Below, one piece after another: positions 1 to 64,000 of a stretch of 64,000 bases of DNA. Position numbers and translations under genes: made by a program. The notes beneath the pieces are model-generated. The model did not search any database. It was not told where the DNA came from and worked only from the letters and a program-made list of their open reading frames with translations. Position 1 is the stretch's first letter. Each line of letters starts with the position of its first letter. The stretch comes from Shinella zoogloeoides (lineage in GTDB: Bacteria > Pseudomonadota > Alphaproteobacteria > Rhizobiales > Rhizobiaceae). The stretch spans positions 186,001-250,000 of the forward strand of contig NZ_QNUJ01000001.1 of assembly GCF_003574625.1 (NCBI RefSeq). Direction: 5' to 3'.

Positions 1-263
1 GAATTGGTCGGGTCGAACTGCAGCGCGATCTTGTAGAGCGTGACGGCGGTCTCGTAGTCCTTGTCGAAATCCGCCGTGCGGGCGGCGAGGAACGCGCCCG
101 AGAAGGTGTTGACGCTGAGCGGATCGAACGGCGTTTCCTCCGCGGCGGCTGTGGCCGCTGCTGCGGGCTTGTCCTCCGCGAATGCCGCCAGAGGACCGGT
201 GAGCGCGATGCTGGCCGCAATCGCCACGCCGGAAAGAAGCCGAAGGAGAAGGGAATGCCGCAT
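1..263 (-). CDS. Tetratricopeptide-repeat protein, N-terminal part (truncated by window edge)
   Basis: The reading frame starts at an ATG (263-261) and runs off the left edge, so only about 87 residues are visible. Residues 1-28 (MRHSLLLRLLSGVAIAAS... ending LAAFA-ED) form a typical Sec signal peptide. An Ala-rich linker follows, then a segment with the TPR helix pattern (GAFLAARTADFDKDYETAV, LYKIALQFDP). This is probably a periplasmic or membrane-associated TPR protein. It is transcribed in the same direction as ispB, which lies upstream of it, so it may be read from the same transcript. The function cannot be told from this fragment. Confidence 0.75.
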   Translation of the reverse strand, partial: MRHSLLLRLLSGVAIAASIALTGPLAAFAEDKPAAAATAAAEETPFDPLSVNTFSGAFLAARTADFDKDYETAVTLYKIALQFDPTN

Positions 264-426
264 CAAAATGCCTTTCGCCGGAAGGTATGGAGTTCGCCCC
301 GAGCCGCGCATGGCACATCGTGCCACGATGGCGCCCAAATCAGTCACGGACTCATGACGGCAGAGAATGGCTTTTTTGGCGCGGTGCGGCAAGAAAATCC
401 TGCCGCCCGCGTTTTCTCGGGCCGGG

Positions 427-1443
427 TCAGCTGACGCGGGCGATCGAGAAGTCGATGACCTCGAGCAGCGCGTCCTTCCAGGGCGAGGCCGGCAGCGGGG
501 CGAGCGCGTCGCGGGCGATCATGCCGTAGTGCTGGGCGCGGGCGATGGTGTCGGCAAGGCCGCCGTAGCGGGTGATGAGGCCGAGCGCGCGCTCCAGATT
601 GGCGTCGTCGCTGTTGCCGCCCTCGATGGCCTCGCGCCAGAAGGCGCGGTCTTCCGCCGTGCCGCGCCGCCAGGCGAGGATGACCGGCAGCGTGATCTTG
701 CCTTCGCGGAAGTCGTCGCCGGTGTTCTTGCCGAGATCGGCGGCCTTGCCGCCATAGTCCAGCGCATCGTCGACGAGCTGGAAGGCAAGGCCGAGATTCA
801 TGCCGTAGGACTTCAGCGCGTTGCGCTCGGCCCGGCTGGTATTGGCGATGATCGGGCCGACTTCGGCGGCGGCGGCGAAAAGCGCGGCCGTCTTGGCGCG
901 GATGACTTCGAGATAGTCGTCCTCGGTCGTCTCCATGTTCTTGGCGACGGAGAGCTGCAGAACCTCGCCCTCCGCGATCACGGTGGCGGCGGTGGAGAGC
1001 ACGTCGAGCGCTTCCAGCGAGCCGACCTCGACCATCATCTTGAAGGCCTGGCCGAGCAGGAAGTCGCCGACGAGCACGCTCGCCTGGTTGCCCCAGATCA
1101 TGCGGGCGGTGGACTTGCCGCGGCGCATGTCGCTCTCGTCGACGACGTCGTCGTGCAGCAGCGTCGCCGTGTGCATGAACTCGACGCTGGTGGCGAGCTT
1201 GATGTGGTGGTCGCCGTCATAGCCGAACATCGAGGCGGCCGCGAGCGTCAGCATGGGACGCAGGCGCTTGCCGCCGGAGGAGATCAGATGGTTGGCGACT
1301 TCCGGGATCATCTGCACGTCCGAACCGGCCTTCGACAGGATGAGCTGGTTCACCCGCTCCATGTCGGCTTTCGTAAGGTCGACGAGCGGCTTCACCGATG
1401 CCTGTTTGTTTTTGCCTTCTTCAAGCGGTATCACGACGCCCAA
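427..1443 (-). CDS. ispB: Octaprenyl (polyprenyl) diphosphate synthase
   Basis: Trans-prenyltransferase that builds the long isoprenoid side chain of ubiquinone from farnesyl diphosphate and IPP in the cytoplasm. Visible motifs are GGKRLRP (58-63), the first Asp-rich motif DDVVDE (98-103) and the second DDALD (225-229), all intact. I chose a TTG start at 1443 because the family protein begins GVVIPLEEGKNKQ and an AGGAG lies 9 nt upstream. This gives 338 aa, the usual family length. The frame stays open upstream, but that part does not look coding. It is divergent from the DUF2007 gene. Isoprenoid partners dxs and ispH lie elsewhere in the window. Confidence 0.93.
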   Translation of the reverse strand: MGVVIPLEEGKNKQASVKPLVDLTKADMERVNQLILSKAGSDVQMIPEVANHLISSGGKRLRPMLTLAAASMFGYDGDHHIKLATSVEFMHTATLLHDDVVDESDMRRGKSTARMIWGNQASVLVGDFLLGQAFKMMVEVGSLEALDVLSTAATVIAEGEVLQLSVAKNMETTEDDYLEVIRAKTAALFAAAAEVGPIIANTSRAERNALKSYGMNLGLAFQLVDDALDYGGKAADLGKNTGDDFREGKITLPVILAWRRGTAEDRAFWREAIEGGNSDDANLERALGLITRYGGLADTIARAQHYGMIARDALAPLPASPWKDALLEVIDFSIARVS

Positions 1444-1551
1444 ATGCCCGGACTCCTGTTCATTTTTGTTGAAAGACAATAGAAAGCGGGGCCTTCTGCG
1501 GCAAGAGGCGAATTGTCCCGCCCTCGGAATTAAGGCTGGAAAAAGACCGGA

Positions 1552-1773
1552 ATGATCGAACTGATCCGTACCAACGACGCCGTCCTGCTCTCCTTCGCGG
1601 AAAGCCTGATGAAGGAGGCGGGTATCCACTGCCTCATCGCCGATGAGGGCATGAGCATTCTCGAAGGCTCCCTCGGCATGCTGCCGCGCCGCTTCCTGGT
1701 GGAGGCGGACCGGGAGGACGAGGCACGGCGCATCCTCACGGATGCGGGGCTCGGGGCGGAGTTGCGGCCGTGA
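1552..1773 (+). CDS. DUF2007 family small protein
   Basis: 73-residue cytoplasmic protein starting MIELIRTNDAVLLSFAE with the DUF2007 layout: a strand-helix half, then a second half ending FLVEADREDEARRIL. The family is annotated as 'putative signal transducing protein', but no biochemical role is established. It is divergent from ispB with about 100 bp between starts. The same neighbourhood (ispB / DUF2007 / RNA methyltransferase / S49 peptidase) is common in rhizobia, which supports it as a real gene. Confidence 0.85.
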   Translation: MIELIRTNDAVLLSFAESLMKEAGIHCLIADEGMSILEGSLGMLPRRFLVEADREDEARRILTDAGLGAELRP

Positions 1774-1790
1774 GCATGTGGGCGGGCAAG

Positions 1791-1953
1791 TGCCCCTCAT
1801 CCGGCTGCCGCCACCTTCTCCCCGCAAGCGGGGAGAAGGGGAATGCCGCCCGGCTTTCCCAAGTCAGAAGACATTCGCCCTTGCCCAAAACCTCGCCGCT
1901 TGTCCCTTCTCCCCGCCTGCGGGGAGAAGGTGGCGGCAGCCGGATGAGGGGCA
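1791..1953. repeat. RIME1-like palindromic intergenic element, copy 1
   Basis: 163-bp element bounded by perfect 35-bp inverted arms (1791-1825 and 1919-1953). The left arm begins TGCCCCTCATCCGGCTGCCG. Each arm carries a smaller internal hairpin of the CTTCTCCCCGC / GCGGGGAGAAG type. It matches the description of the Rhizobium-specific intergenic mosaic element RIME1. It fills the gap between the DUF2007 gene and the methyltransferase gene. Confidence 0.85.
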
Positions 1954-2008
1954 TGGGGCGCTGCCCAGGTGCCGCCTCCCACTCGTTCTCCGCCAAGGCT
2001 CCCCACCC

Positions 2009-2788
2009 ATGACCGTCCGCGAAACCGTCGACGCTTTCCACTATGGCCGCTTCCACATCGTCCAGCCGAAGGGCATAGGCCATCGCTCCGGCATGGATGC
2101 GATGCTGCTCGCCGCGCTGGTCGCGGGTGAAGGGCCGATGCGGGTCGCCGACCTCGGGGCCGGGGCGGGGGCGGCCGGCCTCGCCGTCGCCTCGCGCCTT
2201 GACAAGGCGGAGGTGACGCTTGTCGAGCGCTCGCCGCTGATGGCCGGCTTTGCCCGCAAGACGCTGGTGCTTACCGCGAATGCCGCTCTTGCGGGCCGCG
2301 TCTCGGTGCTGGAGGCGGATGTCTCCCTTTCCGGCAAGGCGCGCATCGCGGCCGGCCTTCTCGACGACGTCTACGACCACGTCATCATGAACCCGCCCTT
2401 CAACGACCGCACCGACAGCCGCACGCCCGATGCCCTGAAGGCGGAAGCCCATGCGATGGAGCACGACCTCTTCGAGCGCTGGATCAAGACGGCCGGCGCC
2501 ATCATGAAGCCCGGCGGCCAGCTCTCCCTGATCGCCCGCCCGCAATCCATCGCCGAGATCATCGCCGCCTGCGGCCGCCGCTTCGGCGGCATCGAGATCA
2601 CCGCCCTCCATGCCCGCGCCGGCGAAGTGGCGCTGCGCATCCTCGTCACGGCCATCAAGGGCTCGCGCAGCAAGCTCGCGCTGCGCATGCCGCTCGTCAT
2701 GCACGAGCCCGGCCAGCACGACTTCACCCCCTTCGTCGACGACCTCAATAACGGCCTTGCGGCCTATCCACGCCTGCCGAGGGCCTGA
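2009..2788 (+). CDS. tRNA1(Val) A37 N6-methyltransferase-like protein
   Basis: 259-aa class I SAM-dependent methyltransferase. The SAM-binding loop DLGAGAGAAG is at residues 48-57 and the N6-adenine signature NPPF at 128-131. The N-terminal segment RFHIVQPKGIGHRSGMDAML resembles the TrmN6/YfiC family, which methylates A37 of tRNA1(Val). Family assignment rests on these motifs, and the exact RNA substrate is inferred. The start ATG at 2009 lies just after a RIME-like element, so transcription must begin within or upstream of that repeat. Confidence 0.82.
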   Translation: MTVRETVDAFHYGRFHIVQPKGIGHRSGMDAMLLAALVAGEGPMRVADLGAGAGAAGLAVASRLDKAEVTLVERSPLMAGFARKTLVLTANAALAGRVSVLEADVSLSGKARIAAGLLDDVYDHVIMNPPFNDRTDSRTPDALKAEAHAMEHDLFERWIKTAGAIMKPGGQLSLIARPQSIAEIIAACGRRFGGIEITALHARAGEVALRILVTAIKGSRSKLALRMPLVMHEPGQHDFTPFVDDLNNGLAAYPRLPRA

Positions 2789-2866
2789 TTTTTCAGGCGC
2801 GGCATTGCGTTTTTTCCGGCCATGCATACATCTGCCGGGCAACCGAACAGGAGACAGGGTCGCGCG

Positions 2867-3742
2867 ATGGCCGGATTTTTGAAGAGACTGGTGCCGAAGA
2901 AGTTCCGCAAGGAAGGGGTCGTCATTCCGGTCGTCCGGCTGCAGGGCGCGATCATGACGGGCGGCAGCCAGTTCCGGCCGGCGCTGAACCTCGCCGGCGT
3001 CGCCACGGCGCTGGACAAGGCCTTCGCCTACAAGGATGCGCCGGCGGTCGCCGTCTCCATCAATTCGCCCGGCGGCTCGCCGGTGCAGTCGCGTCTGATC
3101 TTCCAGCGCATCCGCGATCTGGCGGCCGAGAAGGGCAAGCAGGTGCTCGTCTTCGTCGAAGACGTCGCGGCCTCCGGCGGCTACATGATCGCGCTTGCGG
3201 GCGACGAGATCTTCGCCGATCCCACCTCCATCGTCGGCTCGATCGGCGTCGTCTCGGGCGGCTTCGGCTTCCCGGAAATGCTGAAGAAGATCGGCGTCGA
3301 GCGGCGCGTCTATACCGCCGGCACCAACAAGGCGATCCTCGATCCGTTCCAGCCGGAGCGGGAGAACGAGATCGAATACCTCAAATCCCTCCAGCTCGAG
3401 ATCCATCAGGTCTTCATCGACATGGTGAAGGCGCGGCGCGGGGCAAGGCTTGCCGATGACCCGGACCTCTTTTCCGGCCTGTTCTGGACGGGCACCCGCG
3501 GGCGGGCGCTCGGGCTTGTCGACGGCCTTGCCGACATGCGCTCGGAACTGAAGCGGCGCTACGGGCCGAAGACGCGGCTGGAGCTCGTCTCGGCGCCGAA
3601 GGGGCTCTTCGGCCGAAAGACCCCGGGCGTCGGGGGGCTTTCCGGCGACATGGCGGAGCGTATAGGCTCTGCGGGTGTGGCGACGGTAGCCGACCTTGCG
3701 GAGGAAAAGGCGCTGTGGGGTCGCTTCGGCCTTTCCGGCTAA
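2867..3742 (+). CDS. S49 family serine peptidase (SppA/SohB-like)
   Basis: 291-aa single-domain S49 peptidase. The Ser/Lys dyad is recognisable: Ser103 in AASGGY and Lys155 in AGTNKAILDP. The 52-residue spacing matches the single-domain bacterial SppA enzymes. SINSPGG (64-70) is the strand ahead of the oxyanion region. There is no obvious N-terminal transmembrane segment, only a basic start (MAGFLKRLVPKKFRK), so it may act peripherally at the membrane. The family degrades leftover signal peptides or membrane fragments. ATG at 2867 is preferred over an in-frame ATG at 2822 because it follows GGAGACAGGG and matches relatives. A 63-aa membrane protein gene follows after 30 bp and is probably co-transcribed. 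Confidence 0.88.
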   Translation: MAGFLKRLVPKKFRKEGVVIPVVRLQGAIMTGGSQFRPALNLAGVATALDKAFAYKDAPAVAVSINSPGGSPVQSRLIFQRIRDLAAEKGKQVLVFVEDVAASGGYMIALAGDEIFADPTSIVGSIGVVSGGFGFPEMLKKIGVERRVYTAGTNKAILDPFQPERENEIEYLKSLQLEIHQVFIDMVKARRGARLADDPDLFSGLFWTGTRGRALGLVDGLADMRSELKRRYGPKTRLELVSAPKGLFGRKTPGVGGLSGDMAERIGSAGVATVADLAEEKALWGRFGLSG

Positions 3743-3772
3743 GGCGCCGACAAAACGATAAGGGGAGGGGCG

Positions 3773-3964
3773 ATGGCCCAGATCATCTTTCTGCTTCTGG
3801 TCGTCGGGCTTGCCTGGTACGGCTATCGCAAGTTCGTGACCGATGCCGAGCGGCTGAGCAAGCAGCGCCGCCGCACCGAGGAGGAGCGCCGCACCGGGGC
3901 GACGGGCACGCTCGTCAAGGATCCGGAGACCGGCGAATACCGTTTGCGCCGCGACGACGAGTAG
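3773..3964 (+). CDS. Small single-pass membrane protein, conserved hypothetical
   Basis: 63-aa protein: an N-terminal hydrophobic helix (residues 1-17, MAQIIFLLLVVGLAWYG), then a strongly basic/acidic tail rich in Arg and Glu, and a short TGTLVKDPETGEYR segment. A strong ribosome-binding site (AGGGGAGGGG) sits just before the ATG. It lies 30 bp after the S49 peptidase gene in the same direction. A membrane anchor or partner role for that peptidase is possible but unproven. Confidence 0.75.
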   Translation: MAQIIFLLLVVGLAWYGYRKFVTDAERLSKQRRRTEEERRTGATGTLVKDPETGEYRLRRDDE

Positions 3965-4173
3965 CGTCGCGGCACGCCTCCGTCCTGCGGCGGGACCGGC
4001 GGAAAGAGGCCCCTCGTGCCGTTCCGGCACATTAACCATGCCCCGTAAGGTTAACGGCGTATTTATCCGTTTGCGGACGTTCCCCGCCGTTGCGCCCGCG
4101 CGCAGGCAGGGCGATCTGTGGGCCAGGGTTGCATGATGCGGCCCGTGACGTGTCCGCATGAACGGAGTTACCC

Positions 4174-5244
4174 ATGGCCTCGCTCGATCTCGACCGGATC
4201 AACACCATCGTTGTGACCGGTGGCGCGGGCTTTGTCGGCTCGCATATCGTCGACGATCTCCTGGTGCATTGCCCGCAGGCGCGCATCCGCGTGCTCGACG
4301 CTTTCACCTATGCCGCCGACATGTCGCATCTCGACGCCGCCTTCCGTACCGGCCGGGTGACGATCCAGCAGGGCGATGTCGGCAATCTCGATCTCGTGAC
4401 GGAGATGCTGAAGGATGCCGACCTTGTCGTCCATGCGGCCGGCGAAAGCCATGTCGAGCGCGCCTTCGCGGTACCGGAGCGCTTCACGGTCGCCAATGCG
4501 CTCGGCACGCAGGTGCTGGTCGAGGCGATGGGTCGCCGCCGCGTGCCGCTGATGATCCATGTCGGCACCGCCGAGGTCTATGGCGCCGGCGGGGGTGCGC
4601 CGATCGGCGAGAGCGCGCCGCTGTTGCCGGACAATCCCTACGGCGCCTCCAAGGCCGCCGCCGAAATGCTGATCGCCGGCCTTCGCCGTTCCTTCGATCT
4701 CGATATTCGCGTGCTGCGTCCGGTCAATATCGTCGGCACGCGGCAGAATACGGAAAAGCTTCTGCCGCGCTTCCTCGAAATGGCGGCCGTCGGCCAGCCG
4801 CTGCCGGTACATGGCGAGGGGCACCAGACGCGTGCCTTCGTCACCATCGCCGATTTCTGCGCGGCGCTGAGGACCGTCGTCACCCGTGGAGCGGAAAACG
4901 CCACCTACAATGTGGCGGGTGACGACCTCCACGACATCCTCTCCATCGCCCGCATGGTGCTCGAGGCCGTTCAGGACCCGGTCGCGGGCGTCGCCTTTAC
5001 CGAAGGCCGGCCGGGCGATGCCGGCCGTTCGCCGCTCGATACAAGCGCGCTACAGGCGCTCGGCTGGCGGGCGACGGGAACGCTGCGCCGCGAACTGCCG
5101 ATGCTGGCCGCCTGGTACGGTGCCCGCGTGCCGGGCGGCGCGCGTCGCCGCATTCGCGGCGTGCCGGGCCTTGCGCCGCAGCGGGTGCAGGCCGTCACGC
5201 AGGCCGCCGGTTCCGGCCTCTTCCGTTCGCTGGAGCGCCATTGA
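4174..5244 (+). CDS. NAD-dependent epimerase/dehydratase, RmlB-like
   Basis: 356-aa extended short-chain dehydrogenase. The NAD-binding GGAGFVG is at residues 16-22, the catalytic Tyr156/Lys160 pair in PYGASK, and the RmlB-type signatures LDAFTYA (41-47) and ESHVERAF (91-98) are present. In true dTDP-glucose 4,6-dehydratases the active-site triad reads T-D-E before VYG. Here it is T132-A133-E134, so the general acid Asp is missing. The last 40 residues are Arg-rich and outside the usual fold. It probably acts on a nucleotide sugar in the cytoplasm, but simple dTDP-glucose dehydration is doubtful. No sugar-synthesis genes flank it. Confidence 0.8.
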   Translation: MASLDLDRINTIVVTGGAGFVGSHIVDDLLVHCPQARIRVLDAFTYAADMSHLDAAFRTGRVTIQQGDVGNLDLVTEMLKDADLVVHAAGESHVERAFAVPERFTVANALGTQVLVEAMGRRRVPLMIHVGTAEVYGAGGGAPIGESAPLLPDNPYGASKAAAEMLIAGLRRSFDLDIRVLRPVNIVGTRQNTEKLLPRFLEMAAVGQPLPVHGEGHQTRAFVTIADFCAALRTVVTRGAENATYNVAGDDLHDILSIARMVLEAVQDPVAGVAFTEGRPGDAGRSPLDTSALQALGWRATGTLRRELPMLAAWYGARVPGGARRRIRGVPGLAPQRVQAVTQAAGSGLFRSLERH

Positions 5245-5337
5245 GGCGGCGTCCGCGCCAGGCCGAAACCCTTGACCCATCAGGCGCATCGTGGCACCAG
5301 TCCGCAAGCTCTTCCAGAATGCCCGGACACGAAACCG

Positions 5338-6294
5338 ATGACCTCCACCGCCCTGCCCGACCACATGAATCCGACCCGCTCCTTCCAGGGGCTGATCCTG
5401 ACGCTGCACAACTACTGGGCGGACAAGGGCTGCGCGGTGCTCCAGCCCTACGACATGGAGGTGGGCGCGGGCACGTTCCACCCGGCGACGACCCTGCGCG
5501 CGCTCGGCCCGAAGCCCTGGCGGGCGGCCTATGTGCAGCCCTCGCGCCGCCCCTCGGACGGCCGCTATGGCGAGAACCCGAACCGCCTCCAGCACTATTA
5601 CCAGTACCAGGTCATCCTGAAGCCCAACCCGTCGAACCTGCAGGAGCTCTATCTCGGCTCGCTCGCCGCCATCGGCCTCGATCCGCTGCTGCATGACGTG
5701 CGCTTCGTTGAGGACGACTGGGAAAGCCCGACGCTCGGCGCCTGGGGCCTTGGCTGGGAGTGCTGGTGCGACGGCATGGAAGTCTCGCAGTTCACCTATT
5801 TCCAGCAGGTCTGCGGCATCGAATGTGCGCCCGTCGCGGGCGAGCTGACCTATGGCCTGGAACGCCTCGCCATGTATGTGCAGGGCGTCGACAACGTCTA
5901 CGACCTCAACTTCAACGGCCGCGAGGGCGACGAGAAGATCACCTATGGCGATGTCTTCCTGCAGGCCGAGCAGGAATATTCCCGCCATAACTTCGAGTAT
6001 GCCGACACGGCCATGCTGCACCGGCACTTCATCGACGCGGAGAAGGAGTGCCAGGCGCTTCTCGCGGCCGGCGCACCGGGCGATACCAACGCGCTGCACA
6101 AATGCGTGCTGCCGGCCTACGACCAGTGCATCAAGGCGTCCCACGTCTTCAACCTGCTCGACGCGCGCGGCGTGATCTCCGTCACCGAGCGCCAGAGCTA
6201 CATCCTGCGCGTGCGCACGCTGGCCAAGGCCTGCGGCGAGGCCTTCCTGCTCACGGATGCGGGCGGCGCGAACTGGACCAAGGACGCGGCCTGA
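5338..6294 (+). CDS. glyQ: Glycyl-tRNA synthetase alpha subunit
   Basis: Catalytic alpha chain of the alpha2-beta2 glycyl-tRNA synthetase. The sequence follows the family closely: [50 protein letters not shown]. The start is ATG 5338 (318 aa); an in-frame ATG at 5365 just before PTRSFQG is an alternative. There is a short Ala/Gly insertion near residue 240 relative to E. coli GlyQ. The beta-subunit gene glyS, which the enzyme needs, is not in this window. Confidence 0.95.
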
Positions 6295-6303
6295 ACGGGA
6301 TCG

Positions 6304-6454
6304 CCCCACATCCGGTTGCCGCCACCTTCTCCCCGCAAGCGGGGAGAAGGGGATGGAGAAACGGCTTCCTACCCATCCAAGCTTTGGGAAAACCTTGCAT
6401 CCTCCCCTTCTCCCCGCTTGCGGGGAGAAGGTCCCCGCAGGGGGATGAGGGGCA
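6304..6454. repeat. RIME1-like palindromic intergenic element, copy 2
   Basis: Two imperfect inverted arms (from CCCCACATCCGGTTGCCGCC to GGGGGATGAGGGGCA), each with a CTTCTCCCCGC / GCGGGGAGAAG hairpin, separated by about 55 bp of unrelated sequence. It begins about 10 bp after glyQ and ends 17 bp before the stop codon of a small convergent gene, so it may also act as a bidirectional terminator. Confidence 0.82.
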
Positions 6455-6471
6455 ATCCTTTCTCTCCTTCT

Positions 6472-6669
6472 TCAAACCTTCGCCGAAACCGTCACCCCCA
6501 GCTGCCAAACCGGCTTGAGCGTCGGATAGGCGCCGGTCGGGAGCTGGCCGGCATAGGTCTGGAGGGCCCGGCGCACACCCGAGGGCCGCTCGACCGAAGC
6601 GCCCGTCGCATAGGCGAGGAAGAGGGCGGCAAAGCCGAGGACGTTGATGGAGAGGGCGAGGGTTTTCAT
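6472..6669 (-). CDS. Small secreted or membrane-anchored hypothetical protein
   Basis: 65-aa frame starting MKTLALSINVLGFAALFLAY, an N-terminal hydrophobic helix that could be a signal peptide or anchor. A short polar tail follows (GVRRALQTYAGQLPTGAYP). No domain is recognised. The Shine-Dalgarno sequence is weak. It is convergent with glyQ across a RIME-like element and divergent from lemA. It reads like a small rhizobial hypothetical protein rather than a chance frame, but with modest certainty. Confidence 0.5.
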   Translation of the reverse strand: MKTLALSINVLGFAALFLAYATGASVERPSGVRRALQTYAGQLPTGAYPTLKPVWQLGVTVSAKV

Positions 6670-6827
6670 GGCGGCTGCTTCGGGTTCGGGTGGTCGATGA
6701 AGCAACTATCGGGCAAGGCGACCGGCGGCGCGGTTCCCGCGGTTACAGGAAAGCGGCCTCCGGGGCTTTCCAGCGGCGTTTCGGATGCTAATCTCCCGGA
6801 AAACGCGAACAGGGAGCTTTGAAGCGC

Positions 6828-7376
6828 ATGATTGGTCTCGCAATCGCGGCGGTGGTCGTCATCTATGCCATCGTCATCTACAACGGCCTCGTGCGGGCGC
6901 GGCAGATGAAGGAGGAGGCCTGGTCCGGCATCGATGTGCAGTTGAAGCGCCGCGCCGACCTCATCCCCAACCTCCTCGAAACCGTGAAGGGCTATGCCGC
7001 GCACGAGAAGGAGACGCTGGAAAAGGTCGTCGAGCTGCGCAACCGGGCGCAGTCCATCCCCGCTGGCGACGTCGCCGGCCGTGCGCAGGCAGAGGGCATG
7101 CTGAGCCAGGCGCTCGGCCGCATCTTCGCCCTTGCCGAGGCCTATCCGGACCTCAAGGCAAACCAGAACTTCGCCGAGCTGCAGCAGACGCTGGAGACCA
7201 TCGAGGGCGAGATCCAGATGTCGCGGCGCTACTACAACGGCGCGGCCCGCGATCTCAACGTGAAGGTCGAGAGCTTCCCGTCGAACCTCCTCGCCAGCCT
7301 CTTCAAATTCGCCAAGGCGCCCTATTTCGAGATCGACAACCCGGCCGACCGCGCCGTGCCGACGGTGAAGTTCTGA
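6828..7376 (+). CDS. LemA family membrane protein
   Basis: 182-aa protein with one N-terminal transmembrane helix (residues 1-19) and a long helical LemA domain: RARQMKEEAWSGIDVQLKRR, DLIPNLLETVKGYA, and the C-terminal FNxxA-like SRRYYNGAARDLN. The ATG at 6828 is preferred because AGGGAG lies 11 nt upstream; the TTG at 6819 is only 2 nt from it. LemA proteins are anchored facing outward and their biochemical role is unclear. The DUF2207 gene follows 14 bp downstream, the usual LemA-DUF2207 pairing, suggesting a joint envelope complex. Confidence 0.9.
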   Translation: MIGLAIAAVVVIYAIVIYNGLVRARQMKEEAWSGIDVQLKRRADLIPNLLETVKGYAAHEKETLEKVVELRNRAQSIPAGDVAGRAQAEGMLSQALGRIFALAEAYPDLKANQNFAELQQTLETIEGEIQMSRRYYNGAARDLNVKVESFPSNLLASLFKFAKAPYFEIDNPADRAVPTVKF

Positions 7377-7390
7377 ACCCGGAGCGCCCG

Positions 7391-9325
7391 ATGACGCGGA
7401 TCGCCGCCCTCCTTGCCCTGTGGTTCTGCCTTCTTGCGGGAGGCGTGGCGCGCGCGGAGGAATATTTCGACCGCTACAATTCCGATATCGTCGTGGCGAG
7501 GAACGGCATGCTCACCGTCACCGAGACGATGCGCGTCCACGCCGAGGGCAACCGGATCCGCCGCGGCATCTACCGCGACTTTCCGCTGACCTTCACCGAC
7601 GCGGACGGCCGCGAGAAGGAGGTCGGCTTCAAGATCCTCGGTGTCGAGCGGGACGGGCGGCCGGAGCCCTATCACACGGAGAGCATCCGCCACGGCATCC
7701 GTATCTTCTTCGGCTCGTCCGACACGCAGCTCGCGCCGGGTTTCCACGACTATCGCCTGACCTACGAGACGAGCCGGCAGATCCGCTTCTTCGACACGCA
7801 TGACGAACTCTTCTGGAACGTCACCGGCACGGAATGGGCCTTCCCCATCCACCGGGCGAGCGCCACGGTGACGCTGCCGGCGGGTGTCAGCACGCAGGAA
7901 CTCACCTACTTCACCGGCCCCTATGGCGCGACGGAGAGGAACGCCCGCGCCGAGAACCGCGGCAACCGCGCGCTCTTCGAGACGACGCGCGCGCTCGGCC
8001 CGCAGGAGGGCCTGACCATCGGCGTGAAGATGCCTGCCGGCAGTATCGATAAGCCGACGGCTGCCGAGGAGCGCGCGCTGTTCTTCAAGGACAACCGCAA
8101 TCTCTTCCTCGCCTTCGGCGGCTTCGCGCTCGTCCTTGCCTACTATCTCTGGGCCTGGCTTACCGTCGGACGCGATCCGCCGCGCGGCGTGGTCGTGCCG
8201 CGCTGGGATGCGCCGGAGGGCATTTCCCCGGGGCTGGTCAACTATATCGACGAGAAGGGTTTCGGCGGCCACGGCTGGACGGCGATCTCGGCGGCCTTCC
8301 TCAACCTCGCCGTCAAGGGACTGGTGGAACTCAGCGACCTCAAGAATTCCATCACCGTGACGCGCACGGACAAGCCGGTGCCAGGCCCGCTGCCGACCGG
8401 CGAGGCGACGCTGCTGGCCGCCCTGCCGGCGGCGGGCAGCCATTTCTCCATCCAGAAATCGAACGGCAGAAGCGTCCAGAAGCTCGGCCGCGATTTTCGC
8501 GACGCGATGGAGAAGGAGCACCGGCAGAAATACTACCACGCCAACTGGCCGCAGGCGATCGGCGGTATCGTCCTGACGCTCGCCTGCCTTGCAGCGCTGC
8601 TGATCTTCGGCTCGCTGCCGGAGGAGGGCATCGCGCTCGTCGTCATGCCCGTCTTCGCCTCGATCTTCATCTCGGTCTTCGCGGCTGGGCTCGGGCAGAA
8701 CCTGCGGCAGGCGAGGACCCTCGGCGCGCGCATCTTCGCCGTCGCGCTCATCGCCTTCGTCGGCTTCATCCTCCTGACCGTCTTCGGCGGCATCGCGCTG
8801 GCGACCTTCGTCTCGGTGGAGGCGGCCGGGCAATTGCCGCTCTTTGCCGCCATCGGCGGCATCGTCGTCACCAATCTGGTCTTCTTCTTCCTGATGGGAG
8901 CGCCGACGCCGGTGGGGCGCAGGATGATGGACGGCATCGAAGGGCTGCGCCAGTACCTGACGCTTGCCGAAAAGGACCGCATGAACATGGCCGGCGCGCC
9001 GGAAATGTCGCCGCGTCATTACGAGACATTGCTGCCCTATGCGGTTGCGCTCGGCGTCGAGAAGCCGTGGTCGCAGACCTTCGACCGCTGGCTGCTGACG
9101 GCCGCGGCCGCCGGGGCTGCTGCCGCCTACCAGCCCGCCTGGTATCACGGCGACGGCTTCTCCTCGGGCCGCTTCTCCGACCGGATGGGCGGCTTTGCCG
9201 GCTCCATGGCGGGCACGATGCGCTCCTCGCTGCCCGATCCGCCGAAAAGCTCGTCCTCCGGCTTCTCATCCGGCGGCGGCTCGTCCGGCGGGGGTGGCGG
9301 CGGCGGTGGCGGCGGGGGCTGGTAG
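7391..9325 (+). CDS. DUF2207 domain membrane protein (YciQ-like)
   Basis: 644-aa protein with a signal peptide (residues 1-22, ending GGVARA) and an extracytoplasmic DUF2207 domain starting EEYFDRYNSDIVV, with RRGIYRDFPL in the middle. Hydrophobic segments follow: one near residue 240, then four clustered around 390-510. It ends in a low-complexity Gly/Ser tail (GGGSSGGGGG...GW), typical of this family. It is probably co-transcribed with lemA. The function is not established. Its stop codon directly abuts the stop codon of the GH25 gene on the other strand, leaving no room for a terminator between them. Confidence 0.88.
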   Translation: MTRIAALLALWFCLLAGGVARAEEYFDRYNSDIVVARNGMLTVTETMRVHAEGNRIRRGIYRDFPLTFTDADGREKEVGFKILGVERDGRPEPYHTESIRHGIRIFFGSSDTQLAPGFHDYRLTYETSRQIRFFDTHDELFWNVTGTEWAFPIHRASATVTLPAGVSTQELTYFTGPYGATERNARAENRGNRALFETTRALGPQEGLTIGVKMPAGSIDKPTAAEERALFFKDNRNLFLAFGGFALVLAYYLWAWLTVGRDPPRGVVVPRWDAPEGISPGLVNYIDEKGFGGHGWTAISAAFLNLAVKGLVELSDLKNSITVTRTDKPVPGPLPTGEATLLAALPAAGSHFSIQKSNGRSVQKLGRDFRDAMEKEHRQKYYHANWPQAIGGIVLTLACLAALLIFGSLPEEGIALVVMPVFASIFISVFAAGLGQNLRQARTLGARIFAVALIAFVGFILLTVFGGIALATFVSVEAAGQLPLFAAIGGIVVTNLVFFFLMGAPTPVGRRMMDGIEGLRQYLTLAEKDRMNMAGAPEMSPRHYETLLPYAVALGVEKPWSQTFDRWLLTAAAAGAAAAYQPAWYHGDGFSSGRFSDRMGGFAGSMAGTMRSSLPDPPKSSSSGFSSGGGSSGGGGGGGGGGGW

Positions 9326-10417
9326 TCAGAAGTCCTGGTAGTTGAGCGGCGTCACTTCGACGAGGTTGCGGCCGGGGGTGACCGTCGCCGCGCCCGTCGC
9401 GGCAAGGCCGGCGGTGGCATCGGCCGAAACGCTGACGGAGAAGGTGGCGGCGGTGCCGGAGGCAAGGGTGATCACGCCCGTCGTCTGCGCCGCCGCGCCG
9501 GTGGCGACCGAGGCCTCGACGGAGGCCTTCAGCGCGCCCGTCGCCGGAATGGAGGCGGTGAGGATATCGTCCACCGGCTCGAACGGCTTTTCGGGCAGGA
9601 GGCTGCCGAAGGCCCAGACCTGCCGCAGCGCCGCCTTGTCCATCGGTGCCACATTGACGTCGATATCGCTTTCCGTGCCCTTCACGCGGTATGGGCAGCG
9701 GCGCTTCGTGCAATTGGCCGCGGCGGAGAACTGCCAGAGCGCGTAATTCTCCCAGTTGCCCATCGGGAAGCTGCCGGCGATGGCCGGCTTGTAGCGGGCA
9801 TACCAGAGCGGCAGGCGCGAGAGGATGCGGTACCTGTCGCGGTTGGCGGCGATGTACCGGGCGGTGGCATGGTTGGTGTAGAGCACCGGATAGCGGCCGG
9901 TGCGCGTCTTGACATGGCCGGCGAAGACCTGCGCATCCTCGAGCGACATGTAGTTGTCCGCATCGATGCCCTCGATGTCGAGCACCATCATCTCGTCGTC
10001 CCGCGGATTGGCATAGTCGAGGAAATGGTTGGCCTGCTCGATCGGGTCGCCCGGCCGCGCCAGGTGATAGGCGCCCCAGAGCAGCCCCTTCGAGCGGGCG
10101 AGCAGCCGGCGCGTCTCGTAGAGCTCGCGGCTCACCGCATATTTGCGCCACATCGTCCTGCAATGCGCGACCGTGTCGCCATTGTGGTCGCCCTTGCAGC
10201 TATAGCTTTCCGGCAATCCGTCCGAGGCCTTGGAGATGAAGCCGGCGATGCGCTTGTCGGCGAGCATCTCGGACCAGTCGATCTCGTTCAACTCGTAGGC
10301 ATCGATGACGATGGCATTCTCCGGCGTCTTCCACGGCTCGACATCCGCGGCCTGTGCCGCAAGGGCAAGGGTCGACGGGAGGAGGAGGGCGGCAAGGCCG
10401 GAAAGCTGCGGATTCAT
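9326..10417 (-). CDS. GH25 lysozyme-like glycosyl hydrolase, exported
   Basis: 363-aa protein with a signal peptide (residues 1-24, ending LAAQAAD) and a GH25 muramidase domain. Candidate catalytic acids match the family pattern: Asp39 (IVIDAYELN) and Asp147/Glu149 (VLDIEG). Also typical are GAYHLARPG, YTNHATARY and LPLWYARYK. The last 80-90 residues are an Ala/Thr/Val-rich low-complexity tail of unknown role. It would cleave beta-1,4 bonds in peptidoglycan in the periplasm or outside the cell. It meets the DUF2207 gene stop to stop. Confidence 0.85.
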   Translation of the reverse strand: MNPQLSGLAALLLPSTLALAAQAADVEPWKTPENAIVIDAYELNEIDWSEMLADKRIAGFISKASDGLPESYSCKGDHNGDTVAHCRTMWRKYAVSRELYETRRLLARSKGLLWGAYHLARPGDPIEQANHFLDYANPRDDEMMVLDIEGIDADNYMSLEDAQVFAGHVKTRTGRYPVLYTNHATARYIAANRDRYRILSRLPLWYARYKPAIAGSFPMGNWENYALWQFSAAANCTKRRCPYRVKGTESDIDVNVAPMDKAALRQVWAFGSLLPEKPFEPVDDILTASIPATGALKASVEASVATGAAAQTTGVITLASGTAATFSVSVSADATAGLAATGAATVTPGRNLVEVTPLNYQDF

Positions 10418-10592
10418 GGACGCTCCTTGCGAATCTCAGGTCCTTCGCAAGCACCCATGGTGCGGCTATCATGGTTAACGAAGCGCTAAGCGATGCCTGC
10501 CGGTTCCGGCGGGCGGAACCATCCGGGCCGTTTTGCGTTTCAGCATCAAAGCCTTGCGCTTTGCGCGCGGCAATCGATCCGGGAGAAATGCC

Positions 10593-11138
10593 ATGAGACT
10601 TACAAGCAAATGCCTCGTCGTCGCCATTTCCGCCCTCTTTGCGGCAACGCCTGTCGTGCCGGCTGGGGCCATGCCGCTGCCGGTGGTGAAGGTGCAGCCG
10701 GCCGACGACGGTGCTAGTGTGGTCCAGCGCGTCGCGGACCGGCGCTACTGGCGCAAGTGGCGGAATTCGGGCGGCCAAAACTGGAATCGCCATGACCGTA
10801 GCGGGTATGGGCCGCGCCATGACCGCAGTGGGTATGGCCCGCGCCATAACCGCTATGATCGGGGTCGCTACTATCGCCATGGGCCGCGCTACTATCGCCA
10901 CGGCCCACGCTACGGCTATTACCGCCACCGCCATCACAGCGATGCCTGGGTTCCCTTCGCCATGATGGGTATGGGCGCCATGATCGGCAGCGCGGTGGCG
11001 AACGACCGCGGCTACTATCGCGGCGGCAGTTCGCATGTGCGCTGGTGCGCCAACCGCTACCGCTCGTACCGGGCCTATGACAACACGTTCCAGCCCTATC
11101 ACGGGCCGCGCCGCCAGTGCATCTCGCCCTATCGCTGA
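10593..11138 (+). CDS. BA14K family protein
   Basis: 181-aa exported protein with a signal peptide (residues 1-26, VVPAGA-MP). A Tyr/Arg/His/Gly-rich middle contains short tandem repeats (RHDRSGYGP twice, YYRHGPR twice). The C-terminal BA14K signature is [20 protein letters not shown]...GPRRQC. The ATG at 10593 is preferred because GGGAG precedes it and a signal peptide follows directly. BA14K proteins are found in Brucella and rhizobia as immunoreactive, lectin-like surface proteins. The gene ends at a strong terminator. Confidence 0.88.
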
Positions 11139-11177
11139 GGTTCCGTCTTCAAGGCGTCCGATGGCGCTGCGGCATGC

Positions 11178-11220
11178 AAACGGGTCGACCGGCTCCTCGC
11201 CGGCCGGCCCGTTTCTCTTC
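11178..11220 (+). terminator. Rho-independent terminator after BA14K gene
   Basis: Long hairpin: AAACGGG (11178-11184) pairs with CCCGTTT (11208-11214). The stem continues inward to CCGGC/GCCGG around a TCCTC loop, with one A-C mismatch and one G-U pair. A TCTCTTC pyrimidine tail follows. Confidence 0.75.
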
Positions 11221-11239
11221 GGGAATATGTTGTCGAATA

Positions 11240-11255
11240 TTGACGTTTACGTAAA
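11240..11255. promoter_or_regulatory. ACGT-type palindromic operator candidate upstream of acyl-CoA dehydrogenase
   Basis: TTGACGTTTACGTAAA is an imperfect palindrome (12 of 16 positions symmetric) built from two ACGT half-sites 2 bp apart, about 65 bp before the acyl-CoA dehydrogenase start. It resembles, as I recall it, the MerR-family LiuR motif controlling branched-chain amino acid and fatty-acid degradation in proteobacteria. TTGACG could also serve as a -35 element. Confidence 0.45.
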
Positions 11256-11318
11256 AATCAATAATCTTCCGGCCAGCAAGCGGCGCCCATGGTTCGGGCG
11301 CGATGGAGGAGGATAGAG

Positions 11319-13091
11319 ATGTACAAGGCGCCGGTCGAGGAGATTGCGTTCACGCTGAAGCATGTGGCGGGACTCACCCCGGCGCTGGAAGGCGGCCATC
11401 TCGGCGACCTCACGGACGATCTCGTCGATGCCATCCTCTCCGAAGCCGGCCGTTTCGCCACCGAGGAAGTGGCGCCGCTCGCCGAGATCGGCGACAGGCA
11501 GGGCGCCCGCCTCGCCGACGGCGTGGTGAAGATGCCCGATGGCTGGCCGGCGCTCTACAAGGCCTGGGCGGAAGGCGGCTGGAATTCGCTGACGGCCTCG
11601 CCCGATTTCGGCGGGCAGGGGCTTCCCCACATGCTGCATGTCGCCGCGCTCGAAATGTGGAACGGCGGCTCCATGGCTTTCGCCATCGGCCCGACGCTGA
11701 CCATCGGCGCCGTCGAGGCGCTGGCGGCCCACGGCTCCGACCATCTCAAGCGCACCTATCTGCCGAAGATGATCTCGGGCGAGTGGATGGGCTCGATGAA
11801 CCTCACCGAGCCGCATGCCGGCTCCGATCTCGGCGTCATGAAGACCCGCGCCGAGCGCCGCGCCGACGGCACCTACCGCCTCTTCGGCCAGAAGATCTTC
11901 ATCACCTATGGCGAGCATGACTTCACCGACAATATCGTGCATCTCGTCCTTGCCCGCCTGCCGGATGCGCCGGCCGGCACGCGCGGCATCTCGCTCTTCC
12001 TCGTGCCGAAGTTCCTCGTCAACGACGACGGGTCGCTCGGCGCGCGCAACGACGCCTATTGCCATTCCATCGAGCACAAGCTCGGCATCCACGGCTCGCC
12101 GACTTGCACCATGATTTACGGTGACGGCCGCTTCGGCGATGAGCCGGGGGCTATCGGCTGGCTCATCGGCGAGGAGAACCGCGGCCTTGCCTGCATGTTC
12201 ACCATGATGAACAACGCCCGCCTCGCCGTCGGCATGCAGGGCGTGGCGATCGCCGAGGCCGCGACGCAGAAGGCCATCGCCTATGCGAAGGAGCGCACGC
12301 AGGGCAAGGCGCCCGGCTGGCAGGGTTCTGGCATGAGTCCGATCATCGAACATCCGGATGTCGCCCGCATGCTCCTGACCATGAAGGTGCTGACGCAGGG
12401 CGCCCGCGCCATCACCTATGCCTGCGCCCATGCCGTCGACATGGCGCATGGCGAGGAGGCGCAGCACTGGGCGGAGCGCGCGAGCCTCCTCACTCCCATC
12501 GCCAAGAGCTTTGCCACCGATGCCGGCGTCGATGTAGCCTCGCTCGGCGTGCAGGTGCATGGCGGCATGGGTTTCATCGAGGAGACGGGCGCGGCGCGGC
12601 TCTACCGCGACGCCCGCATCGCGCCGATCTACGAAGGCACCAACGGCATTCAGGCCATCGATCTCGTCACGCGCAAGCTGCCGCTTTCGGATGGCAGCCA
12701 CGTGCGCGGCTTCATCGCCGAGCTGCATGCGATCGCGGCAAAGGCGAGCGCCGCGAATGCGCCGCAACTCGGCGAGACGGGCGCGCGCCTCGAGGCCGCC
12801 ATCGCCGATCTCGAAGCGGCCACGGAATGGCTGCTTGCGACGCTCGCCGACGGCCGGCAGGCCGAAGCGCTTGCCGGCGCGACGCCCTACCAGCGCCTCT
12901 TCGGCCTCGTGCTCACCGGCGCATACCTCGCCAAGGGCGCGCTCGCCGATGGCGGCGACGGCCGCAATGCCGAACGCGCCGCCCTCTGCCGCTTTGCCGC
13001 GGAGAATGTCATCGGCGAGACGGCGGCGCTGAGAGACCGGGTGATGTCCGGTGCCGCCAGCCTGGAAGCAGCGCGGGTGGTTCTGGAATAA
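11319..13091 (+). CDS. Acyl-CoA dehydrogenase (large, DmdC/FadE-like)
   Basis: 590-aa flavoprotein of the acyl-CoA dehydrogenase superfamily. The fold signatures are visible: SMNLTEPHAGSDLG (N-terminal/middle domain), the flavin-binding stretch ending KIFITYGEHD, and the C-terminal GGMGFIEETGAARLYRDARI followed by YEGTNGIQAIDL near the usual catalytic-Glu region. A C-terminal extension of about 120 residues matches the larger family that includes 3-methylmercaptopropionyl-CoA dehydrogenase; the substrate cannot be told. The ATG at 11319 has GGAGGA upstream. The enoyl-CoA isomerase-like gene follows after a repeat, pointing to a beta-oxidation pair. Confidence 0.9.
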   Translation: MYKAPVEEIAFTLKHVAGLTPALEGGHLGDLTDDLVDAILSEAGRFATEEVAPLAEIGDRQGARLADGVVKMPDGWPALYKAWAEGGWNSLTASPDFGGQGLPHMLHVAALEMWNGGSMAFAIGPTLTIGAVEALAAHGSDHLKRTYLPKMISGEWMGSMNLTEPHAGSDLGVMKTRAERRADGTYRLFGQKIFITYGEHDFTDNIVHLVLARLPDAPAGTRGISLFLVPKFLVNDDGSLGARNDAYCHSIEHKLGIHGSPTCTMIYGDGRFGDEPGAIGWLIGEENRGLACMFTMMNNARLAVGMQGVAIAEAATQKAIAYAKERTQGKAPGWQGSGMSPIIEHPDVARMLLTMKVLTQGARAITYACAHAVDMAHGEEAQHWAERASLLTPIAKSFATDAGVDVASLGVQVHGGMGFIEETGAARLYRDARIAPIYEGTNGIQAIDLVTRKLPLSDGSHVRGFIAELHAIAAKASAANAPQLGETGARLEAAIADLEAATEWLLATLADGRQAEALAGATPYQRLFGLVLTGAYLAKGALADGGDGRNAERAALCRFAAENVIGETAALRDRVMSGAASLEAARVVLE

Positions 13092-13232
13092 CACCCCTCC
13101 CCAACCCCTCCCCACAAGGGGGAGGGGCTTAATGTGCCGCCCCGGTGGCAATCATTTTGGAACGGTGGCAAGCCTCTATCTGTCTCCCCCTTGTGGGGAG
13201 ATGCCGGCAGGCAGAGGGGGGATTGCAACCGA
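13087..13232. repeat. Second intergenic repeat family, copy 1 (B-A order)
   Basis: Two modules lie between the dehydrogenase and crotonase genes. Module B (13093-13132) is centred on CCCCTCCCCACAAGGGGGAG. Module A (13182-13222) is centred on TCTCCCCCTTGTGGGGAGAT followed by GCCGGCAGGCAGAGGGGG. Each contains a small palindrome around ACAAG or TTGTG. The same modules recur at about 27812-27933 in the opposite order. Confidence 0.7.
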
Positions 13233-13250
13233 ATAAAGGAACCCACGTCG

Positions 13251-14012
13251 ATGACCGACCATATCCTGATCGAGCGCCCGGAAAGCGCCCCCGGGGTGCA
13301 GGTGATCCGCCTCAACCGGGCGGAAAAGAAGAACGCCATCACCCGCGCCATGTATCAGGCGATGACCGACGCGCTGAGGGCGGGCGATGCGGACGACGGC
13401 GTGCGTGCGACCGTCTTTCTCGGCTCCGAAGGTTGCTTTTCCGCCGGCAACGACCTCAACGACTTCATGGCCTTCGCCATGGGCGGCACGATGGGCCGCG
13501 AGGTGATCGATTTCCTCCACGCGCTCGCCGCCCACGGCCAGCCGCTGGTCTCCGGCGTCGATGGCCTTGCCATCGGCATCGGCACAACCATCCATCTGCA
13601 TTGCGACCTCACCTATGCCTCCATCCGCACGGAATTCAGGACGCCCTTCGTGGACCTCGCCCTCGTGCCGGAAGCCGCCTCCAGCCTCCTTGCCCCGCGC
13701 CTGATGGGCCACCAGCGCGCCTTTGCGCTGCTGGCCGCCGGAGAAGGCTTTTCGGCGGCCACCGCAAAAGATGCCGGCCTCGTTTATGCAGTCGTGGAGC
13801 CGGCCGCCGTGGAGAACGAGGCGCTTGCCGCCGCACGACGCCTTGCCGCCAAGCCGCCGAAGGCTCTTGCCATCGCCCGCAGTCTCATTCGCGGCGACCG
13901 GGCGGAGGTCGCAGCGCGGATCGACGAGGAGGCAGGCCATTTCGCCGCGCAACTGAAGAGCCCCGAGGCGCGCGCCGCCTTCGAGGCCTTCATGGCGCGG
14001 GGCAAAGGATAG
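13251..14012 (+). CDS. Crotonase-family protein, probable Delta3,Delta2-enoyl-CoA isomerase
   Basis: 253-aa crotonase-fold protein. The oxyanion-hole segments FSAGNDLNDF and GLAIGIG are present. The two glutamates used by enoyl-CoA hydratases are not at their expected places (GTTIHLHCD, TPFVDLAL). Glu141 in LVPEAASS does align with the catalytic Glu of ECI2-type isomerases, which read SPEGCSS. I therefore favour an isomerase moving the double bond of unsaturated acyl-CoA, though automated annotation would say enoyl-CoA hydratase. It probably works with the preceding acyl-CoA dehydrogenase. Confidence 0.8.
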   Translation: MTDHILIERPESAPGVQVIRLNRAEKKNAITRAMYQAMTDALRAGDADDGVRATVFLGSEGCFSAGNDLNDFMAFAMGGTMGREVIDFLHALAAHGQPLVSGVDGLAIGIGTTIHLHCDLTYASIRTEFRTPFVDLALVPEAASSLLAPRLMGHQRAFALLAAGEGFSAATAKDAGLVYAVVEPAAVENEALAAARRLAAKPPKALAIARSLIRGDRAEVAARIDEEAGHFAAQLKSPEARAAFEAFMARGKG

Positions 14013-14039
14013 GCGTCCCCCATTTGTGGTCCGTCAATT

Positions 14040-14055
14040 TTAAGAGGACCTTAAA
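14040..14055. promoter_or_regulatory. CtrA-like box upstream of chemoreceptor
   Basis: TTAAGAGGACCTTAAA fits the CtrA consensus TTAA-N7-TTAA (the final C of TTAAC is an A). It lies about 136 bp before the GTG start of the chemoreceptor gene. CtrA controls motility and chemotaxis genes in many alphaproteobacteria. Confidence 0.4.
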
Positions 14056-14147
14056 CACGTTTTCCTATGGTGCGGCATTCTCCCGGCGATCCAGCCGGCT
14101 GCCGCATGATGCGGTCGACCTCGCCTCCGGCATGCCGTTCAGCATAG

Positions 14148-14169
14148 CGCCGGCGCTTTTGCGCCGGCG
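14148..14169 (+). promoter_or_regulatory. Perfect hairpin in chemoreceptor leader
   Basis: CGCCGGCGC (14148-14156), loop TTTT, GCGCCGGCG (14161-14169): a perfect 9-bp GC stem. It ends 2 bp before the GGAAGGA ribosome-binding site (14172-14178) of the chemoreceptor. It is not followed by a T run, so it looks like a leader structure that may affect translation or stability rather than a terminator. Confidence 0.55.
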
Positions 14170-14190
14170 ATCGGAAGGAACACCGCTACC

Positions 14191-16281
14191 GTGTCCAGAC
14201 GCTCCAATCTCATGACGCGCATCCTTGTCGTCGCGTCCCTCGTCGTCATCGCCGCCTTCACCGGCTTTTCCCTCTATATCGACAGCCTGCAGCGCTCCGT
14301 GCTGACGAAATCCGTCGAGGAGAGCATTGACAGTTCCGGCAAGCAGGCCGCCCAGAGCATCGCCAACTGGCTGAACGGCCGCGTGGCGCTGACCGAAATG
14401 GCCGCCAACGCGGCCGCGAAATCCACCGACCCGGCCGGCACCGAAGCCGTTCTGGACAACGAGGTCCTGAGCAGCCAGTTCATCTCCACCTATGTCGGCG
14501 ACGAGGCGGGCGTCTTCACGCAATGGCCGAAGTCGGACATGCCGGAAGGCTACGATCCGCGCCAGCGTCCCTGGTATCAGGACGCCGTCAAGGCGAATGG
14601 CGGCGTGCTGACCGAGCCCTATGTCGACGCCTCCACCAGCGACCTCGTCATCACCGCGGCGGTTCCCGTCAAGCGTGACGGCAAGCTCGTCGGCGTCGCC
14701 GGCAGCGACTTCTCGCTGAAGTCCCTCGTCGACATGGTCAATTCGGTCGATCTCGGCGGCGCGGGCTTTGCCTTCCTCGTCAGCAAGGACGGCCAAATCC
14801 TCGTGCACAAGAACCAGGCGCTCGTTACCAAGACGCTCGCAGACGCCTTCCCCGAAGCGACGCCCGCCATCGGCAGCGGCATCGTGCACACGACCTATGA
14901 CGGCAAGCCGGTGCTCGTCTCCTTCGTGCCGGTCACGGGCCTGCCGTCGGTGGAATGGTATCTCGGCTTCACCATCGACAGCGGCATGGCCTTCTCGGCC
15001 ATCGACCAGTTCCGCATCGCCGCGACGATCGCCACCGTGCTCGCCGTCATCGTCATGATGGGCTTCCTCGCCACTGTGCTGTCGCGCCTCGTCGTGCGCC
15101 CGGTCAAGGACATGACCGTCGCCATGGACAGGCTTGCCGCCGGTGATGTCGGCACTGAAATCCCCGGCGAGGAGCGACGCGACGAGATCGGCCGCATGGC
15201 CGCCGCCGTCGCCGTTTTCCGCGACAATGCCATCGAGCGCACGCGTCTCGAAAACGCCGCCGAGGAGGGCCGCGTGCTTTCCGAAAGCGAACGCCGCGAG
15301 CGCGAGGCGATGAAGGCCCACGAAGCCGCCGAGATCCAGCACGCCGTCGAGGCGCTGGCCGATGGCCTCGGCCGCCTCGCCGAGGGTGACCTTGCCCACC
15401 GTATCGAAGAACCCTTCGCCGGCCACCTCGACCGCCTGCGCACGGACTTCAACCACTCGCTGACCAAGCTGCACACAGCGATGACGACCGTTGGCCAGAA
15501 CGCCCGCGCCATCGATGCCGGCGCGACGGAAATCCGCTCGGCCGCGGACGATCTCGCCCGCCGCACCGAACAGCAGGCGGCTTCCGTCGAGGAAACCGCA
15601 GCGGCGCTGGAGGAGATCACCACCACCGTCAAGGACTCGACCCGCCGTGCCGAGGAAGTCGGCTCGCTCGTCTCGCGCACCCGCACCGGCGCCGAAAAGT
15701 CCGGCGAAGTGGTCCGCCGCGCGGTCAACGCCATGCAGGGCATCGAAAAGTCCTCGCACGAGATCTCCAACATCATCGGCGTGATCGACGACATCGCCTT
15801 CCAGACCAACCTTCTGGCGCTGAATGCCGGCGTCGAAGCCGCCCGCGCCGGTGAGGCCGGCAAGGGCTTTGCGGTCGTGGCGCAGGAAGTGCGGGAACTT
15901 GCCCAGCGTTCGGCAAACGCCGCCAAGGAGATCAAGGCGCTCATCACCACTTCCGGCGATCAGGTGCGCTCCGGCGTGACCCTCGTCGGCGAGACGGGTG
16001 CCGCCCTCGAGGCTATCGTCCGGGAGGTGCAGGAGATCAACGGCCATGTGAACGCCATCGTCACTGCCGCCCGCGAGCAGTCGACCGGCCTCCAGGAAAT
16101 CAACACCGCCGTCAACACGATGGACCAGGGCACGCAGCAGAACGCCGCCATGGTGGAGGAACAGACCGCCGCCAGCCATGGCCTGGCCGCCGAGGCCGCA
16201 GCCCTCAACACGCTGCTGGCGCAGTTCAGGCTGGGGGCGGGAGCCGCCTCCCACGCCACCCCGTCGCGCCGCGCGGCTTGA
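14191..16281 (+). CDS. Methyl-accepting chemotaxis protein (dCache sensor)
   Basis: 696-aa transmembrane chemoreceptor. TM1 spans about residues 10-30. A periplasmic dCache domain follows, with [28 protein letters not shown] and [11 protein letters not shown]2 is near 280-305, then a HAMP domain, a linker with a second HAMP-like stretch, and the signalling domain with the conserved tip [20 protein letters not shown]. It ends ...PSRRAA with no CheR-binding pentapeptide. The start is GTG at 14191 behind GGAAGGA. dCache receptors usually bind amino acids or small organic ligands; the ligand is unknown. It stands alone, with no che genes beside it. Confidence 0.92.
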
Positions 16282-16302
16282 ACATAGAAGCCCAGGAAAA
16301 CG

Positions 16303-16329
16303 AAAGGCCCGGATCGCTCCGGGCCTTTT
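16303..16329. terminator. Bidirectional Rho-independent terminator
   Basis: AAAGGCCCGGA (16303-16313), loop TCGC, TCCGGGCCTTT (16318-16328), with T runs on the plus strand and matching A's on the left for the minus strand. It lies exactly between the convergent chemoreceptor and RNA methyltransferase genes. Confidence 0.85.
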
Positions 16330-16330
16330 G

Positions 16331-17587
16331 CTATGCGGCTTTCTCCAGCACCGCCACCGCCTCTACATGCGCCGACCAGAGGAACTGGTCGATCGGCGTG
16401 ACGAGGCGGATGCGGTAGCCGGCGGCGGTGAGGATGGAAAGGTCGCGGGCAAGGCTCACCGGGTTGCAGGAGACGGCGACGATGGTCTTCACGCCGGAGC
16501 GGGCGAGTTCCTTGCACTGGTCCTCCGCGCCGGCGCGCGGCGGGTCGAAGACCACGGCGTCATAGACCTTGAGTTCGGAGGTCATCAGCGGGCGGCGGAA
16601 GAGATCGCGCCGCTCCACCGTTACGGGCTTGAGCCCCTGCGTGTTGCGGGCGGCGTGGTCCAGCGCCTTGATGGCCTTCTCGTCGCCCTCCACCGCATGG
16701 ACCTTGGCCTTGCGCGCGATATGCAGCGCAAACGTGCCGGAGCCGGCGAAGAGGTCGGCGACGCGCTTGGCCTTGCCGAGCGCGTCCAGCACCAGTTCGG
16801 CCATGGCCTCTTCCGCGGACTTCGTCGCCTGCGTGAAACCGCCCGCCGGCGGGAAGACGCGCACGCCGGCAAAGTCGATCTCCGGCTTCACCGGCTCGAT
16901 GAGGATTTCGCCGTCATTGGAGACGCGGGCGATGCCGCGCAGCGAAAGGATGCATTCGGTGACGGCCCGTCGCTCCCGGTCGCCGACCTTCTTCACGCCC
17001 TCGAAGGCGAGGTCTAGGCCGGTCGCGGTTTCCAGCACCGTCAGGCGGAAGGGCTCGCTCGACGTCGCGATGGCCGCGGCCACCCGGCGGATGTCCTCCA
17101 GCCGGGAGACGATGCCGTCGCTGGCGATGGGACAGTGCTCGATGGAAACGATGTGGTGGCTGCCGGCCTGGTTGAAGCCGAGCAGCATGCCTTTTTCCGT
17201 TTTGCGCGCGGTGAAGGCGACGCGGCGGCGCTCGCCCGGCCGGGCGATGACGAGCGGGGCGACATCCGGCGTCAGGCCTTTAGCTTTCAGGGCGTTGACG
17301 ACGAGGCCGCGCTTGAAGTCGTGGTAGAGAGCGTCGCTCGCATGTTGCAGCGTGCAGCCGCCGCAGGTGCCGTTCTTTCCATCCGGGCCGAAATGCACGC
17401 AGGGCGGCTCCACCCGCTCGGGCGAGACGACCGACATGGACATGACGGTGCCGTGGTTCTTCACCCGCGCCACGGCGACCGTCTCGCCCGGCAGCGTGAA
17501 GGGCACATAGACCGGGCCGCCCGGCGCCTCGGCGATGCCGTCGCCGCCGCTGCCGAGCCGCGCGATGGTGAGGGTTTCCGTCGTCAT
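16331..17587 (-). CDS. Class I 23S rRNA (uracil-5-)-methyltransferase, RumA/RlmD-like
   Basis: 418-aa enzyme with an N-terminal TRAM domain (residues 1-55), Cys63/Cys75/Cys78 (CGGCTLQH) plus Cys152 (EHCP) in the pattern of the [4Fe-4S] cluster of RumA-type enzymes, a SAM-binding loop DLFAGSGTFA, the FDPPRAG motif (348-353) and catalytic Cys374 in SCNPVSLARD. It uses SAM to methylate C5 of a uridine in rRNA or tRNA; which one is inferred. It overlaps the tlyA-like gene by 4 bp, so the two are translationally coupled. Confidence 0.88.
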   Translation of the reverse strand: MTTETLTIARLGSGGDGIAEAPGGPVYVPFTLPGETVAVARVKNHGTVMSMSVVSPERVEPPCVHFGPDGKNGTCGGCTLQHASDALYHDFKRGLVVNALKAKGLTPDVAPLVIARPGERRRVAFTARKTEKGMLLGFNQAGSHHIVSIEHCPIASDGIVSRLEDIRRVAAAIATSSEPFRLTVLETATGLDLAFEGVKKVGDRERRAVTECILSLRGIARVSNDGEILIEPVKPEIDFAGVRVFPPAGGFTQATKSAEEAMAELVLDALGKAKRVADLFAGSGTFALHIARKAKVHAVEGDEKAIKALDHAARNTQGLKPVTVERRDLFRRPLMTSELKVYDAVVFDPPRAGAEDQCKELARSGVKTIVAVSCNPVSLARDLSILTAAGYRIRLVTPIDQFLWSAHVEAVAVLEKAA

Positions 17588-18336
17588 GGCTTTCGCCCTC
17601 CAAGAAGAAATTCGTGATTGCCGTCGCCGCCGGTGATGGGCGACGGCACGAGGCCGAGGTTTTGCCAGCCCATCTCCTCGACCAGCCAGCGTTCCAGCTC
17701 CGCCGCCACGGCGGGGGCGCTGTCCGGGTCCTTCAGAAGCCCCGCCTTGCTGATAGCCTCGCGCCCCGCCTCGAATTGCGGCTTGACGAGAAGGGCGCAG
17801 AAGGCACCGGGCTCGGCCAGCGTCAGCGCCGGCGGCAGGGCAAGCTTCAGCGAGATGAAGGAGACATCGGAGACGACCGCGCCGATGGTGCGTCCGCCAA
17901 GATCGGTCCGGCTGAGCGCCCGCGCGTTCAGCCCTTCGAGATTGGTGACGCGCGGATCGGCGCGAAGGCGGGGATGCATCTGGTCATGGCCGACATCGAC
18001 GGCGACGACATGCGCCGCGCCGCGCTCCAGCAGGACCTGCGTGAAGCCGCCGGTGGAGGCGCCGATATCGAGACAGTCGAGGCCCTTGGGATCGAGCCCG
18101 AACCGATCGAGCGCCGCCGTCAGCTTCAGCGCCGCGCGCGACACATAGGCCTGTGCCGGATCGTCGATAGCGAGGGTGGCGGAGGCCGGAAAGCTGGCGC
18201 TCGGCTTGGTGACGACGCGGCCGTTCACCGTGACGGTGCCGCGCGTGATTGCATCGCGCGCCCGCGAGCGGCTGGCGACGAGGCCGGCATTCAGCAGGAG
18301 CTGGTCGAGGCGGATGGTTTCGCTGGTGTGGGACAT
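17584..18336 (-). CDS. tlyA: TlyA-type rRNA 2'-O-methyltransferase
   Basis: 250-aa protein with an N-terminal S4 RNA-binding domain (IRLDQLLLNAGLVASRSRARDAI) and a C-terminal FtsJ-like methyltransferase fold (CLDIGASTGGFTQVLL, VVAVDVGHDQMHP, VSDVSFISL). TlyA enzymes methylate ribose 2'-OH in rRNA, affecting capreomycin sensitivity in mycobacteria, and are often mis-annotated as hemolysins. I chose the ATG at 18336 because SHTSETIRLDQLL is the family start. It is in an operon with the following methyltransferase, and dxs lies 60 bp upstream. Confidence 0.88.
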   Translation of the reverse strand: MSHTSETIRLDQLLLNAGLVASRSRARDAITRGTVTVNGRVVTKPSASFPASATLAIDDPAQAYVSRAALKLTAALDRFGLDPKGLDCLDIGASTGGFTQVLLERGAAHVVAVDVGHDQMHPRLRADPRVTNLEGLNARALSRTDLGGRTIGAVVSDVSFISLKLALPPALTLAEPGAFCALLVKPQFEAGREAISKAGLLKDPDSAPAVAAELERWLVEEMGWQNLGLVPSPITGGDGNHEFLLGGRKP

Positions 18337-18396
18337 GCGCCTCTCATGCCGCTTCGGCGGCAAAGAGGCAAGCCCCGGCAAGCGGATGAGGGTGCC

Positions 18397-20325
18397 TCAG
18401 CCCGCCGCGCCCACATCCGCGACGGCCTTCTGGCCGAGTGCCTGGAAGATGGTGGAGACGATGCCGGCGCGGTCGAGGCCGGCCTTGGCATACATCGCCT
18501 CGGGCTTTGCCTGTTCCATCCATTCGTCCGGCAGCACCATGGGACGCACCTTGAGGCCCTGGTCGAGCAGGCCCTCCAATGCGAGGAATTGCAGCACATG
18601 GCTGCCGAAACCGCCGACGGCGCCCTCCTCGACGGTGATGAGGACCTCGTGGTTGCGGGCAAGCTGGCGGATGAGGTCGTGGTCGAGCGGCTTGGCGAAG
18701 CGCGCGTCGGCAACCGTGGTGGAAAGGCCGGCGGCATCGAGGTCTTCGGCGGCCAGCAGACAGTCGGCAAGGCGGGTGCCGAAGGAGAGGAGGGCGACCT
18801 TCGTGCCTTCCTTGACGACGCGGCCCTTGCCGATCTCCAGGATTTCGCCGCGCGCCGGCAGGTCCACGCCGACGCCTTCGCCGCGCGGGTAGCGGAAGGA
18901 GATCGGGCCGGCGTCATAGGCGGCGGCGGTGCGCACCATGTGCTTCAGCTCCGCCTCGTCGGCGGCGGCCATCACTACGAAGCCGGGGAGCGTTGCAAGA
19001 TAGGTCGTGTCGAAGGAGCCGGCATGGGTCGGCCCGTCGGCGCCGACGAAGCCGGCGCGGTCGATGGGGAAGCGCACCGGCAGGCCCTGGATGGCGACGT
19101 CGTGCACCACCTGGTCGTAGCCGCGCTGGAGGAAGGTGGAATAGAGCGCGCAGAATGGCTTGTAGCCCTCGGCGGCAAGGCCGGCGGCGAAGGTCACGGC
19201 ATGCTGCTCGGCAATGCCGACATCGAAGGTGCGAGAGGGATAAGCGTTCGCGAGCTTGTCGAGGCCGGTGCCATTCGGCATGGCGGCGGTGACGCCGACG
19301 ATCTTGTCGTCGAAGCCCGCTTCCTGCACCAGCGCATCGGCGAAGACGGAGGTATAGGCGGGCGCATTCGGCTTGGCCTTGGCCTGCGCGCCGGTGATGA
19401 CGTCGAACTTGTTGACGCCGTGATACTTGTCGGCGGCCGCTTCCGCAGGCGGATAGCCCTTGCCCTTCTGGGTGACGACGTGGATCAGGACCGGGCCCTT
19501 GGAATTGTCGCGCACATTGCGCAGCACGGGCAGGAGATGCTCGAAGGAATGACCGTCGATCGGGCCGATATGGTAGAAGCCCATTTCCTCGAAGAGCGTG
19601 CCGCCGGTGACATAACCACGCGCATGCTCGACGGCGCGGGTGATGGCGCGGTCGACCTTCTTGCCGAGATAGGCCGTCAGCTTCTTGCCGAGTTCGCGGA
19701 AGCCCATATAGGTGCGGCCGGAGGCGAGGCGCGCCAGATAGGCGCTCATCGCGCCCGTCGGCGGGGCGATCGACATGTCGTTGTCGTTGAGGATGACGAT
19801 GAGGCGGGCATCGAGCGCGCCGGCATTGTTCAGCGCTTCGTAGGCCATGCCGGCCGACATGGCGCCGTCACCGATGACGGCGATGACGTTGCGGTGTTCG
19901 CCCGAAAGGTCGGCGGCGACCGCCATGCCGAGGCCGGCGGAGATCGAGGTCGAGGAATGGGCGGCGCCGAAGGGGTCGTATTCGCTCTCGGCCCGGCGGG
20001 TGAAGCCGGAAAGGCCGTCTTCCTGGCGCAGCGTGCGGATGCGGTCGCGACGGCCGGTGAGGATCTTGTGCGGATAGCACTGGTGCCCGACGTCGAAGAT
20101 CAGCCGGTCCTTCGGCGTATCGAAGACCTTGTGGATGGCGATGGTCAGCTCCACCACGCCCAGGCCTGCGCCCAGATGCCCGCCGGTGCGCGAGACGGCG
20201 TCGACCATTTCCGTGCGCAGCTCCGCCGCCAGTTGCGGCAGGTCACGGTCTTCGACGGCCTTCAGGTCCGCCGGGATGCGGACCTTGTCGAGCAGGGGCG
20301 TGGCTGGCGTTTGTGTCACTCTCAT
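18397..20325 (-). CDS. dxs: 1-deoxy-D-xylulose-5-phosphate synthase
   Basis: First enzyme of the MEP isoprenoid pathway. It condenses pyruvate and glyceraldehyde 3-phosphate using thiamine diphosphate. All landmarks are present: [29 protein letters not shown], the TPP motif [24 protein letters not shown], and the transketolase C-terminal part ([17 protein letters not shown]). 642 aa from ATG 20325; a GTG two codons later (20319) is better spaced from the upstream GAGG. ispH, the last MEP-pathway enzyme, is also in this window. Confidence 0.96.
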
Positions 20326-20569
20326 GCCTCGTTGTCGGGCCCGAAGATGGCAGCTCCTCGCGGAGGCGCGCCCGGGCGTTCGGTACATGTACCGCGCTAG
20401 CCTGTCACATGCAGAATGCGGCGCGCGATTTCAACCGTTTCGGCAAGTCTAGAGCGTATTTCGCCGGATTGATACCTTACAAACCGACGCATGCACCGAG
20501 TCTTGTTGGGAAAATGGGGCATTTTGCGGACACGGTATCGTGACCGGCGGGGCACGCCTCCCGGCAGCC

Positions 20570-20974
20570 CTACGCCTTCTTTTTCGCACGGGAGGATTGG
20601 TTGAGCGCGACGGCGGCGCGGATCAACGCCTTCAGCGCCTCCTCCCTGATGGCCTCGCCCTCGCGAAAATCGATAGCGCGGCGCGTATTGCCGTCGAGGC
20701 TGGAGTTGAAGAGCCCGGCCGGATCTTCCAGCGAAGCGCCCTTGGCGAAGGTCATCTTCACCACGGCCTTATAGGTCTCGCCGGTGCAGAGGATGCCGTC
20801 ATGCTCCCAGACGGGAACGCCGCGCCACTTCCATTCCTCGACGACATCGGGATCGGCTTCCTTGATCAGGGCGCGCACGCGCGCCAGCGTCTCGCCGCGC
20901 CAGTCGGCAAGCTCGGCGATCCGCCCGTCGATCAGGTCGGAAGGGGATTGTGCATCGCTTTGCATCGCAGCCAT
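20570..20974 (-). CDS. DUF1801 family protein (first of two)
   Basis: 134-aa cytoplasmic protein with the DUF1801/YdhG pattern: RVRALIKEADPDVVEEWKW, GVPVWEHDGILCTG, YKAVVKMTFAKGASL. The C-terminus is basic (RAKKKA). The fold is shared with frataxin-like and iron-chaperone-related proteins, but no activity is established. It is the last gene of an ArsR-led operon and sits 39 bp behind another DUF1801 gene, so the operon carries two diverged members. Confidence 0.82.
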   Translation of the reverse strand: MAAMQSDAQSPSDLIDGRIAELADWRGETLARVRALIKEADPDVVEEWKWRGVPVWEHDGILCTGETYKAVVKMTFAKGASLEDPAGLFNSSLDGNTRRAIDFREGEAIREEALKALIRAAVALNQSSRAKKKA

Positions 20975-21013
20975 GGTCGTCTCCGTTCGTTACAGGCGCT
21001 CGCCGGGAAGTCG

Positions 21014-21436
21014 TTACAGGCGCTCGCCGGGAAGCCTACTTGCCTGCCGTATCCACTCGGTAAGTAGGGCTTCATCCATGTCGTCGCCTTCGTTGATATG
21101 GAAATAGCGCGTTTCCGGTGTCTTTGAGGCGACCGGCGGCACCGGGTCGAGCGAGGTGCCGCGAAAGAAGGTCAGCTTTATGTATTTCGCAAAGCAATGA
21201 TAGCCGAGAAACCAGCCATCGCCCTCGATGCCGTAGAACGGCGAATTCCACTTCACCGCCTTGTGGACATCAGGCACCGCCCTCTCGATCAGCGCATCCA
21301 GCCGCTGTCCGATATCGCTCTTCCAACCCGGCATCGCCGCGATATAGGCTTGGACCGGCCCATCGCCGTAGCCCTTGGCGATCTGCGGATTGCCACCTGA
21401 AAGCAGGACGGGCTTTTCGGTCTTCTCGCCAGCCAT
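21014..21436 (-). CDS. DUF1801 family protein (second of two)
   Basis: 140-aa DUF1801 protein: VQAYIAAMPGWKSDIGQRLD, VPDVHKAVKWNSPFYGIEG, FAKYIKLTFFRGTSLDP, RYFHINEGDDMDEALLTEW. The ATG at 21436 is chosen over the preceding GTG because GGAGG is then 5 nt away. The last 24 bp including the stop codon are duplicated directly downstream in the same frame (RLPGERL-stop twice). It is part of the ArsR-AHSA1 operon. Confidence 0.82.
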   Translation of the reverse strand: MAGEKTEKPVLLSGGNPQIAKGYGDGPVQAYIAAMPGWKSDIGQRLDALIERAVPDVHKAVKWNSPFYGIEGDGWFLGYHCFAKYIKLTFFRGTSLDPVPPVASKTPETRYFHINEGDDMDEALLTEWIRQASRLPGERL

Positions 21437-21445
21437 CACACCCTC

Positions 21446-21652
21446 CTAGCCGTGCCGCCACCGAGCGGCATAGGGCAGCGCGAAGAGATAGAGCCCGCTT
21501 GCGAGAAGCAGGATGAGCGGGAAGAGGGCGAGAAGCCCGACCCAGAGGGGCGGCTGCCCCTGCGTCATCGCCGCGATGTTGATGAACACGGCGAGCGTGA
21601 AGAGGATCGAAAGCCAGCGGTGAACCTGACGGATTTTCAGGGTCCAGTTCAT
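21446..21652 (-). CDS. Small two-helix membrane protein
   Basis: 68-aa protein with two predicted transmembrane helices (about residues 13-29 and 37-60) and a short basic start (MNWTLKIRQVHRWLS). No known domain. Its start overlaps the stop of the AHSA1 gene (ATGA), so translation is coupled within the ArsR operon. Confidence 0.75.
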   Translation of the reverse strand: MNWTLKIRQVHRWLSILFTLAVFINIAAMTQGQPPLWVGLLALFPLILLLASGLYLFALPYAARWRHG

Positions 21653-22083
21653 TGCGCTCCTCCCTGTTCCAGCCCTACCAGGACCCGTTCGAGATTGGTG
21701 AAGTGCTGCTCCCAGCCGTAGCGCGCACCGCCGAAGGCCTGCTGCTGCTCCGGCCGGAAGCCGGTCTGTTCCATGCGCAGCAGCGTGCCGGAACCCGTCG
21801 GTGTCAGCGTGAAACTCACCACGCTCCTCAGATCGAAAGCGGGGTCAGCATGCACGTGATTCCAGGTGTAGGTGAGGCTTTTTCCGGGCTCCACCGTCAG
21901 CACGTCGCATTCGACGCTGCCCCAGTCTCCACTGAGCGTGAACTTGTGGCCGACGACGGGCGCAAAATCGTTGCGCATCAGCCATTCGGCGATGAGGTGC
22001 GGCTGCGTCAGCGCGCGCCAGAGTTTTTCCGGCGGATGCGCGATCTCGCGCTCGACGACGACAGAGCGTATCTCCGTGTTCAT
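21649..22083 (-). CDS. SRPBCC / AHSA1-like protein
   Basis: 144-aa START-like fold: VVVEREIAHPPEKLWRALT, AEWLMRNDFAPVVG, LTYTWNH, GTLLRMEQTGF, GWEQHFTNLERVL. Members bind small hydrophobic ligands or interact with Hsp90, but the role of this subgroup is unknown. The gene overlaps its ArsR-type regulator by 4 bp (ATGA). The ArsR-AHSA1-DUF1801 grouping is common in soil bacteria. Confidence 0.87.
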   Translation of the reverse strand: MNTEIRSVVVEREIAHPPEKLWRALTQPHLIAEWLMRNDFAPVVGHKFTLSGDWGSVECDVLTVEPGKSLTYTWNHVHADPAFDLRSVVSFTLTPTGSGTLLRMEQTGFRPEQQQAFGGARYGWEQHFTNLERVLVGLEQGGAQ

Positions 22084-22403
22084 TGGTCCATTCTCCTGAG
22101 CAAATTTTCGAGATCGTCGAATCGCGCCTCCCAGAACCGGGCCATCTGGCTGGTCCAGTCGACCAGCGGCGCAAGCGCGCCGAGCTGCGCGCTGTAATGG
22201 GTCTGCCGTCCCTCGTGGCGGTCACGCACGAGGCCGGCCTGCTTGAGGAGGCCGAGATGCTTGGAGACGACCGGCTGCGAAACCCCGGCCTGCGCCGTCA
22301 GCGCCCCCACGGTCTTTTCGCCCTCGCGGCACAGCCGCTCGAAAAGCGCCCGACGCGTGGGGTCGGCCAATGTGCGGAAGAGGATGTCGTGCGGTTCGGT
22401 CAA
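22080..22403 (-). CDS. ArsR-family winged-helix transcriptional regulator
   Basis: 107-aa repressor-type regulator: LFRTLADPTRRALFERLC, recognition helix VSQPVVSKHLGLLKQAGLV, wing DRHEGRQTHY. There are no metal-binding Cys pairs, so it is probably not a metal sensor. The start is TTG at 22403, supported by GAGG 8 nt upstream; the nearby ATG (22410) is out of frame. It heads a tightly packed operon with AHSA1, a membrane protein and two DUF1801 genes. Direct repeats over its promoter suggest self-regulation. Confidence 0.87.
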   Translation of the reverse strand: MTEPHDILFRTLADPTRRALFERLCREGEKTVGALTAQAGVSQPVVSKHLGLLKQAGLVRDRHEGRQTHYSAQLGALAPLVDWTSQMARFWEARFDDLENLLRRMDQ

Positions 22404-22405
22404 AA

Positions 22406-22455
22406 TCCATACCTCGATGGCTATGGATTTTTATATAGCTCGATAGCTATGGATT
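22406..22455. promoter_or_regulatory. Candidate operator of the ArsR-led operon
   Basis: TCGATGGCTATGGATT (22414-22429) and TCGATAGCTATGGATT (22440-22455) are 16-bp direct repeats with one mismatch, 26 bp apart (about two and a half helical turns). The inner copy also pairs with TCCATA (22406-22411) as an inverted repeat. The sites cover the AT-rich stretch just upstream of the regulator's start, where a promoter would be. Confidence 0.55.
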
Positions 22456-22524
22456 GGTCAATGGCAAAACTTCTTAGGCATCATCTCCGAGCTTGAATCG
22501 GGGATTGGGAGCTTCCGCAGGCGC

Positions 22525-22565
22525 GGTGTATGCTCGGGCCAAGCCCGAGCGTGACAACAGAGAGA
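22525..22565. repeat. Degenerate half copy of the CAAGCCCGAG palindromic repeat
   Basis: GCTCGGGCCAAGCCCGAGCG followed by TGACAACAGAGAG matches the right half of the repeat found at 48029-48113. It lies in the otherwise empty gap between the pirin and ArsR promoters. Confidence 0.5.
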
Positions 22566-22596
22566 AGAGAAAAATAAATAGCTCTCCGCCTATGTA

Positions 22597-23520
22597 TCAT
22601 CCTGCCGGCAGCGGCACGAACTCCTCCTCGTCGCCTGGCACGATATCGAAGCGGCCGGTGCGCCACTCCTCCTTGGCCTGCTCGATCCGCTCCTTGGAGG
22701 AGGAGACGAAGTTCCACCAGATGTATCGCTTGGATCCGAGCGCCGCACCGCCGAAGAGCATGATGTGACAGCCCTCCGGCCCCGCCTTCAGCGTGATGTG
22801 GTCACCCGCGCGGAAGACGAGCAGCCGGTCCGCCTCGAAGACGTCGCCGGCGACATCCAGCGTGCCGGAGAGAATGTAGACCGCGCGCTCCTCCCAGTCC
22901 GCCGCCAGCGGTGCGGAGGCGCCGGGGGCGAGCATCAGGTCCGTATAAAGCGTATCGGTCGGCACGCTGACGGGCGAGGCATGGCCCTCATACTTTCCGA
23001 TGATCGTGTGCCCGGTAATGCCGTCGGCTGAGAAGGCGGGAAGTTCGGCCTTCGTCGTGTGGGAGAAGACCGGGGCGGATTCCTCGAGATGGTCGGGCAG
23101 GGCCAGCCAGGTCTGGAGGCCGGAGATCGATTGCGGCTTGCCGCGCAAGTTCTCCGGCGAGCGCTCGGAATGCACGATGCCGCGCCCGGCCGTCATCAGG
23201 TTCAGGTCGCCGGGGGCGATCACCATCTCGGTGCCGAGGCTGTCGCGATGCTTGATCTCGCCGTCGAAGAGATAGGTGACGGTGGAGAGCCCGATATGCG
23301 GGTGCGGCTTGACGTCGATCGCCTCGCCCGCGCGCAGCAGCGCCGGCCCCATGCGGTCGAAGAAGATGAACGGCCCGACCAGCCGGCGCTTGGCCGTCGG
23401 CAGCGCCCGCCGCACCTCCAGCCCGCCGATATCGCTGGTGCGCGGAATGATCAGATTTTCCAGCGCATCGCACGCCGCCGCATCCCCCGCTTCGGGGTCC
23501 TGTCCCGGAAAGAAGCTCAT
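22597..23520 (-). CDS. Pirin family protein (bicupin)
   Basis: 307-aa protein with the pirin N-terminal cupin: FIFFDRMGPA, DVKPHPHIGLSTVTYLFDGEIKHRDSLG, TAGRGIVHSERS. The His/His/Glu-type metal ligands (HPHIG, HSE) are in place. The second cupin domain has VYILSGTLDVAGD and GPEGCHIMLFGG. Pirins are iron-binding proteins; some act as quercetinases and others in regulation. The ATG at 23520 is chosen because AGGAGG lies 5 nt before it. It is a single gene between xseB and the ArsR operon. Confidence 0.9.
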   Translation of the reverse strand: MSFFPGQDPEAGDAAACDALENLIIPRTSDIGGLEVRRALPTAKRRLVGPFIFFDRMGPALLRAGEAIDVKPHPHIGLSTVTYLFDGEIKHRDSLGTEMVIAPGDLNLMTAGRGIVHSERSPENLRGKPQSISGLQTWLALPDHLEESAPVFSHTTKAELPAFSADGITGHTIIGKYEGHASPVSVPTDTLYTDLMLAPGASAPLAADWEERAVYILSGTLDVAGDVFEADRLLVFRAGDHITLKAGPEGCHIMLFGGAALGSKRYIWWNFVSSSKERIEQAKEEWRTGRFDIVPGDEEEFVPLPAG

Positions 23521-23617
23521 CACACCCTCCTGTGGTTGGTTCGTGCCCGCATGCTAGCGGGCAAGGAGGGGCGTGGATAGGGCGGCGGCTGTTGACGATG
23601 TGTCGCCGGAACGAAGC

Positions 23618-23866
23618 TCACGCCCCGTCGAGCGGTTCGGTGCCCTGCGGCTTGCCGGCGCGGTCGAGGCGGATCTTCTCGATGCGGTTCTCGGCGGCCG
23701 AAAGCAGGGTCTCGCAGTGCTTCTTCAGCGCTTCGCCGCGCTCGTAGATCTCGATGGAGCGGTCGAGCGGCACGTCGCCGCGTTCGAGAGCGGCGACGAT
23801 CTTTTCCAGTTCTTCGACGGCCTGTTCGAAGGAAAGGGCGGAAACGTCGGGGGCGGTAGCGGTCAT
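23618..23866 (-). CDS. xseB: Exodeoxyribonuclease VII small subunit
   Basis: 82-aa Xse[42 protein letters not shown], the standard two-helix protein that assembles with XseA to degrade single-stranded DNA. It starts 2 bp after the HDAC-like gene with GAGG upstream, so they are co-transcribed. In many rhizobia and enterics dxs is close by; here the pirin gene and the ArsR operon intervene. Confidence 0.93.
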
Positions 23867-23868
23867 GG

Positions 23869-24795
23869 TCAGCCTCTCATCAGGCGGTAGATATGGGTGG
23901 CGGCGGATTCGGCGAGGCCCTGCAGGTCGTAGCCGCCTTCCAGCAGGCTGACCACCCGGTTGTTCGCCGATTTTTCGGAAAGCTCCATCAGCCTTCCCGT
24001 CGCCCAGTCGAAATCGTCGGCGACGAGGTTGATCTGGGCGAGCGGATCGCGGTGATGCGCATCGAAGCCGGCGGAGATGACGATCAGGTCCGGCTTGAAG
24101 TCTGCGACACGCGGCAGGACGCGCGACTTGAAGGCCTCGCGGAAATGGTCGCTGCCGTCATTGGCCGAAAGCGGCGCGTTGACGATATTGCCCGCGCCCG
24201 TCTCGTCCTTGGCGCCGGTGCCGGGATAGAGCGGCATCTGGTGCGTCGAGCAGAACAGCACGGACGGGTCGTCCTCGAAGATATCCTGCGTGCCGTTGCC
24301 GTGATGCACATCCCAGTCGACGATGGCGATACGCTCGGCGCCATGGGCCTTCTGCGCGTGGCGGGCGGCGATGGCGGCGTTGTTGAAGAAGCAGAAGCCC
24401 ATCGCCTTCTCGCGCTCGGCATGGTGGCCGGGCGGGCGGGCGGCGACGAAGGCATTGTCGGCTTTGCCGGAAAAGACGGCGTCGACCGCCGCGATGGCCC
24501 CACCGATGCCGGTCAGCGCCGCCTGCAGGCTCGCAGGGCTCGCATAGGTGTCGGCCTCGACCTGGTTGATGCCCTCTTCGGGCATTTCCGACATCACGGC
24601 GCGCAAATGGCTTTCCGGATGGGCGAGCAGCACGAAATCCTCGTTGGCCTGCGGGGCCTTCTCGCGCACCAGCGGCGAAAAGCGTTCGTGCTCCAGCGCG
24701 AGATTCAGCGCCCGGATGCGGTCGGACCGCTCCGGATGGCCCTCAGGCGTGTGGTGCTCAAGGAAGATCGGGTTCTCGAAGAGAAACGTCGTCAT
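23869..24795 (-). CDS. Histone deacetylase superfamily protein (AcuC/HDAC-like amidohydrolase)
   Basis: 308-aa zinc amidohydrolase with all class hallmarks: [22 protein letters not shown] (metal ligands Asp/His), [13 protein letters not shown] (Asp ligand) and the C-terminal [12 protein letters not shown]. It presumably removes acetyl or other acyl groups from small molecules (polyamines, acetoin-related) or proteins. Operon with xseB. Confidence 0.92.
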
Positions 24796-24864
24796 GGCCG
24801 GAAGCTACCCATTGCGGTTGGCGAGGTCCACGGGAAATGGGCCAGTGTCCACCCTTTTCAACCG

Positions 24865-25815
24865 TCACGGCGCGATGAGGAGCTTTCCGCTGCGCGCCGG
24901 GTCGTCCTGCCTGGCGAGGGCCGCCGGCAGGTTCCGGAGGGCGAAAACACCGTCGACATCCGAGCCGAGAATGCCTGCGCGGATGCCAGCGAAGCTCTGG
25001 GCGAAGGCGGCCTCGATGGCGGCGCGGGGGGCGGAGTGCACCCAGTTGCGCAGCCAGAGGAAGGAGAAGGCGACCTCGTCCCGCCGCGCCGTCACCAGCG
25101 CCGGGTCGAGCTGCGTACCCGAGAGCGCACCGTACTGGATGAAGGCCCCGCCGCTGCGGATCTGCCGGAAAAGCGCATTGCCCGGCTCGCCGCCGACCGC
25201 GTCGAGCACACCGTCGAGCGGCGCTGCCGGCTGGACGGCGATCTCGCCGTGAAAATTCTCGCCAAGCCGCGCCGCCGTCGCGGCACTGCGTATCAGCGCG
25301 ACAGGGTGGAACCCGGCTTCGGCGAGGAGCACCAGCAGCATTCGGCCGATGGCGGAAGCGCCGGCGGTGACGCCGATCCGCTGGCCGCCCGCCTTGCCGA
25401 AATGCGTTTCGACGGCATCGATCAGCCGGAAGGCCGTGAGCGGGTTCACATAGGCCATGGCCGCCCGGTCGTCGGAAAGGTCGTCCGGCACGGCAAAACA
25501 CCATTCGGCGGGGCGGACGAGGTATTCCTGCCAGAGGCCGCTTGCGCCGATCGGCAGCACGCGCTGGCCGACCGCAAGGCCGCTGACGCCCGTGCCGAGC
25601 CGCGCGATTTCCCCCACGCCCTCGAAGCCCGGCACGAAGGGCAGGGCGGTGCGGCTGCGATAGGCGCCGGTGACGGGAATGAGGTCGGAAGGGTTGATCG
25701 CGGCGCGGCGGATACGGATTTCCACCGCGCCGGGGCCGGGTGCCGTGCGCTCCACCTCTTCGAGGCCGATCACCTTCCGGGGATCGCCGAAGGCATGGGC
25801 GACGGTACGCAGCAC
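24865..25815 (-). CDS. Quinone/enoyl reductase-like medium-chain dehydrogenase
   Basis: Zinc-independent MDR-type oxidoreductase: INPSDLIPVTGAYRSRTALPF, PGFEGVGEI, VNPLTAFRLI, then a Rossmann segment where relatives have a G-x-G-x-x-G (here TAGASAIGRMLL). The nearest relatives are 2-enoyl thioester reductases or NADPH:quinone reductases; the substrate is unknown. The start is uncertain. The frame is open to 25872, inside bioY, but a GTG at 25815 (VLRTVAHAFGDP) lies 5 bp after the bioY stop and gives a normal 316 aa. It is probably transcribed with bioMNY. Confidence 0.82.
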   Translation of the reverse strand: MLRTVAHAFGDPRKVIGLEEVERTAPGPGAVEIRIRRAAINPSDLIPVTGAYRSRTALPFVPGFEGVGEIARLGTGVSGLAVGQRVLPIGASGLWQEYLVRPAEWCFAVPDDLSDDRAAMAYVNPLTAFRLIDAVETHFGKAGGQRIGVTAGASAIGRMLLVLLAEAGFHPVALIRSAATAARLGENFHGEIAVQPAAPLDGVLDAVGGEPGNALFRQIRSGGAFIQYGALSGTQLDPALVTARRDEVAFSFLWLRNWVHSAPRAAIEAAFAQSFAGIRAGILGSDVDGVFALRNLPAALARQDDPARSGKLLIAP

Positions 25816-25819
25816 GGGT

Positions 25820-26383
25820 TCAGGCGCGTTGCGGCAGCAGCGGGTAGCCGGCGAGCACGGCGCGACCGGCAAGGGCGGCGATGCCGACCTTGATCAGGTC
25901 GCCCGGCAGGAAGGCCACGGACGCGGCGACCGCCGGCAGGAAGGCATTGCCGGTCGCGTAGCTCAGCCAGACGAGGCCGAAGAGATAGACGGTCACGACA
26001 CCGCCGATGAAGGCGGCCGCGACGAAGGCGGCGATCTGGGCGATCTCGTTCTGCCCCTCGCGCACGAGGCGCTCTGCGATCAGGCCGCAGACGAGGGCGC
26101 CGAAGGCCCAGCCGACGACATAGCCGCCCGTCGGGCCGGCGAGCACGGCAAAGCCGCCGCGTCCGCCCGACAGGACGGGCAGGCCGATGGCGACGAGCAA
26201 CAGGAAGAGCAGCATGGAGAGGAAGCCGCGCCGCGCGCCGAGAATGCAGCCGGCGAGCATCGGGCCGAGCGACTGCGCGGTGATCGGCACCGGAATGAAG
26301 CCGAGCGTGATGGGCGGCAGAAGGCCGAGAACGACCATGATGGCGGCGAAAAGGGCGACAAGCACGAGATCTCTGGTGGTCAC
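25820..26383 (-). CDS. bioY: Biotin transporter substrate-binding subunit BioY
   Basis: 187-aa, six-helix membrane S-component of the ECF biotin transporter: the family region ITLGFIPVPITAQSLGPMLAG, then GPTGGYVVGW, with AASVAFLPGDLIKVGIAAL near the end. It captures biotin in the inner membrane. It is third in the order bioM-bioN-bioY, as described in Rhizobium etli. Confidence 0.93.
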   Translation of the reverse strand: MTTRDLVLVALFAAIMVVLGLLPPITLGFIPVPITAQSLGPMLAGCILGARRGFLSMLLFLLLVAIGLPVLSGGRGGFAVLAGPTGGYVVGWAFGALVCGLIAERLVREGQNEIAQIAAFVAAAFIGGVVTVYLFGLVWLSYATGNAFLPAVAASVAFLPGDLIKVGIAALAGRAVLAGYPLLPQRA

Positions 26384-26431
26384 TTCATGTCCTCGTTCGA
26401 AAAGGCCAGTGGCTCGAAAGGCCTCGGCACT

Positions 26432-27037
26432 TTAGTGACGCCGAAAGCCACGGGCGTCAATCGCCATGGCGATCGTATCCGCATCCTTCAGCGTCAGGAT
26501 GATCAGCGGCACAAGGGCCGTGAGCGGGCGCAACGGCAGGCCGCGTGCCCTGTGTGCATCGGCGATGTCGTGATAGCGCGCCAGAATCTCCGGCACGAAG
26601 CGGATGACGAGGCCGACCGCAAGGCTTACATCCGCCGCCCGCACGAGGCCGAGGCGTTCCAGCGGCGCGGCAAGCCGTGCGATCTCGTCCATGAAGGCCG
26701 AAATGCCGGTCGACGCGGTGATGGCGGCGGCAAGCAGCACGAGGATGGAAAGCCGGCAGAAGACGACGACCGCCTCGTGCGGCGATACGAAGACATAGTT
26801 CGCGGCCGCCACGAGCAGCACCGTGAAGAGCACGAAGCGCGTGCGGCGGAACGCTTCCGCAATGCCGATACCCGTCGAAAGGAAGAGCGCGGCCGCAAGG
26901 CCGAGCGCCGGCACGAGAAGGCGAAGGTCCGAAAGGAAGAACAGCCCGATCGCCGCCGTGAAGAGCACGATCAGCTTGCCGCGCACCGGCATGCGGTGGA
27001 GCGGCGAGTTGCCCTCGATGTCGAGCCCGTTCAGCAT
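26432..27037 (-). CDS. bioN: Biotin ECF transporter transmembrane subunit BioN
   Basis: 201-aa EcfT-type protein with several transmembrane helices and the two Ala-Arg-Gly-type coupling motifs near the C-terminus (AHRARGLPLRPL and AIDARGFRRH). It links the ATPase BioM to BioY. The ATG at 27037 overlaps the bioM stop, so translation is coupled. Confidence 0.92.
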   Translation of the reverse strand: MLNGLDIEGNSPLHRMPVRGKLIVLFTAAIGLFFLSDLRLLVPALGLAAALFLSTGIGIAEAFRRTRFVLFTVLLVAAANYVFVSPHEAVVVFCRLSILVLLAAAITASTGISAFMDEIARLAAPLERLGLVRAADVSLAVGLVIRFVPEILARYHDIADAHRARGLPLRPLTALVPLIILTLKDADTIAMAIDARGFRRH

Positions 27038-27711
27038 GCCGCGATCTCCCGGTAGGCGCGGATCGCCTCGTCCGGCGGCGCATCGGCGGCAAGCCGGCCC
27101 TCGCTGAAGACGAGCACCCGGTCGAAGCCTTCGAGCAGCGCGAGGTCGTGGGTGATGACGAGGACCTGTTCGGGCAGGCCGGCGATGGTGCGCTCGATCA
27201 GGGCGCGGTTCTTCAGGTCGAGCTGGTTGGTCGGCTCGTCGAGGATGAGGAGGTCCGGCCCGGTGACGAGCACGCTGGCGATGGCGCCGAGCTGCGTCTC
27301 CCCGCCGGAGAGCTCGTGAACCCGCCGCCGCGCGAGATGCGATATGCCGAAGCGGGCTAGAATGGCGTCCGTCCTTTCGGCGATCTCGGCCTTGGCGAGG
27401 CCGCGATTCTTGAGGCCGAAGGCGATGTCCTCGGCAAGGATCGGCAGGATCATCTGGTGCTGCGGGTTCTGGAAGATGAAGCCGGTCCGCCCGCGCGCGG
27501 CCGCCTCGTCCTTCACCGTATCGAGCCCCCCGACCGTCACCGTGCCTTCGGTCGGCTTGACGAGGCCGTTGATGAGGCGGGCCATGGTGGTCTTGCCGGA
27601 GCCATTGAGGCCGACCACGCCGATGCGCCGCTCCGTGAGCGAAAGGTCGAGCGGATGGAGGGCGATGCGCCCGCCGTAGCGCACCGTGGCGGCGGAAAAG
27701 ACGATGTCCAA
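27031..27711 (-). CDS. bioM: Biotin ECF transporter ATPase BioM
   Basis: 226-aa ABC ATPase: Walker A GLNGSGKT (34-41), Q-loop Gln80, signature LSGGE (133-137), Walker B LLILDEP (153-159) and the switch His in THD. It powers biotin uptake with BioN and BioY. First gene of the operon. CTATAG in the upstream gap is only weakly like the known BioR operator. Confidence 0.93.
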   Translation of the reverse strand: MDIVFSAATVRYGGRIALHPLDLSLTERRIGVVGLNGSGKTTMARLINGLVKPTEGTVTVGGLDTVKDEAAARGRTGFIFQNPQHQMILPILAEDIAFGLKNRGLAKAEIAERTDAILARFGISHLARRRVHELSGGETQLGAIASVLVTGPDLLILDEPTNQLDLKNRALIERTIAGLPEQVLVITHDLALLEGFDRVLVFSEGRLAADAPPDEAIRAYREIAAC

Positions 27712-27811
27712 GAGCGGGGTTCCGGTTCGTAGAAAATCGGCGGGAGCTATAGCACGGCTCGGAGCAAAGGGAACCTCGGGGTGGTTGCATTCAAGACCGC
27801 GCCTTCAGCTT

Positions 27812-27933
27812 TCTCCCCCCTTGTGGGGGAGATGCCGGCAGGCAGAGGGGGTGGCCCCGCGCAGCAGGGGCGCTACGCGGGAAGACCCCTCCCTAAATCC
27901 CTCCCCACAAGGGGGAGGGACTTAAACTGCCGC
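27812..27933. repeat. Second intergenic repeat family, copy 2 (A-B order)
   Basis: This fills much of the 382-bp gap between bioM and the glycosylase gene. Module A (TCCCCCCTTGTGGGGGAGAT then GCCGGCAGGCAGAGGGGG, 27813-27851) comes first. Module B (CCCTCCCCACAAGGGGGAGG, 27898-27920) follows, the reverse of the order at 13087-13232. I see nothing else coding in the gap. Confidence 0.7.
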
Positions 27934-28093
27934 ACCCTCTGCGTTCTTTCTTGATGGATGCGCCAGCCTCCTGCTTTCGAAGGGAGAGCGGCCCCGTGGG
28001 ACTCCACAGGTGATGGCCTCGCGCGTGTGGAGGAGATGCGGGTTGAGTCGAAAAATATGGAACAAACCAAGAATATATGCCTATCATGCACCC

Positions 28094-29293
28094 ATGACGA
28101 TTCTTCTCCTCAATGCCGAAGCCCGGCGCATCTTCCTCGCCCGCCAAGGCCTCAGCGCCTCTCCCGGCCGCCTGCTCGGCAAGGAGGGGCTGCTCCGGCT
28201 CATCCACGATATCGGCTTCGTGCAGGTGGACAGCATCGCCACCGTCGAGCGCGCGCACCACCAGATCCTCTTCTCGCGCAACCAGACCTACCGGCGCGAG
28301 CATCTGGCCGAGCTTCTGGAAAAGGACGGCGAGCTTTTCGAGAACTGGACGCATGACGCCTCGATCATTCCGAGCGCCTTCTTCCGCTACTGGAAGCACC
28401 GCTTTCGCCGTGAGGACGCCACCATCATCGAACGCTGGCGCAAATGGCGCGAGCCGGGTTTCGAGGAGGCCTTCGACGAAACCTATGCGCGCATCGTCTC
28501 GGGCGGCGCGGTGCTTTCGCGCGATCTGAAGGCCGACGATCACAGGTCCGGCGGCTGGTGGAACTGGCACCCCAACAAGACGGCGCTGGAATATCTCTGG
28601 CGCACCGGCAAGGTCGCCATCGCCCGGCGGGAGAATTTCCAGAAGGTCTACGATCTCGTCGAGCGTGTCGTCCCGACGCATCATCACGAGCCGGATGTGG
28701 AGCACGACGCCTTCGTCGACTGGGCCTGCCGCAGCGCGCTGGAGCGACTCGGTTTTGCCACCCACGGTGAGATCGCCGCCTTCTGGGACCTCATCTCGCC
28801 GGATGAGGCGAAGGTCTGGGTGGAGGCCCGCCGCGACGAGCTTCGCCCCGTCCTGATCGAGCCGGCCGACGGCGGCAAGCCACGCGCCTCCCACGCCTTC
28901 GCCGATTTCCCGGAACGTCTCGGCGACATTCCCGAACCGCCGAACCGGCTGCGCGTGCTCTCGCCCTTCGATCCGCTGATCCGCGACCGCAACCGGACGG
29001 AACGGCTCTTCGGCTATTTCTACCGCATCGAGGTCTTCGTGCCGGAGCCGAAGCGGCAATACGGCTACTACGTCTTCCCGCTGCTGGAAGGCGACCGCCT
29101 CGTCGGCCGCATCGACATGAAGGCCGACCGCAAGGCAGGCACGCTCGACGTCAAGCGCCTCTGGTGGGAGCCGAAGGTGCGCGCCTCCGCGGGGCGGATG
29201 GAGCGGCTGGAGGCGGAGCTGGGGCGGCTGGTGAAGTTCTCCGGCGTGGAGGAGGTGCGGTATCTCGATGGGTGGCGCGGGGAGGGGGCGTAG
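28094..29293 (+). CDS. YcaQ/AlkX-like winged-helix DNA glycosylase
   Basis: 399-aa protein of the HTH_42/YcaQ family. The active-site strand reads GFVQVDSIATVERAHH, with the Q-x-D motif at Gln44/Asp46 that marks the AlkX (YcaQ) group which unhooks DNA interstrand cross-links; the AlkZ group has Q-x-Q. Other family stretches are NWTHDASIIP, WNWHPNKTALEYLWR and LSPFDPLIRDRNRTERLFGY. ATG 28094 is chosen because the glycosylase fold begins directly after it. Monocistronic, followed immediately by a RIME-like element. Confidence 0.87.
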   Translation: MTILLLNAEARRIFLARQGLSASPGRLLGKEGLLRLIHDIGFVQVDSIATVERAHHQILFSRNQTYRREHLAELLEKDGELFENWTHDASIIPSAFFRYWKHRFRREDATIIERWRKWREPGFEEAFDETYARIVSGGAVLSRDLKADDHRSGGWWNWHPNKTALEYLWRTGKVAIARRENFQKVYDLVERVVPTHHHEPDVEHDAFVDWACRSALERLGFATHGEIAAFWDLISPDEAKVWVEARRDELRPVLIEPADGGKPRASHAFADFPERLGDIPEPPNRLRVLSPFDPLIRDRNRTERLFGYFYRIEVFVPEPKRQYGYYVFPLLEGDRLVGRIDMKADRKAGTLDVKRLWWEPKVRASAGRMERLEAELGRLVKFSGVEEVRYLDGWRGEGA

Positions 29294-29297
29294 CGCG

Positions 29298-29457
29298 GCC
29301 CCTCATCCCGCTGCCGCGACCTTCTCCCCGCAGGCGGGGAGAAGGGGTATGCCGGGCCGTTTTCCAGACATCGCGACCATGGCGCGGGGTGAGGCAGCGC
29401 CACAACGCCCTTCTCCCCGTTTGCGGGGAGAAGGTGCCGGCAGGCGGATGAGGGGCA
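29298..29457. repeat. RIME1-like palindromic intergenic element, copy 3
   Basis: Arms GCCCCTCATCCCGCTGCCGC and GGTGCCGGCAGGCGGATGAG-GGGC with internal CTTCTCCCCGC hairpins. It occupies precisely the gap between the convergent glycosylase and membrane-protein genes, 4 bp after one stop and 1 bp before the other. Confidence 0.85.
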
Positions 29458-29458
29458 G

Positions 29459-30418
29459 CTACGCCGCCACTGGCCGCCCGCCGAACGCACCCCGCGCATT
29501 TTCCGCAAGCGCCCGAAACTTGTCCGAAGCCCCGGTCAGCTTCACGTCCCATTCCGGGTCGGGCACCTGTCCGCGGATCGTGTCGAAATAGACGGCCATC
29601 AGCGCGGCGATGGCGAAGGGCTCCAGCACCGCGGCCTTGAAGGCCCAGGCGAAGACGATGGCGACGACGAAGCTGAGGCCGGCGATCTCGCCGGGGAAGG
29701 CGTAGAGGATCGCGGCCGCCGGCGCGAGTGCCAGCACGAAGACGAGGATGGAGAGGATCCACAGGAAGACGGAGAGCCAGACGGCGTTCTTCACCATCTT
29801 CAGCCCGTTCTGCGCATAGAGCACGAGGCCGCGGCGGGAGCTTTCCCAGACATTGTCGCTGTTCGTGCGGATGTTGTAGCCGAGGATGATCTCGTCGACA
29901 TAGGTCAGCGAAAGGCGGATGACGGTGTTGGCGAAGCGCGCGATGCCGTCGAGGCCGGGGATCGGCAGGAAGGCGGCGACGGCGCCGATAAGGCCGGTGA
30001 TCGCCGCGATGACGCCCTTGATGAGCTGGTCGAGCGCGAAGAGCACGTTCGCCTCGCCGAAGCGGGCGGTGACGATCTCGCGGCCATAGGCGACCTGTCC
30101 CTTGCCGTCCGGCAGCGCCTCGCCGTCGATCAGCTTGACGATGACGGCGATATGGGCGGCCTTGACCATGTAGAGCAGCCATTCGCGCGCCCAGTAGACG
30201 GCGACGCCGACGAAGCCCATGCCGAAGATGCCGCCCCATATGGCGAAGGATTCCGGGCTGTCGCTGAGCGAGCCCACCCCGTAGCCGATGCCGGCGCCGG
30301 TGCCGGTCGCCAGGATGAAGGCGAGCGTGATGACGAAATAGATCGCCATGCGCATGAGGATGAACGGCATCGTCCGCGCGAGGATGCCGATGGTCCTGCC
30401 GATGCTGAAGTCCCACAT
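29459..30418 (-). CDS. Multi-pass membrane protein, conserved hypothetical
   Basis: 319-aa integral membrane protein starting MWDFSIGRTIGILARTMPFI, with roughly six hydrophobic stretches and a Gly-rich turn (GTGAGIGYGVGS). The middle contains AYGREIVTARFGEANVLFALDQLIKG, and the C-terminal tail is cytoplasmic-looking. No domain is recognised; I have the impression that similar proteins are conserved in Rhizobiaceae. The ATG at 30418 follows a G-rich ribosome-binding site (GGGGGGCGG). An ATG ten codons further upstream is possible. Confidence 0.75.
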   Translation of the reverse strand: MWDFSIGRTIGILARTMPFILMRMAIYFVITLAFILATGTGAGIGYGVGSLSDSPESFAIWGGIFGMGFVGVAVYWAREWLLYMVKAAHIAVIVKLIDGEALPDGKGQVAYGREIVTARFGEANVLFALDQLIKGVIAAITGLIGAVAAFLPIPGLDGIARFANTVIRLSLTYVDEIILGYNIRTNSDNVWESSRRGLVLYAQNGLKMVKNAVWLSVFLWILSILVFVLALAPAAAILYAFPGEIAGLSFVVAIVFAWAFKAAVLEPFAIAALMAVYFDTIRGQVPDPEWDVKLTGASDKFRALAENARGAFGGRPVAA

Positions 30419-30493
30419 GCCGTCCGCCCCCCAAGGAAAATCCCGCAACCGCGAGACGTTTCACGGATGCGGGATATTCAATGGGGCTGAAAT

Positions 30494-31594
30494 TCAGCAG
30501 AGGTCTGTGGCGCTGATCTTGATGCCGAAGCCCTCGAGGCCGACATAGTGGCGCTCGCGCGAGGCCATCAGGCGGATCGAGGTGATGCCGAGATCCTTCA
30601 GGATTTGCGCGCCGAGGCCGATTTCCAGCCATTCGCTCTCGCGGGCCTGCGCCTCGTCATGGCCCTCGCGGTCATGCATGCCCTTGCGCGCCGTGGACGA
30701 CTGGCCGACGCCGACGGAGCCCTCGCGCAGATACACGACGACGCCGCGGCCCTCACTTGCGATGCGCTTCATGATGGCGTCGATCTGGCGGTCCGCGCCG
30801 AAGACGTCGCCGCCGACATTTTCGAGATGCAGGCGCACCGGAATGTCGACGCCGTCGCGGATGTCGCCGAAGACGACGGCGAGGTGCTGCATCGGGTCCC
30901 AGGGCAGCGTGTAGGTCACGGCCCTGGCCCTGCCGTAGGGCGTCTCGATATCGAAGCTGCCGACCTGCTCGATCAGCGTTTCCTTGCGCTGGCGATAGGC
31001 GATGAGATCGGCGACGGAGACCTGCTTGAGGCCGTTCTTCTCCGCGAAGCTTGCAACCTGCGGGCCGCGCATGACGGTGCCGTCGTCGTTGACGAGCTCG
31101 CTGATCACGCCGATCGGCGGCAGGCTGGCGAGCTTGCAGAGGTCGACGGCGGCTTCCGTATGGCCGGAGCGCATCAGCACGCCGCCCTCTCGGGCGACGA
31201 GCGGGAAGATATGGCCGGGGCGCACGAAGTCGCTCGGGCCGATATTCGGATTGGCGAGGTTGCGCACCGTCAGCGTGCGGTCGTCGGCCGAAATGCCCGT
31301 CGTCGTGCCGTGCTTGAAGTCGACGGAGACGGTGAAGGCGGTGGTGTGCGCCGAATCGTTCTCCGCCACCATGGCGTTGAGGTTGAGGCGCTTGGCTTCC
31401 TCGCGCGGCATGGGCGTGCAGACGATGCCGGAGGTGTGGCGTACGATGAAGGCCATCTTTTCCGGCGTGCAATGCACGGCGGCGACGATCAGGTCACCCT
31501 CGTTCTCGCGGCCGTCGTCATCCATGACGACGACGATCTCACCGGCCTCGAAGGCGCGGATGGCGTCGACGACACGCTTCTGGTCGTAGCTCAT
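30494..31594 (-). CDS. ribB: 3,4-dihydroxy-2-butanone 4-phosphate synthase with inactive GTP cyclohydrolase II-like domain
   Basis: 366-aa two-domain protein. The N-terminal half (1-205) is an intact RibB (DDDGRENEGDLIVAA, MRSGHTEAAVDL) making the four-carbon precursor of riboflavin from ribulose 5-phosphate. The C-terminal half has the RibA fold outline (GDIRDGVDIPVRLH, DLGITSIRLMAS), but the three zinc Cys of GTP cyclohydrolase II are gone: HLENVGGDVFGADRQIDAI replaces the C-x10-C-x-C region. The catalytic Asp/Arg segment is also not conserved. It therefore looks like RibBX rather than bifunctional RibBA. It lies 9 bp after aroC, in the same operon. There is no FMN riboswitch in front of it. 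Confidence 0.88.
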   Translation of the reverse strand: MSYDQKRVVDAIRAFEAGEIVVVMDDDGRENEGDLIVAAVHCTPEKMAFIVRHTSGIVCTPMPREEAKRLNLNAMVAENDSAHTTAFTVSVDFKHGTTTGISADDRTLTVRNLANPNIGPSDFVRPGHIFPLVAREGGVLMRSGHTEAAVDLCKLASLPPIGVISELVNDDGTVMRGPQVASFAEKNGLKQVSVADLIAYRQRKETLIEQVGSFDIETPYGRARAVTYTLPWDPMQHLAVVFGDIRDGVDIPVRLHLENVGGDVFGADRQIDAIMKRIASEGRGVVVYLREGSVGVGQSSTARKGMHDREGHDEAQARESEWLEIGLGAQILKDLGITSIRLMASRERHYVGLEGFGIKISATDLC

Positions 31595-31603
31595 GGCAGG
31601 CTC

Positions 31604-32701
31604 CTATTTCAGACGGCCGGTCTGGCCGCGGTCGCGCAGGTAATGGTCGGCAATGGCGCAGGCGACCATCGCCTCGCCGATGGGCACGGCGCGGATGCCG
31701 ACGCAGGGATCGTGCCGGCCCTTGGTGCGCACGTCGACATTGTTGCCGTCGGCGTCGATGGAGCGGCGCTCGGTGAGGATGGAAGAGGTCGGCTTGATGG
31801 CGAAGCGCGCGACGACCGGCTGGCCGGTCGAGATGCCGCCGAGGATGCCGCCGGCATGGTTCGACAGGAAGATCGGGTTGCCGTCGTTGCCCATGCGCAT
31901 CTCGTCGGCGTTCGCTTCGCCGGTGAGTTCCGCGGAGGCGAAGCCCTCGCCGATCTCGACGCCCTTGACGGCGTTGATCGACATGAGCAGCGAGGCGATG
32001 TCCTGGTCGAGCTTGCCGTAGATCGGCGCGCCGATGCCGGCCGGAACGCCCTCGGCAACGACTTCCACGACGGCGCCGACGGAGGAGCCGGCCTTGCGGA
32101 TGCCATCGAGATACTCTTCCCAGACAGGCACGATGGCGGGGTCGGGCGCGAAGAACGGGTTGTTGTTGACCTCGTTCCAGTCCCAGTTATTGCGGTCGAT
32201 CCTGTGCTTGCCGATCTGCACCAGCGCGGCGCGCACCGTCAGCCCCGGCACGACCTTGCGGGCAAGCCCGCCAGCGGCGACGCGCGCCGCGGTCTCGCGG
32301 GCGGAGGAGCGTCCACCGCCGCGATAGTCGCGGATGCCGTATTTGACGTCATAGGTGTAGTCGGCATGGCCCGGGCGGTAGCGGCGGGCGATCTCGCCGT
32401 AATCCTTGGAGCGCTGGTCGGTGTTCTCGATCAGCATGGAGACGGGCGTGCCGGTGGTGATTATCGTCTCGCCGTCCTCGTCCGGCATGACGCCGGAGAG
32501 CACCTTGACGAGGTCGTCCTCGCGGCGCTGCGTCACGAAGCGCGACTGGCCGGGCTTGCGCTTGTCGAGCCAGGCCTGGATTTCGGCGAGCGTGAAGCGG
32601 ATGCCGGGCGGGCAGCCGTCCACCACGCAGCCGAGCGCCGGCCCGTGGCTTTCGCCCCAGGTGGTGACGCGGAAAAGGTGACCGAAAGTGTTGTGCGACA
32701 T
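31604..32701 (-). CDS. aroC: Chorismate synthase
   Basis: 365-aa enzyme of the last shikimate step (EPSP to chorismate, needs reduced FMN). Signatures: [70 protein letters not shown]. Complete. It is followed by ribB in the same operon; linking an FMN-dependent enzyme with a flavin-precursor gene makes sense, though this is inference. Confidence 0.96.
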
Positions 32702-32788
32702 GAGCGGAACCGGACCTGAAAGATATGCGCCCTCTCTTAGTGGAAAAAGGCCGGGAGGGACAAGGGTTTCGCGCTTCCGGGGTGCGAT

Positions 32789-32949
32789 TGCCCCTCATCC
32801 CCCTGCCGGGACCTTCTCCCCGCAGGCGGGGAGAAGGAACATGCGGCCCGGCTTTCCTGCCGGCGGAACGCTTGCGATTGAGGGAAACGATGCATCCTCC
32901 CCTTCGCCCCGCCTGCGGGGAGAAGGTCCCGGCAGGGGGATGAGGGGCA
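32789..32949. repeat. RIME1-like palindromic intergenic element, copy 4
   Basis: Arms TGCCCCTCATCCCCCTGCCG (left) and CGGCAGGGGGATGAGGGGCA (right) are perfect inverted repeats extending to GGGACCTTCTCCCCGC. The internal hairpins are present. It lies between aroC and the GGDEF-EAL gene, both on the minus strand, and ends 9 bp from the latter's stop. Confidence 0.87.
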
Positions 32950-32958
32950 GCCTCGTAG

Positions 32959-35900
32959 CTAAGAAGCGATCTTCCACCGCATCTCGGCGCCGAAGGCGAG
33001 GAACGCCTCGTGCGAGAGCGGCCTGGCGAAGGCGAAGCCCTGCAGGAGGTCGCAGCCGAGCCGGTTCAGCATCTCGGCATGCTCCATGGTCTCGACGCCC
33101 TCCGCGACGATCTCGATGCCGAGCGAGCGGCCGATCTCGATGATCGAGCGCACCAGCGCCTGCTCGTTGTGCGAGGAGAGGATCGGCGCGACGAGCTGGC
33201 GGTCGATTTTCAGCCGTTTCGGCTTCAGCTTCAGGAGGCTGACGATGGAGGTGTGGCCGGTGCCGAAATCGTCGATCTCGATATCGATGCCGAGCGCCTT
33301 GATGCGCTCGAGATTGGCGAGCACGACGTCGTCGCTCTCGTCGAGGAAGATCGATTCCACCAGTTCGAAGGAAATCTGGCCGGGCTGGATGGAGAGGCCG
33401 GTGAGGCTGTCGATCAGGCTCTCGTCGCGCAGGCGCCGGGCCGAGACATTGACCGAGATCTTCGGCATGATCAGGCCCTGCGCCGCCCAGCGGGCGCAGT
33501 CGATCAGCGCCTTTTCGAGCACGATGCGGTCGAGCGTCGCCATGACGTTGAGATCTTCGGCGATCTTGAGGAAACGGTCGGGCGTCAGCAGGCCGTCGCG
33601 CGGATGATTCCAGCGGATCAGCGCCTCGGCGCCGGCGAGCTTCATCGTGCCGGCATCGATCTGCGGCTGGTAATAGGGCACGAATTCGTTGTTCTCGATG
33701 CCCGAGAGGATGTCGTCGGCGATGCGCTTGTTCGAGATGATCTCGGCCTGCAGCACCTCGGTGAAGAATTCGTGGCGGTTCCGTCCCATCGCCTTGGCGC
33801 GGTAGAGCGCGATGTCGGCATTGACGAGCAGCTTCGCCGTATCGATGGCGCGGCCCTCGGCGAGCGCGATGCCGATGCTGACGCCGAAGCGGCACAGATG
33901 CCCCTCGTATTCGACGGGTTGCTGCATGAGGCCGATGATGCGGCGGGCGAGCGTACTGAGATAGGTCTCGTCCGTCGTGCCGCCGGCGACCACGAGGAAT
34001 TCGTCGCCGCCGATGCGCGCGACGAGATCGCCCGGCCGCGCGCAGGAGCGCAGCACCTGCGAGGCATGGATCAGCAGTGCGTCGCCGGCCGCATGGCCGA
34101 GCGTGTCGTTGATCTGCTTGAAGCGGTCGAGGTCGATATGCAGGATGGCGACGCGCTCGTCGGCGGTCCCGCTGCGCGCTGCGATCGCGGTCAGCTCGTC
34201 ATCGAGCCTGCGGCGGTTGGCAAGGCCCGTCAGCGGATCGTGCAGCGCATTGTGCTCGATGCGATCCTTGGCCTGCGCCAGTTCGACATTCTTGGCGTCC
34301 GCCTGTTCCTTCGCCGCCTTGAGGCTCTGCTTGAGGATCACGTCCTCGGTGACGTCGAAGGCGAGGCCAATGAGCTTGCGGCCGCCGTCGGGGCCTCTGT
34401 GGATCTTGCCGACGGAGCGGACGTGGCGAATGATGCCCTCGGCAAGCAGGATGCGCGCTTCGTGAACATAGGGAAGATCGTGCTCGATGCAGTGGCCCAC
34501 ATTGTGCATGATCGCCTGCCGGTCCGCCTCGTGGATCGAGCCCAGCCACATTTCGCGCGTGACGACGCCGTCGGTATAGGTGAGGCCGTAGAGCTGGTGC
34601 ATGCGCTCGTCCCACAGCGTTAACTCGTTCTCCAGGTCCGCTTCCCACAGGCCGCACTGGTAGGAATCGAGCGCAAGGTCGAGGCGCCGCGTCAGCTTCG
34701 CAAGCTCGGCATTCTGCACCTCGGCATGTTCCTTGGCGCGTTGAAGCGCCTGGTTGAGCAGGACGTCCTCGGTGACGTCCCAGCTGATGCCGGTCAGTTT
34801 TTCCATGCCGTTCGGGCCGACGAGGCGCGAGCCGACATTGCGGATATAGTGCCAGCTGCCGTCCGGCATGAGGATGCGGTATTGTGACCGGTATTCGCTG
34901 CCGCCGGCCAGGATGAGGTCCATCTCCGCCTTGGTCTTGGCGATGTCGTCGGGATGCAGCACCGAGCGCCATTCGTCGTCGTCCGGCGTCTCGTCTTCCG
35001 GAAAGCCGTGCAGGCGGTGCATCTGGCTGTCCCAACTGCGGCCGCCCGCGGGGAGTTCGATTTCCCAGATGCCGATCTTGGAGGCGTCGAGCGCGATGTC
35101 GAGGCGTTGCGACAGGGACTGGACCTGCCGCTCGCGCGCCCGCAGCCGCGCCATGTTGCGCTGCCGCTCGCTGACGAGGCCGCCGGTCAGGAAGATCGGG
35201 ACGATGATGATGAGCGCGGCGGCGGCGGCGGTCAGCCTTATCTGCATGAGGTTGGCGGGTGGATGGTGCCAGCCGCTGGCCGGAACCGCGCCCAGTTCCC
35301 AGCGACCGCCGGGAAAATCGAGCACCTGCACGACCGGTTCGTTGTCGAACACGTCGGCGCTGCCGAAGAACGGATCGACGATATTGTCCGGCACGCTCAC
35401 GTCGCGGATGGCAAGTTCGATGTCGGTGGTGTGCTGCGGGGCGCCCTGCCGCATATGACGGCCGGTCTGGAGCAGGCCGGCATCGATCAGCAGCCTGCGC
35501 TCGTCGATCAGCCCGTCGATATAGCCCCAGAAATCGCTCCGCGCGTCGACACGGGTGAAGACGGGCATGAAGAGGTGGAAACCGCGCCCGCCGCTGGCGA
35601 ATTCGACCGGACCGAACATCAGCGACCGCCCGCGCGTTCGCACGCGCTCCGCTGCGGTGCGGAAGGAGGGAAAGCGGTTGAAGTCCGTGCCGAGATAATG
35701 CTCGGCGCCCTGTCGCGGAAATACCTGCGAGACCTTGCCGCCGGGTGCCACGCCGATCCGGCGGAAGTGGTTGTTCTGCACCATCAGCTTGTGGGCGAAA
35801 ACGCCGAACTGCGCGGTGCCCTGATCGGGGGCGACGGAGAACAGGTTGGAAATGCTGCGCAGGGCGGCGATATTGCCCTTTACCTCACTCTGCAGGCGTG

Positions 35901-36090
35901 CGGCCGCCAGCGTCAGGTCGGCCGATACATGGTTTTGCAGTTCGCTGCGGTAGATGTTCTCGTTCAGCCGCTCATAGAGCACGTCGCCGGTGAGGATGAC
36001 ACAGCCCGCGATCGCGGCGGGAACGAGCGAGGGCCGCGCCCACTCTGCGATGGACGCCAGATGACGGCGAAGGGCGGCGAGCAAAGGCAA
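32959..36090 (-). CDS. CHASE-PAS-PAS-GGDEF-EAL c-di-GMP signalling protein
   Basis: 1043-aa inner-membrane protein. TM1 (20-38) is followed by a periplasmic CHASE sensor (about 60-240, with GRGFHLFMPVF), TM2 (285-306), a short coiled linker, PAS 1 (about 325-445) and PAS 2 (about 465-585), both with PAC-like ends. The GGDEF domain has an intact RIGGDEF (692-698). The EAL domain has intact AEALIRW (821-827), DDFGTGHTS and VAEGVET. Both synthesis and breakdown of c-di-GMP are possible by motif. CHASE domains bind small extracellular ligands. The gene appears to be monocistronic. Confidence 0.92.
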   Translation of the reverse strand: MPLLAALRRHLASIAEWARPSLVPAAIAGCVILTGDVLYERLNENIYRSELQNHVSADLTLAAARLQSEVKGNIAALRSISNLFSVAPDQGTAQFGVFAHKLMVQNNHFRRIGVAPGGKVSQVFPRQGAEHYLGTDFNRFPSFRTAAERVRTRGRSLMFGPVEFASGGRGFHLFMPVFTRVDARSDFWGYIDGLIDERRLLIDAGLLQTGRHMRQGAPQHTTDIELAIRDVSVPDNIVDPFFGSADVFDNEPVVQVLDFPGGRWELGAVPASGWHHPPANLMQIRLTAAAAALIIIVPIFLTGGLVSERQRNMARLRARERQVQSLSQRLDIALDASKIGIWEIELPAGGRSWDSQMHRLHGFPEDETPDDDEWRSVLHPDDIAKTKAEMDLILAGGSEYRSQYRILMPDGSWHYIRNVGSRLVGPNGMEKLTGISWDVTEDVLLNQALQRAKEHAEVQNAELAKLTRRLDLALDSYQCGLWEADLENELTLWDERMHQLYGLTYTDGVVTREMWLGSIHEADRQAIMHNVGHCIEHDLPYVHEARILLAEGIIRHVRSVGKIHRGPDGGRKLIGLAFDVTEDVILKQSLKAAKEQADAKNVELAQAKDRIEHNALHDPLTGLANRRRLDDELTAIAARSGTADERVAILHIDLDRFKQINDTLGHAAGDALLIHASQVLRSCARPGDLVARIGGDEFLVVAGGTTDETYLSTLARRIIGLMQQPVEYEGHLCRFGVSIGIALAEGRAIDTAKLLVNADIALYRAKAMGRNRHEFFTEVLQAEIISNKRIADDILSGIENNEFVPYYQPQIDAGTMKLAGAEALIRWNHPRDGLLTPDRFLKIAEDLNVMATLDRIVLEKALIDCARWAAQGLIMPKISVNVSARRLRDESLIDSLTGLSIQPGQISFELVESIFLDESDDVVLANLERIKALGIDIEIDDFGTGHTSIVSLLKLKPKRLKIDRQLVAPILSSHNEQALVRSIIEIGRSLGIEIVAEGVETMEHAEMLNRLGCDLLQGFAFARPLSHEAFLAFGAEMRWKIAS

Positions 36091-36365
36091 AAAGAATTCC
36101 CCGGTTGTGGCGAAACACTATGGGAGGCTTCCTTAAAATTGCATTTATAAGCGACTGAAATACTTGTGCTTCCTCCTGACTGTGGGTAGCAGCGGGGGTT
36201 TACCCGTCGGACAATGCGGGGGATGACGCATACCGTCACCTTGATTCGCGGGCCCTTTCCCGTCATCCATTCCATCCGGGACGGGCAACGGGCGAATTTC
36301 GCCATATTTGGGGGGCATCTGACGTGACCGGCAAAAAGACTGATTCATTTCCAGGGATTCGCAAG

Positions 36366-36626
36366 ATGCGGTTGCTCATCGCTACACTGATGGCCATGGC
36401 TGTTCTCCTTTCACCGCTCGCCGCTTCCGCGGAAAGCGCCGATGTCGAGGCGGTGATCACCAAGGTGGATACGGCCAATCTCAGCCTGTCGCTCGACGAC
36501 GGCAAGAAGTACCAGGCGCCGGAGGAGTTCAACTTCGACGGCCTCGAGCCGGGCGTGAAGGTGGTGGTGTTCTACACCGACGTCGACGGCAAGCGCGTCA
36601 TCAACGATCTGGAGATCGTGCAGTAA
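36366..36626 (+). CDS. DUF1344 family exported protein
   Basis: 86-aa periplasmic protein: signal peptide (1-21, LSPLAASA-ES), then a small beta-domain (DVEAVITKVDTANLSLSLDD, KYQAPEEFNFDGL, GVKVVVFYTDVDG). DUF1344 is typical of Rhizobiales and has no known function. ATG 36366 is chosen because the signal peptide starts there. Divergent from the CHASE-GGDEF-EAL gene across 275 bp in which I see no further gene. Confidence 0.85.
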   Translation: MRLLIATLMAMAVLLSPLAASAESADVEAVITKVDTANLSLSLDDGKKYQAPEEFNFDGLEPGVKVVVFYTDVDGKRVINDLEIVQ

Positions 36627-36635
36627 GAGGTGGCG

Positions 36636-36690
36636 CTGCCTTTCATCCCCCTGCAGGAATCTTCTCCCTGCGGGCGGGGCGAAGGGCGCT
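36636..36690. repeat. Degenerate half of a RIME1-like element
   Basis: TTTCATCCCCCTGCAGGAATCTTCTCCCTGCGGGCGGGGCGAAG is a decayed left half of the RIME-like element. It retains the CTTCTCCC/GGGGCGAAG hairpin just after the DUF1344 stop. The right half is missing. Confidence 0.55.
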
Positions 36691-36727
36691 GGGTGCGTCG
36701 GCAGGCAGCTTCAATCAGCACGGCATC

Positions 36728-37309
36728 CTAAAGCCAGTGCATCCCCGTTCCGTCGAGCCTGAGGATGCGGTCCTGATGGATCGGCGTGTTCGCTGCCTCT
36801 TCCTCATCCATGCCATTGAGCCGGAAGGCCGCGCGGAAGACGCCGCCGTGGCTGACGCAGACCGTCGGGCGCGTCACGTCGCCGAGGAACGAGCCGATGC
36901 GCCAGCAGAGGATCTCGTAGCTTTCGGCGTCCTCCCCCGGGGGAATGAAGTTCCATTTGGCGCGGGCGCGCTCTTCCACCCGCTCCGGGGCGCTCGCCTT
37001 CAGCTCGGCGAGCGTATGACCTTCCCAGTCGCCGAAGGAGAGTTCGACGAGGCGCGGATCGGTGCGGTAGGCGAGCGGGTCGAGACCCATGGCGCGGCGC
37101 AGGATCTCCATCGTCTCGCGCGTGCGCCCGAGCGGGCTCGCCACGAAATCGAAATCCGGAACGGTGTCGCCGAGAATGCCCTTGAGGGCATGGCCGTTGC
37201 CGGCCGCCTGGCGGCGGCCGGTGTCGTTGAGCGGGATGTCCTTCTGGCCTTGCAGCCTGCCCTCTGCATTCCACGCGGTCTGGCCGTGTCGGATCATGTA
37301 GATGAGCAA
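36728..37309 (-). CDS. Histidine phosphatase family protein
   Basis: 193-aa phosphoglycerate-mutase-like phosphatase. Catalytic RHGQTAWN (7-14, phospho-accepting His8), second half FVASPLGRTRETMEIL, and the C-terminal catalytic His in CVSHGGVFRAAF. The substrate cannot be told from sequence. It follows fabI by about 20 bp on the same strand, so the two are probably co-transcribed. Confidence 0.9.
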   Translation of the reverse strand: MLIYMIRHGQTAWNAEGRLQGQKDIPLNDTGRRQAAGNGHALKGILGDTVPDFDFVASPLGRTRETMEILRRAMGLDPLAYRTDPRLVELSFGDWEGHTLAELKASAPERVEERARAKWNFIPPGEDAESYEILCWRIGSFLGDVTRPTVCVSHGGVFRAAFRLNGMDEEEAANTPIHQDRILRLDGTGMHWL

Positions 37310-37328
37310 GGCGGGTCCCTGAAGTGCG

Positions 37329-38147
37329 TCAGTCCTTGATGACGGAAATGTCCGGTGCGTCCACGGCCTTCATGCCGATGACATGGTAGCCGCTGTCGGC
37401 ATGGTGCGTCTCGCCCGTGACGGAGCGCGACAGGTCCGACAGGAGATAGAGGCCGACATCGCCTACTTCCTCGATGGTGACGGTACGGCGCAGCGGCGCA
37501 TTGTACTCGTTCCACTTGAGGATATAGCGGAAGTCGCCGATGCCGGAGGCCGCGAGCGTCTTGATCGGGCCGGCCGAGACGGCGTTGACGCGGATGTTCT
37601 TCGGGCCGAGGTCGACGGCGAGATACTTGACGCTCGCCTCGAGCGCGGCCTTGGCGACGCCCATGACGTTGTAGTTCGGCATCACCTTCTCGGCGCCGTA
37701 ATAGGTCAGCGTCAGCATGGAGCCGCCGTCGGTCATCAGCTTTTCCGCACGGCGGGCGACCGACGTGAAGGAATAGACCGAGATCTGCATCGTCTTGGCG
37801 AAGTTGCCGGGCGTGGTGTCGACATAGCGGCCCGTCAGCTCTTCCTTGTCGGAAAAGCCGATGGCGTGCACGATGAAGTCGATCTTGCCCCACATCTTCT
37901 CGATATTGTCGAAGACGGCGTCGATCGACGCCTCGTCGGAAACATCGCAGTCGCCGGCCAGCACCGCGCCGATTTCGGCGGCCAGCGGCTCGACGCGCTT
38001 CTTCAGGGCATCGCCCTGGTAGGTAAAGGCGATTTCGCCGCCCTGTGCATGGATAGCCTTGGCTATGCCCCAGGCGATGGAACGGTTGTTGGCGACGCCC
38101 ATGATGACGCCGCGCTTGCCCTTCATCAGACCAGATGCCTGAACCAT
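37329..38147 (-). CDS. fabI: Enoyl-[acyl-carrier-protein] reductase (NADH)
   Basis: 272-aa FabI. N-terminal GKRGVIMGVANNRSIAWGIA (NAD site) and catalytic Tyr159/Lys166 with the FabI spacing (Y-x6-K in YNVMGVAK); SAGPIKTLAASGI follows. It catalyses the last reduction of each fatty-acid elongation cycle and is the triclosan target. ATG 38147 follows an AGGGGG ribosome-binding site. Sinorhizobium carries more than one fabI; this one has the length of FabI1. Confidence 0.94.
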   Translation of the reverse strand: MVQASGLMKGKRGVIMGVANNRSIAWGIAKAIHAQGGEIAFTYQGDALKKRVEPLAAEIGAVLAGDCDVSDEASIDAVFDNIEKMWGKIDFIVHAIGFSDKEELTGRYVDTTPGNFAKTMQISVYSFTSVARRAEKLMTDGGSMLTLTYYGAEKVMPNYNVMGVAKAALEASVKYLAVDLGPKNIRVNAVSAGPIKTLAASGIGDFRYILKWNEYNAPLRRTVTIEEVGDVGLYLLSDLSRSVTGETHHADSGYHVIGMKAVDAPDISVIKD

Positions 38148-38279
38148 GGTTTGCCCCCTGATATCAAAGTCGAAATTGCCTATGGCATAGGCGGCAATGC
38201 GGTTCAAGCGCGCGGGGGTTCAGGAACTGTTAGCATCCGTAACATTGGGTGCATGTTTCACAGAAGAATCATAAATCGA

Positions 38280-39338
38280 TTAAAGATAGAGACCTTCGCG
38301 CAGCGACCGCATGAGATCGATCATCTTGGCATCCGGCTTCTCCCACAGGAGAAGGCGGATTTCGGCAATGAGATCACCACGTTCGCCGTTGTCCTTCGTC
38401 AGTCCCTCGCCCTCGATGCGGATCGTCTGGTCCGATCCCGACCAGGCCGGAACCGTCACAGGGATCGGGCCGAGCGGCCCGTCGATCGTCGTCTCGCAGC
38501 CGAGGACGGCGTTCTCGATGGTGATCGGCAGGTCGATCCTGAGATCGAAACCGTCGGTGCGGAAGCGGCCGGGCGCGACTCGCACGGTGACGACGGCGTC
38601 GCCCCGCCGCAGATTCTCGATGCGGTATCCGGCCTCCCTGAGGCGGATGACCTGCCCGTCCGTCGTGCCCGCTCCGATGGGTACGCGGATCGTCTGGCCT
38701 TCCGGCGTCTCGATGGTCGGACGCACCCGGTTGAGGATGTCCTCCACCGTCACGGTGATGTCGGTAACGAGATCCGGCGCCTTGTCGATCCTTGCGCGGC
38801 TGCCGCGGATGCGGCGGATGATGGCGGAGATGATGGCGCCGCCCGGAGCGCTGCCGCGCGCCGGCATCGTCTCGTCGGTGGCGGCGGGCTCGTCCGCGGG
38901 TTTGCGGGCATCCTGCGCCGCGGCCGGCTGCGGCTGGGCCGGCGAGGCGGATTGCGCCTGCGGCTGGGGACGGGCCTGCGGTCTCGGCTCAGCCTGCTGG
39001 CCGCGGGAATCGACGCCGAAGATGCGGGCGATCATGTCTTCCGCGTCCTCGGACATGCGCGGGGCTTCGACCTTGCCCTTGCGCTCGGCCTCTCGGCGGC
39101 GCATCTGCTCCATGCGGCGAAGCTCGGCCTCGCGCTGCTGGCGGTCGTAGCGGCTGCGCTTTTCCGGGTCGCGCAGGAGATCGTAGGCGCGGCCGGCCTC
39201 GGTGAATCGCACGGTCGCGAGCGGGTCGTCGTGATTCTGGTCGGGATGCACGGCCTTCGCCAGCGAGCGCCAGGCGGCCTTGATTTCCTCCTGGCCCGCA
39301 TTTCGCTTCACGCCGAGGACCGAATAGGGATCACGCAT
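38280..39338 (-). CDS. DnaJ-like co-chaperone without zinc finger (CbpA-type)
   Basis: 352-aa protein: J-domain (1-68) with the HPD motif intact (AVHPDQNHDD). A Glu/Arg-rich helix and a long Pro/Gln/Ala-rich linker (about 115-165) follow, then a DnaJ C-terminal substrate domain (DITVTVEDILNRV, VRVPIGAG..., FDLRIDLPITIENAVLGCETTI). The Cys-rich zinc-finger region of classical DnaJ is absent. It would stimulate DnaK. ATG 39338 (MRDPYSVLG) is the natural family start. Divergence around the linker is normal for this group. Confidence 0.88.
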   Translation of the reverse strand: MRDPYSVLGVKRNAGQEEIKAAWRSLAKAVHPDQNHDDPLATVRFTEAGRAYDLLRDPEKRSRYDRQQREAELRRMEQMRRREAERKGKVEAPRMSEDAEDMIARIFGVDSRGQQAEPRPQARPQPQAQSASPAQPQPAAAQDARKPADEPAATDETMPARGSAPGGAIISAIIRRIRGSRARIDKAPDLVTDITVTVEDILNRVRPTIETPEGQTIRVPIGAGTTDGQVIRLREAGYRIENLRRGDAVVTVRVAPGRFRTDGFDLRIDLPITIENAVLGCETTIDGPLGPIPVTVPAWSGSDQTIRIEGEGLTKDNGERGDLIAEIRLLLWEKPDAKMIDLMRSLREGLYL

Positions 39339-39439
39339 TACTTCCACCCGTTTCCGTTTACAGTCCAAGATAGCGAGAAACGTCCTAATCGGCTGTTACG
39401 GATCAGGGTTGAGAAAGTGCAAATACGCCCCGAACCGGG

Positions 39440-39910
39440 TCAGCCCTGGCGGTCGAAGGCGAGCAGCAGCCATTCGCCGGTATTGCCCATGCAGGTGCGG
39501 CCGGTGAAGCTGGCGATGCCCTGGTAGGAGTGCTTGGTCGTCACGAAGTCGCGGCAGGGACGGCCCGCCCTGTCCTGGTTTTCCGCGATGCTGCTGATGA
39601 CGCCCGCGCTGCCCGAGGCGGAGTTCGCCCAGGGAATGGGATTGCCGCCGGTGCGCAGGAGGTCGGCCGAGGACACGGCATTGCGCACGGTGATCTCATC
39701 GGTCAGCCGTTCCGCGTTGCCGTTGGGCACAGTGTTGGTGCGCACCGTCTTGTCGACGTTGCTGTCCGAGGAGAACAGGTCAAGACCGCTCATGCAGCCC
39801 GAAAGCGCCACGCCGGACATCATGACGGCGGCGAGCCCGAGGCTGCGCGTCCAGTTTGGCTTTGTCTCCGGTCGCGTCTTTGTTATGTCTTTCACTCCAG
39901 ACTGCCTCAT
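39440..39910 (-). CDS. RT0821/Lpp0805-family surface lipoprotein
   Basis: 156-aa protein with a basic N-terminus, a hydrophobic segment and a lipobox (VALSGC, Cys39), so probably an outer-membrane lipoprotein. The C-terminal half (CRDFVTTKHSYQGIASFTGRTCMG...WLL) is the conserved RT0821 domain with two Cys. The start is uncertain; a GTG five codons later is possible. Divergent from pdxH with only 30 bp between starts, so the promoters overlap. Confidence 0.82.
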   Translation of the reverse strand: MRQSGVKDITKTRPETKPNWTRSLGLAAVMMSGVALSGCMSGLDLFSSDSNVDKTVRTNTVPNGNAERLTDEITVRNAVSSADLLRTGGNPIPWANSASGSAGVISSIAENQDRAGRPCRDFVTTKHSYQGIASFTGRTCMGNTGEWLLLAFDRQG

Positions 39911-39940
39911 ACAGCTAGATAGATCGGCATTGATTCAAAT

Positions 39941-40561
39941 ATGAGCGATAATGCGTTAACAAGCGGTGACTTCACCGAGCAAAACGAACCCTATGCCCTG
40001 TTCGGCGCGTGGCTGGCGGAAGCCGGCAAGAGCGAGCCGAACGACGCCAACGCGCTGGCGCTCGCCACCGTCGACGAGACGGGCCTGCCGAATGTGCGCA
40101 TGGTCCTGCTCAAGGGCTTCGACGAGCGGGGCTTCGTGTTCTACACGAATTTCGAGAGCCGCAAGGGCGTGGAGATCCTGGGTGCCCGCAAGGCTGCCAT
40201 GTGCTTCCACTGGAAATCGCTGCGCCGGCAGGTGCGCGTGCGCGGCGATATCGAGATCGTGTCGGATGCGGAGGCCGACGAATACTATGCCTCGCGCCCG
40301 CGCGGCAGCCGCATCGGCGCCTGGGCCTCCAAGCAGTCGCGGCCGCTCGAAAGCCGCTTCGCGCTGGAAAAGGCGGTCGCGGAATATACCGCGCGCTATG
40401 CGATCGGCGACATTCCCCGCCCATCCCACTGGTCCGGCTTCCGCCTGAAACCCGTCTCCATCGAGTTCTGGCACGACCGTCCCTTCCGCCTGCACGACCG
40501 CGTGGAATTCCGCCACACGGAAGATGGGAAGGGGTGGACGAAGGTGCGGATGTATCCGTGA
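39941..40561 (+). CDS. pdxH: Pyridoxamine/pyridoxine 5'-phosphate oxidase
   Basis: 206-aa FMN enzyme that makes pyridoxal 5'-phosphate: [53 protein letters not shown], and the C-terminal [13 protein letters not shown]...W. Full length for the family. The ribosome-binding site is weak. Ends just before a RIME-like element. Confidence 0.94.
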
Positions 40562-40585
40562 ATGAAATGGCATGGGGGAAGGGGC

Positions 40586-40704
40586 GCCCCTCACCTGCCT
40601 GCCGGCATCCTCTCCCCGTAAACGGGGCGAGGAGCGATGGGCGCGCCGTTCTGCCCCTTCTCCCCGCCTGCGGGGAGAAGGTCCCGGCAGGGGGATGAGG
40701 GGCA
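40586..40704. repeat. RIME1-like palindromic intergenic element, copy 5
   Basis: Shorter variant (about 119 bp). The left arm GCCCCTCACCTGCCTGCCGG is diverged (TCACC for TCATCC, and CCTCTCCCCGTAAACGGGG inside); the right arm ...GGTCCCGGCAGGGGGATGAG is standard. It sits between convergent pdxH and the polysaccharide deacetylase gene. Confidence 0.8.
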
Positions 40705-40716
40705 ATTGCTCGAAGC

Positions 40717-41772
40717 CTACCGCCGCATCAGCCTGAACGGGATGCCCGAAGCGAGCGCGCCGACATATTTCGGCTTCTGGTAAAGCCCGTTCAGCGAGAT
40801 GCGGGGAAGGGCGGTCGGCATGTCGAAGGAACGCGCGGAGAGCGTGCCGGGCTCGGTCGTCACGGCGGCGCGGAAGCCGAGCTCCTTGGCGAGGCGGTAT
40901 TCGCGCGGCGATGCCGCGGCGCGGTCGCCATAGGGATAGGCGAAGGTTTCCGGGCGCTGGCCGGTGATCGCGGCGATGCGCTCGGCCGACTGGTCCATCT
41001 CGCGGCGGGCCTCGTCCTCGCCAAGGCGCGACAGCGCGCGGTGGCTGACGGTGTGCGCGCCGATCGAGGCGAGGGGGTTGACTACGAGGCTCTTCAGTTC
41101 CGGCTCGCGCATGACGAGCCGTTCCGTGATCATCAGCGGATCGATGCCATGGGCCTTCGCCACCGTGTCGAGCCGCTCGATGGCCGCGGCCTCGTCGGCT
41201 CCGCCATGGACGAACCGCGCGAAACGGGCATAGGCCGCCTGCTTCTGGAAGGGCGTGGCGAGCGGCATGGTGACGGGGCCGGAGCCGAAGTCGAATTCCA
41301 GATGCGGCACGGCGCGCAGCAGTTCCGTCACCGTCTCCCACCAGATGCCGTGCGTCTTGCAGGAAAGGCCGGGCGCGACGAAGACGGTGAAGGGTACCTT
41401 GTGCCGGGTGAACACCGGCTGGGCGTGGACCGCATTGTTACGGTAGCCGTCATCGAGCGTGAAGGCGGCAAAGCGTTCGCCGGCGCGCGCGATGGCAAGG
41501 CGCGCGGCCATGTCGGCAAGCGCGACGAACTGGTAGCCTTCGTCCCGAAGATGCTCGATGGCGGCCTCCAGGAATTCCGGCGTGATCTCCAGATGCGCAT
41601 TGGGATCGAAGGTCTGCGGCGCTTTCGGCCGCACATGGTGCAGGGTGAAGATCGCGCCCATGCCGCGGGCGGACGCCATCAGCCCGACGCGCTCCGCCAG
41701 ATGCGCGAACTCCAGCCCGCCGGTGATCACGGCGCGCTTCAGTCCCTGTCGCATGACGCTGCGGATCGGCAT
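40717..41772 (-). CDS. Polysaccharide deacetylase family protein (NodB homology)
   Basis: 351-aa CE4-type protein: FTLDDGYRNN (residues about 103-112, catalytic Asp-Asp), SIGAHTVSH (metal His-x3-His), FAYPYGDR and the AVTTEPG strand. There is no signal peptide, so it may act in the cytoplasm or at the membrane, as NodB does. Substrate unknown; deacetylation of a GlcNAc-containing polymer or lipid is the family activity. A well-translated 42-aa frame sits 36 bp upstream on the same strand. Confidence 0.86.
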   Translation of the reverse strand: MPIRSVMRQGLKRAVITGGLEFAHLAERVGLMASARGMGAIFTLHHVRPKAPQTFDPNAHLEITPEFLEAAIEHLRDEGYQFVALADMAARLAIARAGERFAAFTLDDGYRNNAVHAQPVFTRHKVPFTVFVAPGLSCKTHGIWWETVTELLRAVPHLEFDFGSGPVTMPLATPFQKQAAYARFARFVHGGADEAAAIERLDTVAKAHGIDPLMITERLVMREPELKSLVVNPLASIGAHTVSHRALSRLGEDEARREMDQSAERIAAITGQRPETFAYPYGDRAAASPREYRLAKELGFRAAVTTEPGTLSARSFDMPTALPRISLNGLYQKPKYVGALASGIPFRLMRR

Positions 41773-41808
41773 GTCGTCTTCGTCTTCCCTTGCTGTTTTC
41801 CGCCGTGG

Positions 41809-41937
41809 TTATCGCATCCGGTCGGTATCCGAGTGGTTAACAACGGCTTTCCTGTGACGGGGCGGCGCGGGCCGGCCGGACTGGAAGGTGAGGATGCGGA
41901 TCACCTCCAGGAAGACGGTCGTGAGATCGGCGAGCAT
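41809..41937 (-). CDS. Candidate 42-aa small protein
   Basis: A short frame with an excellent ribosome-binding site (GGAGGA, 7 nt before the ATG). It begins MLADLTTVFLEVIRILTF, an amphipathic or hydrophobic helix, followed by a basic tail (RPAPPRHRKAVVNH). No homologue recognised. It lies between the LysR regulator (divergent) and the polysaccharide deacetylase (same strand, 36 bp downstream), so it is probably the first gene of that transcript. Confidence 0.5.
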   Translation of the reverse strand: MLADLTTVFLEVIRILTFQSGRPAPPRHRKAVVNHSDTDRMR

Positions 41938-42039
41938 GTTTTATTCCTCCATGCCTGTTTTCCGCATGGATTGTCCGCCCGCTTGCCACCTGTCCTCAAA
42001 CGAGTTTATCGTCGAATTCAGATGACTTGAGGTTATGCG

Positions 42040-42927
42040 ATGAAACGTGGACGGCTGCCGCTGACGGCGCTGAGGAGCTTCGAGGCGGCGGGCCGGCTCG
42101 GCAGCTTCACGCTTGCCGCCGACGAGCTCGCGGTCTCGCAGGCCGCCGTCAGCCGGCAGGTCAAGGAGCTGGAGGCCGATCTCGGCAGGCCGCTCTTCGA
42201 GCGCCGCCACCGCGCCGTGCGCCTGACGCCGGCGGGGCAGGCGCTGCTTGCCGTCCTGTCGCGCTCCTTCGACGCCATCGACGCCAGCCTGTCGGAGGTC
42301 CGCGGCCGGCGCGGCGGCGGGCTGGTGGAAATCAGCGCCGAGCCGTCCTTCGCCGCCTGCTGGCTGGTGCCGCATCTCGACGATTTCCGCGGGGGCCATC
42401 CGGAGATCGACGTGGCGGTCGATTCCGACATGCGGCTCATCGATTTCCGCGCCCACGAGGCGGAGATCGCCGTGCGGCATGGACTGGATGCGAAGGTCTG
42501 GCCGCGCACCGAGGCCGACCACCTGATCGACGTGGAACTCGTACCGGTGATCGCGCCGGGCCTTCTTGCCGGGGGTCCAGCGATAAGGACACCGGCCGAC
42601 CTGCTCGCCCATACCCTGCTGCACGAGGAGAACCGCAGCGTCTGGGAGCGCTGGTTTGCCGCCGCCGGCCTGCCCGATGTAGCGCTCGGCCGCGCGCAGA
42701 TTTTCGCGGAAGGCAATCTGGTGCTGCAGGCGGTGCTGCGCGGCCACGGTGTCGCGCTGGTCGACAGTTTCCTGGCCGCCGAAGACATCGCCGCCGGCCG
42801 CCTCGTCCAGCCCTTCGACCTGTCGATCCGCCACGGCGCCTACTGGCTGGTGGCGCGCAGCTTCAAGCGCCTCTCGCCGGAGGCGCGCGCCTTCCGCGAC
42901 TGGCTGCTGCGGCGCATCGAAGCCTGA
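42040..42927 (+). CDS. LysR-family transcriptional regulator (GcvA-like)
   Basis: 295-aa regulator: the N-terminal winged HTH (PLTALRSFEAAGRLGSFTLAADELAVSQAAVSRQVKELE, in two pieces ending residue 48) and a LysR substrate-binding domain (GGGLVEISAEPSFAACWLVP, VRHGLDAKVWP, GVALVDSFLAAEDI). The 'PLTALRSFEAAGR' opening is typical of the GcvA group. It is divergent from the small 42-aa frame and the deacetylase, which are its likeliest targets. It ends 3 bp from the tldD stop. Confidence 0.9.
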   Translation: MKRGRLPLTALRSFEAAGRLGSFTLAADELAVSQAAVSRQVKELEADLGRPLFERRHRAVRLTPAGQALLAVLSRSFDAIDASLSEVRGRRGGGLVEISAEPSFAACWLVPHLDDFRGGHPEIDVAVDSDMRLIDFRAHEAEIAVRHGLDAKVWPRTEADHLIDVELVPVIAPGLLAGGPAIRTPADLLAHTLLHEENRSVWERWFAAAGLPDVALGRAQIFAEGNLVLQAVLRGHGVALVDSFLAAEDIAAGRLVQPFDLSIRHGAYWLVARSFKRLSPEARAFRDWLLRRIEA

Positions 42928-42930
42928 AAA

Positions 42931-44346
42931 TCAGGCCTTCGTGCCGCCGACGGTGATCTGGTCCATCCTGAGATGCGGCTGGCCGACGCCGACCGGCACC
43001 CACTGACCGGCCTTGCCGCAATTGCCGATGCCGGTGTCGAGCTTCGTGTCGTTGCCGATCATCGAGACGCGGCGCATGGCGTCCGGCCCGTTGCCGATCA
43101 GCATGGCGCCCTTGACCGGCGCCGTCACCTTGCCGTTCTCGATGAGATAGGCCTCGGTGCAGCCGAAGACGAACTTGCCCGAAGTGATGTCCACCTGCCC
43201 GCCGCCGAAGGAGACGGCATAGAGGCCGTTCTTCACCGAGGCGATGATCTCCTCCGGCGTCCTGTCGCCGGAGAGCATGTAGGTGTTCGTCATGCGCGGC
43301 ATCGGGCGGTAGGCATAGCCCTGGCGGCGGCCGTTGCCGGTCGCCTTCATGCCCATCAGGCGGGCGTTCTGCCGGTCCTGCATGTAGCCGACCAGCCTGC
43401 CGTCCTCGATCAGCACGTTATAGGCCGAGGGCGTGCCCTCGTCGTCGATGGTGATCGAGCCGCGGCGGTTGTCGATGGTGCCGTCGTCGACGACGGTGAC
43501 GCCCTTTGCGGCGACCTGCTCGCCCATCAGCCCGGCAAAAGCCGAGGTCTTCTTGCGGTTGAAGTCGCCCTCCAGCCCGTGGCCGACGGCCTCGTGCAGC
43601 ATGACGCCCGGCCAGCCGTTGGAAAGCACAACGTCCATCGTGCCCGCCGGCGCCTCGACGGCCTCGAGATTGACGAGCGCCTGGCGCAGCGCCTCGTCGG
43701 CGCCCGCGCGCCAGCTTTCGCCGGTGAGGAAGGCGTCGAAGGTCGTGCGCCCGCCGATGCCGTAGCCGCCTGTCTCCTGCCGGTCACCCTCGCCGACGAC
43801 GACGGAAATGTTGACGCGGGTCATCGGGCGGACGTCCGTGACGCGGTGGCCGTCGGCGCGCAGGATATTGACGACCTGCCAACTCGCGGCGATGGAGGCC
43901 GTCACCTGCCGCACCTTCGGGTCCTTGCCGCGCAGATAGGCGTCGATCTCGGTCAGAAGCGCCACCTTCTGCTCGAAGGTCGGCGAACCGATCGGATTGT
44001 CTTCCGTATAGAGCCGGCGATTGGTGCCGACGGGCGCGTCGGCATAGTCGCCGGAAAAGCCGCGCGTCACTGCGCCGGCCGCATCCGCCGCGCGCTTCAG
44101 CGCCGAAAGCGTCATCTCGCCCGAATGGGCATAACCGACCGCCTCGCCCGCGACGGCGCGCAGGCCAAATCCCTGGTCCGTGTTGAAGCTGCCGCCCTTC
44201 AGGCGGCCATTATCGAAGGAGAGCGATTCGGCCTGCGCATGTTCGAGGAACAGTTCGCCGTCGTCCGCTCCTTTCAGCGTCTCCCGCAGCACCGCCTGAA
44301 CGGACGCCTCGTCGGCATCGAAGAGGGAAAGAAGGTCGGTGTTCAT
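42931..44346 (-). CDS. tldD: Metalloprotease TldD
   Basis: 471-aa TldD. The zinc motif HEAVGH (His251, Glu252, His256) and a Cys near the end (IGNCGKAGQWVPVGVGQP) are intact. With TldE/PmbA it forms the protease that matures microcins and degrades unfolded peptides; the partner gene is not in the window. GCGGAG lies 6 nt before the ATG. It is located downstream of ialB on the same strand. Confidence 0.93.
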   Translation of the reverse strand: MNTDLLSLFDADEASVQAVLRETLKGADDGELFLEHAQAESLSFDNGRLKGGSFNTDQGFGLRAVAGEAVGYAHSGEMTLSALKRAADAAGAVTRGFSGDYADAPVGTNRRLYTEDNPIGSPTFEQKVALLTEIDAYLRGKDPKVRQVTASIAASWQVVNILRADGHRVTDVRPMTRVNISVVVGEGDRQETGGYGIGGRTTFDAFLTGESWRAGADEALRQALVNLEAVEAPAGTMDVVLSNGWPGVMLHEAVGHGLEGDFNRKKTSAFAGLMGEQVAAKGVTVVDDGTIDNRRGSITIDDEGTPSAYNVLIEDGRLVGYMQDRQNARLMGMKATGNGRRQGYAYRPMPRMTNTYMLSGDRTPEEIIASVKNGLYAVSFGGGQVDITSGKFVFGCTEAYLIENGKVTAPVKGAMLIGNGPDAMRRVSMIGNDTKLDTGIGNCGKAGQWVPVGVGQPHLRMDQITVGGTKA

Positions 44347-44424
44347 GGGCGGCTCCGCAGGCTCTTGAATACGGGGTTCATGTAAGTTCCCCGGCGGCGG
44401 GCGGCAAGCCCGCCGGTGCGCCTC

Positions 44425-44955
44425 TTACGGCAGCGCGTCGTAGCCTTCGCCGAAACCCTTGAGGTCGACGGGGATGCCGATGCCCTCTTCCGGCGACTGG
44501 AAGACGATGAAGGTGGCCGTCGCGCCGGAGCGGAAGGTCTTCAGGAGCTCGTCCTCCAGCACGACTTCGGCATAGCAGCCGTCGGAGAAGCAGCGCACGA
44601 AATAGGCGCGGCCGATATCCTTGCCGTCGACATTGAGGCCGAGGCCGTTCGGCAGCAGGACGCCGAGCGGGGCGAGCACGCGCAGGATTTTCGCCTTGCG
44701 GTCAGCGGTCTTGAGCACGACGACCGAGAGGCCGAGCTCGGGCCGGTCCTCGGCAAGCACGTTCTGCATCAGGGCGCATTGTTCACCGGAGGCGCCGGCC
44801 GGCTGATCGCAGACGATCGACCAGGCGCCATGGTTCGATTTCACCGTGCCGGGCTGCTGGGCCGCCGCAAGGGACGGGAGCGCTGCGGCGCCGAGCCCCA
44901 GAACGGCAGCTCCAAGTGCCGCCCGGGACAGCCGGGAAAGGGAAGCAAAACCCAT
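44425..44955 (-). CDS. Invasion-associated locus B (IalB) family protein
   Basis: 176-aa exported protein: signal peptide (about 1-32, LPSLAAA-QQ), then the IalB domain WSIVCDQP, CALMQNVL, VLAPLGVLLPNGLGL, RAYFVRCFSDGCYAEVVL with the paired Cys that probably form disulfides. The ATG at 44955 is preferred because GAGG lies 5 nt before it; an upstream in-frame ATG adds 8 residues. Named for a Bartonella invasion locus, it is a common envelope protein in Rhizobiales. Confidence 0.9.
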   Translation of the reverse strand: MGFASLSRLSRAALGAAVLGLGAAALPSLAAAQQPGTVKSNHGAWSIVCDQPAGASGEQCALMQNVLAEDRPELGLSVVVLKTADRKAKILRVLAPLGVLLPNGLGLNVDGKDIGRAYFVRCFSDGCYAEVVLEDELLKTFRSGATATFIVFQSPEEGIGIPVDLKGFGEGYDALP

Positions 44956-45347
44956 GAAAACCTCGGAATCTCGAATCAATCGCGGTATCTTTGAATAGGC
45001 GGCGGGGAAATGAAAAGCCCCGGCCGCTCATTTCCGATTGATTGAAGGCGGAAATTGGACGGCGAACAGGCGGGACGACGATACTTTATATATAACCCGC
45101 GTGGACTGCGGTGCGCGGCAGGCGGGCAGGGCGCTTCGGCTCGCCGCGGCCAAACCTTTCATGCTATAGGGAATTATGAAGAAACTGTGGGGAGTCGCCC
45201 TGGGCTTTTGCTTTTGCGCAAAAATGCCGCACGGGGTGTCCCCCATGGCTGTTGCGGCGAGCATGAAACTATGATTTTAAGCACTCAGTATAGCAGGGAT
45301 TCTGCGCGTCTGTTTGATCCCAATCAAACGCCTTGGGGAGATACGTT
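44956..45347. other. 392-bp divergent intergenic region between ialB and ctaC
   Basis: This holds the promoters of ialB (minus) and the oxidase operon (plus). AT-rich patches are visible at 45080-45095 (TACTTTATATATAA) and 45280-45300. An open frame from 45055 runs through it and stops exactly at the ctaC start, but shows no coding character. The only clear element is the FNR/FixK-type box next to ctaC. Confidence 0.6.
45312..45329. promoter_or_regulatory. FNR/FixK-type binding box in front of the cytochrome oxidase operon
   Basis: GTTTGATCCCAATCAAAC is a perfect 7-bp inverted repeat with a 4-bp spacer and contains the exact FNR/FixK consensus TTGAT-N4-ATCAA (45314-45327). It ends 5 bp before the GGGGAG ribosome-binding site and 18 bp before the ctaC start. 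That is too close for activation from -41.5 unless the gene were leaderless, so repression is more likely. Confidence 0.75.
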
Positions 45348-46232
45348 GTGAAAAACAAAGCTTTTGCAGTTCTGGCCGCCATCGGCTGTCTGCTCTTTGC
45401 TTCGACCGCCTTCGCTGACCAGCCGATGCCGTGGCAGAAGGGTCTTCAGCCCGCCGCGACCTCGATCATGGAAGAGGTTCGCTGGTTCGAGCAGTACACA
45501 CTCTGGTTCATCGTCCCGATCACCCTGTTCGTTCTGTTTCTCCTCGTCCTCATCGTCGTGAAATTCCGCGAAAGCGCGAATCCCGTCCCGTCCAAGACCA
45601 GCCACAACACGGCGATCGAAGTTGTCTGGACGCTCGGTCCGGTCATCGTTCTCCTGTTCCTCGCCGTTCCTTCCTTCCAGCTTCTGACCAAGCAGCTCGC
45701 TCCGACGGAAGAGCCGGAAATGACCATCAAGGCCACCGGCTATCAGTGGTACTGGGGCTACGAGTACCAGACGGGCGACAATCCGCTTTCCTTCGACAGC
45801 CTGCTGATGGCCGACGCCGACCGCGCCGCCGCCGGCAAGGAAGACAAGGCGGTCTATCCGCGCCTCCTGACCGTCGACAACGAGCTCGTCGTCCCGGTCG
45901 GCAAGCATGTCCGTCTTCTCGTCACCGCCGCCGACGTGATCCATGCCTTCGCCATGCCGTCCTTCGGTATCAAGATCGACGCCGTTCCGGGCCGTCTCAA
46001 CGAGACCTGGTTCAAGGCCGATCGTGAAGGCCTGTTCTACGGCCAGTGTTCCGAGCTCTGCGGCAAGGACCACGCGTTCATGCCGATCGCCATCCGCGTC
46101 GTCTCGCAGGAAAAGTTCGATACCTGGCTTGCCGCCGCCGCGACGAATGTCGGCGATGCAAACAAGGCCCTGATGGCGTCTGTCGATGGTGCGGCCAAGT
46201 CCGTCACCGTCGCCGAAAACGCCGCGCAGTAA
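45348..46232 (+). CDS. ctaC: Cytochrome c oxidase subunit II (aa3-type)
   Basis: 294-aa CuA-carrying subunit. Signal peptide (1-23, STAFA-DQ), two transmembrane helices (about 50-72 and 92-112), then the periplasmic cupredoxin domain with the aromatic patch QWYWGYEY and CuA ligands in ADVIHAF and GQCSELCGKDHAFMP. It accepts electrons from cytochrome c. The start is GTG at 45348 with GGGGAG 7 nt upstream. First gene of the oxidase operon. Confidence 0.95.
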   Translation: MKNKAFAVLAAIGCLLFASTAFADQPMPWQKGLQPAATSIMEEVRWFEQYTLWFIVPITLFVLFLLVLIVVKFRESANPVPSKTSHNTAIEVVWTLGPVIVLLFLAVPSFQLLTKQLAPTEEPEMTIKATGYQWYWGYEYQTGDNPLSFDSLLMADADRAAAGKEDKAVYPRLLTVDNELVVPVGKHVRLLVTAADVIHAFAMPSFGIKIDAVPGRLNETWFKADREGLFYGQCSELCGKDHAFMPIAIRVVSQEKFDTWLAAAATNVGDANKALMASVDGAAKSVTVAENAAQ

Positions 46233-46238
46233 TTCTAG

Positions 46239-47918
<1,680 letters not shown>

Positions 47919-48028
47919 GGTCTTGCAAGATCGAGGCCGCCGGCGACGGCGGCCTCAAGACTGGCAGAACATGCGAATGCCGACGGAGATCGGCGGGTCG
48001 TTTGGCAGCAACCGGCACCCCACACTCC

Positions 48029-48113
48029 GTCATCCTCGGGCTTGACCCGGGGATCCATGCCACCTCTCCGGCCTGCCGTGGGGGTGGATCCTCAGGTCAA
48101 GCCCGAGGATGAC
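48029..48113. repeat. Palindromic repeat inside the oxidase operon
   Basis: GTCATCCTCGGGCTTGACC (48029-48047) and GGTCAAGCCCGAGGATGAC (48095-48113) are perfect 19-bp inverted arms around a 47-bp loop that contains GGGGATCCA/TGGATCCTC. It sits in the 257-bp gap between ctaD and ctaB. A half copy lies at 22525-22565. Confidence 0.8.
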
Positions 48114-48175
48114 GACAGAGAGGGAGGGCCGGCAGGCCAGCGCTCTTGCGGACAACGGAACGAGACGGAAAGAAC

Positions 48176-49120
48176 ATGGCGGTCATCGAGCATCACGAAA
48201 CGATCCCGGGCGGCGGCGAGGTCTACCTCTCCGAAGCGTCCCCGCGCGATTTCTTCGAACTGCTGAAGCCGCGCGTCATGTCGCTGGTCGTCTTCACCGC
48301 TCTTGCCGGCCTCGTGGTTGCGCCCGGCACGATCAATCCGTTCATCGGCGCGATAGCGATCCTCTGTATTGCCGTGGGCGCCGGTGCTTCCGGTGCCCTC
48401 AACATGTGGTACGACGCGGATATCGATGCGGTCATGACCCGCACCGCCAAGCGTCCCATTCCCTCGGGCCGTATCCGCCCGGAAGAGGCGCTCGCCTTCG
48501 GCCTGACGCTCTCGGCCTTCTCGGTCGCCATTCTCGGCCTCGTGGTCAACTGGCTTTCGGCGGGCCTGCTCGCCTTCACCATCTTCTTCTACGCCGTCAT
48601 CTACACGATGTGGCTGAAGCGCTCGACGCCGCAGAACATCGTCATCGGCGGCGCGGCCGGCGCCTTTCCGCCGATGATCGGCTGGGCCTGTGTCACCGGC
48701 GGCGTCTCCATCGAGAGCGTCGTCCTCTTCCTCATCACTTTCCTGTGGACTCCGGCGCATTTCTGGGCGCTTGCGCTGTTCAAGATGCGCGACTACGACG
48801 CCGTCGGCGTGCCGATGCTGCCGAATGTTGCCGGCGAGGCCACCACGAAGGTCCAGATTCTCGTCTATGCGGTGCTGACCGCCGCCATCGCGGTCGTGCC
48901 GAGCGTCCTCGGTTTCGCGAGCCTCGGCTATGGTCTCTTTGCCGCAGCCCTCGGCCTCGGCTTCGTATGGTATTCTGTCGGCGTGTTGCGCATGCCGGAG
49001 GGCGACCGCGCGATGGTTCCGGCCAAGAAGCTCTTCGCCTTCTCCATCGTCTACTTGTTCGCGGTCTTCTCCGGGCTGATGCTCGACCACCTGATCGCCT
49101 CGTTCGGATGGGTATTGTAA
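48176..49120 (+). CDS. ctaB: Protoheme IX farnesyltransferase (heme o synthase)
   Basis: 314-aa UbiA-type membrane enzyme with several helices that adds a farnesyl group to heme b, the first step to heme a. The prenyl-diphosphate site is [19 protein letters not shown], with a second Asp motif [14 protein letters not shown] 48176 is chosen from the family start. It is separated from ctaD by the palindromic repeat but reads in the same operon direction. Confidence 0.94.
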
Positions 49121-49260
49121 TGGAAACGGTAACTCTCACGGAAAGCCAGAAGAAGGCCCGTCGCGGCCGTAACATCGCGCTCGGCGCGGTGCTCCTGGGC
49201 CTCGTCGTGCTGTTCTACATCGTCACGCTGGTGAAATTCGGCGGCGGAATGGTGGGCTGA
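49120..49260 (+). CDS. ctaF: Small oxidase-associated membrane protein CtaF
   Basis: 46-aa single-helix protein: [18 protein letters not shown], then a hydrophobic helix ([20 protein letters not shown]) and KFGGGMVG. Its ATG overlaps the ctaB stop (TAATG) and it ends 2 bp before ctaG. The position between ctaB and ctaG, and the RxRNxxxG..TLVK pattern, fit the small CtaF-type protein seen in alphaproteobacterial oxidase operons. Confidence 0.82.
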
Positions 49261-49262
49261 GC

Positions 49263-49868
49263 ATGAGCGAGATGAAGAAGACCGAAAAGAGCAGGCTGGG
49301 CAATGGCGCCATCGTCGCCATCTGCTGTTCCTTCGTCATCGGCATGGTCGGTGCGGCCTATGCCGCCGTGCCACTCTACGAGATGTTCTGCAAGGTGACG
49401 GGCTACGGCGGCACGACGCAGCGCGTCGAGCAGGCGTCCGACGTCATCCTCGACAAGAAGATCAAGGTGCGCTTCGACGCCAATGTCGGCCCGGGCCTGC
49501 CCTGGACCTTCGAGCCGGTGCAGCGCGAGGTCGAGATCAGGATCGGCGAGACCGTGCAGATTCTCTACAAGGCCCGCAACAACAGCTCCAAGGCGACGAC
49601 CGGCCAGGCGACGTTCAACGTCACGCCAGAGGCGACCGGCGCCTACTTCAACAAGGTCCAGTGCTTCTGCTTCACCGAGACGACGCTGAAGCCGGGAGAG
49701 GAAATGGAAATGCCCGTCGTCTTCTTCGTCGATCCCGAGATCGTCGGTCCGGTTGAGACGAAGGGCGTCCACACGATCACGCTGTCCTATACCTTCTATC
49801 CGCGAGAGGCGTCGAAACCGGTGGTTTCGGCTGTGGACGTGAAGGCGGACAACGCGAACAAGCTTTGA
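49263..49868 (+). CDS. ctaG: Cytochrome c oxidase assembly protein CtaG/Cox11
   Basis: 201-aa membrane-anchored copper chaperone that delivers CuB to subunit I. One N-terminal helix (about 18-38) and the periplasmic Cox11 domain with the copper Cys motif [11 protein letters not shown], then [10 protein letters not shown] and ITLSYTFYP. Starts 2 bp after ctaF. Confidence 0.95.
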
Positions 49869-49927
49869 AATATATGCGTTTCCGGCTATGCCGGGAACGG
49901 AACGCGATACATTCGGGGATAAGTCAC

Positions 49928-50806
49928 ATGGCCGATGCGCATCAGAAGAAACACGACTACCACATCATCGACCCGAGCCCGTGGCCGCTGCTCGCCTCCA
50001 TCGGCGCCTTCGTCATGGCTTTCGGCGGCATCGCCTACATGCGTTACCTGTCGGGCGGCGCCTTCCACATGTTCGGCATGGACCTCGCCACGCCGTGGGT
50101 CTTCTTCATCGGCTTGCTGATCACGCTCTACACCATGTACGGCTGGTGGGCGGACACGGTGAAGGAAGCGCATGAGGGCCACCATACCCGCGTCGTCTCG
50201 CTGCACCTGCGCTACGGCATGATCATGTTCATCGCTTCGGAAGTGATGTTCTTCGTCGCCTGGTTCTGGGTCTTCTTCGACGCCAGCCTCTTCCCCGGCG
50301 AGCCGATCCAGGCCGCCCGCACCGCCTATACCGGCGGCGTCTGGCCGCCGAAGGGCATCGAGGTCCTCGATCCCTGGCACCTGCCGCTCTACAACACCAT
50401 CATCCTGCTGCTGTCGGGCACCTGCGTGACCTGGGCGCACCATGCGCTGCTGCACAACGACCGCAAGGGTCTCGTCAACGGCCTTGCGCTGACGGTCGCC
50501 CTCGGCGTGCTGTTCTCTGCCGTGCAGGCCTACGAATATGCCCACGCGCCCTTCGCCTTCAAGGACTCGATCTACGGCGCGACCTTCTTCATGGCGACCG
50601 GCTTCCACGGCTTCCACGTCCTGGTCGGCACGATCTTCCTGATCGTCTGCCTCATCCGCGCCATGCGCGGCGACTTCACGCCGAAGCAGCACTTCGGCTT
50701 CGAGGCGGCCGCCTGGTACTGGCACTTCGTCGACGTCGTCTGGCTCTTCCTGTTCTTCTCCATCTACATCTGGGGTGGCTGGGGCGCCCCGCTCGCCCAC
50801 GGCTGA
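49928..50806 (+). CDS. ctaE: Cytochrome c oxidase subunit III
   Basis: 292-aa, seven-helix subunit [59 protein letters not shown]-like segment, [40 protein letters not shown] 49928 is preferred (after GGGGATAAG) over an upstream in-frame codon. A terminator follows, so it may end the main oxidase transcript. Confidence 0.95.
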
Positions 50807-50828
50807 GCTGACGAAACGCAACGACACG

Positions 50829-50860
50829 AACGGCCGCAGCGATGCGGCCGTTTCTCTTTC
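50829..50860 (+). terminator. Rho-independent terminator after ctaE
   Basis: AACGGCCGC (50829-50837), loop AGCGAT, GCGGCCGTT (50844-50852), then TCTCTTTC. It is placed 22 bp after the ctaE stop and before the DUF983-surf1 genes. Confidence 0.8.
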
Positions 50861-50960
50861 AGGCACCTTTGTCGCGGGCTTTCGATTGGACGGGGCGGGT
50901 GGTGGCGATTATAGGTGGTGCCGGCCTTCACGCGATCGGTCTACGAAACGGAATTTCACC

Positions 50961-51344
50961 ATGGACGAAGACAAGGCACTCTATCCGCCCATCGATCCCT
51001 TCAGCGCCGGGGCGCGTGGCCGCTGCCCGCGCTGTGGCGAGGGCAAGCTCTTCGACGGGCTGCTGAAGGTCCGGCCGGCCTGCACCAATTGCGGGCTCGA
51101 CTATTCCTTCGCCGACTCGGGCGACGGCCCGGTCGTCTTCGTGCTGCTCATCGTCGGCTTCGTCGTGGTGGGCGCTGCGCTCTGGATGGAGGTCAACTAC
51201 AACCCGCCGCTCTGGGTGCATTTCCTGCTCTGGATCCCGCTCGTCATCGGCCTCGGCCTCTGGCTGACGCGCATCCTCAAGGGCCTGCTGATCACCCTGC
51301 AATACCGCAACAATGCGCGGCCGGGCGAGATCGACCGTGGCTGA
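50961..51344 (+). CDS. DUF983 family membrane protein
   Basis: 127-aa protein with a four-Cys zinc-ribbon-like start (RCPRCGEGKLFDG ... ACTNCGLDYSF), then two transmembrane helices. It is almost always next to oxidase genes in alphaproteobacteria and is thought to assist the oxidase, but its role is unproven. It overlaps the surf1 start. Confidence 0.9.
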   Translation: MDEDKALYPPIDPFSAGARGRCPRCGEGKLFDGLLKVRPACTNCGLDYSFADSGDGPVVFVLLIVGFVVVGAALWMEVNYNPPLWVHFLLWIPLVIGLGLWLTRILKGLLITLQYRNNARPGEIDRG

Positions 51345-52098
51345 GGTGCCGGCAGGCCGCGCGCCGCGCATGGGCAGGGCCAAGACGGTCGTGACATGGA
51401 TCGCCTTCTTCGTCGCGCTCGCCATCCTGCTTTCGCTCGGTACCTGGCAGGTCCAGCGGCTTTACTGGAAGGAAGCGCTGCTCGCCGATATCGCCGAGCG
51501 CCGCGTTGCCGCCCCCGTGCCGCTTGCCGATATCGAGGCGATGGCGGCAAGGGGCGAGGATATCGAATACCGTCCGGTCACCGTCTCCGGCGTCTTCGCC
51601 AACAACCGGGAGCGCCATTTCTTCGCCACCTGGCATGGCCAGACGGGCTATTACATCTATACGCCGCTGCAGCTTGCCGACGGCCGCTTCCTCTTCGTCA
51701 ACCGCGGTTTCGTGCCCTACGAGGCGAAGGAGCCGGAAATGCGCAAGCAGGGCCAGCTTACCGGCGAGCAGACCGTCACCGGCCTTGCCCGTGCCCGCCT
51801 TGCCGAAAAGCCGTCCTCCATCGTGCCGGACAATGATATTGCCAAGAACATCTTCTACTGGAAGGACCTCGATGCCATGGCATCGAGCACCGGCATTGCC
51901 GCGGACAGGCTGGTGCCCTTCTTCGTCGATGCGGGCGATGCGCCGAACCCGAAGGGCCTGCCGATCGGCGGCGTCACCCAGTTCGACCTGCCGAACAACC
52001 ACCTGCAATATGCCGTCACCTGGTACGGTCTGGCCGCAGCGCTGGTGGGCGTGGCGCTCTATGCCCTGTTTCGCCGGAAGGGCGATCCGGCGCCCTGA
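51337..52098 (+). CDS. SURF1 family oxidase assembly protein
   Basis: 253-aa protein with a transmembrane helix at each end and a periplasmic domain between: LSLGTWQVQRLYWKEALL, RPVTVSGVF, LFVNRGFVPYE, NNHLQYAVTWYGLAAALV. It is involved in placing heme a into subunit I. The start is uncertain: a GTG at 51337 overlaps the DUF983 stop, an ATG at 51313 lies deeper inside DUF983, and an ATG at 51370 is just before the helix. Confidence 0.88.
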   Translation: MAEVPAGRAPRMGRAKTVVTWIAFFVALAILLSLGTWQVQRLYWKEALLADIAERRVAAPVPLADIEAMAARGEDIEYRPVTVSGVFANNRERHFFATWHGQTGYYIYTPLQLADGRFLFVNRGFVPYEAKEPEMRKQGQLTGEQTVTGLARARLAEKPSSIVPDNDIAKNIFYWKDLDAMASSTGIAADRLVPFFVDAGDAPNPKGLPIGGVTQFDLPNNHLQYAVTWYGLAAALVGVALYALFRRKGDPAP

Positions 52099-52186
52099 AA
52101 GTGCCGCCTGAAGCTGTTTTCCCTTGGCGCGGCGGCCTGGGACGGCCTATATGGGCGCAAGGCCCCGTCCCATTTCCGGATAACCG

Positions 52187-53194
52187 ATGAGCATGATTGA
52201 AAACCGACCGGACTTGACCATCAGGCTGTGCGGCCCGCGCGGCTTCTGCGCGGGCGTCGACCGCGCCATCCAGATCGTCGTGCTGGCGCTGAAGGCCTAT
52301 GGCGCACCGGTCTATGTGCGCCACGAGATCGTGCACAACCGCTATGTCGTGGAGGGGCTGGAAGCCAAGGGCGCGATCTTCGTCGAGGAACTCGACGAGA
52401 TTCCGGAAGAGCACCGCCAGCAGCCCGTCGTCTTTTCCGCCCATGGCGTGCCGAAATCGGTCCCCGCCGATGCCGAGGCGCGCAACCTCTTCTATCTCGA
52501 CGCGACCTGCCCGCTCGTCTCCAAGGTCCACAAGCAGGCGATGCGCCACCAGCGCCTCGGCCGCCATGTCGTGTTGATCGGCCATGCCGGCCACCCGGAG
52601 GTCATCGGCACGATGGGGCAATTGCCGGAGGGCTCCGTCTCGCTGGTCGAGACCGTGGAGGACGCCGACAGATACGTGCCGCCGGACCCCGACAATCTCG
52701 GCTTCGTCACCCAGACGACGCTCTCGGTGGACGACACGGCCGGCGTCATCAAGCGCCTGCATGAGCGCTTCCCGAACCTCACGGCCCCCGCCGCCGATTC
52801 CATCTGCTATGCCACCACCAACCGGCAGGAGGCCGTCAAGCAGGCTGCGCCCGGCTGCGACCTCTTCCTCATTGTCGGCGCGCCGAACTCCTCCAATTCC
52901 AAGCGCCTCGTCGAAGTGGCGCTGAGAGCCGGGGCGGCGAAATCCGTGCTCGTCCAGCGCGCCTCCGAGATCGACTGGGAGACTATCGGCGACATCCGCA
53001 CCGTCGGTCTCTCGGCCGGCGCTTCCGCCCCGGAGGTCATCGTCAACGAGATCATCGAGGCCTTTCGCGCGCGTTACAACGCGGTGGTGGAACTCGCCGA
53101 CACGGTCGAGGAGAACGAGCACTTCCTCGTGAACCGTGAACTGCGCAGCATCGAGCTGACCTCGGCCGACATGGCGTTTGTCAATGGCGAGTGA
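52187..53194 (+). CDS. ispH: 4-hydroxy-3-methylbut-2-enyl diphosphate reductase
   Basis: 335-aa [4Fe-4S] enzyme, last step of the MEP pathway giving IPP and DMAPP. Cluster Cys21 ([10 protein letters not shown]), Cys108 ([11 protein letters not shown]) and Cys207 ([10 protein letters not shown]) are intact, as are SAHGVPKSV and VGAPNSSNS. Slightly longer than E. coli IspH at the C-terminus. Complements dxs in the same window. Confidence 0.96.
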
Positions 53195-53210
53195 GACTGT
53201 GAACCACTCT

Positions 53211-53380
53211 TGCACCCCTCATCCCCCTGCCGGGACCTTCTCCCCGCAAGCGGGGAGAAGGGGAAATCCGGGCCGTCTTCCGTTCCCTTCTTCCCACTTT
53301 GCGGTTGGAAGGGAACCTGTGAGCCCATCGCTCCTCGCCCCGCTTGCGGGGAGAGGATGCCGGCAGGCAGGTGAGGGGCA
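53211..53380. repeat. RIME1-like palindromic intergenic element, copy 6
   Basis: Left arm (CACCCCTCATCCCCCTGCCG...CTTCTCCCCGCAAGCGGGG) is standard. The right arm (CGCCCCGCTTGCGGGGAGAG-GATGCCGGCAGGCAGGTGAG) is the diverged type also seen at 40586. It fills the gap between ispH and thrB. Confidence 0.82.
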
Positions 53381-53437
53381 GCGCGCCGCACCGACCACTT
53401 ATCCGATCGACCCCACCCATCAAGCCTGAGACCCGCC

Positions 53438-54403
53438 GTGGCCGTCTATACTGATATCACCGAAGACGATCTCTCCCGTTTCCTCGCCGCCTATGACGCA
53501 GGCACGCTGCTCTCCTACAAGGGCATCGCTGAGGGCGTTGAGAATTCCAACTTCCTGCTGCACACCACGAAGGGCGCCCTCATCCTGACGCTCTACGAGA
53601 AGCGCGTCGATCCGGGCGACCTGCCGTTCTTCCTCGGCCTGATGCACCATCTGGCGGAAAGGGGCCTGTCCTGCCCGCTGCCCCTGCCGCGTAGCGATGG
53701 CGCGTTGCTCGGCGAGCTTTCAGGCCGCCCCGCCGCCGTCATCTCCTTCCTCGAAGGCATGTGGCTGCGCAAGCCGGCGGCCAAGCATTGCCGGGAGGTC
53801 GGCCGCGCGCTGGCGCAGATGCACCTTGCCGGCGAGGGCTTCGAGCTCACCCGGCGGAATGCGCTTTCCGTCGATGGCTGGCGGCCGCTCTGGGACAAGT
53901 CCGCCGACCGCGCGGACGAGGTGGAAACGGGGCTGCGGGACGAGATTCCTGGCGAACTCGATCTCCTGGAAGCACGCTGGCCGAAGGACCTGCCGACGGG
54001 CGTCATCCATGCCGACCTCTTCCAGGACAACGTCTTCTTCATCGGCGACGAGCTTTCCGGCCTGATCGACTTCTACTTCGCCTGCAACGACATTCTCGCC
54101 TATGACGTCGCCACCTGCCTCAATGCCTGGTGCTTCGAGAAGGATGGTTCGTTCAACCTCACCAAGGGCATGGCGCTGCTGGAAGGCTACGAGAGCGTGC
54201 GCCCGCTGTCCGACGCCGAGGTGGCCGCCCTGCCGCTGCTGGCCCGCGGCTCGGCCATCCGCTTCTTCCTGACGCGGCTCTACGACTGGCTGATGACGCC
54301 GCCCGGCGCGCTGGTCGTCAAGAAGGACCCGCTCGAATACCTGCGCCGGCTGCGCTTTCACCGCCAGGTGCTTGACGCCCGCGAATACGGGCTTTCCCGA
54401 TGA
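53438..54403 (+). CDS. thrB: Homoserine kinase (APH-fold, ThrB2 type)
   Basis: 321-aa homoserine kinase of the aminoglycoside-phosphotransferase fold used by rhizobia and pseudomonads, not the GHMP type. Signatures: [13 protein letters not shown], catalytic [13 protein letters not shown] (His-x-Asp...Asn), and [16 protein letters not shown]. It phosphorylates homoserine for threonine synthesis. GTG start at 53438. It overlaps rnhA by 4 bp. Confidence 0.93.
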
Positions 54404-54831
54404 AACATGTCGATATCTTCACGGACGGCGCCTGCTCGGGCAATCCCGGCCCCGGCGGCTGGGGCGCGGTGCTGCGCTATGGCGAGGTCGAGAAGGAAAT
54501 GTCCGGCGGCGAGGCGGCGACGACGAACAACCGCATGGAGCTGATGGCGGCGATGAGCGCGCTTTCCGCGCTGAAGAGCCCGTGCGAGGTCGATCTCTAC
54601 ACGGACTCGAAATACGTCATGGACGGCATTTCGAAGTGGATCTTCGGCTGGAAGAAGAACGGCTGGAAGACCGCCGACAAGAAGCCCGTGAAGAACGGCG
54701 ACCTCTGGCAGGCGCTCGACGAGGCGCGGCTGCGCCACAAGGTCGAATGGCACTGGGTCAAGGGTCATGCCGGTCACCCGGAGAACGAACGCGCTGATGA
54801 GCTGGCGCGTAAGGGCATGGCGCCGTTCAAA

Positions 54832-54846
<15 letters not shown>
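54400..54846 (+). CDS. rnhA: Ribonuclease HI
   Basis: 148-aa RNase HI with all catalytic residues: Asp9 ([11 protein letters not shown]), Glu47, Asp69 (YTDSKYV), His123 and Asp133. It removes RNA from RNA-DNA hybrids. The ATG overlaps the thrB stop. The last residues (GSRS) and the stop codon are written by the start of the TACTGCC heptamer repeat, so the natural C-terminus has been replaced. Confidence 0.95.
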
Positions 54847-54923
<77 letters not shown>

Positions 54924-54924
54924 A

Positions 54925-55410
54925 TCAAAGCTGCTCGATCATCGCTGCCGCACCGGAAACCGTCGCCTGGCCGGGGCTTTCCTCGACATTGAGCGCCTTC
55001 ACCACGCCGTCCTCGACGAGCATGGAATAGCGCTTGGAGCGCACGCCCAGCGTGCCGGCGGAAAGGTCGATGTCCATGCCGAGCGCCTTGGTGAAGGCGG
55101 CGTCCCAGTCGGCGAGGAAGCGCAGCTTGCCCGCGCCGCCCGTGGAGGTCGCCCAGGCGCCCATGACGTGGTGGTCGTTGACGGCGACGACGGCGATGTC
55201 GTCCACGCCCTTGGAAAGGATCGCGTCGCGGTTTTCCAGGTAGCCCGGCAGGTGGTTCAGCGAGCAGGTGGGCGTGAAGGCGCCGGGTACGGCGAAGAGC
55301 ACGACGCGCCTGCCCTTGAACAGCTCGTCCGTCGAGATGTCGGCGGGGCCGTCCGGCGTGCGTTCCTTCAGCTTGAGGTCGGGCAGCTTGTCTCCAACGG
55401 CAATGGTCAC
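54925..55410 (-). CDS. Peroxiredoxin (Prx5-like)
   Basis: 161-aa thiol peroxidase: peroxidatic Cys49 in VPGAFTPTCS, then ...HHVMGAWATSTG, LADWDAAFTKALG, RSKRYSMLVEDG. It reduces peroxides with thioredoxin or glutathione. GTG start at 55410 with AGGAGAG 5 nt upstream; an in-frame ATG 8 codons upstream has no such site. Confidence 0.93.
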   Translation of the reverse strand: MTIAVGDKLPDLKLKERTPDGPADISTDELFKGRRVVLFAVPGAFTPTCSLNHLPGYLENRDAILSKGVDDIAVVAVNDHHVMGAWATSTGGAGKLRFLADWDAAFTKALGMDIDLSAGTLGVRSKRYSMLVEDGVVKALNVEESPGQATVSGAAAMIEQL

Positions 55411-55464
55411 GGCGTCTCTCCTGTCTGGTGGCAAAATGGCTTGCGGCGGAACTATAGGGGAGCG

Positions 55465-56253
55465 CTAGTCGATGGCAAGCGGGCTTTCCATCGTCTTCTC
55501 GCCGGCGCGCACCGTCAGGCGGATAGGGTCCTTCGCAAGATCGAAGACCTTGGGCTTGTGCAGCACCGGCACCTCGGCGACATAGGCATCGCCCTCAAGC
55601 CGCGCGGGGCTCGCCGCGCCGAATTCGAAGCTCGATGAGCCCGAGAGGAAGACGTCGGGAAGAGGGCCGTCCGCCGGCGCCTCGAAGCGCACCGTCACGC
55701 TCTTGCCGTCCGCCGCCCACGTGCCAGAGAGCGGCTTGAAGCCGTTGCCCGCGCCGCCCGGCAGCGCCGCCTCGGCATCAGTGACGGCGGCTTCCTCGAG
55801 CGGGTTGGCGAAGCTTTCGCCGCTCGCATCCACCGTCAGTTCCGCCTGCACGGGAATGCAGATCTCCTTGCAAACGCCGATGAAGACGGTGGCGGTGATC
55901 GGCCCCCCCGCCTTGTCGAGCGTCAGGGGCAGGCGCACCGGCCTGTCATAGCCGATGTAGTGGGTCTCGGCATCGCCGAGCCGCTTCGGCGCGGGAAAGC
56001 CGACCGATGTCAGCGTCGCCCCGGTGACTGCCACCGAAGGGGGGATGCCGCTGCCGCCGGGATCGCGCCAATAGGTCTTCCAGCCGTCGTGCAGGCGGAT
56101 GTCGAGCATGGCGCGCATCATGCCGTCGGCGGAAGCGGGAAGGGCAACGAGGCGCACGTCCCCGCCCGGCGTCTCCACCCAGGAAGAGGACGCGGCGGCG
56201 GCGGAAGAGGCGGCGAAAAGCAGCGGGATGACGGCGATCAGCAGGCGTTTCAT
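55465..56253 (-). CDS. DsbD N-terminal domain-like periplasmic thiol protein
   Basis: 262-aa exported protein: signal peptide (1-20), then a DsbD-alpha-like immunoglobulin fold with GWKTYWRDPGGSGIPPSV, YDRPVRLPL and the redox motif GVCKEICIPVQ (Cys-x3-Cys). The membrane and thioredoxin parts of full DsbD are absent, as in the stand-alone rhizobial 'protein-disulfide reductase' family. It probably relays electrons to periplasmic disulfides. Confidence 0.85.
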   Translation of the reverse strand: MKRLLIAVIPLLFAASSAAAASSSWVETPGGDVRLVALPASADGMMRAMLDIRLHDGWKTYWRDPGGSGIPPSVAVTGATLTSVGFPAPKRLGDAETHYIGYDRPVRLPLTLDKAGGPITATVFIGVCKEICIPVQAELTVDASGESFANPLEEAAVTDAEAALPGGAGNGFKPLSGTWAADGKSVTVRFEAPADGPLPDVFLSGSSSFEFGAASPARLEGDAYVAEVPVLHKPKVFDLAKDPIRLTVRAGEKTMESPLAID

Positions 56254-56425
56254 GGCCTCATATCTAGCGCCGGCTCTTGCCGCTTGCCAGCAACAAAACC
56301 TCGCGCGGCCATCATAAAAGCTTGATCGCGCGCCGGCCCGGCATGCATTTCACGTAAGGCCGGACGGGCGGGCCGGCGAAAAGAACGCTTTTCATTTGGC
56401 CGCGAATTGATAGGCTGTCTGCACT

Positions 56426-57031
56426 ATGGCTATGTCGGTTCTGAAAAAGACACGAGAACGCGGCTTCCTTGACGGTCAGTTCCTGATCGCCATGCCGGGG
56501 ATGGCCGACGACAATTTCGCCCGCACCGTGGTCTATATCTGCGCCCATTCGGAAGACGGCGCCATGGGCTTTGTCATCAACCGGCCGCAGCCGCTTAGCT
56601 TCTCCGACGTGCTCCTGCATCTCGATCTCCTCGGCGAGGAGGAAGTGATCCGCCTGCCGGGCGCGACGCTCGATTTTCCCATCCGCTGCGGCGGGCCGGT
56701 GGAAAGCGGGCGCGGCTTCGTGCTGCATTCGGACGACTACATGTCCGAATCCAGCATTCCGGTCAGCGACGAGATTTGCCTGACCGCGACGCTCGACATC
56801 GTGCGCGCCATTTCCCGTGGCCGCGGCCCGCAGCGCGGCATGATGATGCTCGGCTATGCCGGCTGGGGCGCGGGGCAGATCGAGAACGAGATCGGCGCCA
56901 ACGGCTGGCTGAGCTGCCCGGCGCAGGAAGAGTTGATCTTCGACACGAACCTCGACAGCAAGTACGAGCGCGCGCTCGGTCTGATGGGTATTACGCCCGC
57001 CATGCTCTCCACGGAAGCGGGCCACGCTTGA
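56426..57031 (+). CDS. YqgE/AlgH family protein
   Basis: 201-aa DUF179 protein: [61 protein letters not shown]. Widespread and structurally known, but the function is unresolved. Divergent from the DsbD-like gene across 172 bp. Confidence 0.93.
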
Positions 57032-57137
57032 GGGTCTGCCTTCCGATTTTTTCGCCCTGATGGAACCTGCTGCGTTGCACGCCGTTCTCCCGGCGCGCTG
57101 ATAGTGGCGCTTGCAACCGGACACAGGGAGCATGACG

Positions 57138-57329
57138 ATGGGCAGCACGAGCGACAAGATCAAGGGCACCGCCAACGAACTGGCCGGCAAGGCCAAGCAG
57201 GCCGCGGGCAAGGCGACCGACAGCCCGAAGATGCGCGCCGAAGGCGCCGCACAGGAAGCCAAGGGCAAGACCCAGAAGGCCGTCGGCAAAGCCAAGGACG
57301 CGGTCAAGAGCGCCGTCGACCGGCTCTGA
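57138..57329 (+). CDS. CsbD family stress-response protein
   Basis: 63-aa, highly charged, Ala/Lys/Gly-rich protein of the CsbD family ([39 protein letters not shown]), mostly helical. CsbD proteins accumulate under general stress; molecular role unknown. ATG 57138 is favoured over 57132 because of spacing from AGGGAG. Confidence 0.88.
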
Positions 57330-57371
57330 TCCTGTCCGGATGGCCAAGGCCGTCCAGTCCTTTTCGAACAG

Positions 57372-57407
57372 GGATACCCGCACCGGCAAGGGCCGGTGCG
57401 GGTATCC
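57372..57407. other. Perfect 15-bp hairpin between csbD and a metallopeptidase gene
   Basis: GGATACCCGCACCGG (57372-57386), loop CAAGGG, CCGGTGCGGGTATCC (57393-57407). No T run follows on either strand. It lies 42 bp after csbD and 30 bp before the next ATG, so it could be a csbD 3' stabiliser, a Rho-assisted terminator or a leader element of the next gene. Confidence 0.7.
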
Positions 57408-57437
57408 TGCCGAATGCACCGAACGATCCGGGACGCC

Positions 57438-58505
57438 ATGAAACTCTTCACCTGCGGGACCTGCGGCCAGACGATCCATTTCGACAACCGCCTCTGCATG
57501 CGCTGCGGCTCGCCGCTCGGCTTCCTTGCCGCGGACGTGACGCTGCATGCCCTGGTTCCGGAAGGCGAGGGCGTCTGGAAGATCGCGTCGGGCGATGGCC
57601 TCTATCGCTACTGCACGAATGCCGTCCATGATGTCTGCAACTGGATCGTCCCGGCTGATGGTGCGCATGCCTTCTGCGAGGCCTGCCGGCACAATCGCAT
57701 CGTGCCCACCACCGATCCCGTCGGGCTGGAGCGCTGGCGGCGCATCGGCGCGGCGCAACGGCATCTGTTCTATTCGATCCTGCGCTGGAAGCTGCCGCAT
57801 CCGACCCGCGAGGAGGATCCTGCCGGCGGACTCGTCTTCGATTTCCTTGCCGACGAACTGGATGCGAACGGCAATGTCGTCGCGGCCGCCATGACCGGCC
57901 ACGAGGATGGTTTGATCAGCCTGCGCGCCGCCGAGGCGGACGATGTGGTGCGCGAGAGCGTGCGCGTCGCCATGGGCGAGCCCTATCGCTCGCTGCTCGG
58001 CCATTTCCGCCATGAGGTCGGGCATTTCTACTGGACGCAGCTCGTCCGCGACGAGGCGACGCTGGAAGAGGCGCGCAATCTCTTCGGCGACGAGCGCGAA
58101 GATTACGCCGCCGCCCTCCAGCGCAACTACGACGAGGGGCCGCCTGCGGACTGGCAGGAGCGGTTCATCAGCACCTATGCAAGCTGCCACCCGGCCGAGG
58201 ATTTCGCCGAATGCTGGGCGCATTTCTTCCATATCGTCGATACGCTGGAAACCGCCCGCGCCTTCGGCCTCAACACCGATCCGAAGGGGCATGAGGAACT
58301 GGAAGCGGAAGTCACCTTCGATCCCTATAGGGCGCCGAATGCCAGCCGGCTCGTCGAATCCTGGGTTCCGCTCAGCGTCGCGATGAACGCCATCCAGCGC
58401 TCCATGGGCCAGCCCGACAGCTACCCCTTCGTGCTCTCGCCGCCGGTGGTGGAGAAGCTGGATTTCATCAATCGGCTGGTCAGGGCAGTAGGCAATAGCC
58501 AATAG
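57438..58505 (+). CDS. Putative zinc-ribbon metallopeptidase
   Basis: 355-aa cytoplasmic protein with an N-terminal zinc ribbon (CGTCG ... CMRCG), further Cys pairs (YCTNAVHDVCNW, CEACRHNR), and a zincin motif HEVGH at 192-196 (FRHEVGHFYW); a downstream Asp/Glu-rich segment (HPAEDFAECWAHFFHIVDT) probably supplies the third ligand. This is the 'putative zinc-binding peptidase' family. The last six residues (AVGNSQ) and the stop are encoded by the heptamer repeat. Confidence 0.85.
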   Translation: MKLFTCGTCGQTIHFDNRLCMRCGSPLGFLAADVTLHALVPEGEGVWKIASGDGLYRYCTNAVHDVCNWIVPADGAHAFCEACRHNRIVPTTDPVGLERWRRIGAAQRHLFYSILRWKLPHPTREEDPAGGLVFDFLADELDANGNVVAAAMTGHEDGLISLRAAEADDVVRESVRVAMGEPYRSLLGHFRHEVGHFYWTQLVRDEATLEEARNLFGDEREDYAAALQRNYDEGPPADWQERFISTYASCHPAEDFAECWAHFFHIVDTLETARAFGLNTDPKGHEELEAEVTFDPYRAPNASRLVESWVPLSVAMNAIQRSMGQPDSYPFVLSPPVVEKLDFINRLVRAVGNSQ

Positions 58506-58543
58506 GCAGTAGGTAGTTTCTACTGCCTATTGCCTACTGCCTC
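58482..58543. repeat. TACTGCC/GGCAGTA heptamer array (copy 2)
   Basis: Inverted heptamer units. CAATAGGCAGTAG (58500-58512) and CTACTGCCTATTG (58520-58532) form a perfect 13-bp stem around GTAGTTT, flanked by further GGCAGTAGG and CCTACTGCC units. It lies between convergent genes, overlapping the 3' end of the metallopeptidase gene and abutting the stop of the EAL protein gene. Confidence 0.85.
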
Positions 58544-61456
58544 TCACGCCCGCTTCATCAGCGGAAAGCGTTCCTTCAGGAGACGCAGCACCGAGTCGTA
58601 GCCGATCGGCGGGCCGAAGATGTAGCTCTGGCCGAACTCGCAGCCCATGTTGCCGAGCTCGATGGCGTCCTCTTCCGACTCGATTCCTTCCGCGACCACC
58701 TGCATTTCCAGTTCCCGCGCCATCGAGATGACAGAGCGCAGCAGCACGGTGCGTTTGTCGGAACCGTCGCGCACCAGCGCCTTGTCGATCTTGATCGTGT
58801 CGAAGGGGAAGCGGGTGAGATAGGAGAGCGAGGAATGGCCCGTGCCGAAATCGTCGAGCGCAAGGCCGAGGCCGACATCGCGCAGCTTGTTGAGGATCAG
58901 CCGGGCCTGTTCCGGATTTTCCATCACGACGGATTCGGTGAGCTCCAGCTTGATCTTCTGCGGCTCGCAGCGGGTGCGGGCGAGCGCCGCGCGCACGTCG
59001 TTGTAAAGCTCGTTGTTGAGAAGCTGCGCGCTCGACAGGTTGACCGAGACGAAGACCGGAAGCTCGCCGGTCTGGAGCTGCCAGTCCATCAGGTCGCTCG
59101 CGGCCTTGTCGAAGGCGAAGAGGCCGAGCTGGTTGATGAGGTCCGACGCCTCCGCGATGGGAATGAACTCGGCCGGCGAGATATTGCCGCGCTTGGGATG
59201 GTCCCAGCGCATCAGCGCCTCGAAGCCGGCGATCTCCGCATCCTTGAGCCGGACGATCGGCTGGTAGACGAGGGAAAGCTCCTTGCGCTCGATGGCGCGG
59301 CGCAGGTCCGTCTCGATCTGAAGGCGGTCGGCGCCGAAGGTGCGGAAGGCGGGGCGGAAGGGCTCGACGCGGTTGCCGCCGGCCTTCTTGGCCCGGTACA
59401 TGGCAAGCTCGGCATCGTTGAGCAGGCCGGCCGCATCCTCCTGCTGGTCGACCCAGGAGACGAGGCCGATGGAGGCCGTCAGGATGATCTCGCGGCCGCC
59501 GAAATTGATCGGCACCATGATCGCCTTGCTGACCGCATCGGCGAAATCCGCCACCTTGGCGGGATCCCGCTCCGACATGAGGATCAGGCCGAACTGGTCG
59601 CCGGCAAGCCGGGCCAGCGTATCCTGCGGCTTGAGGAGCCGGCGCAGGCGCCGGGTCAGCGCGATGAGGATATTGTCGCCTGCGGCGATGCCGAGCGCGT
59701 CGTTGACCTGCTTGTAGCGGTCGATGTCGATAGTCAGCACCGTCGGGCGCACGGTCTCGGAGCTGGCGGTCAGCGACAGGATCGATTGCAGGCGGTCGAG
59801 GAAGACCTGGCGGTTCGGCAGGCCCGTCAGGTTGTCGTGCAGGGCGTCCTGCAAGAGCCGGTCGATCGAGTTGCGCTGCTCGGTGATGTCGATGATCGTG
59901 CCGACGCAGCGGATGATCTCTCCGTTGGCGCCAAGCACGGGGCGGGCGCGGATCGAGAGCCAGTGGTAGTGGCCATCCTCGGCGCGCACGCGGAACTGGT
60001 GGTTGAGCCGGCCCTTGCGGTGCTCCAGCAGCACGTCGAGCGTGGCGCGGAAGCGGTCGCGGTCGTCGGGGTGGAGGCGCGGCAGCCAGTTGCGGGCCGG
60101 GCCGTGCATGACGCCGGGGGCAAGGCCGAGCTGGATGGAGATGTCGGGAATGGTGACGACGCGGTCGCGCGCCACGTCCCAGTCCCAGACCGTGTCGCCC
60201 GAGCCCGTCAGCGCCAGCGACTGGCGCTCGAGATCGGAGAACAGGCCCTGGCTGTAGGCGCCGCCGGCAAAGGCGTGCTGCATCACCGTGAAGCCGATGA
60301 GGAGCACGATGAGGACGAGGCCGCCGCCGAGCGCTGGCTGGATGATGTCGTTGTTGAGCTGGCCCGTTACCGTCAGCCAGGCGCCGAACAGCCAGACGAG
60401 GATCAGCGCCCAGGCGGGTACGAGCAGGATCGCCCGGTCATAGCGGTTGAAGCCGAGATAGGCGATGAGCACGATGCCGACCGTCGCTGTCAGCGCGAAG
60501 GAGAGGCGGGCGATGCCCGAGGCGATCGGCGGATCGTAGATCGCGACGCCGAAGAGCAGGCCGAGGCCGAGGATCCAGGCGAGCGTCGCATAGGCGAGAT
60601 GCGCGTGCCATCGGTTGAGGTTGAGATAGGTGAAGAGGAAGACGACAAGGCCCGCCGCGAGAAACACCTCCGTTCCCGCGCGCCATATCCGCTCGTCGCC
60701 CGCCGTGATCGAGATGAGCTTGGAAAGGAAGCCGAAGTCCACGCAGATATAGCCGAGCACAGCCCAGGCGAGCGCCGCCGTCGCCGGCAGCATGGAGGTG
60801 CCCTTCACCACGAAGAGGATGGTGAGGAACACGGCGAGCAGGCCCGCGATGCCGAGCACGATGCCGCGATAGAGCGTGAAGGCGTTGACCGTGTCCTTGT
60901 AGGCGTCCGGTTCCCAGAGATAGATCTGCGGCAGGTCGGGTGTCGCGAGCTCCGCGACGAAGGTGACGACCGTGCCGGGGTTGAGCGTGATGGAGAAGAC
61001 GTCCGCCTCCTCGCTCGGCTCGCGGTCGAGCGCGAAGCCTTCGCTCGGGGTGATCGAGATGATGCGCTTGGAGCCGAGGTCCGGCCAGAACAGCTTGGAC
61101 TGCACGAGGCGGAAATGCGGGGCGACGATCACGCGGTCGATCTGCTCGTCGGAAACGTTGGCGAGCGCGAAGACCGCCCAGTCGCCCTGGTGCTCGTCGG
61201 AGGTGGCCCGCACCTCGATGCGCCGCACGATGCCATCGGTGCCGGGCGCTGTGGAAACCTGGAAGGCCTCGCCCCGGCCGGTATAGATCTCGGTGGTGGC
61301 GGTGAGGTCGAGCGCGGTGTCGTCACGGGAGATTTTTACCGGCTCGACGGCATAGGCGCGCCCCGGCAGCATCCCCGCAAGGAGGATCGGCACCAGAAGG
61401 ATGAAAGCGAGCAACCGGCTGGCACGCAGCGCTTGCGGCACGAAGGAAGACGTCAT
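58544..61456 (-). CDS. Membrane PAS-GGDEF(degenerate)-EAL c-di-GMP protein
   Basis: 970-aa protein with signal peptide (about 1-36), a periplasmic sensor domain (40-185), seven hydrophobic helices (about 195-395, 7TMR-like), PAS (about 415-525), a GGDEF domain whose signature is AGDQF (618-622) instead of GGDEF, and an EAL domain with intact FEALMRW (745-751), DDFGTGHSS and VAEGIES. The loss of the first Gly and the Glu predicts no diguanylate cyclase activity, so this is probably a phosphodiesterase, perhaps with GTP-sensing by the GGDEF fold. Confidence 0.92.
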   Translation of the reverse strand: MTSSFVPQALRASRLLAFILLVPILLAGMLPGRAYAVEPVKISRDDTALDLTATTEIYTGRGEAFQVSTAPGTDGIVRRIEVRATSDEHQGDWAVFALANVSDEQIDRVIVAPHFRLVQSKLFWPDLGSKRIISITPSEGFALDREPSEEADVFSITLNPGTVVTFVAELATPDLPQIYLWEPDAYKDTVNAFTLYRGIVLGIAGLLAVFLTILFVVKGTSMLPATAALAWAVLGYICVDFGFLSKLISITAGDERIWRAGTEVFLAAGLVVFLFTYLNLNRWHAHLAYATLAWILGLGLLFGVAIYDPPIASGIARLSFALTATVGIVLIAYLGFNRYDRAILLVPAWALILVWLFGAWLTVTGQLNNDIIQPALGGGLVLIVLLIGFTVMQHAFAGGAYSQGLFSDLERQSLALTGSGDTVWDWDVARDRVVTIPDISIQLGLAPGVMHGPARNWLPRLHPDDRDRFRATLDVLLEHRKGRLNHQFRVRAEDGHYHWLSIRARPVLGANGEIIRCVGTIIDITEQRNSIDRLLQDALHDNLTGLPNRQVFLDRLQSILSLTASSETVRPTVLTIDIDRYKQVNDALGIAAGDNILIALTRRLRRLLKPQDTLARLAGDQFGLILMSERDPAKVADFADAVSKAIMVPINFGGREIILTASIGLVSWVDQQEDAAGLLNDAELAMYRAKKAGGNRVEPFRPAFRTFGADRLQIETDLRRAIERKELSLVYQPIVRLKDAEIAGFEALMRWDHPKRGNISPAEFIPIAEASDLINQLGLFAFDKAASDLMDWQLQTGELPVFVSVNLSSAQLLNNELYNDVRAALARTRCEPQKIKLELTESVVMENPEQARLILNKLRDVGLGLALDDFGTGHSSLSYLTRFPFDTIKIDKALVRDGSDKRTVLLRSVISMARELEMQVVAEGIESEEDAIELGNMGCEFGQSYIFGPPIGYDSVLRLLKERFPLMKRA

Positions 61457-61472
61457 TGAAAGTGCATTGTCC

Positions 61473-62102
61473 TTAGGTACTGCCCAGTCCTGCCGCGCCC
61501 GGTGCCGCCTGGGGCCGCCTGTCGGCGGCCAGAAGCGAGAACATCACGTGGTCGCGCCACTCCCCGTTTATCTTCAGATACTCCCGAAGGTAGCCTTCCC
61601 GCTGAAAGCCGGCCTTTTCAAGGAGACGTATGCTTCTTGTATTGTCTGGAATACAGGCTGCCTCGATACGGTGCAACTGAAGGCTCGAAAAGATATAGGG
61701 TATGGCGAGGTTGAGTGCACCGAACATGTGGCCCTGGCCGGCATGGCGCTCGCCCATCCAGTAGCCGATCATGCAGCATTGCGCAGCTCCGCGCCGGATA
61801 TAGCCGACGGTGAGGCCGCCGAGCAGCGTCTTCTCCTCGCGCGTGAAGACGAAGAGGGGGACGGCCTGTCCCGACGAAAATTCCTGTTCATTACGAAGGA
61901 CGCGGGCGCGGAAGGCGCCTTCCGTCAGGTCGTCGCTCCGCCATGTCGGCTCCCAGGGTTCGAGGAAGCGCCGACTCTGGGAGCGCAACGCATACCATTG
62001 CCTGTAATCCTGGAAACGGGGGAGGCGAAGCAGGTGCCGTTCGCCGGCAAGTTCCACGGTGTCGGGCTGGCGCGACAGAAACCGAAAAACCGACCGTGCC
62101 AT
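61473..62102 (-). CDS. GNAT-family N-acetyltransferase (RimJ-like)
   Basis: 209-aa acetyltransferase of the RimJ/RimL type: FLEPWEPTWRSDD, LGGLTVGYIRRG, the acetyl-CoA loop region YWMGERHAGQGHMFGA, and the C-terminal HRIEAACIPDNTRSIRLLEKAGFQREGYLREYLKI (split) typical for N-terminal alanine acetylation of ribosomal proteins; the actual substrate is not certain. GGAGGA precedes the ATG. It lies 16 bp upstream of the EAL gene on the same strand, so likely co-transcribed. Confidence 0.92.
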   Translation of the reverse strand: MARSVFRFLSRQPDTVELAGERHLLRLPRFQDYRQWYALRSQSRRFLEPWEPTWRSDDLTEGAFRARVLRNEQEFSSGQAVPLFVFTREEKTLLGGLTVGYIRRGAAQCCMIGYWMGERHAGQGHMFGALNLAIPYIFSSLQLHRIEAACIPDNTRSIRLLEKAGFQREGYLREYLKINGEWRDHVMFSLLAADRRPQAAPGAAGLGST

Positions 62103-62360
62103 TCAGTCCTCCGCGCGCCGTCCTCGTGGCGGCCCCTTTCTCACAAAGACTATGCCGAGAGCCTCGCCGGCGTCAAATGAAACGGGGCAGTCCTATGGCG
62201 CCGGCGACACCCCTTTTTCGTTCGCGTCGCCGGGCCGATTCGGGCCTGCTTCGGTGCTATGCAAAAGCCGCATGTCAGCGGTGTGAGCATATGCATTTTC
62301 TTTAGGCAGGAGGTCGCTTATCTATTGATCAACGCAAGGGAAACACAAAGGAATTGAACG

Positions 62361-62510
62361 ATGAACATCTTCGCAAAGCTCAAGAAGAATGCCGCTGACC
62401 GCCGCGCCGTCCGTGAACTCGGCGCCCTCGACGACCGCGCCCTGCAGGACCTCGGCATCTCCCGCTCGAACATCCAGGCTGCCGTCAAGGGCATGGTCGT
62501 TTTCGGCTGA
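62361..62510 (+). CDS. DUF1127 small protein
   Basis: 49-aa Arg-rich protein: MNIFAKLKKNAADRRAVREL, then GALDDRALQDLGISRSNI, the DUF1127 core, ending GMVVFG. DUF1127 proteins are small, abundant and stress-inducible in alphaproteobacteria; some bind RNA (CcaF1 of Rhodobacter). GGA lies 8 nt before the ATG. The structured RNA and terminator directly downstream suggest it shares a transcript with a regulatory RNA. Confidence 0.9.
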   Translation: MNIFAKLKKNAADRRAVRELGALDDRALQDLGISRSNIQAAVKGMVVFG

Positions 62511-62660
62511 TACGGCCTGGGGCCAACGCCCCGCGCCATGAGGGATGACATCGGCGCGCCAGATCCGGCAGCGCCAGTCCGGTCATCCCGCCCCATTCAT
62601 CGGGACCTCTCTCCTCCCAGGGTCCCGATCAGGCAACCCGCCGCAAGGCGGGTTTTATTT
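62511..62660 (+). ncRNA. Candidate cuckoo/CcsR-type sRNA in the 3' region of the DUF1127 gene
   Basis: Three stem-loops follow the DUF1127 stop: GGGATGAC (62542-62549) with GTCATCCC (62582-62589); ATCGGGACC (62599-62607) with GGTCCCGAT (62621-62629) enclosing a CU-rich loop TCTCTCCTCCCAG (62608-62620); and the terminator hairpin 62636-62653. A CU-rich anti-Shine-Dalgarno loop followed by a terminator, downstream of DUF1127, is the known arrangement of alphaproteobacterial cuckoo RNAs. The 5' end is unknown. Confidence 0.6.
62636..62660 (+). terminator. Rho-independent terminator of DUF1127/sRNA transcript
   Basis: ACCCGCC (62636-62642), loop GCAA, GGCGGGT (62647-62653), then TTTATTTT: a strong intrinsic terminator. 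Confidence 0.9.
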
Positions 62661-62703
62661 TGCCCGCTTGCGGGCTCCCAAGGATATCGGAAAAGGCGCG
62701 GCT

Positions 62704-63996
62704 TCAGCTCGCCGCGCGGTCGATGGTCCCGCGCGAGAGCGAGCGCGTGATGTCGCCGGCCGGGACCAGGTGTTCCAGCGGGCCGATGGCCGAGATCGTC
62801 GGCACCGTGTCGAAGAACAGGCGTCCGGCAAGGTCCGTCAGGCGCTCAATGGTGATGCCGGCGAGGCGCTCCATCAGCTCCTCGTTCGGGATCGGGCGGC
62901 CGTAGAGCATCATCTGGCGGGCGATCTGGCCGGCGCGGGCGGCCGGGCTTTCCTGGCCCATCAGGAGCTGGGCGCGGATCTGCGCGCGGGCGCGCTCGAT
63001 TTCCTGCTGGTCGATCGTCTCGGACGACTTCTTCAATTCGTCGAAGATGACGGGCATCAGCTCGGGCAGGTTCTCGCCGCCGGTCGCGGCATGGATGCCG
63101 AAGATGCCGGTATCGGAAAAGCCCCAGTGGAAGGCGTAGATCGAGTAGCAGAGGCCGCGATGCTCGCGCACTTCCTGGAAGAGGCGCGAGGACATGCCGC
63201 CGCCGAGGATGTTGGCGAGAATCTGCGAACAGTAGAAGTCGCGGGCGTGGTAGGCCTTGCCCTCGAAGCCGAGCAGCACCTGCGCGTCCATGAGGTCGCG
63301 CGTCTCGCGGATATCGCCACCGGTATAGCGGGCCGGTTCGAAGACCGGGGAGATTTTCGGCGCGGTCGGCAGCGAGGAGAAACGGTCCTCGACCTGGCGC
63401 ACGAATTCGTCATGGTTCACCGCGCCGGCCGCCACCACGAACATGCGGTCCGTCGTGTAGTTGCGGTCGAGATAGGAGCGGATCTCGCCGGGCGAGAAGG
63501 ACAGTACCGTGTCCGGCGTGCCGAGGATGGCGCGGCCGATGATCTGGTCGCGATAGGCGACCTCGGAGAACTTGTCGAAGACCACGTCGTCCGGCGTGTC
63601 GTTCGCCGCGCCGATTTCCTGGAGGATGACGTGCTTCTCGCGGCGCAACTCTTCCTCGTCGAAGACGGATTCCGTCAGGATGTCGGCGAGGATGTCGACC
63701 GCGAGCGGGACATGGTCCTTGAGCACGCGGGCATAGTAGGAGGTGGTTTCCGTCGAGGTGGCGGCGTTGACCTCGCCGCCGACATTCTCGATTTCCTCGG
63801 CGATCTGGCGGGCGGAGCGGCGCTCCGTGCCTTTGAAGGCCATGTGTTCCAGAAGGTGGGCGATGCCGTGCTCGTCCGTGGTTTCGTTGCGTGACCCCGA
63901 CTTGATCCACACGCCGAGAGCGACGCTCTCCAGATGCGGCATGTTTTCGGTCACCACGGTCAACCCGGACGCAAGCCGGGTGCACTCAACTTTCAT
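62704..63996 (-). CDS. M16 family zinc peptidase (processing-peptidase-like)
   Basis: 430-aa M16B protein related to mitochondrial processing peptidase beta. Inverted zinc motif HLLEH (His47, Glu50, His51) with the third ligand Glu in ILQEIG 76 residues later, GGEVNAATSTETTSYYARV, and the glycine-rich loop GGGMSSRLFQEVRE. Probably active. Start ATG 63996 fits the family opening (VECTRLASGLTVVTE); a second ATG precedes it at 63999 and the ribosome-binding site is beyond the window edge. It is upstream of the RimJ gene on the same strand, with the DUF1127 gene in between on the other strand. Confidence 0.94.
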   Translation of the reverse strand: MKVECTRLASGLTVVTENMPHLESVALGVWIKSGSRNETTDEHGIAHLLEHMAFKGTERRSARQIAEEIENVGGEVNAATSTETTSYYARVLKDHVPLAVDILADILTESVFDEEELRREKHVILQEIGAANDTPDDVVFDKFSEVAYRDQIIGRAILGTPDTVLSFSPGEIRSYLDRNYTTDRMFVVAAGAVNHDEFVRQVEDRFSSLPTAPKISPVFEPARYTGGDIRETRDLMDAQVLLGFEGKAYHARDFYCSQILANILGGGMSSRLFQEVREHRGLCYSIYAFHWGFSDTGIFGIHAATGGENLPELMPVIFDELKKSSETIDQQEIERARAQIRAQLLMGQESPAARAGQIARQMMLYGRPIPNEELMERLAGITIERLTDLAGRLFFDTVPTISAIGPLEHLVPAGDITRSLSRGTIDRAAS

Positions 63997-64000
63997 CATA

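Follow-up and report, generated by a model that had tools for sequence, protein, structure and literature searches.

The window, by which we mean the whole 64-kb stretch of Shinella zoogloeoides DNA analyzed here, carries on its plus strand a gene for a DUF1127 small protein (62361..62510), an ORF of 49 amino acids with a match to PF06568 (E 8.8e-12). It is flanked by two minus-strand genes, one for a GNAT acetyltransferase (61473-62102) and one for an M16 peptidase (62704-63999). The DUF1127 stop codon occupies 62508-62510 and a folded RNA region begins at 62514; the ORF, the Pfam match and the start of the fold confirmed an earlier note on this DNA, which had placed an RNA element right behind the 49-aa gene. 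An RNA element immediately 3' of a short DUF1127 gene, as in the CIN1 locus, was found at 62361-62661. Small DUF1127 proteins have been reported to bind the kinase PhoR (PMC12501420), so that the encoded protein need not act on the adjoining RNA.

Folding of the 170 nt 3' of DUF1127 gave a minimum free energy (MFE) of -90.2 kcal/mol, compared with -67.2 kcal/mol (sd 4.3) in 200 shuffled sequences (z -5.39), none of which (0/200) matched the native fold energy. The MFE structure contains, all on the plus strand, SL0, a plain stem-loop just past the stop codon (62514..62537) that is mostly retained across six aligned sequences; SL1, a long stem-loop without an anti-Shine-Dalgarno (anti-SD) motif (62542..62589); and SL2, a hairpin with a cuckoo-type anti-SD loop exposing UCUCUCCUCCCAG (62599..62629), which was also recovered by a hairpin scan and by alignment. 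These are followed by a predicted intrinsic terminator, a hairpin plus U-rich tail (62635..62661, plus strand), with the hairpin proper at 62635-62654, identical in the six aligned sequences, and TTATTTT thereafter. The z score and the predicted elements agree with the structured RNA, exposed anti-SD loop and terminator described in the earlier note. Of the three stem-loops it listed, the CU-loop hairpin and the terminator stand, but the order and count do not: two plain stem-loops precede the CU hairpin, and with the terminator there are four.

The stem of SL2 has 9 bp, with TCTCTCCTCCCAG at 62608-62620; two further MFE pairs narrow the loop to CTCCTCCC, and the pyrimidine tract has a mean unpaired probability of 0.72 within the 170-nt tail. 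Read as UCUCCUCCC, the loop is an 8/9 match to the cuckoo motif CCUCCUCCC. This one-base difference had previously been called an insertion, but UCUCCUCCC can also be described as a substitution. CTCCTCCC occurs five times on the two strands of the 64-kb window, and SL2 is the only place where a stem of at least 9 bp encloses it as a loop. CCTCC-loop hairpins with stems of at least 6 bp are common in the window (65 of 800 160-nt tiles, 5 of 40 ORF 3' flanks), whereas those with at least 9 bp are rare (8/800 tiles, 0/40 flanks). A loop near-identical to that of SL2 is present in one true alpha-r14 copy of the same genome (tandem copy 2, tract CCTCTCCTCCC), and the first loop of a locus from another genus of the Rhizobiaceae (L088) contains TCTCTCCTCCCA, as does SL2.

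Motifs upstream of the DUF1127 gene

An LsrB/VtlR-type motif, TGCA-N6-GCAT (TGCAAAAGCCGCAT), lies on the plus strand at 62260..62273, 101 nt before the start codon. This is the form of the LsrB motif given for nfeR1 of S. meliloti in PMC10746234, where LsrB is reported to activate nfeR1, an alpha-r14 RNA; activation of DUF1127 genes by VtlR has likewise been reported (PMC12595884; atu1667, PMC7486931). The pattern occurs three times in 128 kb (both strands of the window), the copy at 62260-62273 included, and a search of the 160 nt ahead of the gene found it in 20 of 22 Shinella loci, at a distance of 88-114 nt, compared with 3 of 25 loci from the wider family.

Of 49 rows (two of them duplicates), 46 have another box, GCAT-N3-T-N4-TG, 78-105 nt ahead of the gene, compared with five occurrences in the 128 kb of window strands; it is missing in L015, L082 and the window. 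This second box is of the VtlR type. VtlR-activated DUF1127 genes are described from Brucella and Agrobacterium, among them atu1667, which is called an orthologue of two such Brucella genes (PMC7486931, PMC12595884); a short DUF1127 gene with such a box upstream is the shared feature, and the window copy of the box has a mismatch. The window has no copy of the Agrobacterium form, GCAT-N3-TG-N3-T (one mismatch by eye), which stands before 3 of 4 abcR copies, 2 of 3 alpha-r14 copies and 2 of 6 DUF1127 genes (L089 and L090) of the same genome. A LysR gene (PF00126, PF03466) adjoins the abcR tandem of this genome, and vtlR has been described next to abcR in Agrobacterium (PMC7486931). Because of the TGCA-N6-GCAT motif, the LysR gene by abcR and the boxes at abcR, alpha-r14 and DUF1127 genes, control of the window DUF1127 gene by the LysR regulator LsrB/VtlR is likely, as judged from sequence. 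The earlier note had likened the locus to CcsR; the upstream motif suggests LsrB/VtlR rather than the RpoHI/RpoHII promoter described for ccaF1-CcsR (PMC10253847).

A possible -10 element, TATCTA (62319..62324, plus strand), was picked out by eye, and a CTATCTA-like string recurs in several relatives; a sigma-70 scan listed no plus-strand site at 62319..62324. Across L066-L087, from several genera of the family, a GCATGCC-T box lies ~80-92 nt upstream of DUF1127, a possible mark of an LsrB/VtlR regulon.

Relation to alpha-r14, CcsR and AbcR RNAs

The covariance-model check proposed in the earlier note did not bear out membership in alpha-r14: RF02344 scored 20.2 bits (E 0.1) on 62300-62720 (421 nt), compared with a gathering cut-off of 58.8 bits, and had no match at cut-off anywhere in the 64-kb window. 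The alpha-r15/AbcR model (RF02345) had no match at cut-off in the window and none up to E 10 in 62300-62720. As candidate identities, alpha-r14, Betaproteobacteria toxic sRNA, anti-hemB RNA and CrfA each scored far under their own cut-offs; the first three share a CU loop and a terminator with the window element, and the CrfA match is on the opposite strand.

Alpha-r14 RNAs have been described with three anti-SD hairpins (PMC10746234), and CCUCCUCCC hairpins, in sets of three and four, are described for SmelA075 and SmelA099, for which one family with varying hairpin number was suggested (PMC3927594). In place of several adjacent CCUCCUCCC hairpins, the window has one anti-SD hairpin, with the 8/9 loop UCUCCUCCC. 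Cuckoo RNAs, a family of stress RNAs, are said, in a 2015 paper, to have 2 to 4 hairpins each. By two defining features, hairpin number and Rfam score, the element is not a member of cuckoo/alpha-r14. The cuckoo/CcsR-like identity proposed earlier is therefore upheld only in part: position, anti-SD loop, terminator, likeness of the loop to alpha-r14 and stem compensation speak for it, and the single hairpin and the 20.2 bits against it. By its modeled anatomy the element could work as a cuckoo RNA, and we take the locus to hold a genuine single module of cuckoo-like form, conserved in part, that follows a DUF1127 gene with an LsrB-type motif.

With alpha-r14/cuckoo RNAs (RF02344; NfeR1 of S. 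meliloti) the locus shares the anti-SD CU loop, a variable stem, a terminator, a DUF1127 gene nearby and an LsrB-type motif upstream (PMC10746234), and differs in its one anti-SD hairpin as against three. With ccaF1-CcsR1-4 of Rhodobacter sphaeroides, described as the CIN1 locus with an RpoHI/RpoHII promoter (PMC10253847) and with CcsR originating from the 3'UTR (PMC8625941), it has in common DUF1127, an RNA in the 3' untranslated part and a terminator in last place. The Rhodobacter locus holds four modules behind its RpoHI/RpoHII promoter, whereas the window has one module and the LsrB/VtlR motif, and the RNA behind DUF1127 is CcsR-like by one loop only. AbcR1 and AbcR2 (alpha-r15, RF02345) likewise have a CU loop, and three of the four own copies have the GCAT-N3-TG-N3-T box upstream, but these are stand-alone sRNA genes and the window is without an RF02345 match. 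The four copies lie elsewhere in the genome and have CU loops of, for example, the TTTTCTCCTCCCA type.

The same genome has six DUF1127 genes and three alpha-r14 RNAs above the cut-off (85-124 bits; 150 of 420 candidates scored), the window locus not being among the matches listed. All three alpha-r14 copies are near DUF1127 genes. One starts ~220 nt past the stop codon of the L090 DUF1127 gene, with four hairpins bearing CCTCCTCCC-type tracts in a row; a terminator-like hairpin and a box of its own lie in front of it, whereas no sigma-70-like site is listed between gene and RNA in the window. The other two form a tandem ahead of two DUF1127 genes (L003:1501-2700), with three CCTCCTCCC-type tracts each. 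The window DUF1127 protein belongs to a different DUF1127 group from L089 and L090. By scan, a CCTCC-loop hairpin occurs no more than 160 nt past the stop of 2 of the 6 DUF1127 genes (the window gene and L092) and no more than 350 nt past the stop of 3 of the 6, L090 being added. Across Shinella, a DUF1127 gene was found no more than 1.5 kb from alpha-r14 in 26 of 30 loci examined (out of 70 matches, some of which are overlapping tandem copies).

Most of the other Shinella alpha-r14 loci examined also have two DUF1127 genes on the same side. Directly 3' of its own DUF1127 gene, L092 has a hairpin with the loop TTCCCTCCC (L092:1711-1750, G000:C1 near 104540). A further cuckoo-like element (L008:1465-1600, G000:C22 about 68856-68946) has two CTCCTCCTCC tracts and a terminator-like hairpin and scores 17.5 bits with alpha-r14; no DUF1127 match is listed on its contig. 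In the literature library searched, no paper was found on Shinella DUF1127 or on a Shinella small RNA with an anti-Shine-Dalgarno.

A possible trans-acting module and its putative targets

The reading that we tentatively favor, at just short of an even chance, is that of an LsrB-controlled DUF1127 mRNA with one cuckoo-type 3' module that acts in trans, perhaps released as a short sRNA. Established at the locus are the gene, the predicted fold, the loop, the predicted terminator, the upstream motif and partial conservation. The LysR regulator LsrB/VtlR would bind upstream and drive a transcript of ~330 nt that ends at the terminator near 62661; with TATCTA as its -10 element, the transcript would begin ~30 nt ahead of the DUF1127 gene. 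The SL2 loop could then bind strong Shine-Dalgarno sites, GGGAGGAGA for example, most likely in trans, whether as part of the mRNA tail or after release as a short SL2-terminator fragment, by analogy with CcsR from the ccaF1 mRNA. Translation of transport and metabolic genes may be lowered in this way, alongside alpha-r14 and AbcR with their similar loops.

The pattern GGGAGGAGA-N2-10-ATG was found at 22 places, compared with 1 for the reversed pattern, an excess that is no proof of targets because the reversed control ignores SD biology. Any strong SD should show such an excess, and the sites would suit alpha-r14 and AbcR equally, both of which have been reported to act on transport mRNAs (PMC7143759, PMC10746234). 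Among the 20 of 22 places that were read, nine precede ORFs of at least 250 aa, which by Pfam encode two periplasmic binding proteins, an NMT1-like protein and a permease (these four being of transport type), as well as a class-III aminotransferase, an AraC-type regulator, a DUF72 protein, an acyl-CoA dehydrogenase and a GAF/Fis-type regulator. The 22 include two antisense matches, one to the window hairpin and one to an abcR RNA.

Conservation, turnover and competing readings

SL0-SL2 may instead be nothing but stabilizing hairpins which, with the terminator, close a short mRNA, the CU loop having no partner or function; we regard this as unlikely, though it is the likeliest of the competing readings, and comparison with relatives bears on it from both sides. 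A DNA match to the locus was found in 20 of 21 genus genomes, its own included. The Shinella set comprised 22 loci, with L030, L031 and L032 as second copies beside those of 19 genomes; it excluded L011, which is near-identical and of the same species, the paralogue rows L003 and L005, and the duplicate or gene-less rows L002 and L033-L038.

The whole tail could be aligned in L001, L012, L013, L014 and L015, with the near-identical L011 as a sixth row. Three pairs of the SL2 stem show double changes in these six sequences (five distinct loci plus L011), and L012 and L015 differ by four SL2 double changes, one bulged base set aside. The pyrimidine tracts of the five loci read CCTCTCTCCTCCC, TCCTCCTCCC, TTTTCCTCCC, TTCTCCCCCC and TTCCTCCCC, and the loop remains pyrimidine-rich in all of them. 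The tract of L014 is TTCTCCCCCC, and the CCUCC anti-SD core is thus lost there, so that the cuckoo pattern of a constant loop on compensating stems is seen in four of the five. The compensatory changes in relatives on which the earlier note had made its proposal depend are present in SL2. SL0, SL1 and the terminator hardly vary and therefore give little information; SL1, nearly invariant in the six sequences, speaks neither for nor against covariation. Compensation in the SL2 stem beneath a loop that is still a pyrimidine tract, in all five loci with SL2, argues against hairpins that only stabilize, as do the rarity of CCTCC loops on stems of at least 9 bp and the near-identical loop in a true alpha-r14 copy and in L088. 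The loss of CCUCC in L014 favors them.

The scan found an anti-SD hairpin in 10 of 22 Shinella loci, compared with 1.34 expected from shuffles, and none in the other 12, an absence that again fits hairpins without a pairing role; it scored L028 positive on an unconvincing loop and passed over L030, in which TCCTCCC can be read in a wide loop. Other CCTCC-loop hairpins occur in the tails of L019, L022/L024 and L026/L027, and none in the remaining Shinella tails. When tails were merged by similarity with terminators cut, 4 of 12 clusters were positive (P 0.005, 0.013 or 0.053 under three background rates); looser merging, also with terminators cut, gave 2 of 9 clusters and merging with terminators 2 of 8, which was not significant (P 0.08 to 0.31). 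Clustering with the terminators left in had joined unlike rows and was redone with terminators removed. With related rows merged, the genus-wide enrichment is suggestive, and its weakness after clustering is a further point for merely stabilizing hairpins. Sequence comparison indicates that the DUF1127 3' tail turns over fast within Shinella.

Window-type DUF1127 was found in 33 of 297 family genomes (E 1e-9). The wider set consisted of L064-L088 plus L045 and L047, which are repeated by L064/L065, leaving 25 distinct rows. Four of these were positive in the hairpin scan (L073, L078, L086, L088), no excess over the 5/40 of ordinary 3' flanks, which also favors a stabilizing role; hairpins of at least 9 bp were limited to L073 (terminator-like) and L088. 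The latter combines DUF1127 with three CTCCTCC loops and an alpha-r14 score of 68.4 bits, and is the sole exception among the 25 wider loci, the other 24 having no cuckoo tail with several loops.

It is quite improbable that the window holds a shrunken cuckoo/alpha-r14 locus, in which SL2 would be what remains and SL0 and SL1 would once have been anti-SD hairpins, their loops since lost. The order of DUF1127, hairpins and terminator is as in L088, the loops are identical or near-identical, and the GCAT-N3-TG-N3-T box stands before the own DUF1127 genes L089 and L090, both by alpha-r14; however, SL1 shows no visible decay, being nearly invariant in six sequences, and the window protein is outside the DUF1127 group of L089/L090. 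Action in cis, in which the loop would pair with the ribosome site of the DUF1127 mRNA that carries it, came out weak in duplex-energy predictions and is very improbable: the duplex predicted with the gene's upstream stretch (-11.2 kcal/mol) uses AGGCAGGAGGT, which begins 57 nt ahead of the start codon and lies outside the putative transcript, and the leader alone (-30 to +20) gives -8.1, whereas a generic SD reaches -11.5 and a matched SD -23.2.

If the favored LsrB-controlled mRNA with a trans-acting module is real, it would join LsrB/VtlR control, small DUF1127 proteins and anti-SD cuckoo RNAs, which have mostly been studied apart; the links from LsrB to nfeR1 (PMC10746234) and from VtlR to DUF1127 genes (PMC12595884, PMC7486931) are already published. 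A locus with protein and RNA on one mRNA would allow one to ask whether the two serve a shared pathway and by what steps anti-SD modules come and go. In a broader and distinctly doubtful reading, cuckoo-type anti-SD modules are repeatedly gained and lost within the 3' tails of DUF1127 genes under LsrB control; the Shinella locus would be a one-module stage that unites redox control, DUF1127 protein and anti-SD RNA on one mRNA and would show how alpha-r14 came to lie beside DUF1127.

The M16 gene is convergent on the RNA, and read-through from it would yield an antisense copy with GGGAGGAGAGA (62590-62703, minus strand). The DUF1127 cassette (62361-62661; relatives in L011-L027) is inverted between its neighbors across Shinella, with GNAT and DUF1127 on opposite strands in 10 of the 17 Shinella loci that have both (L011 included) and on the same strand in 7.
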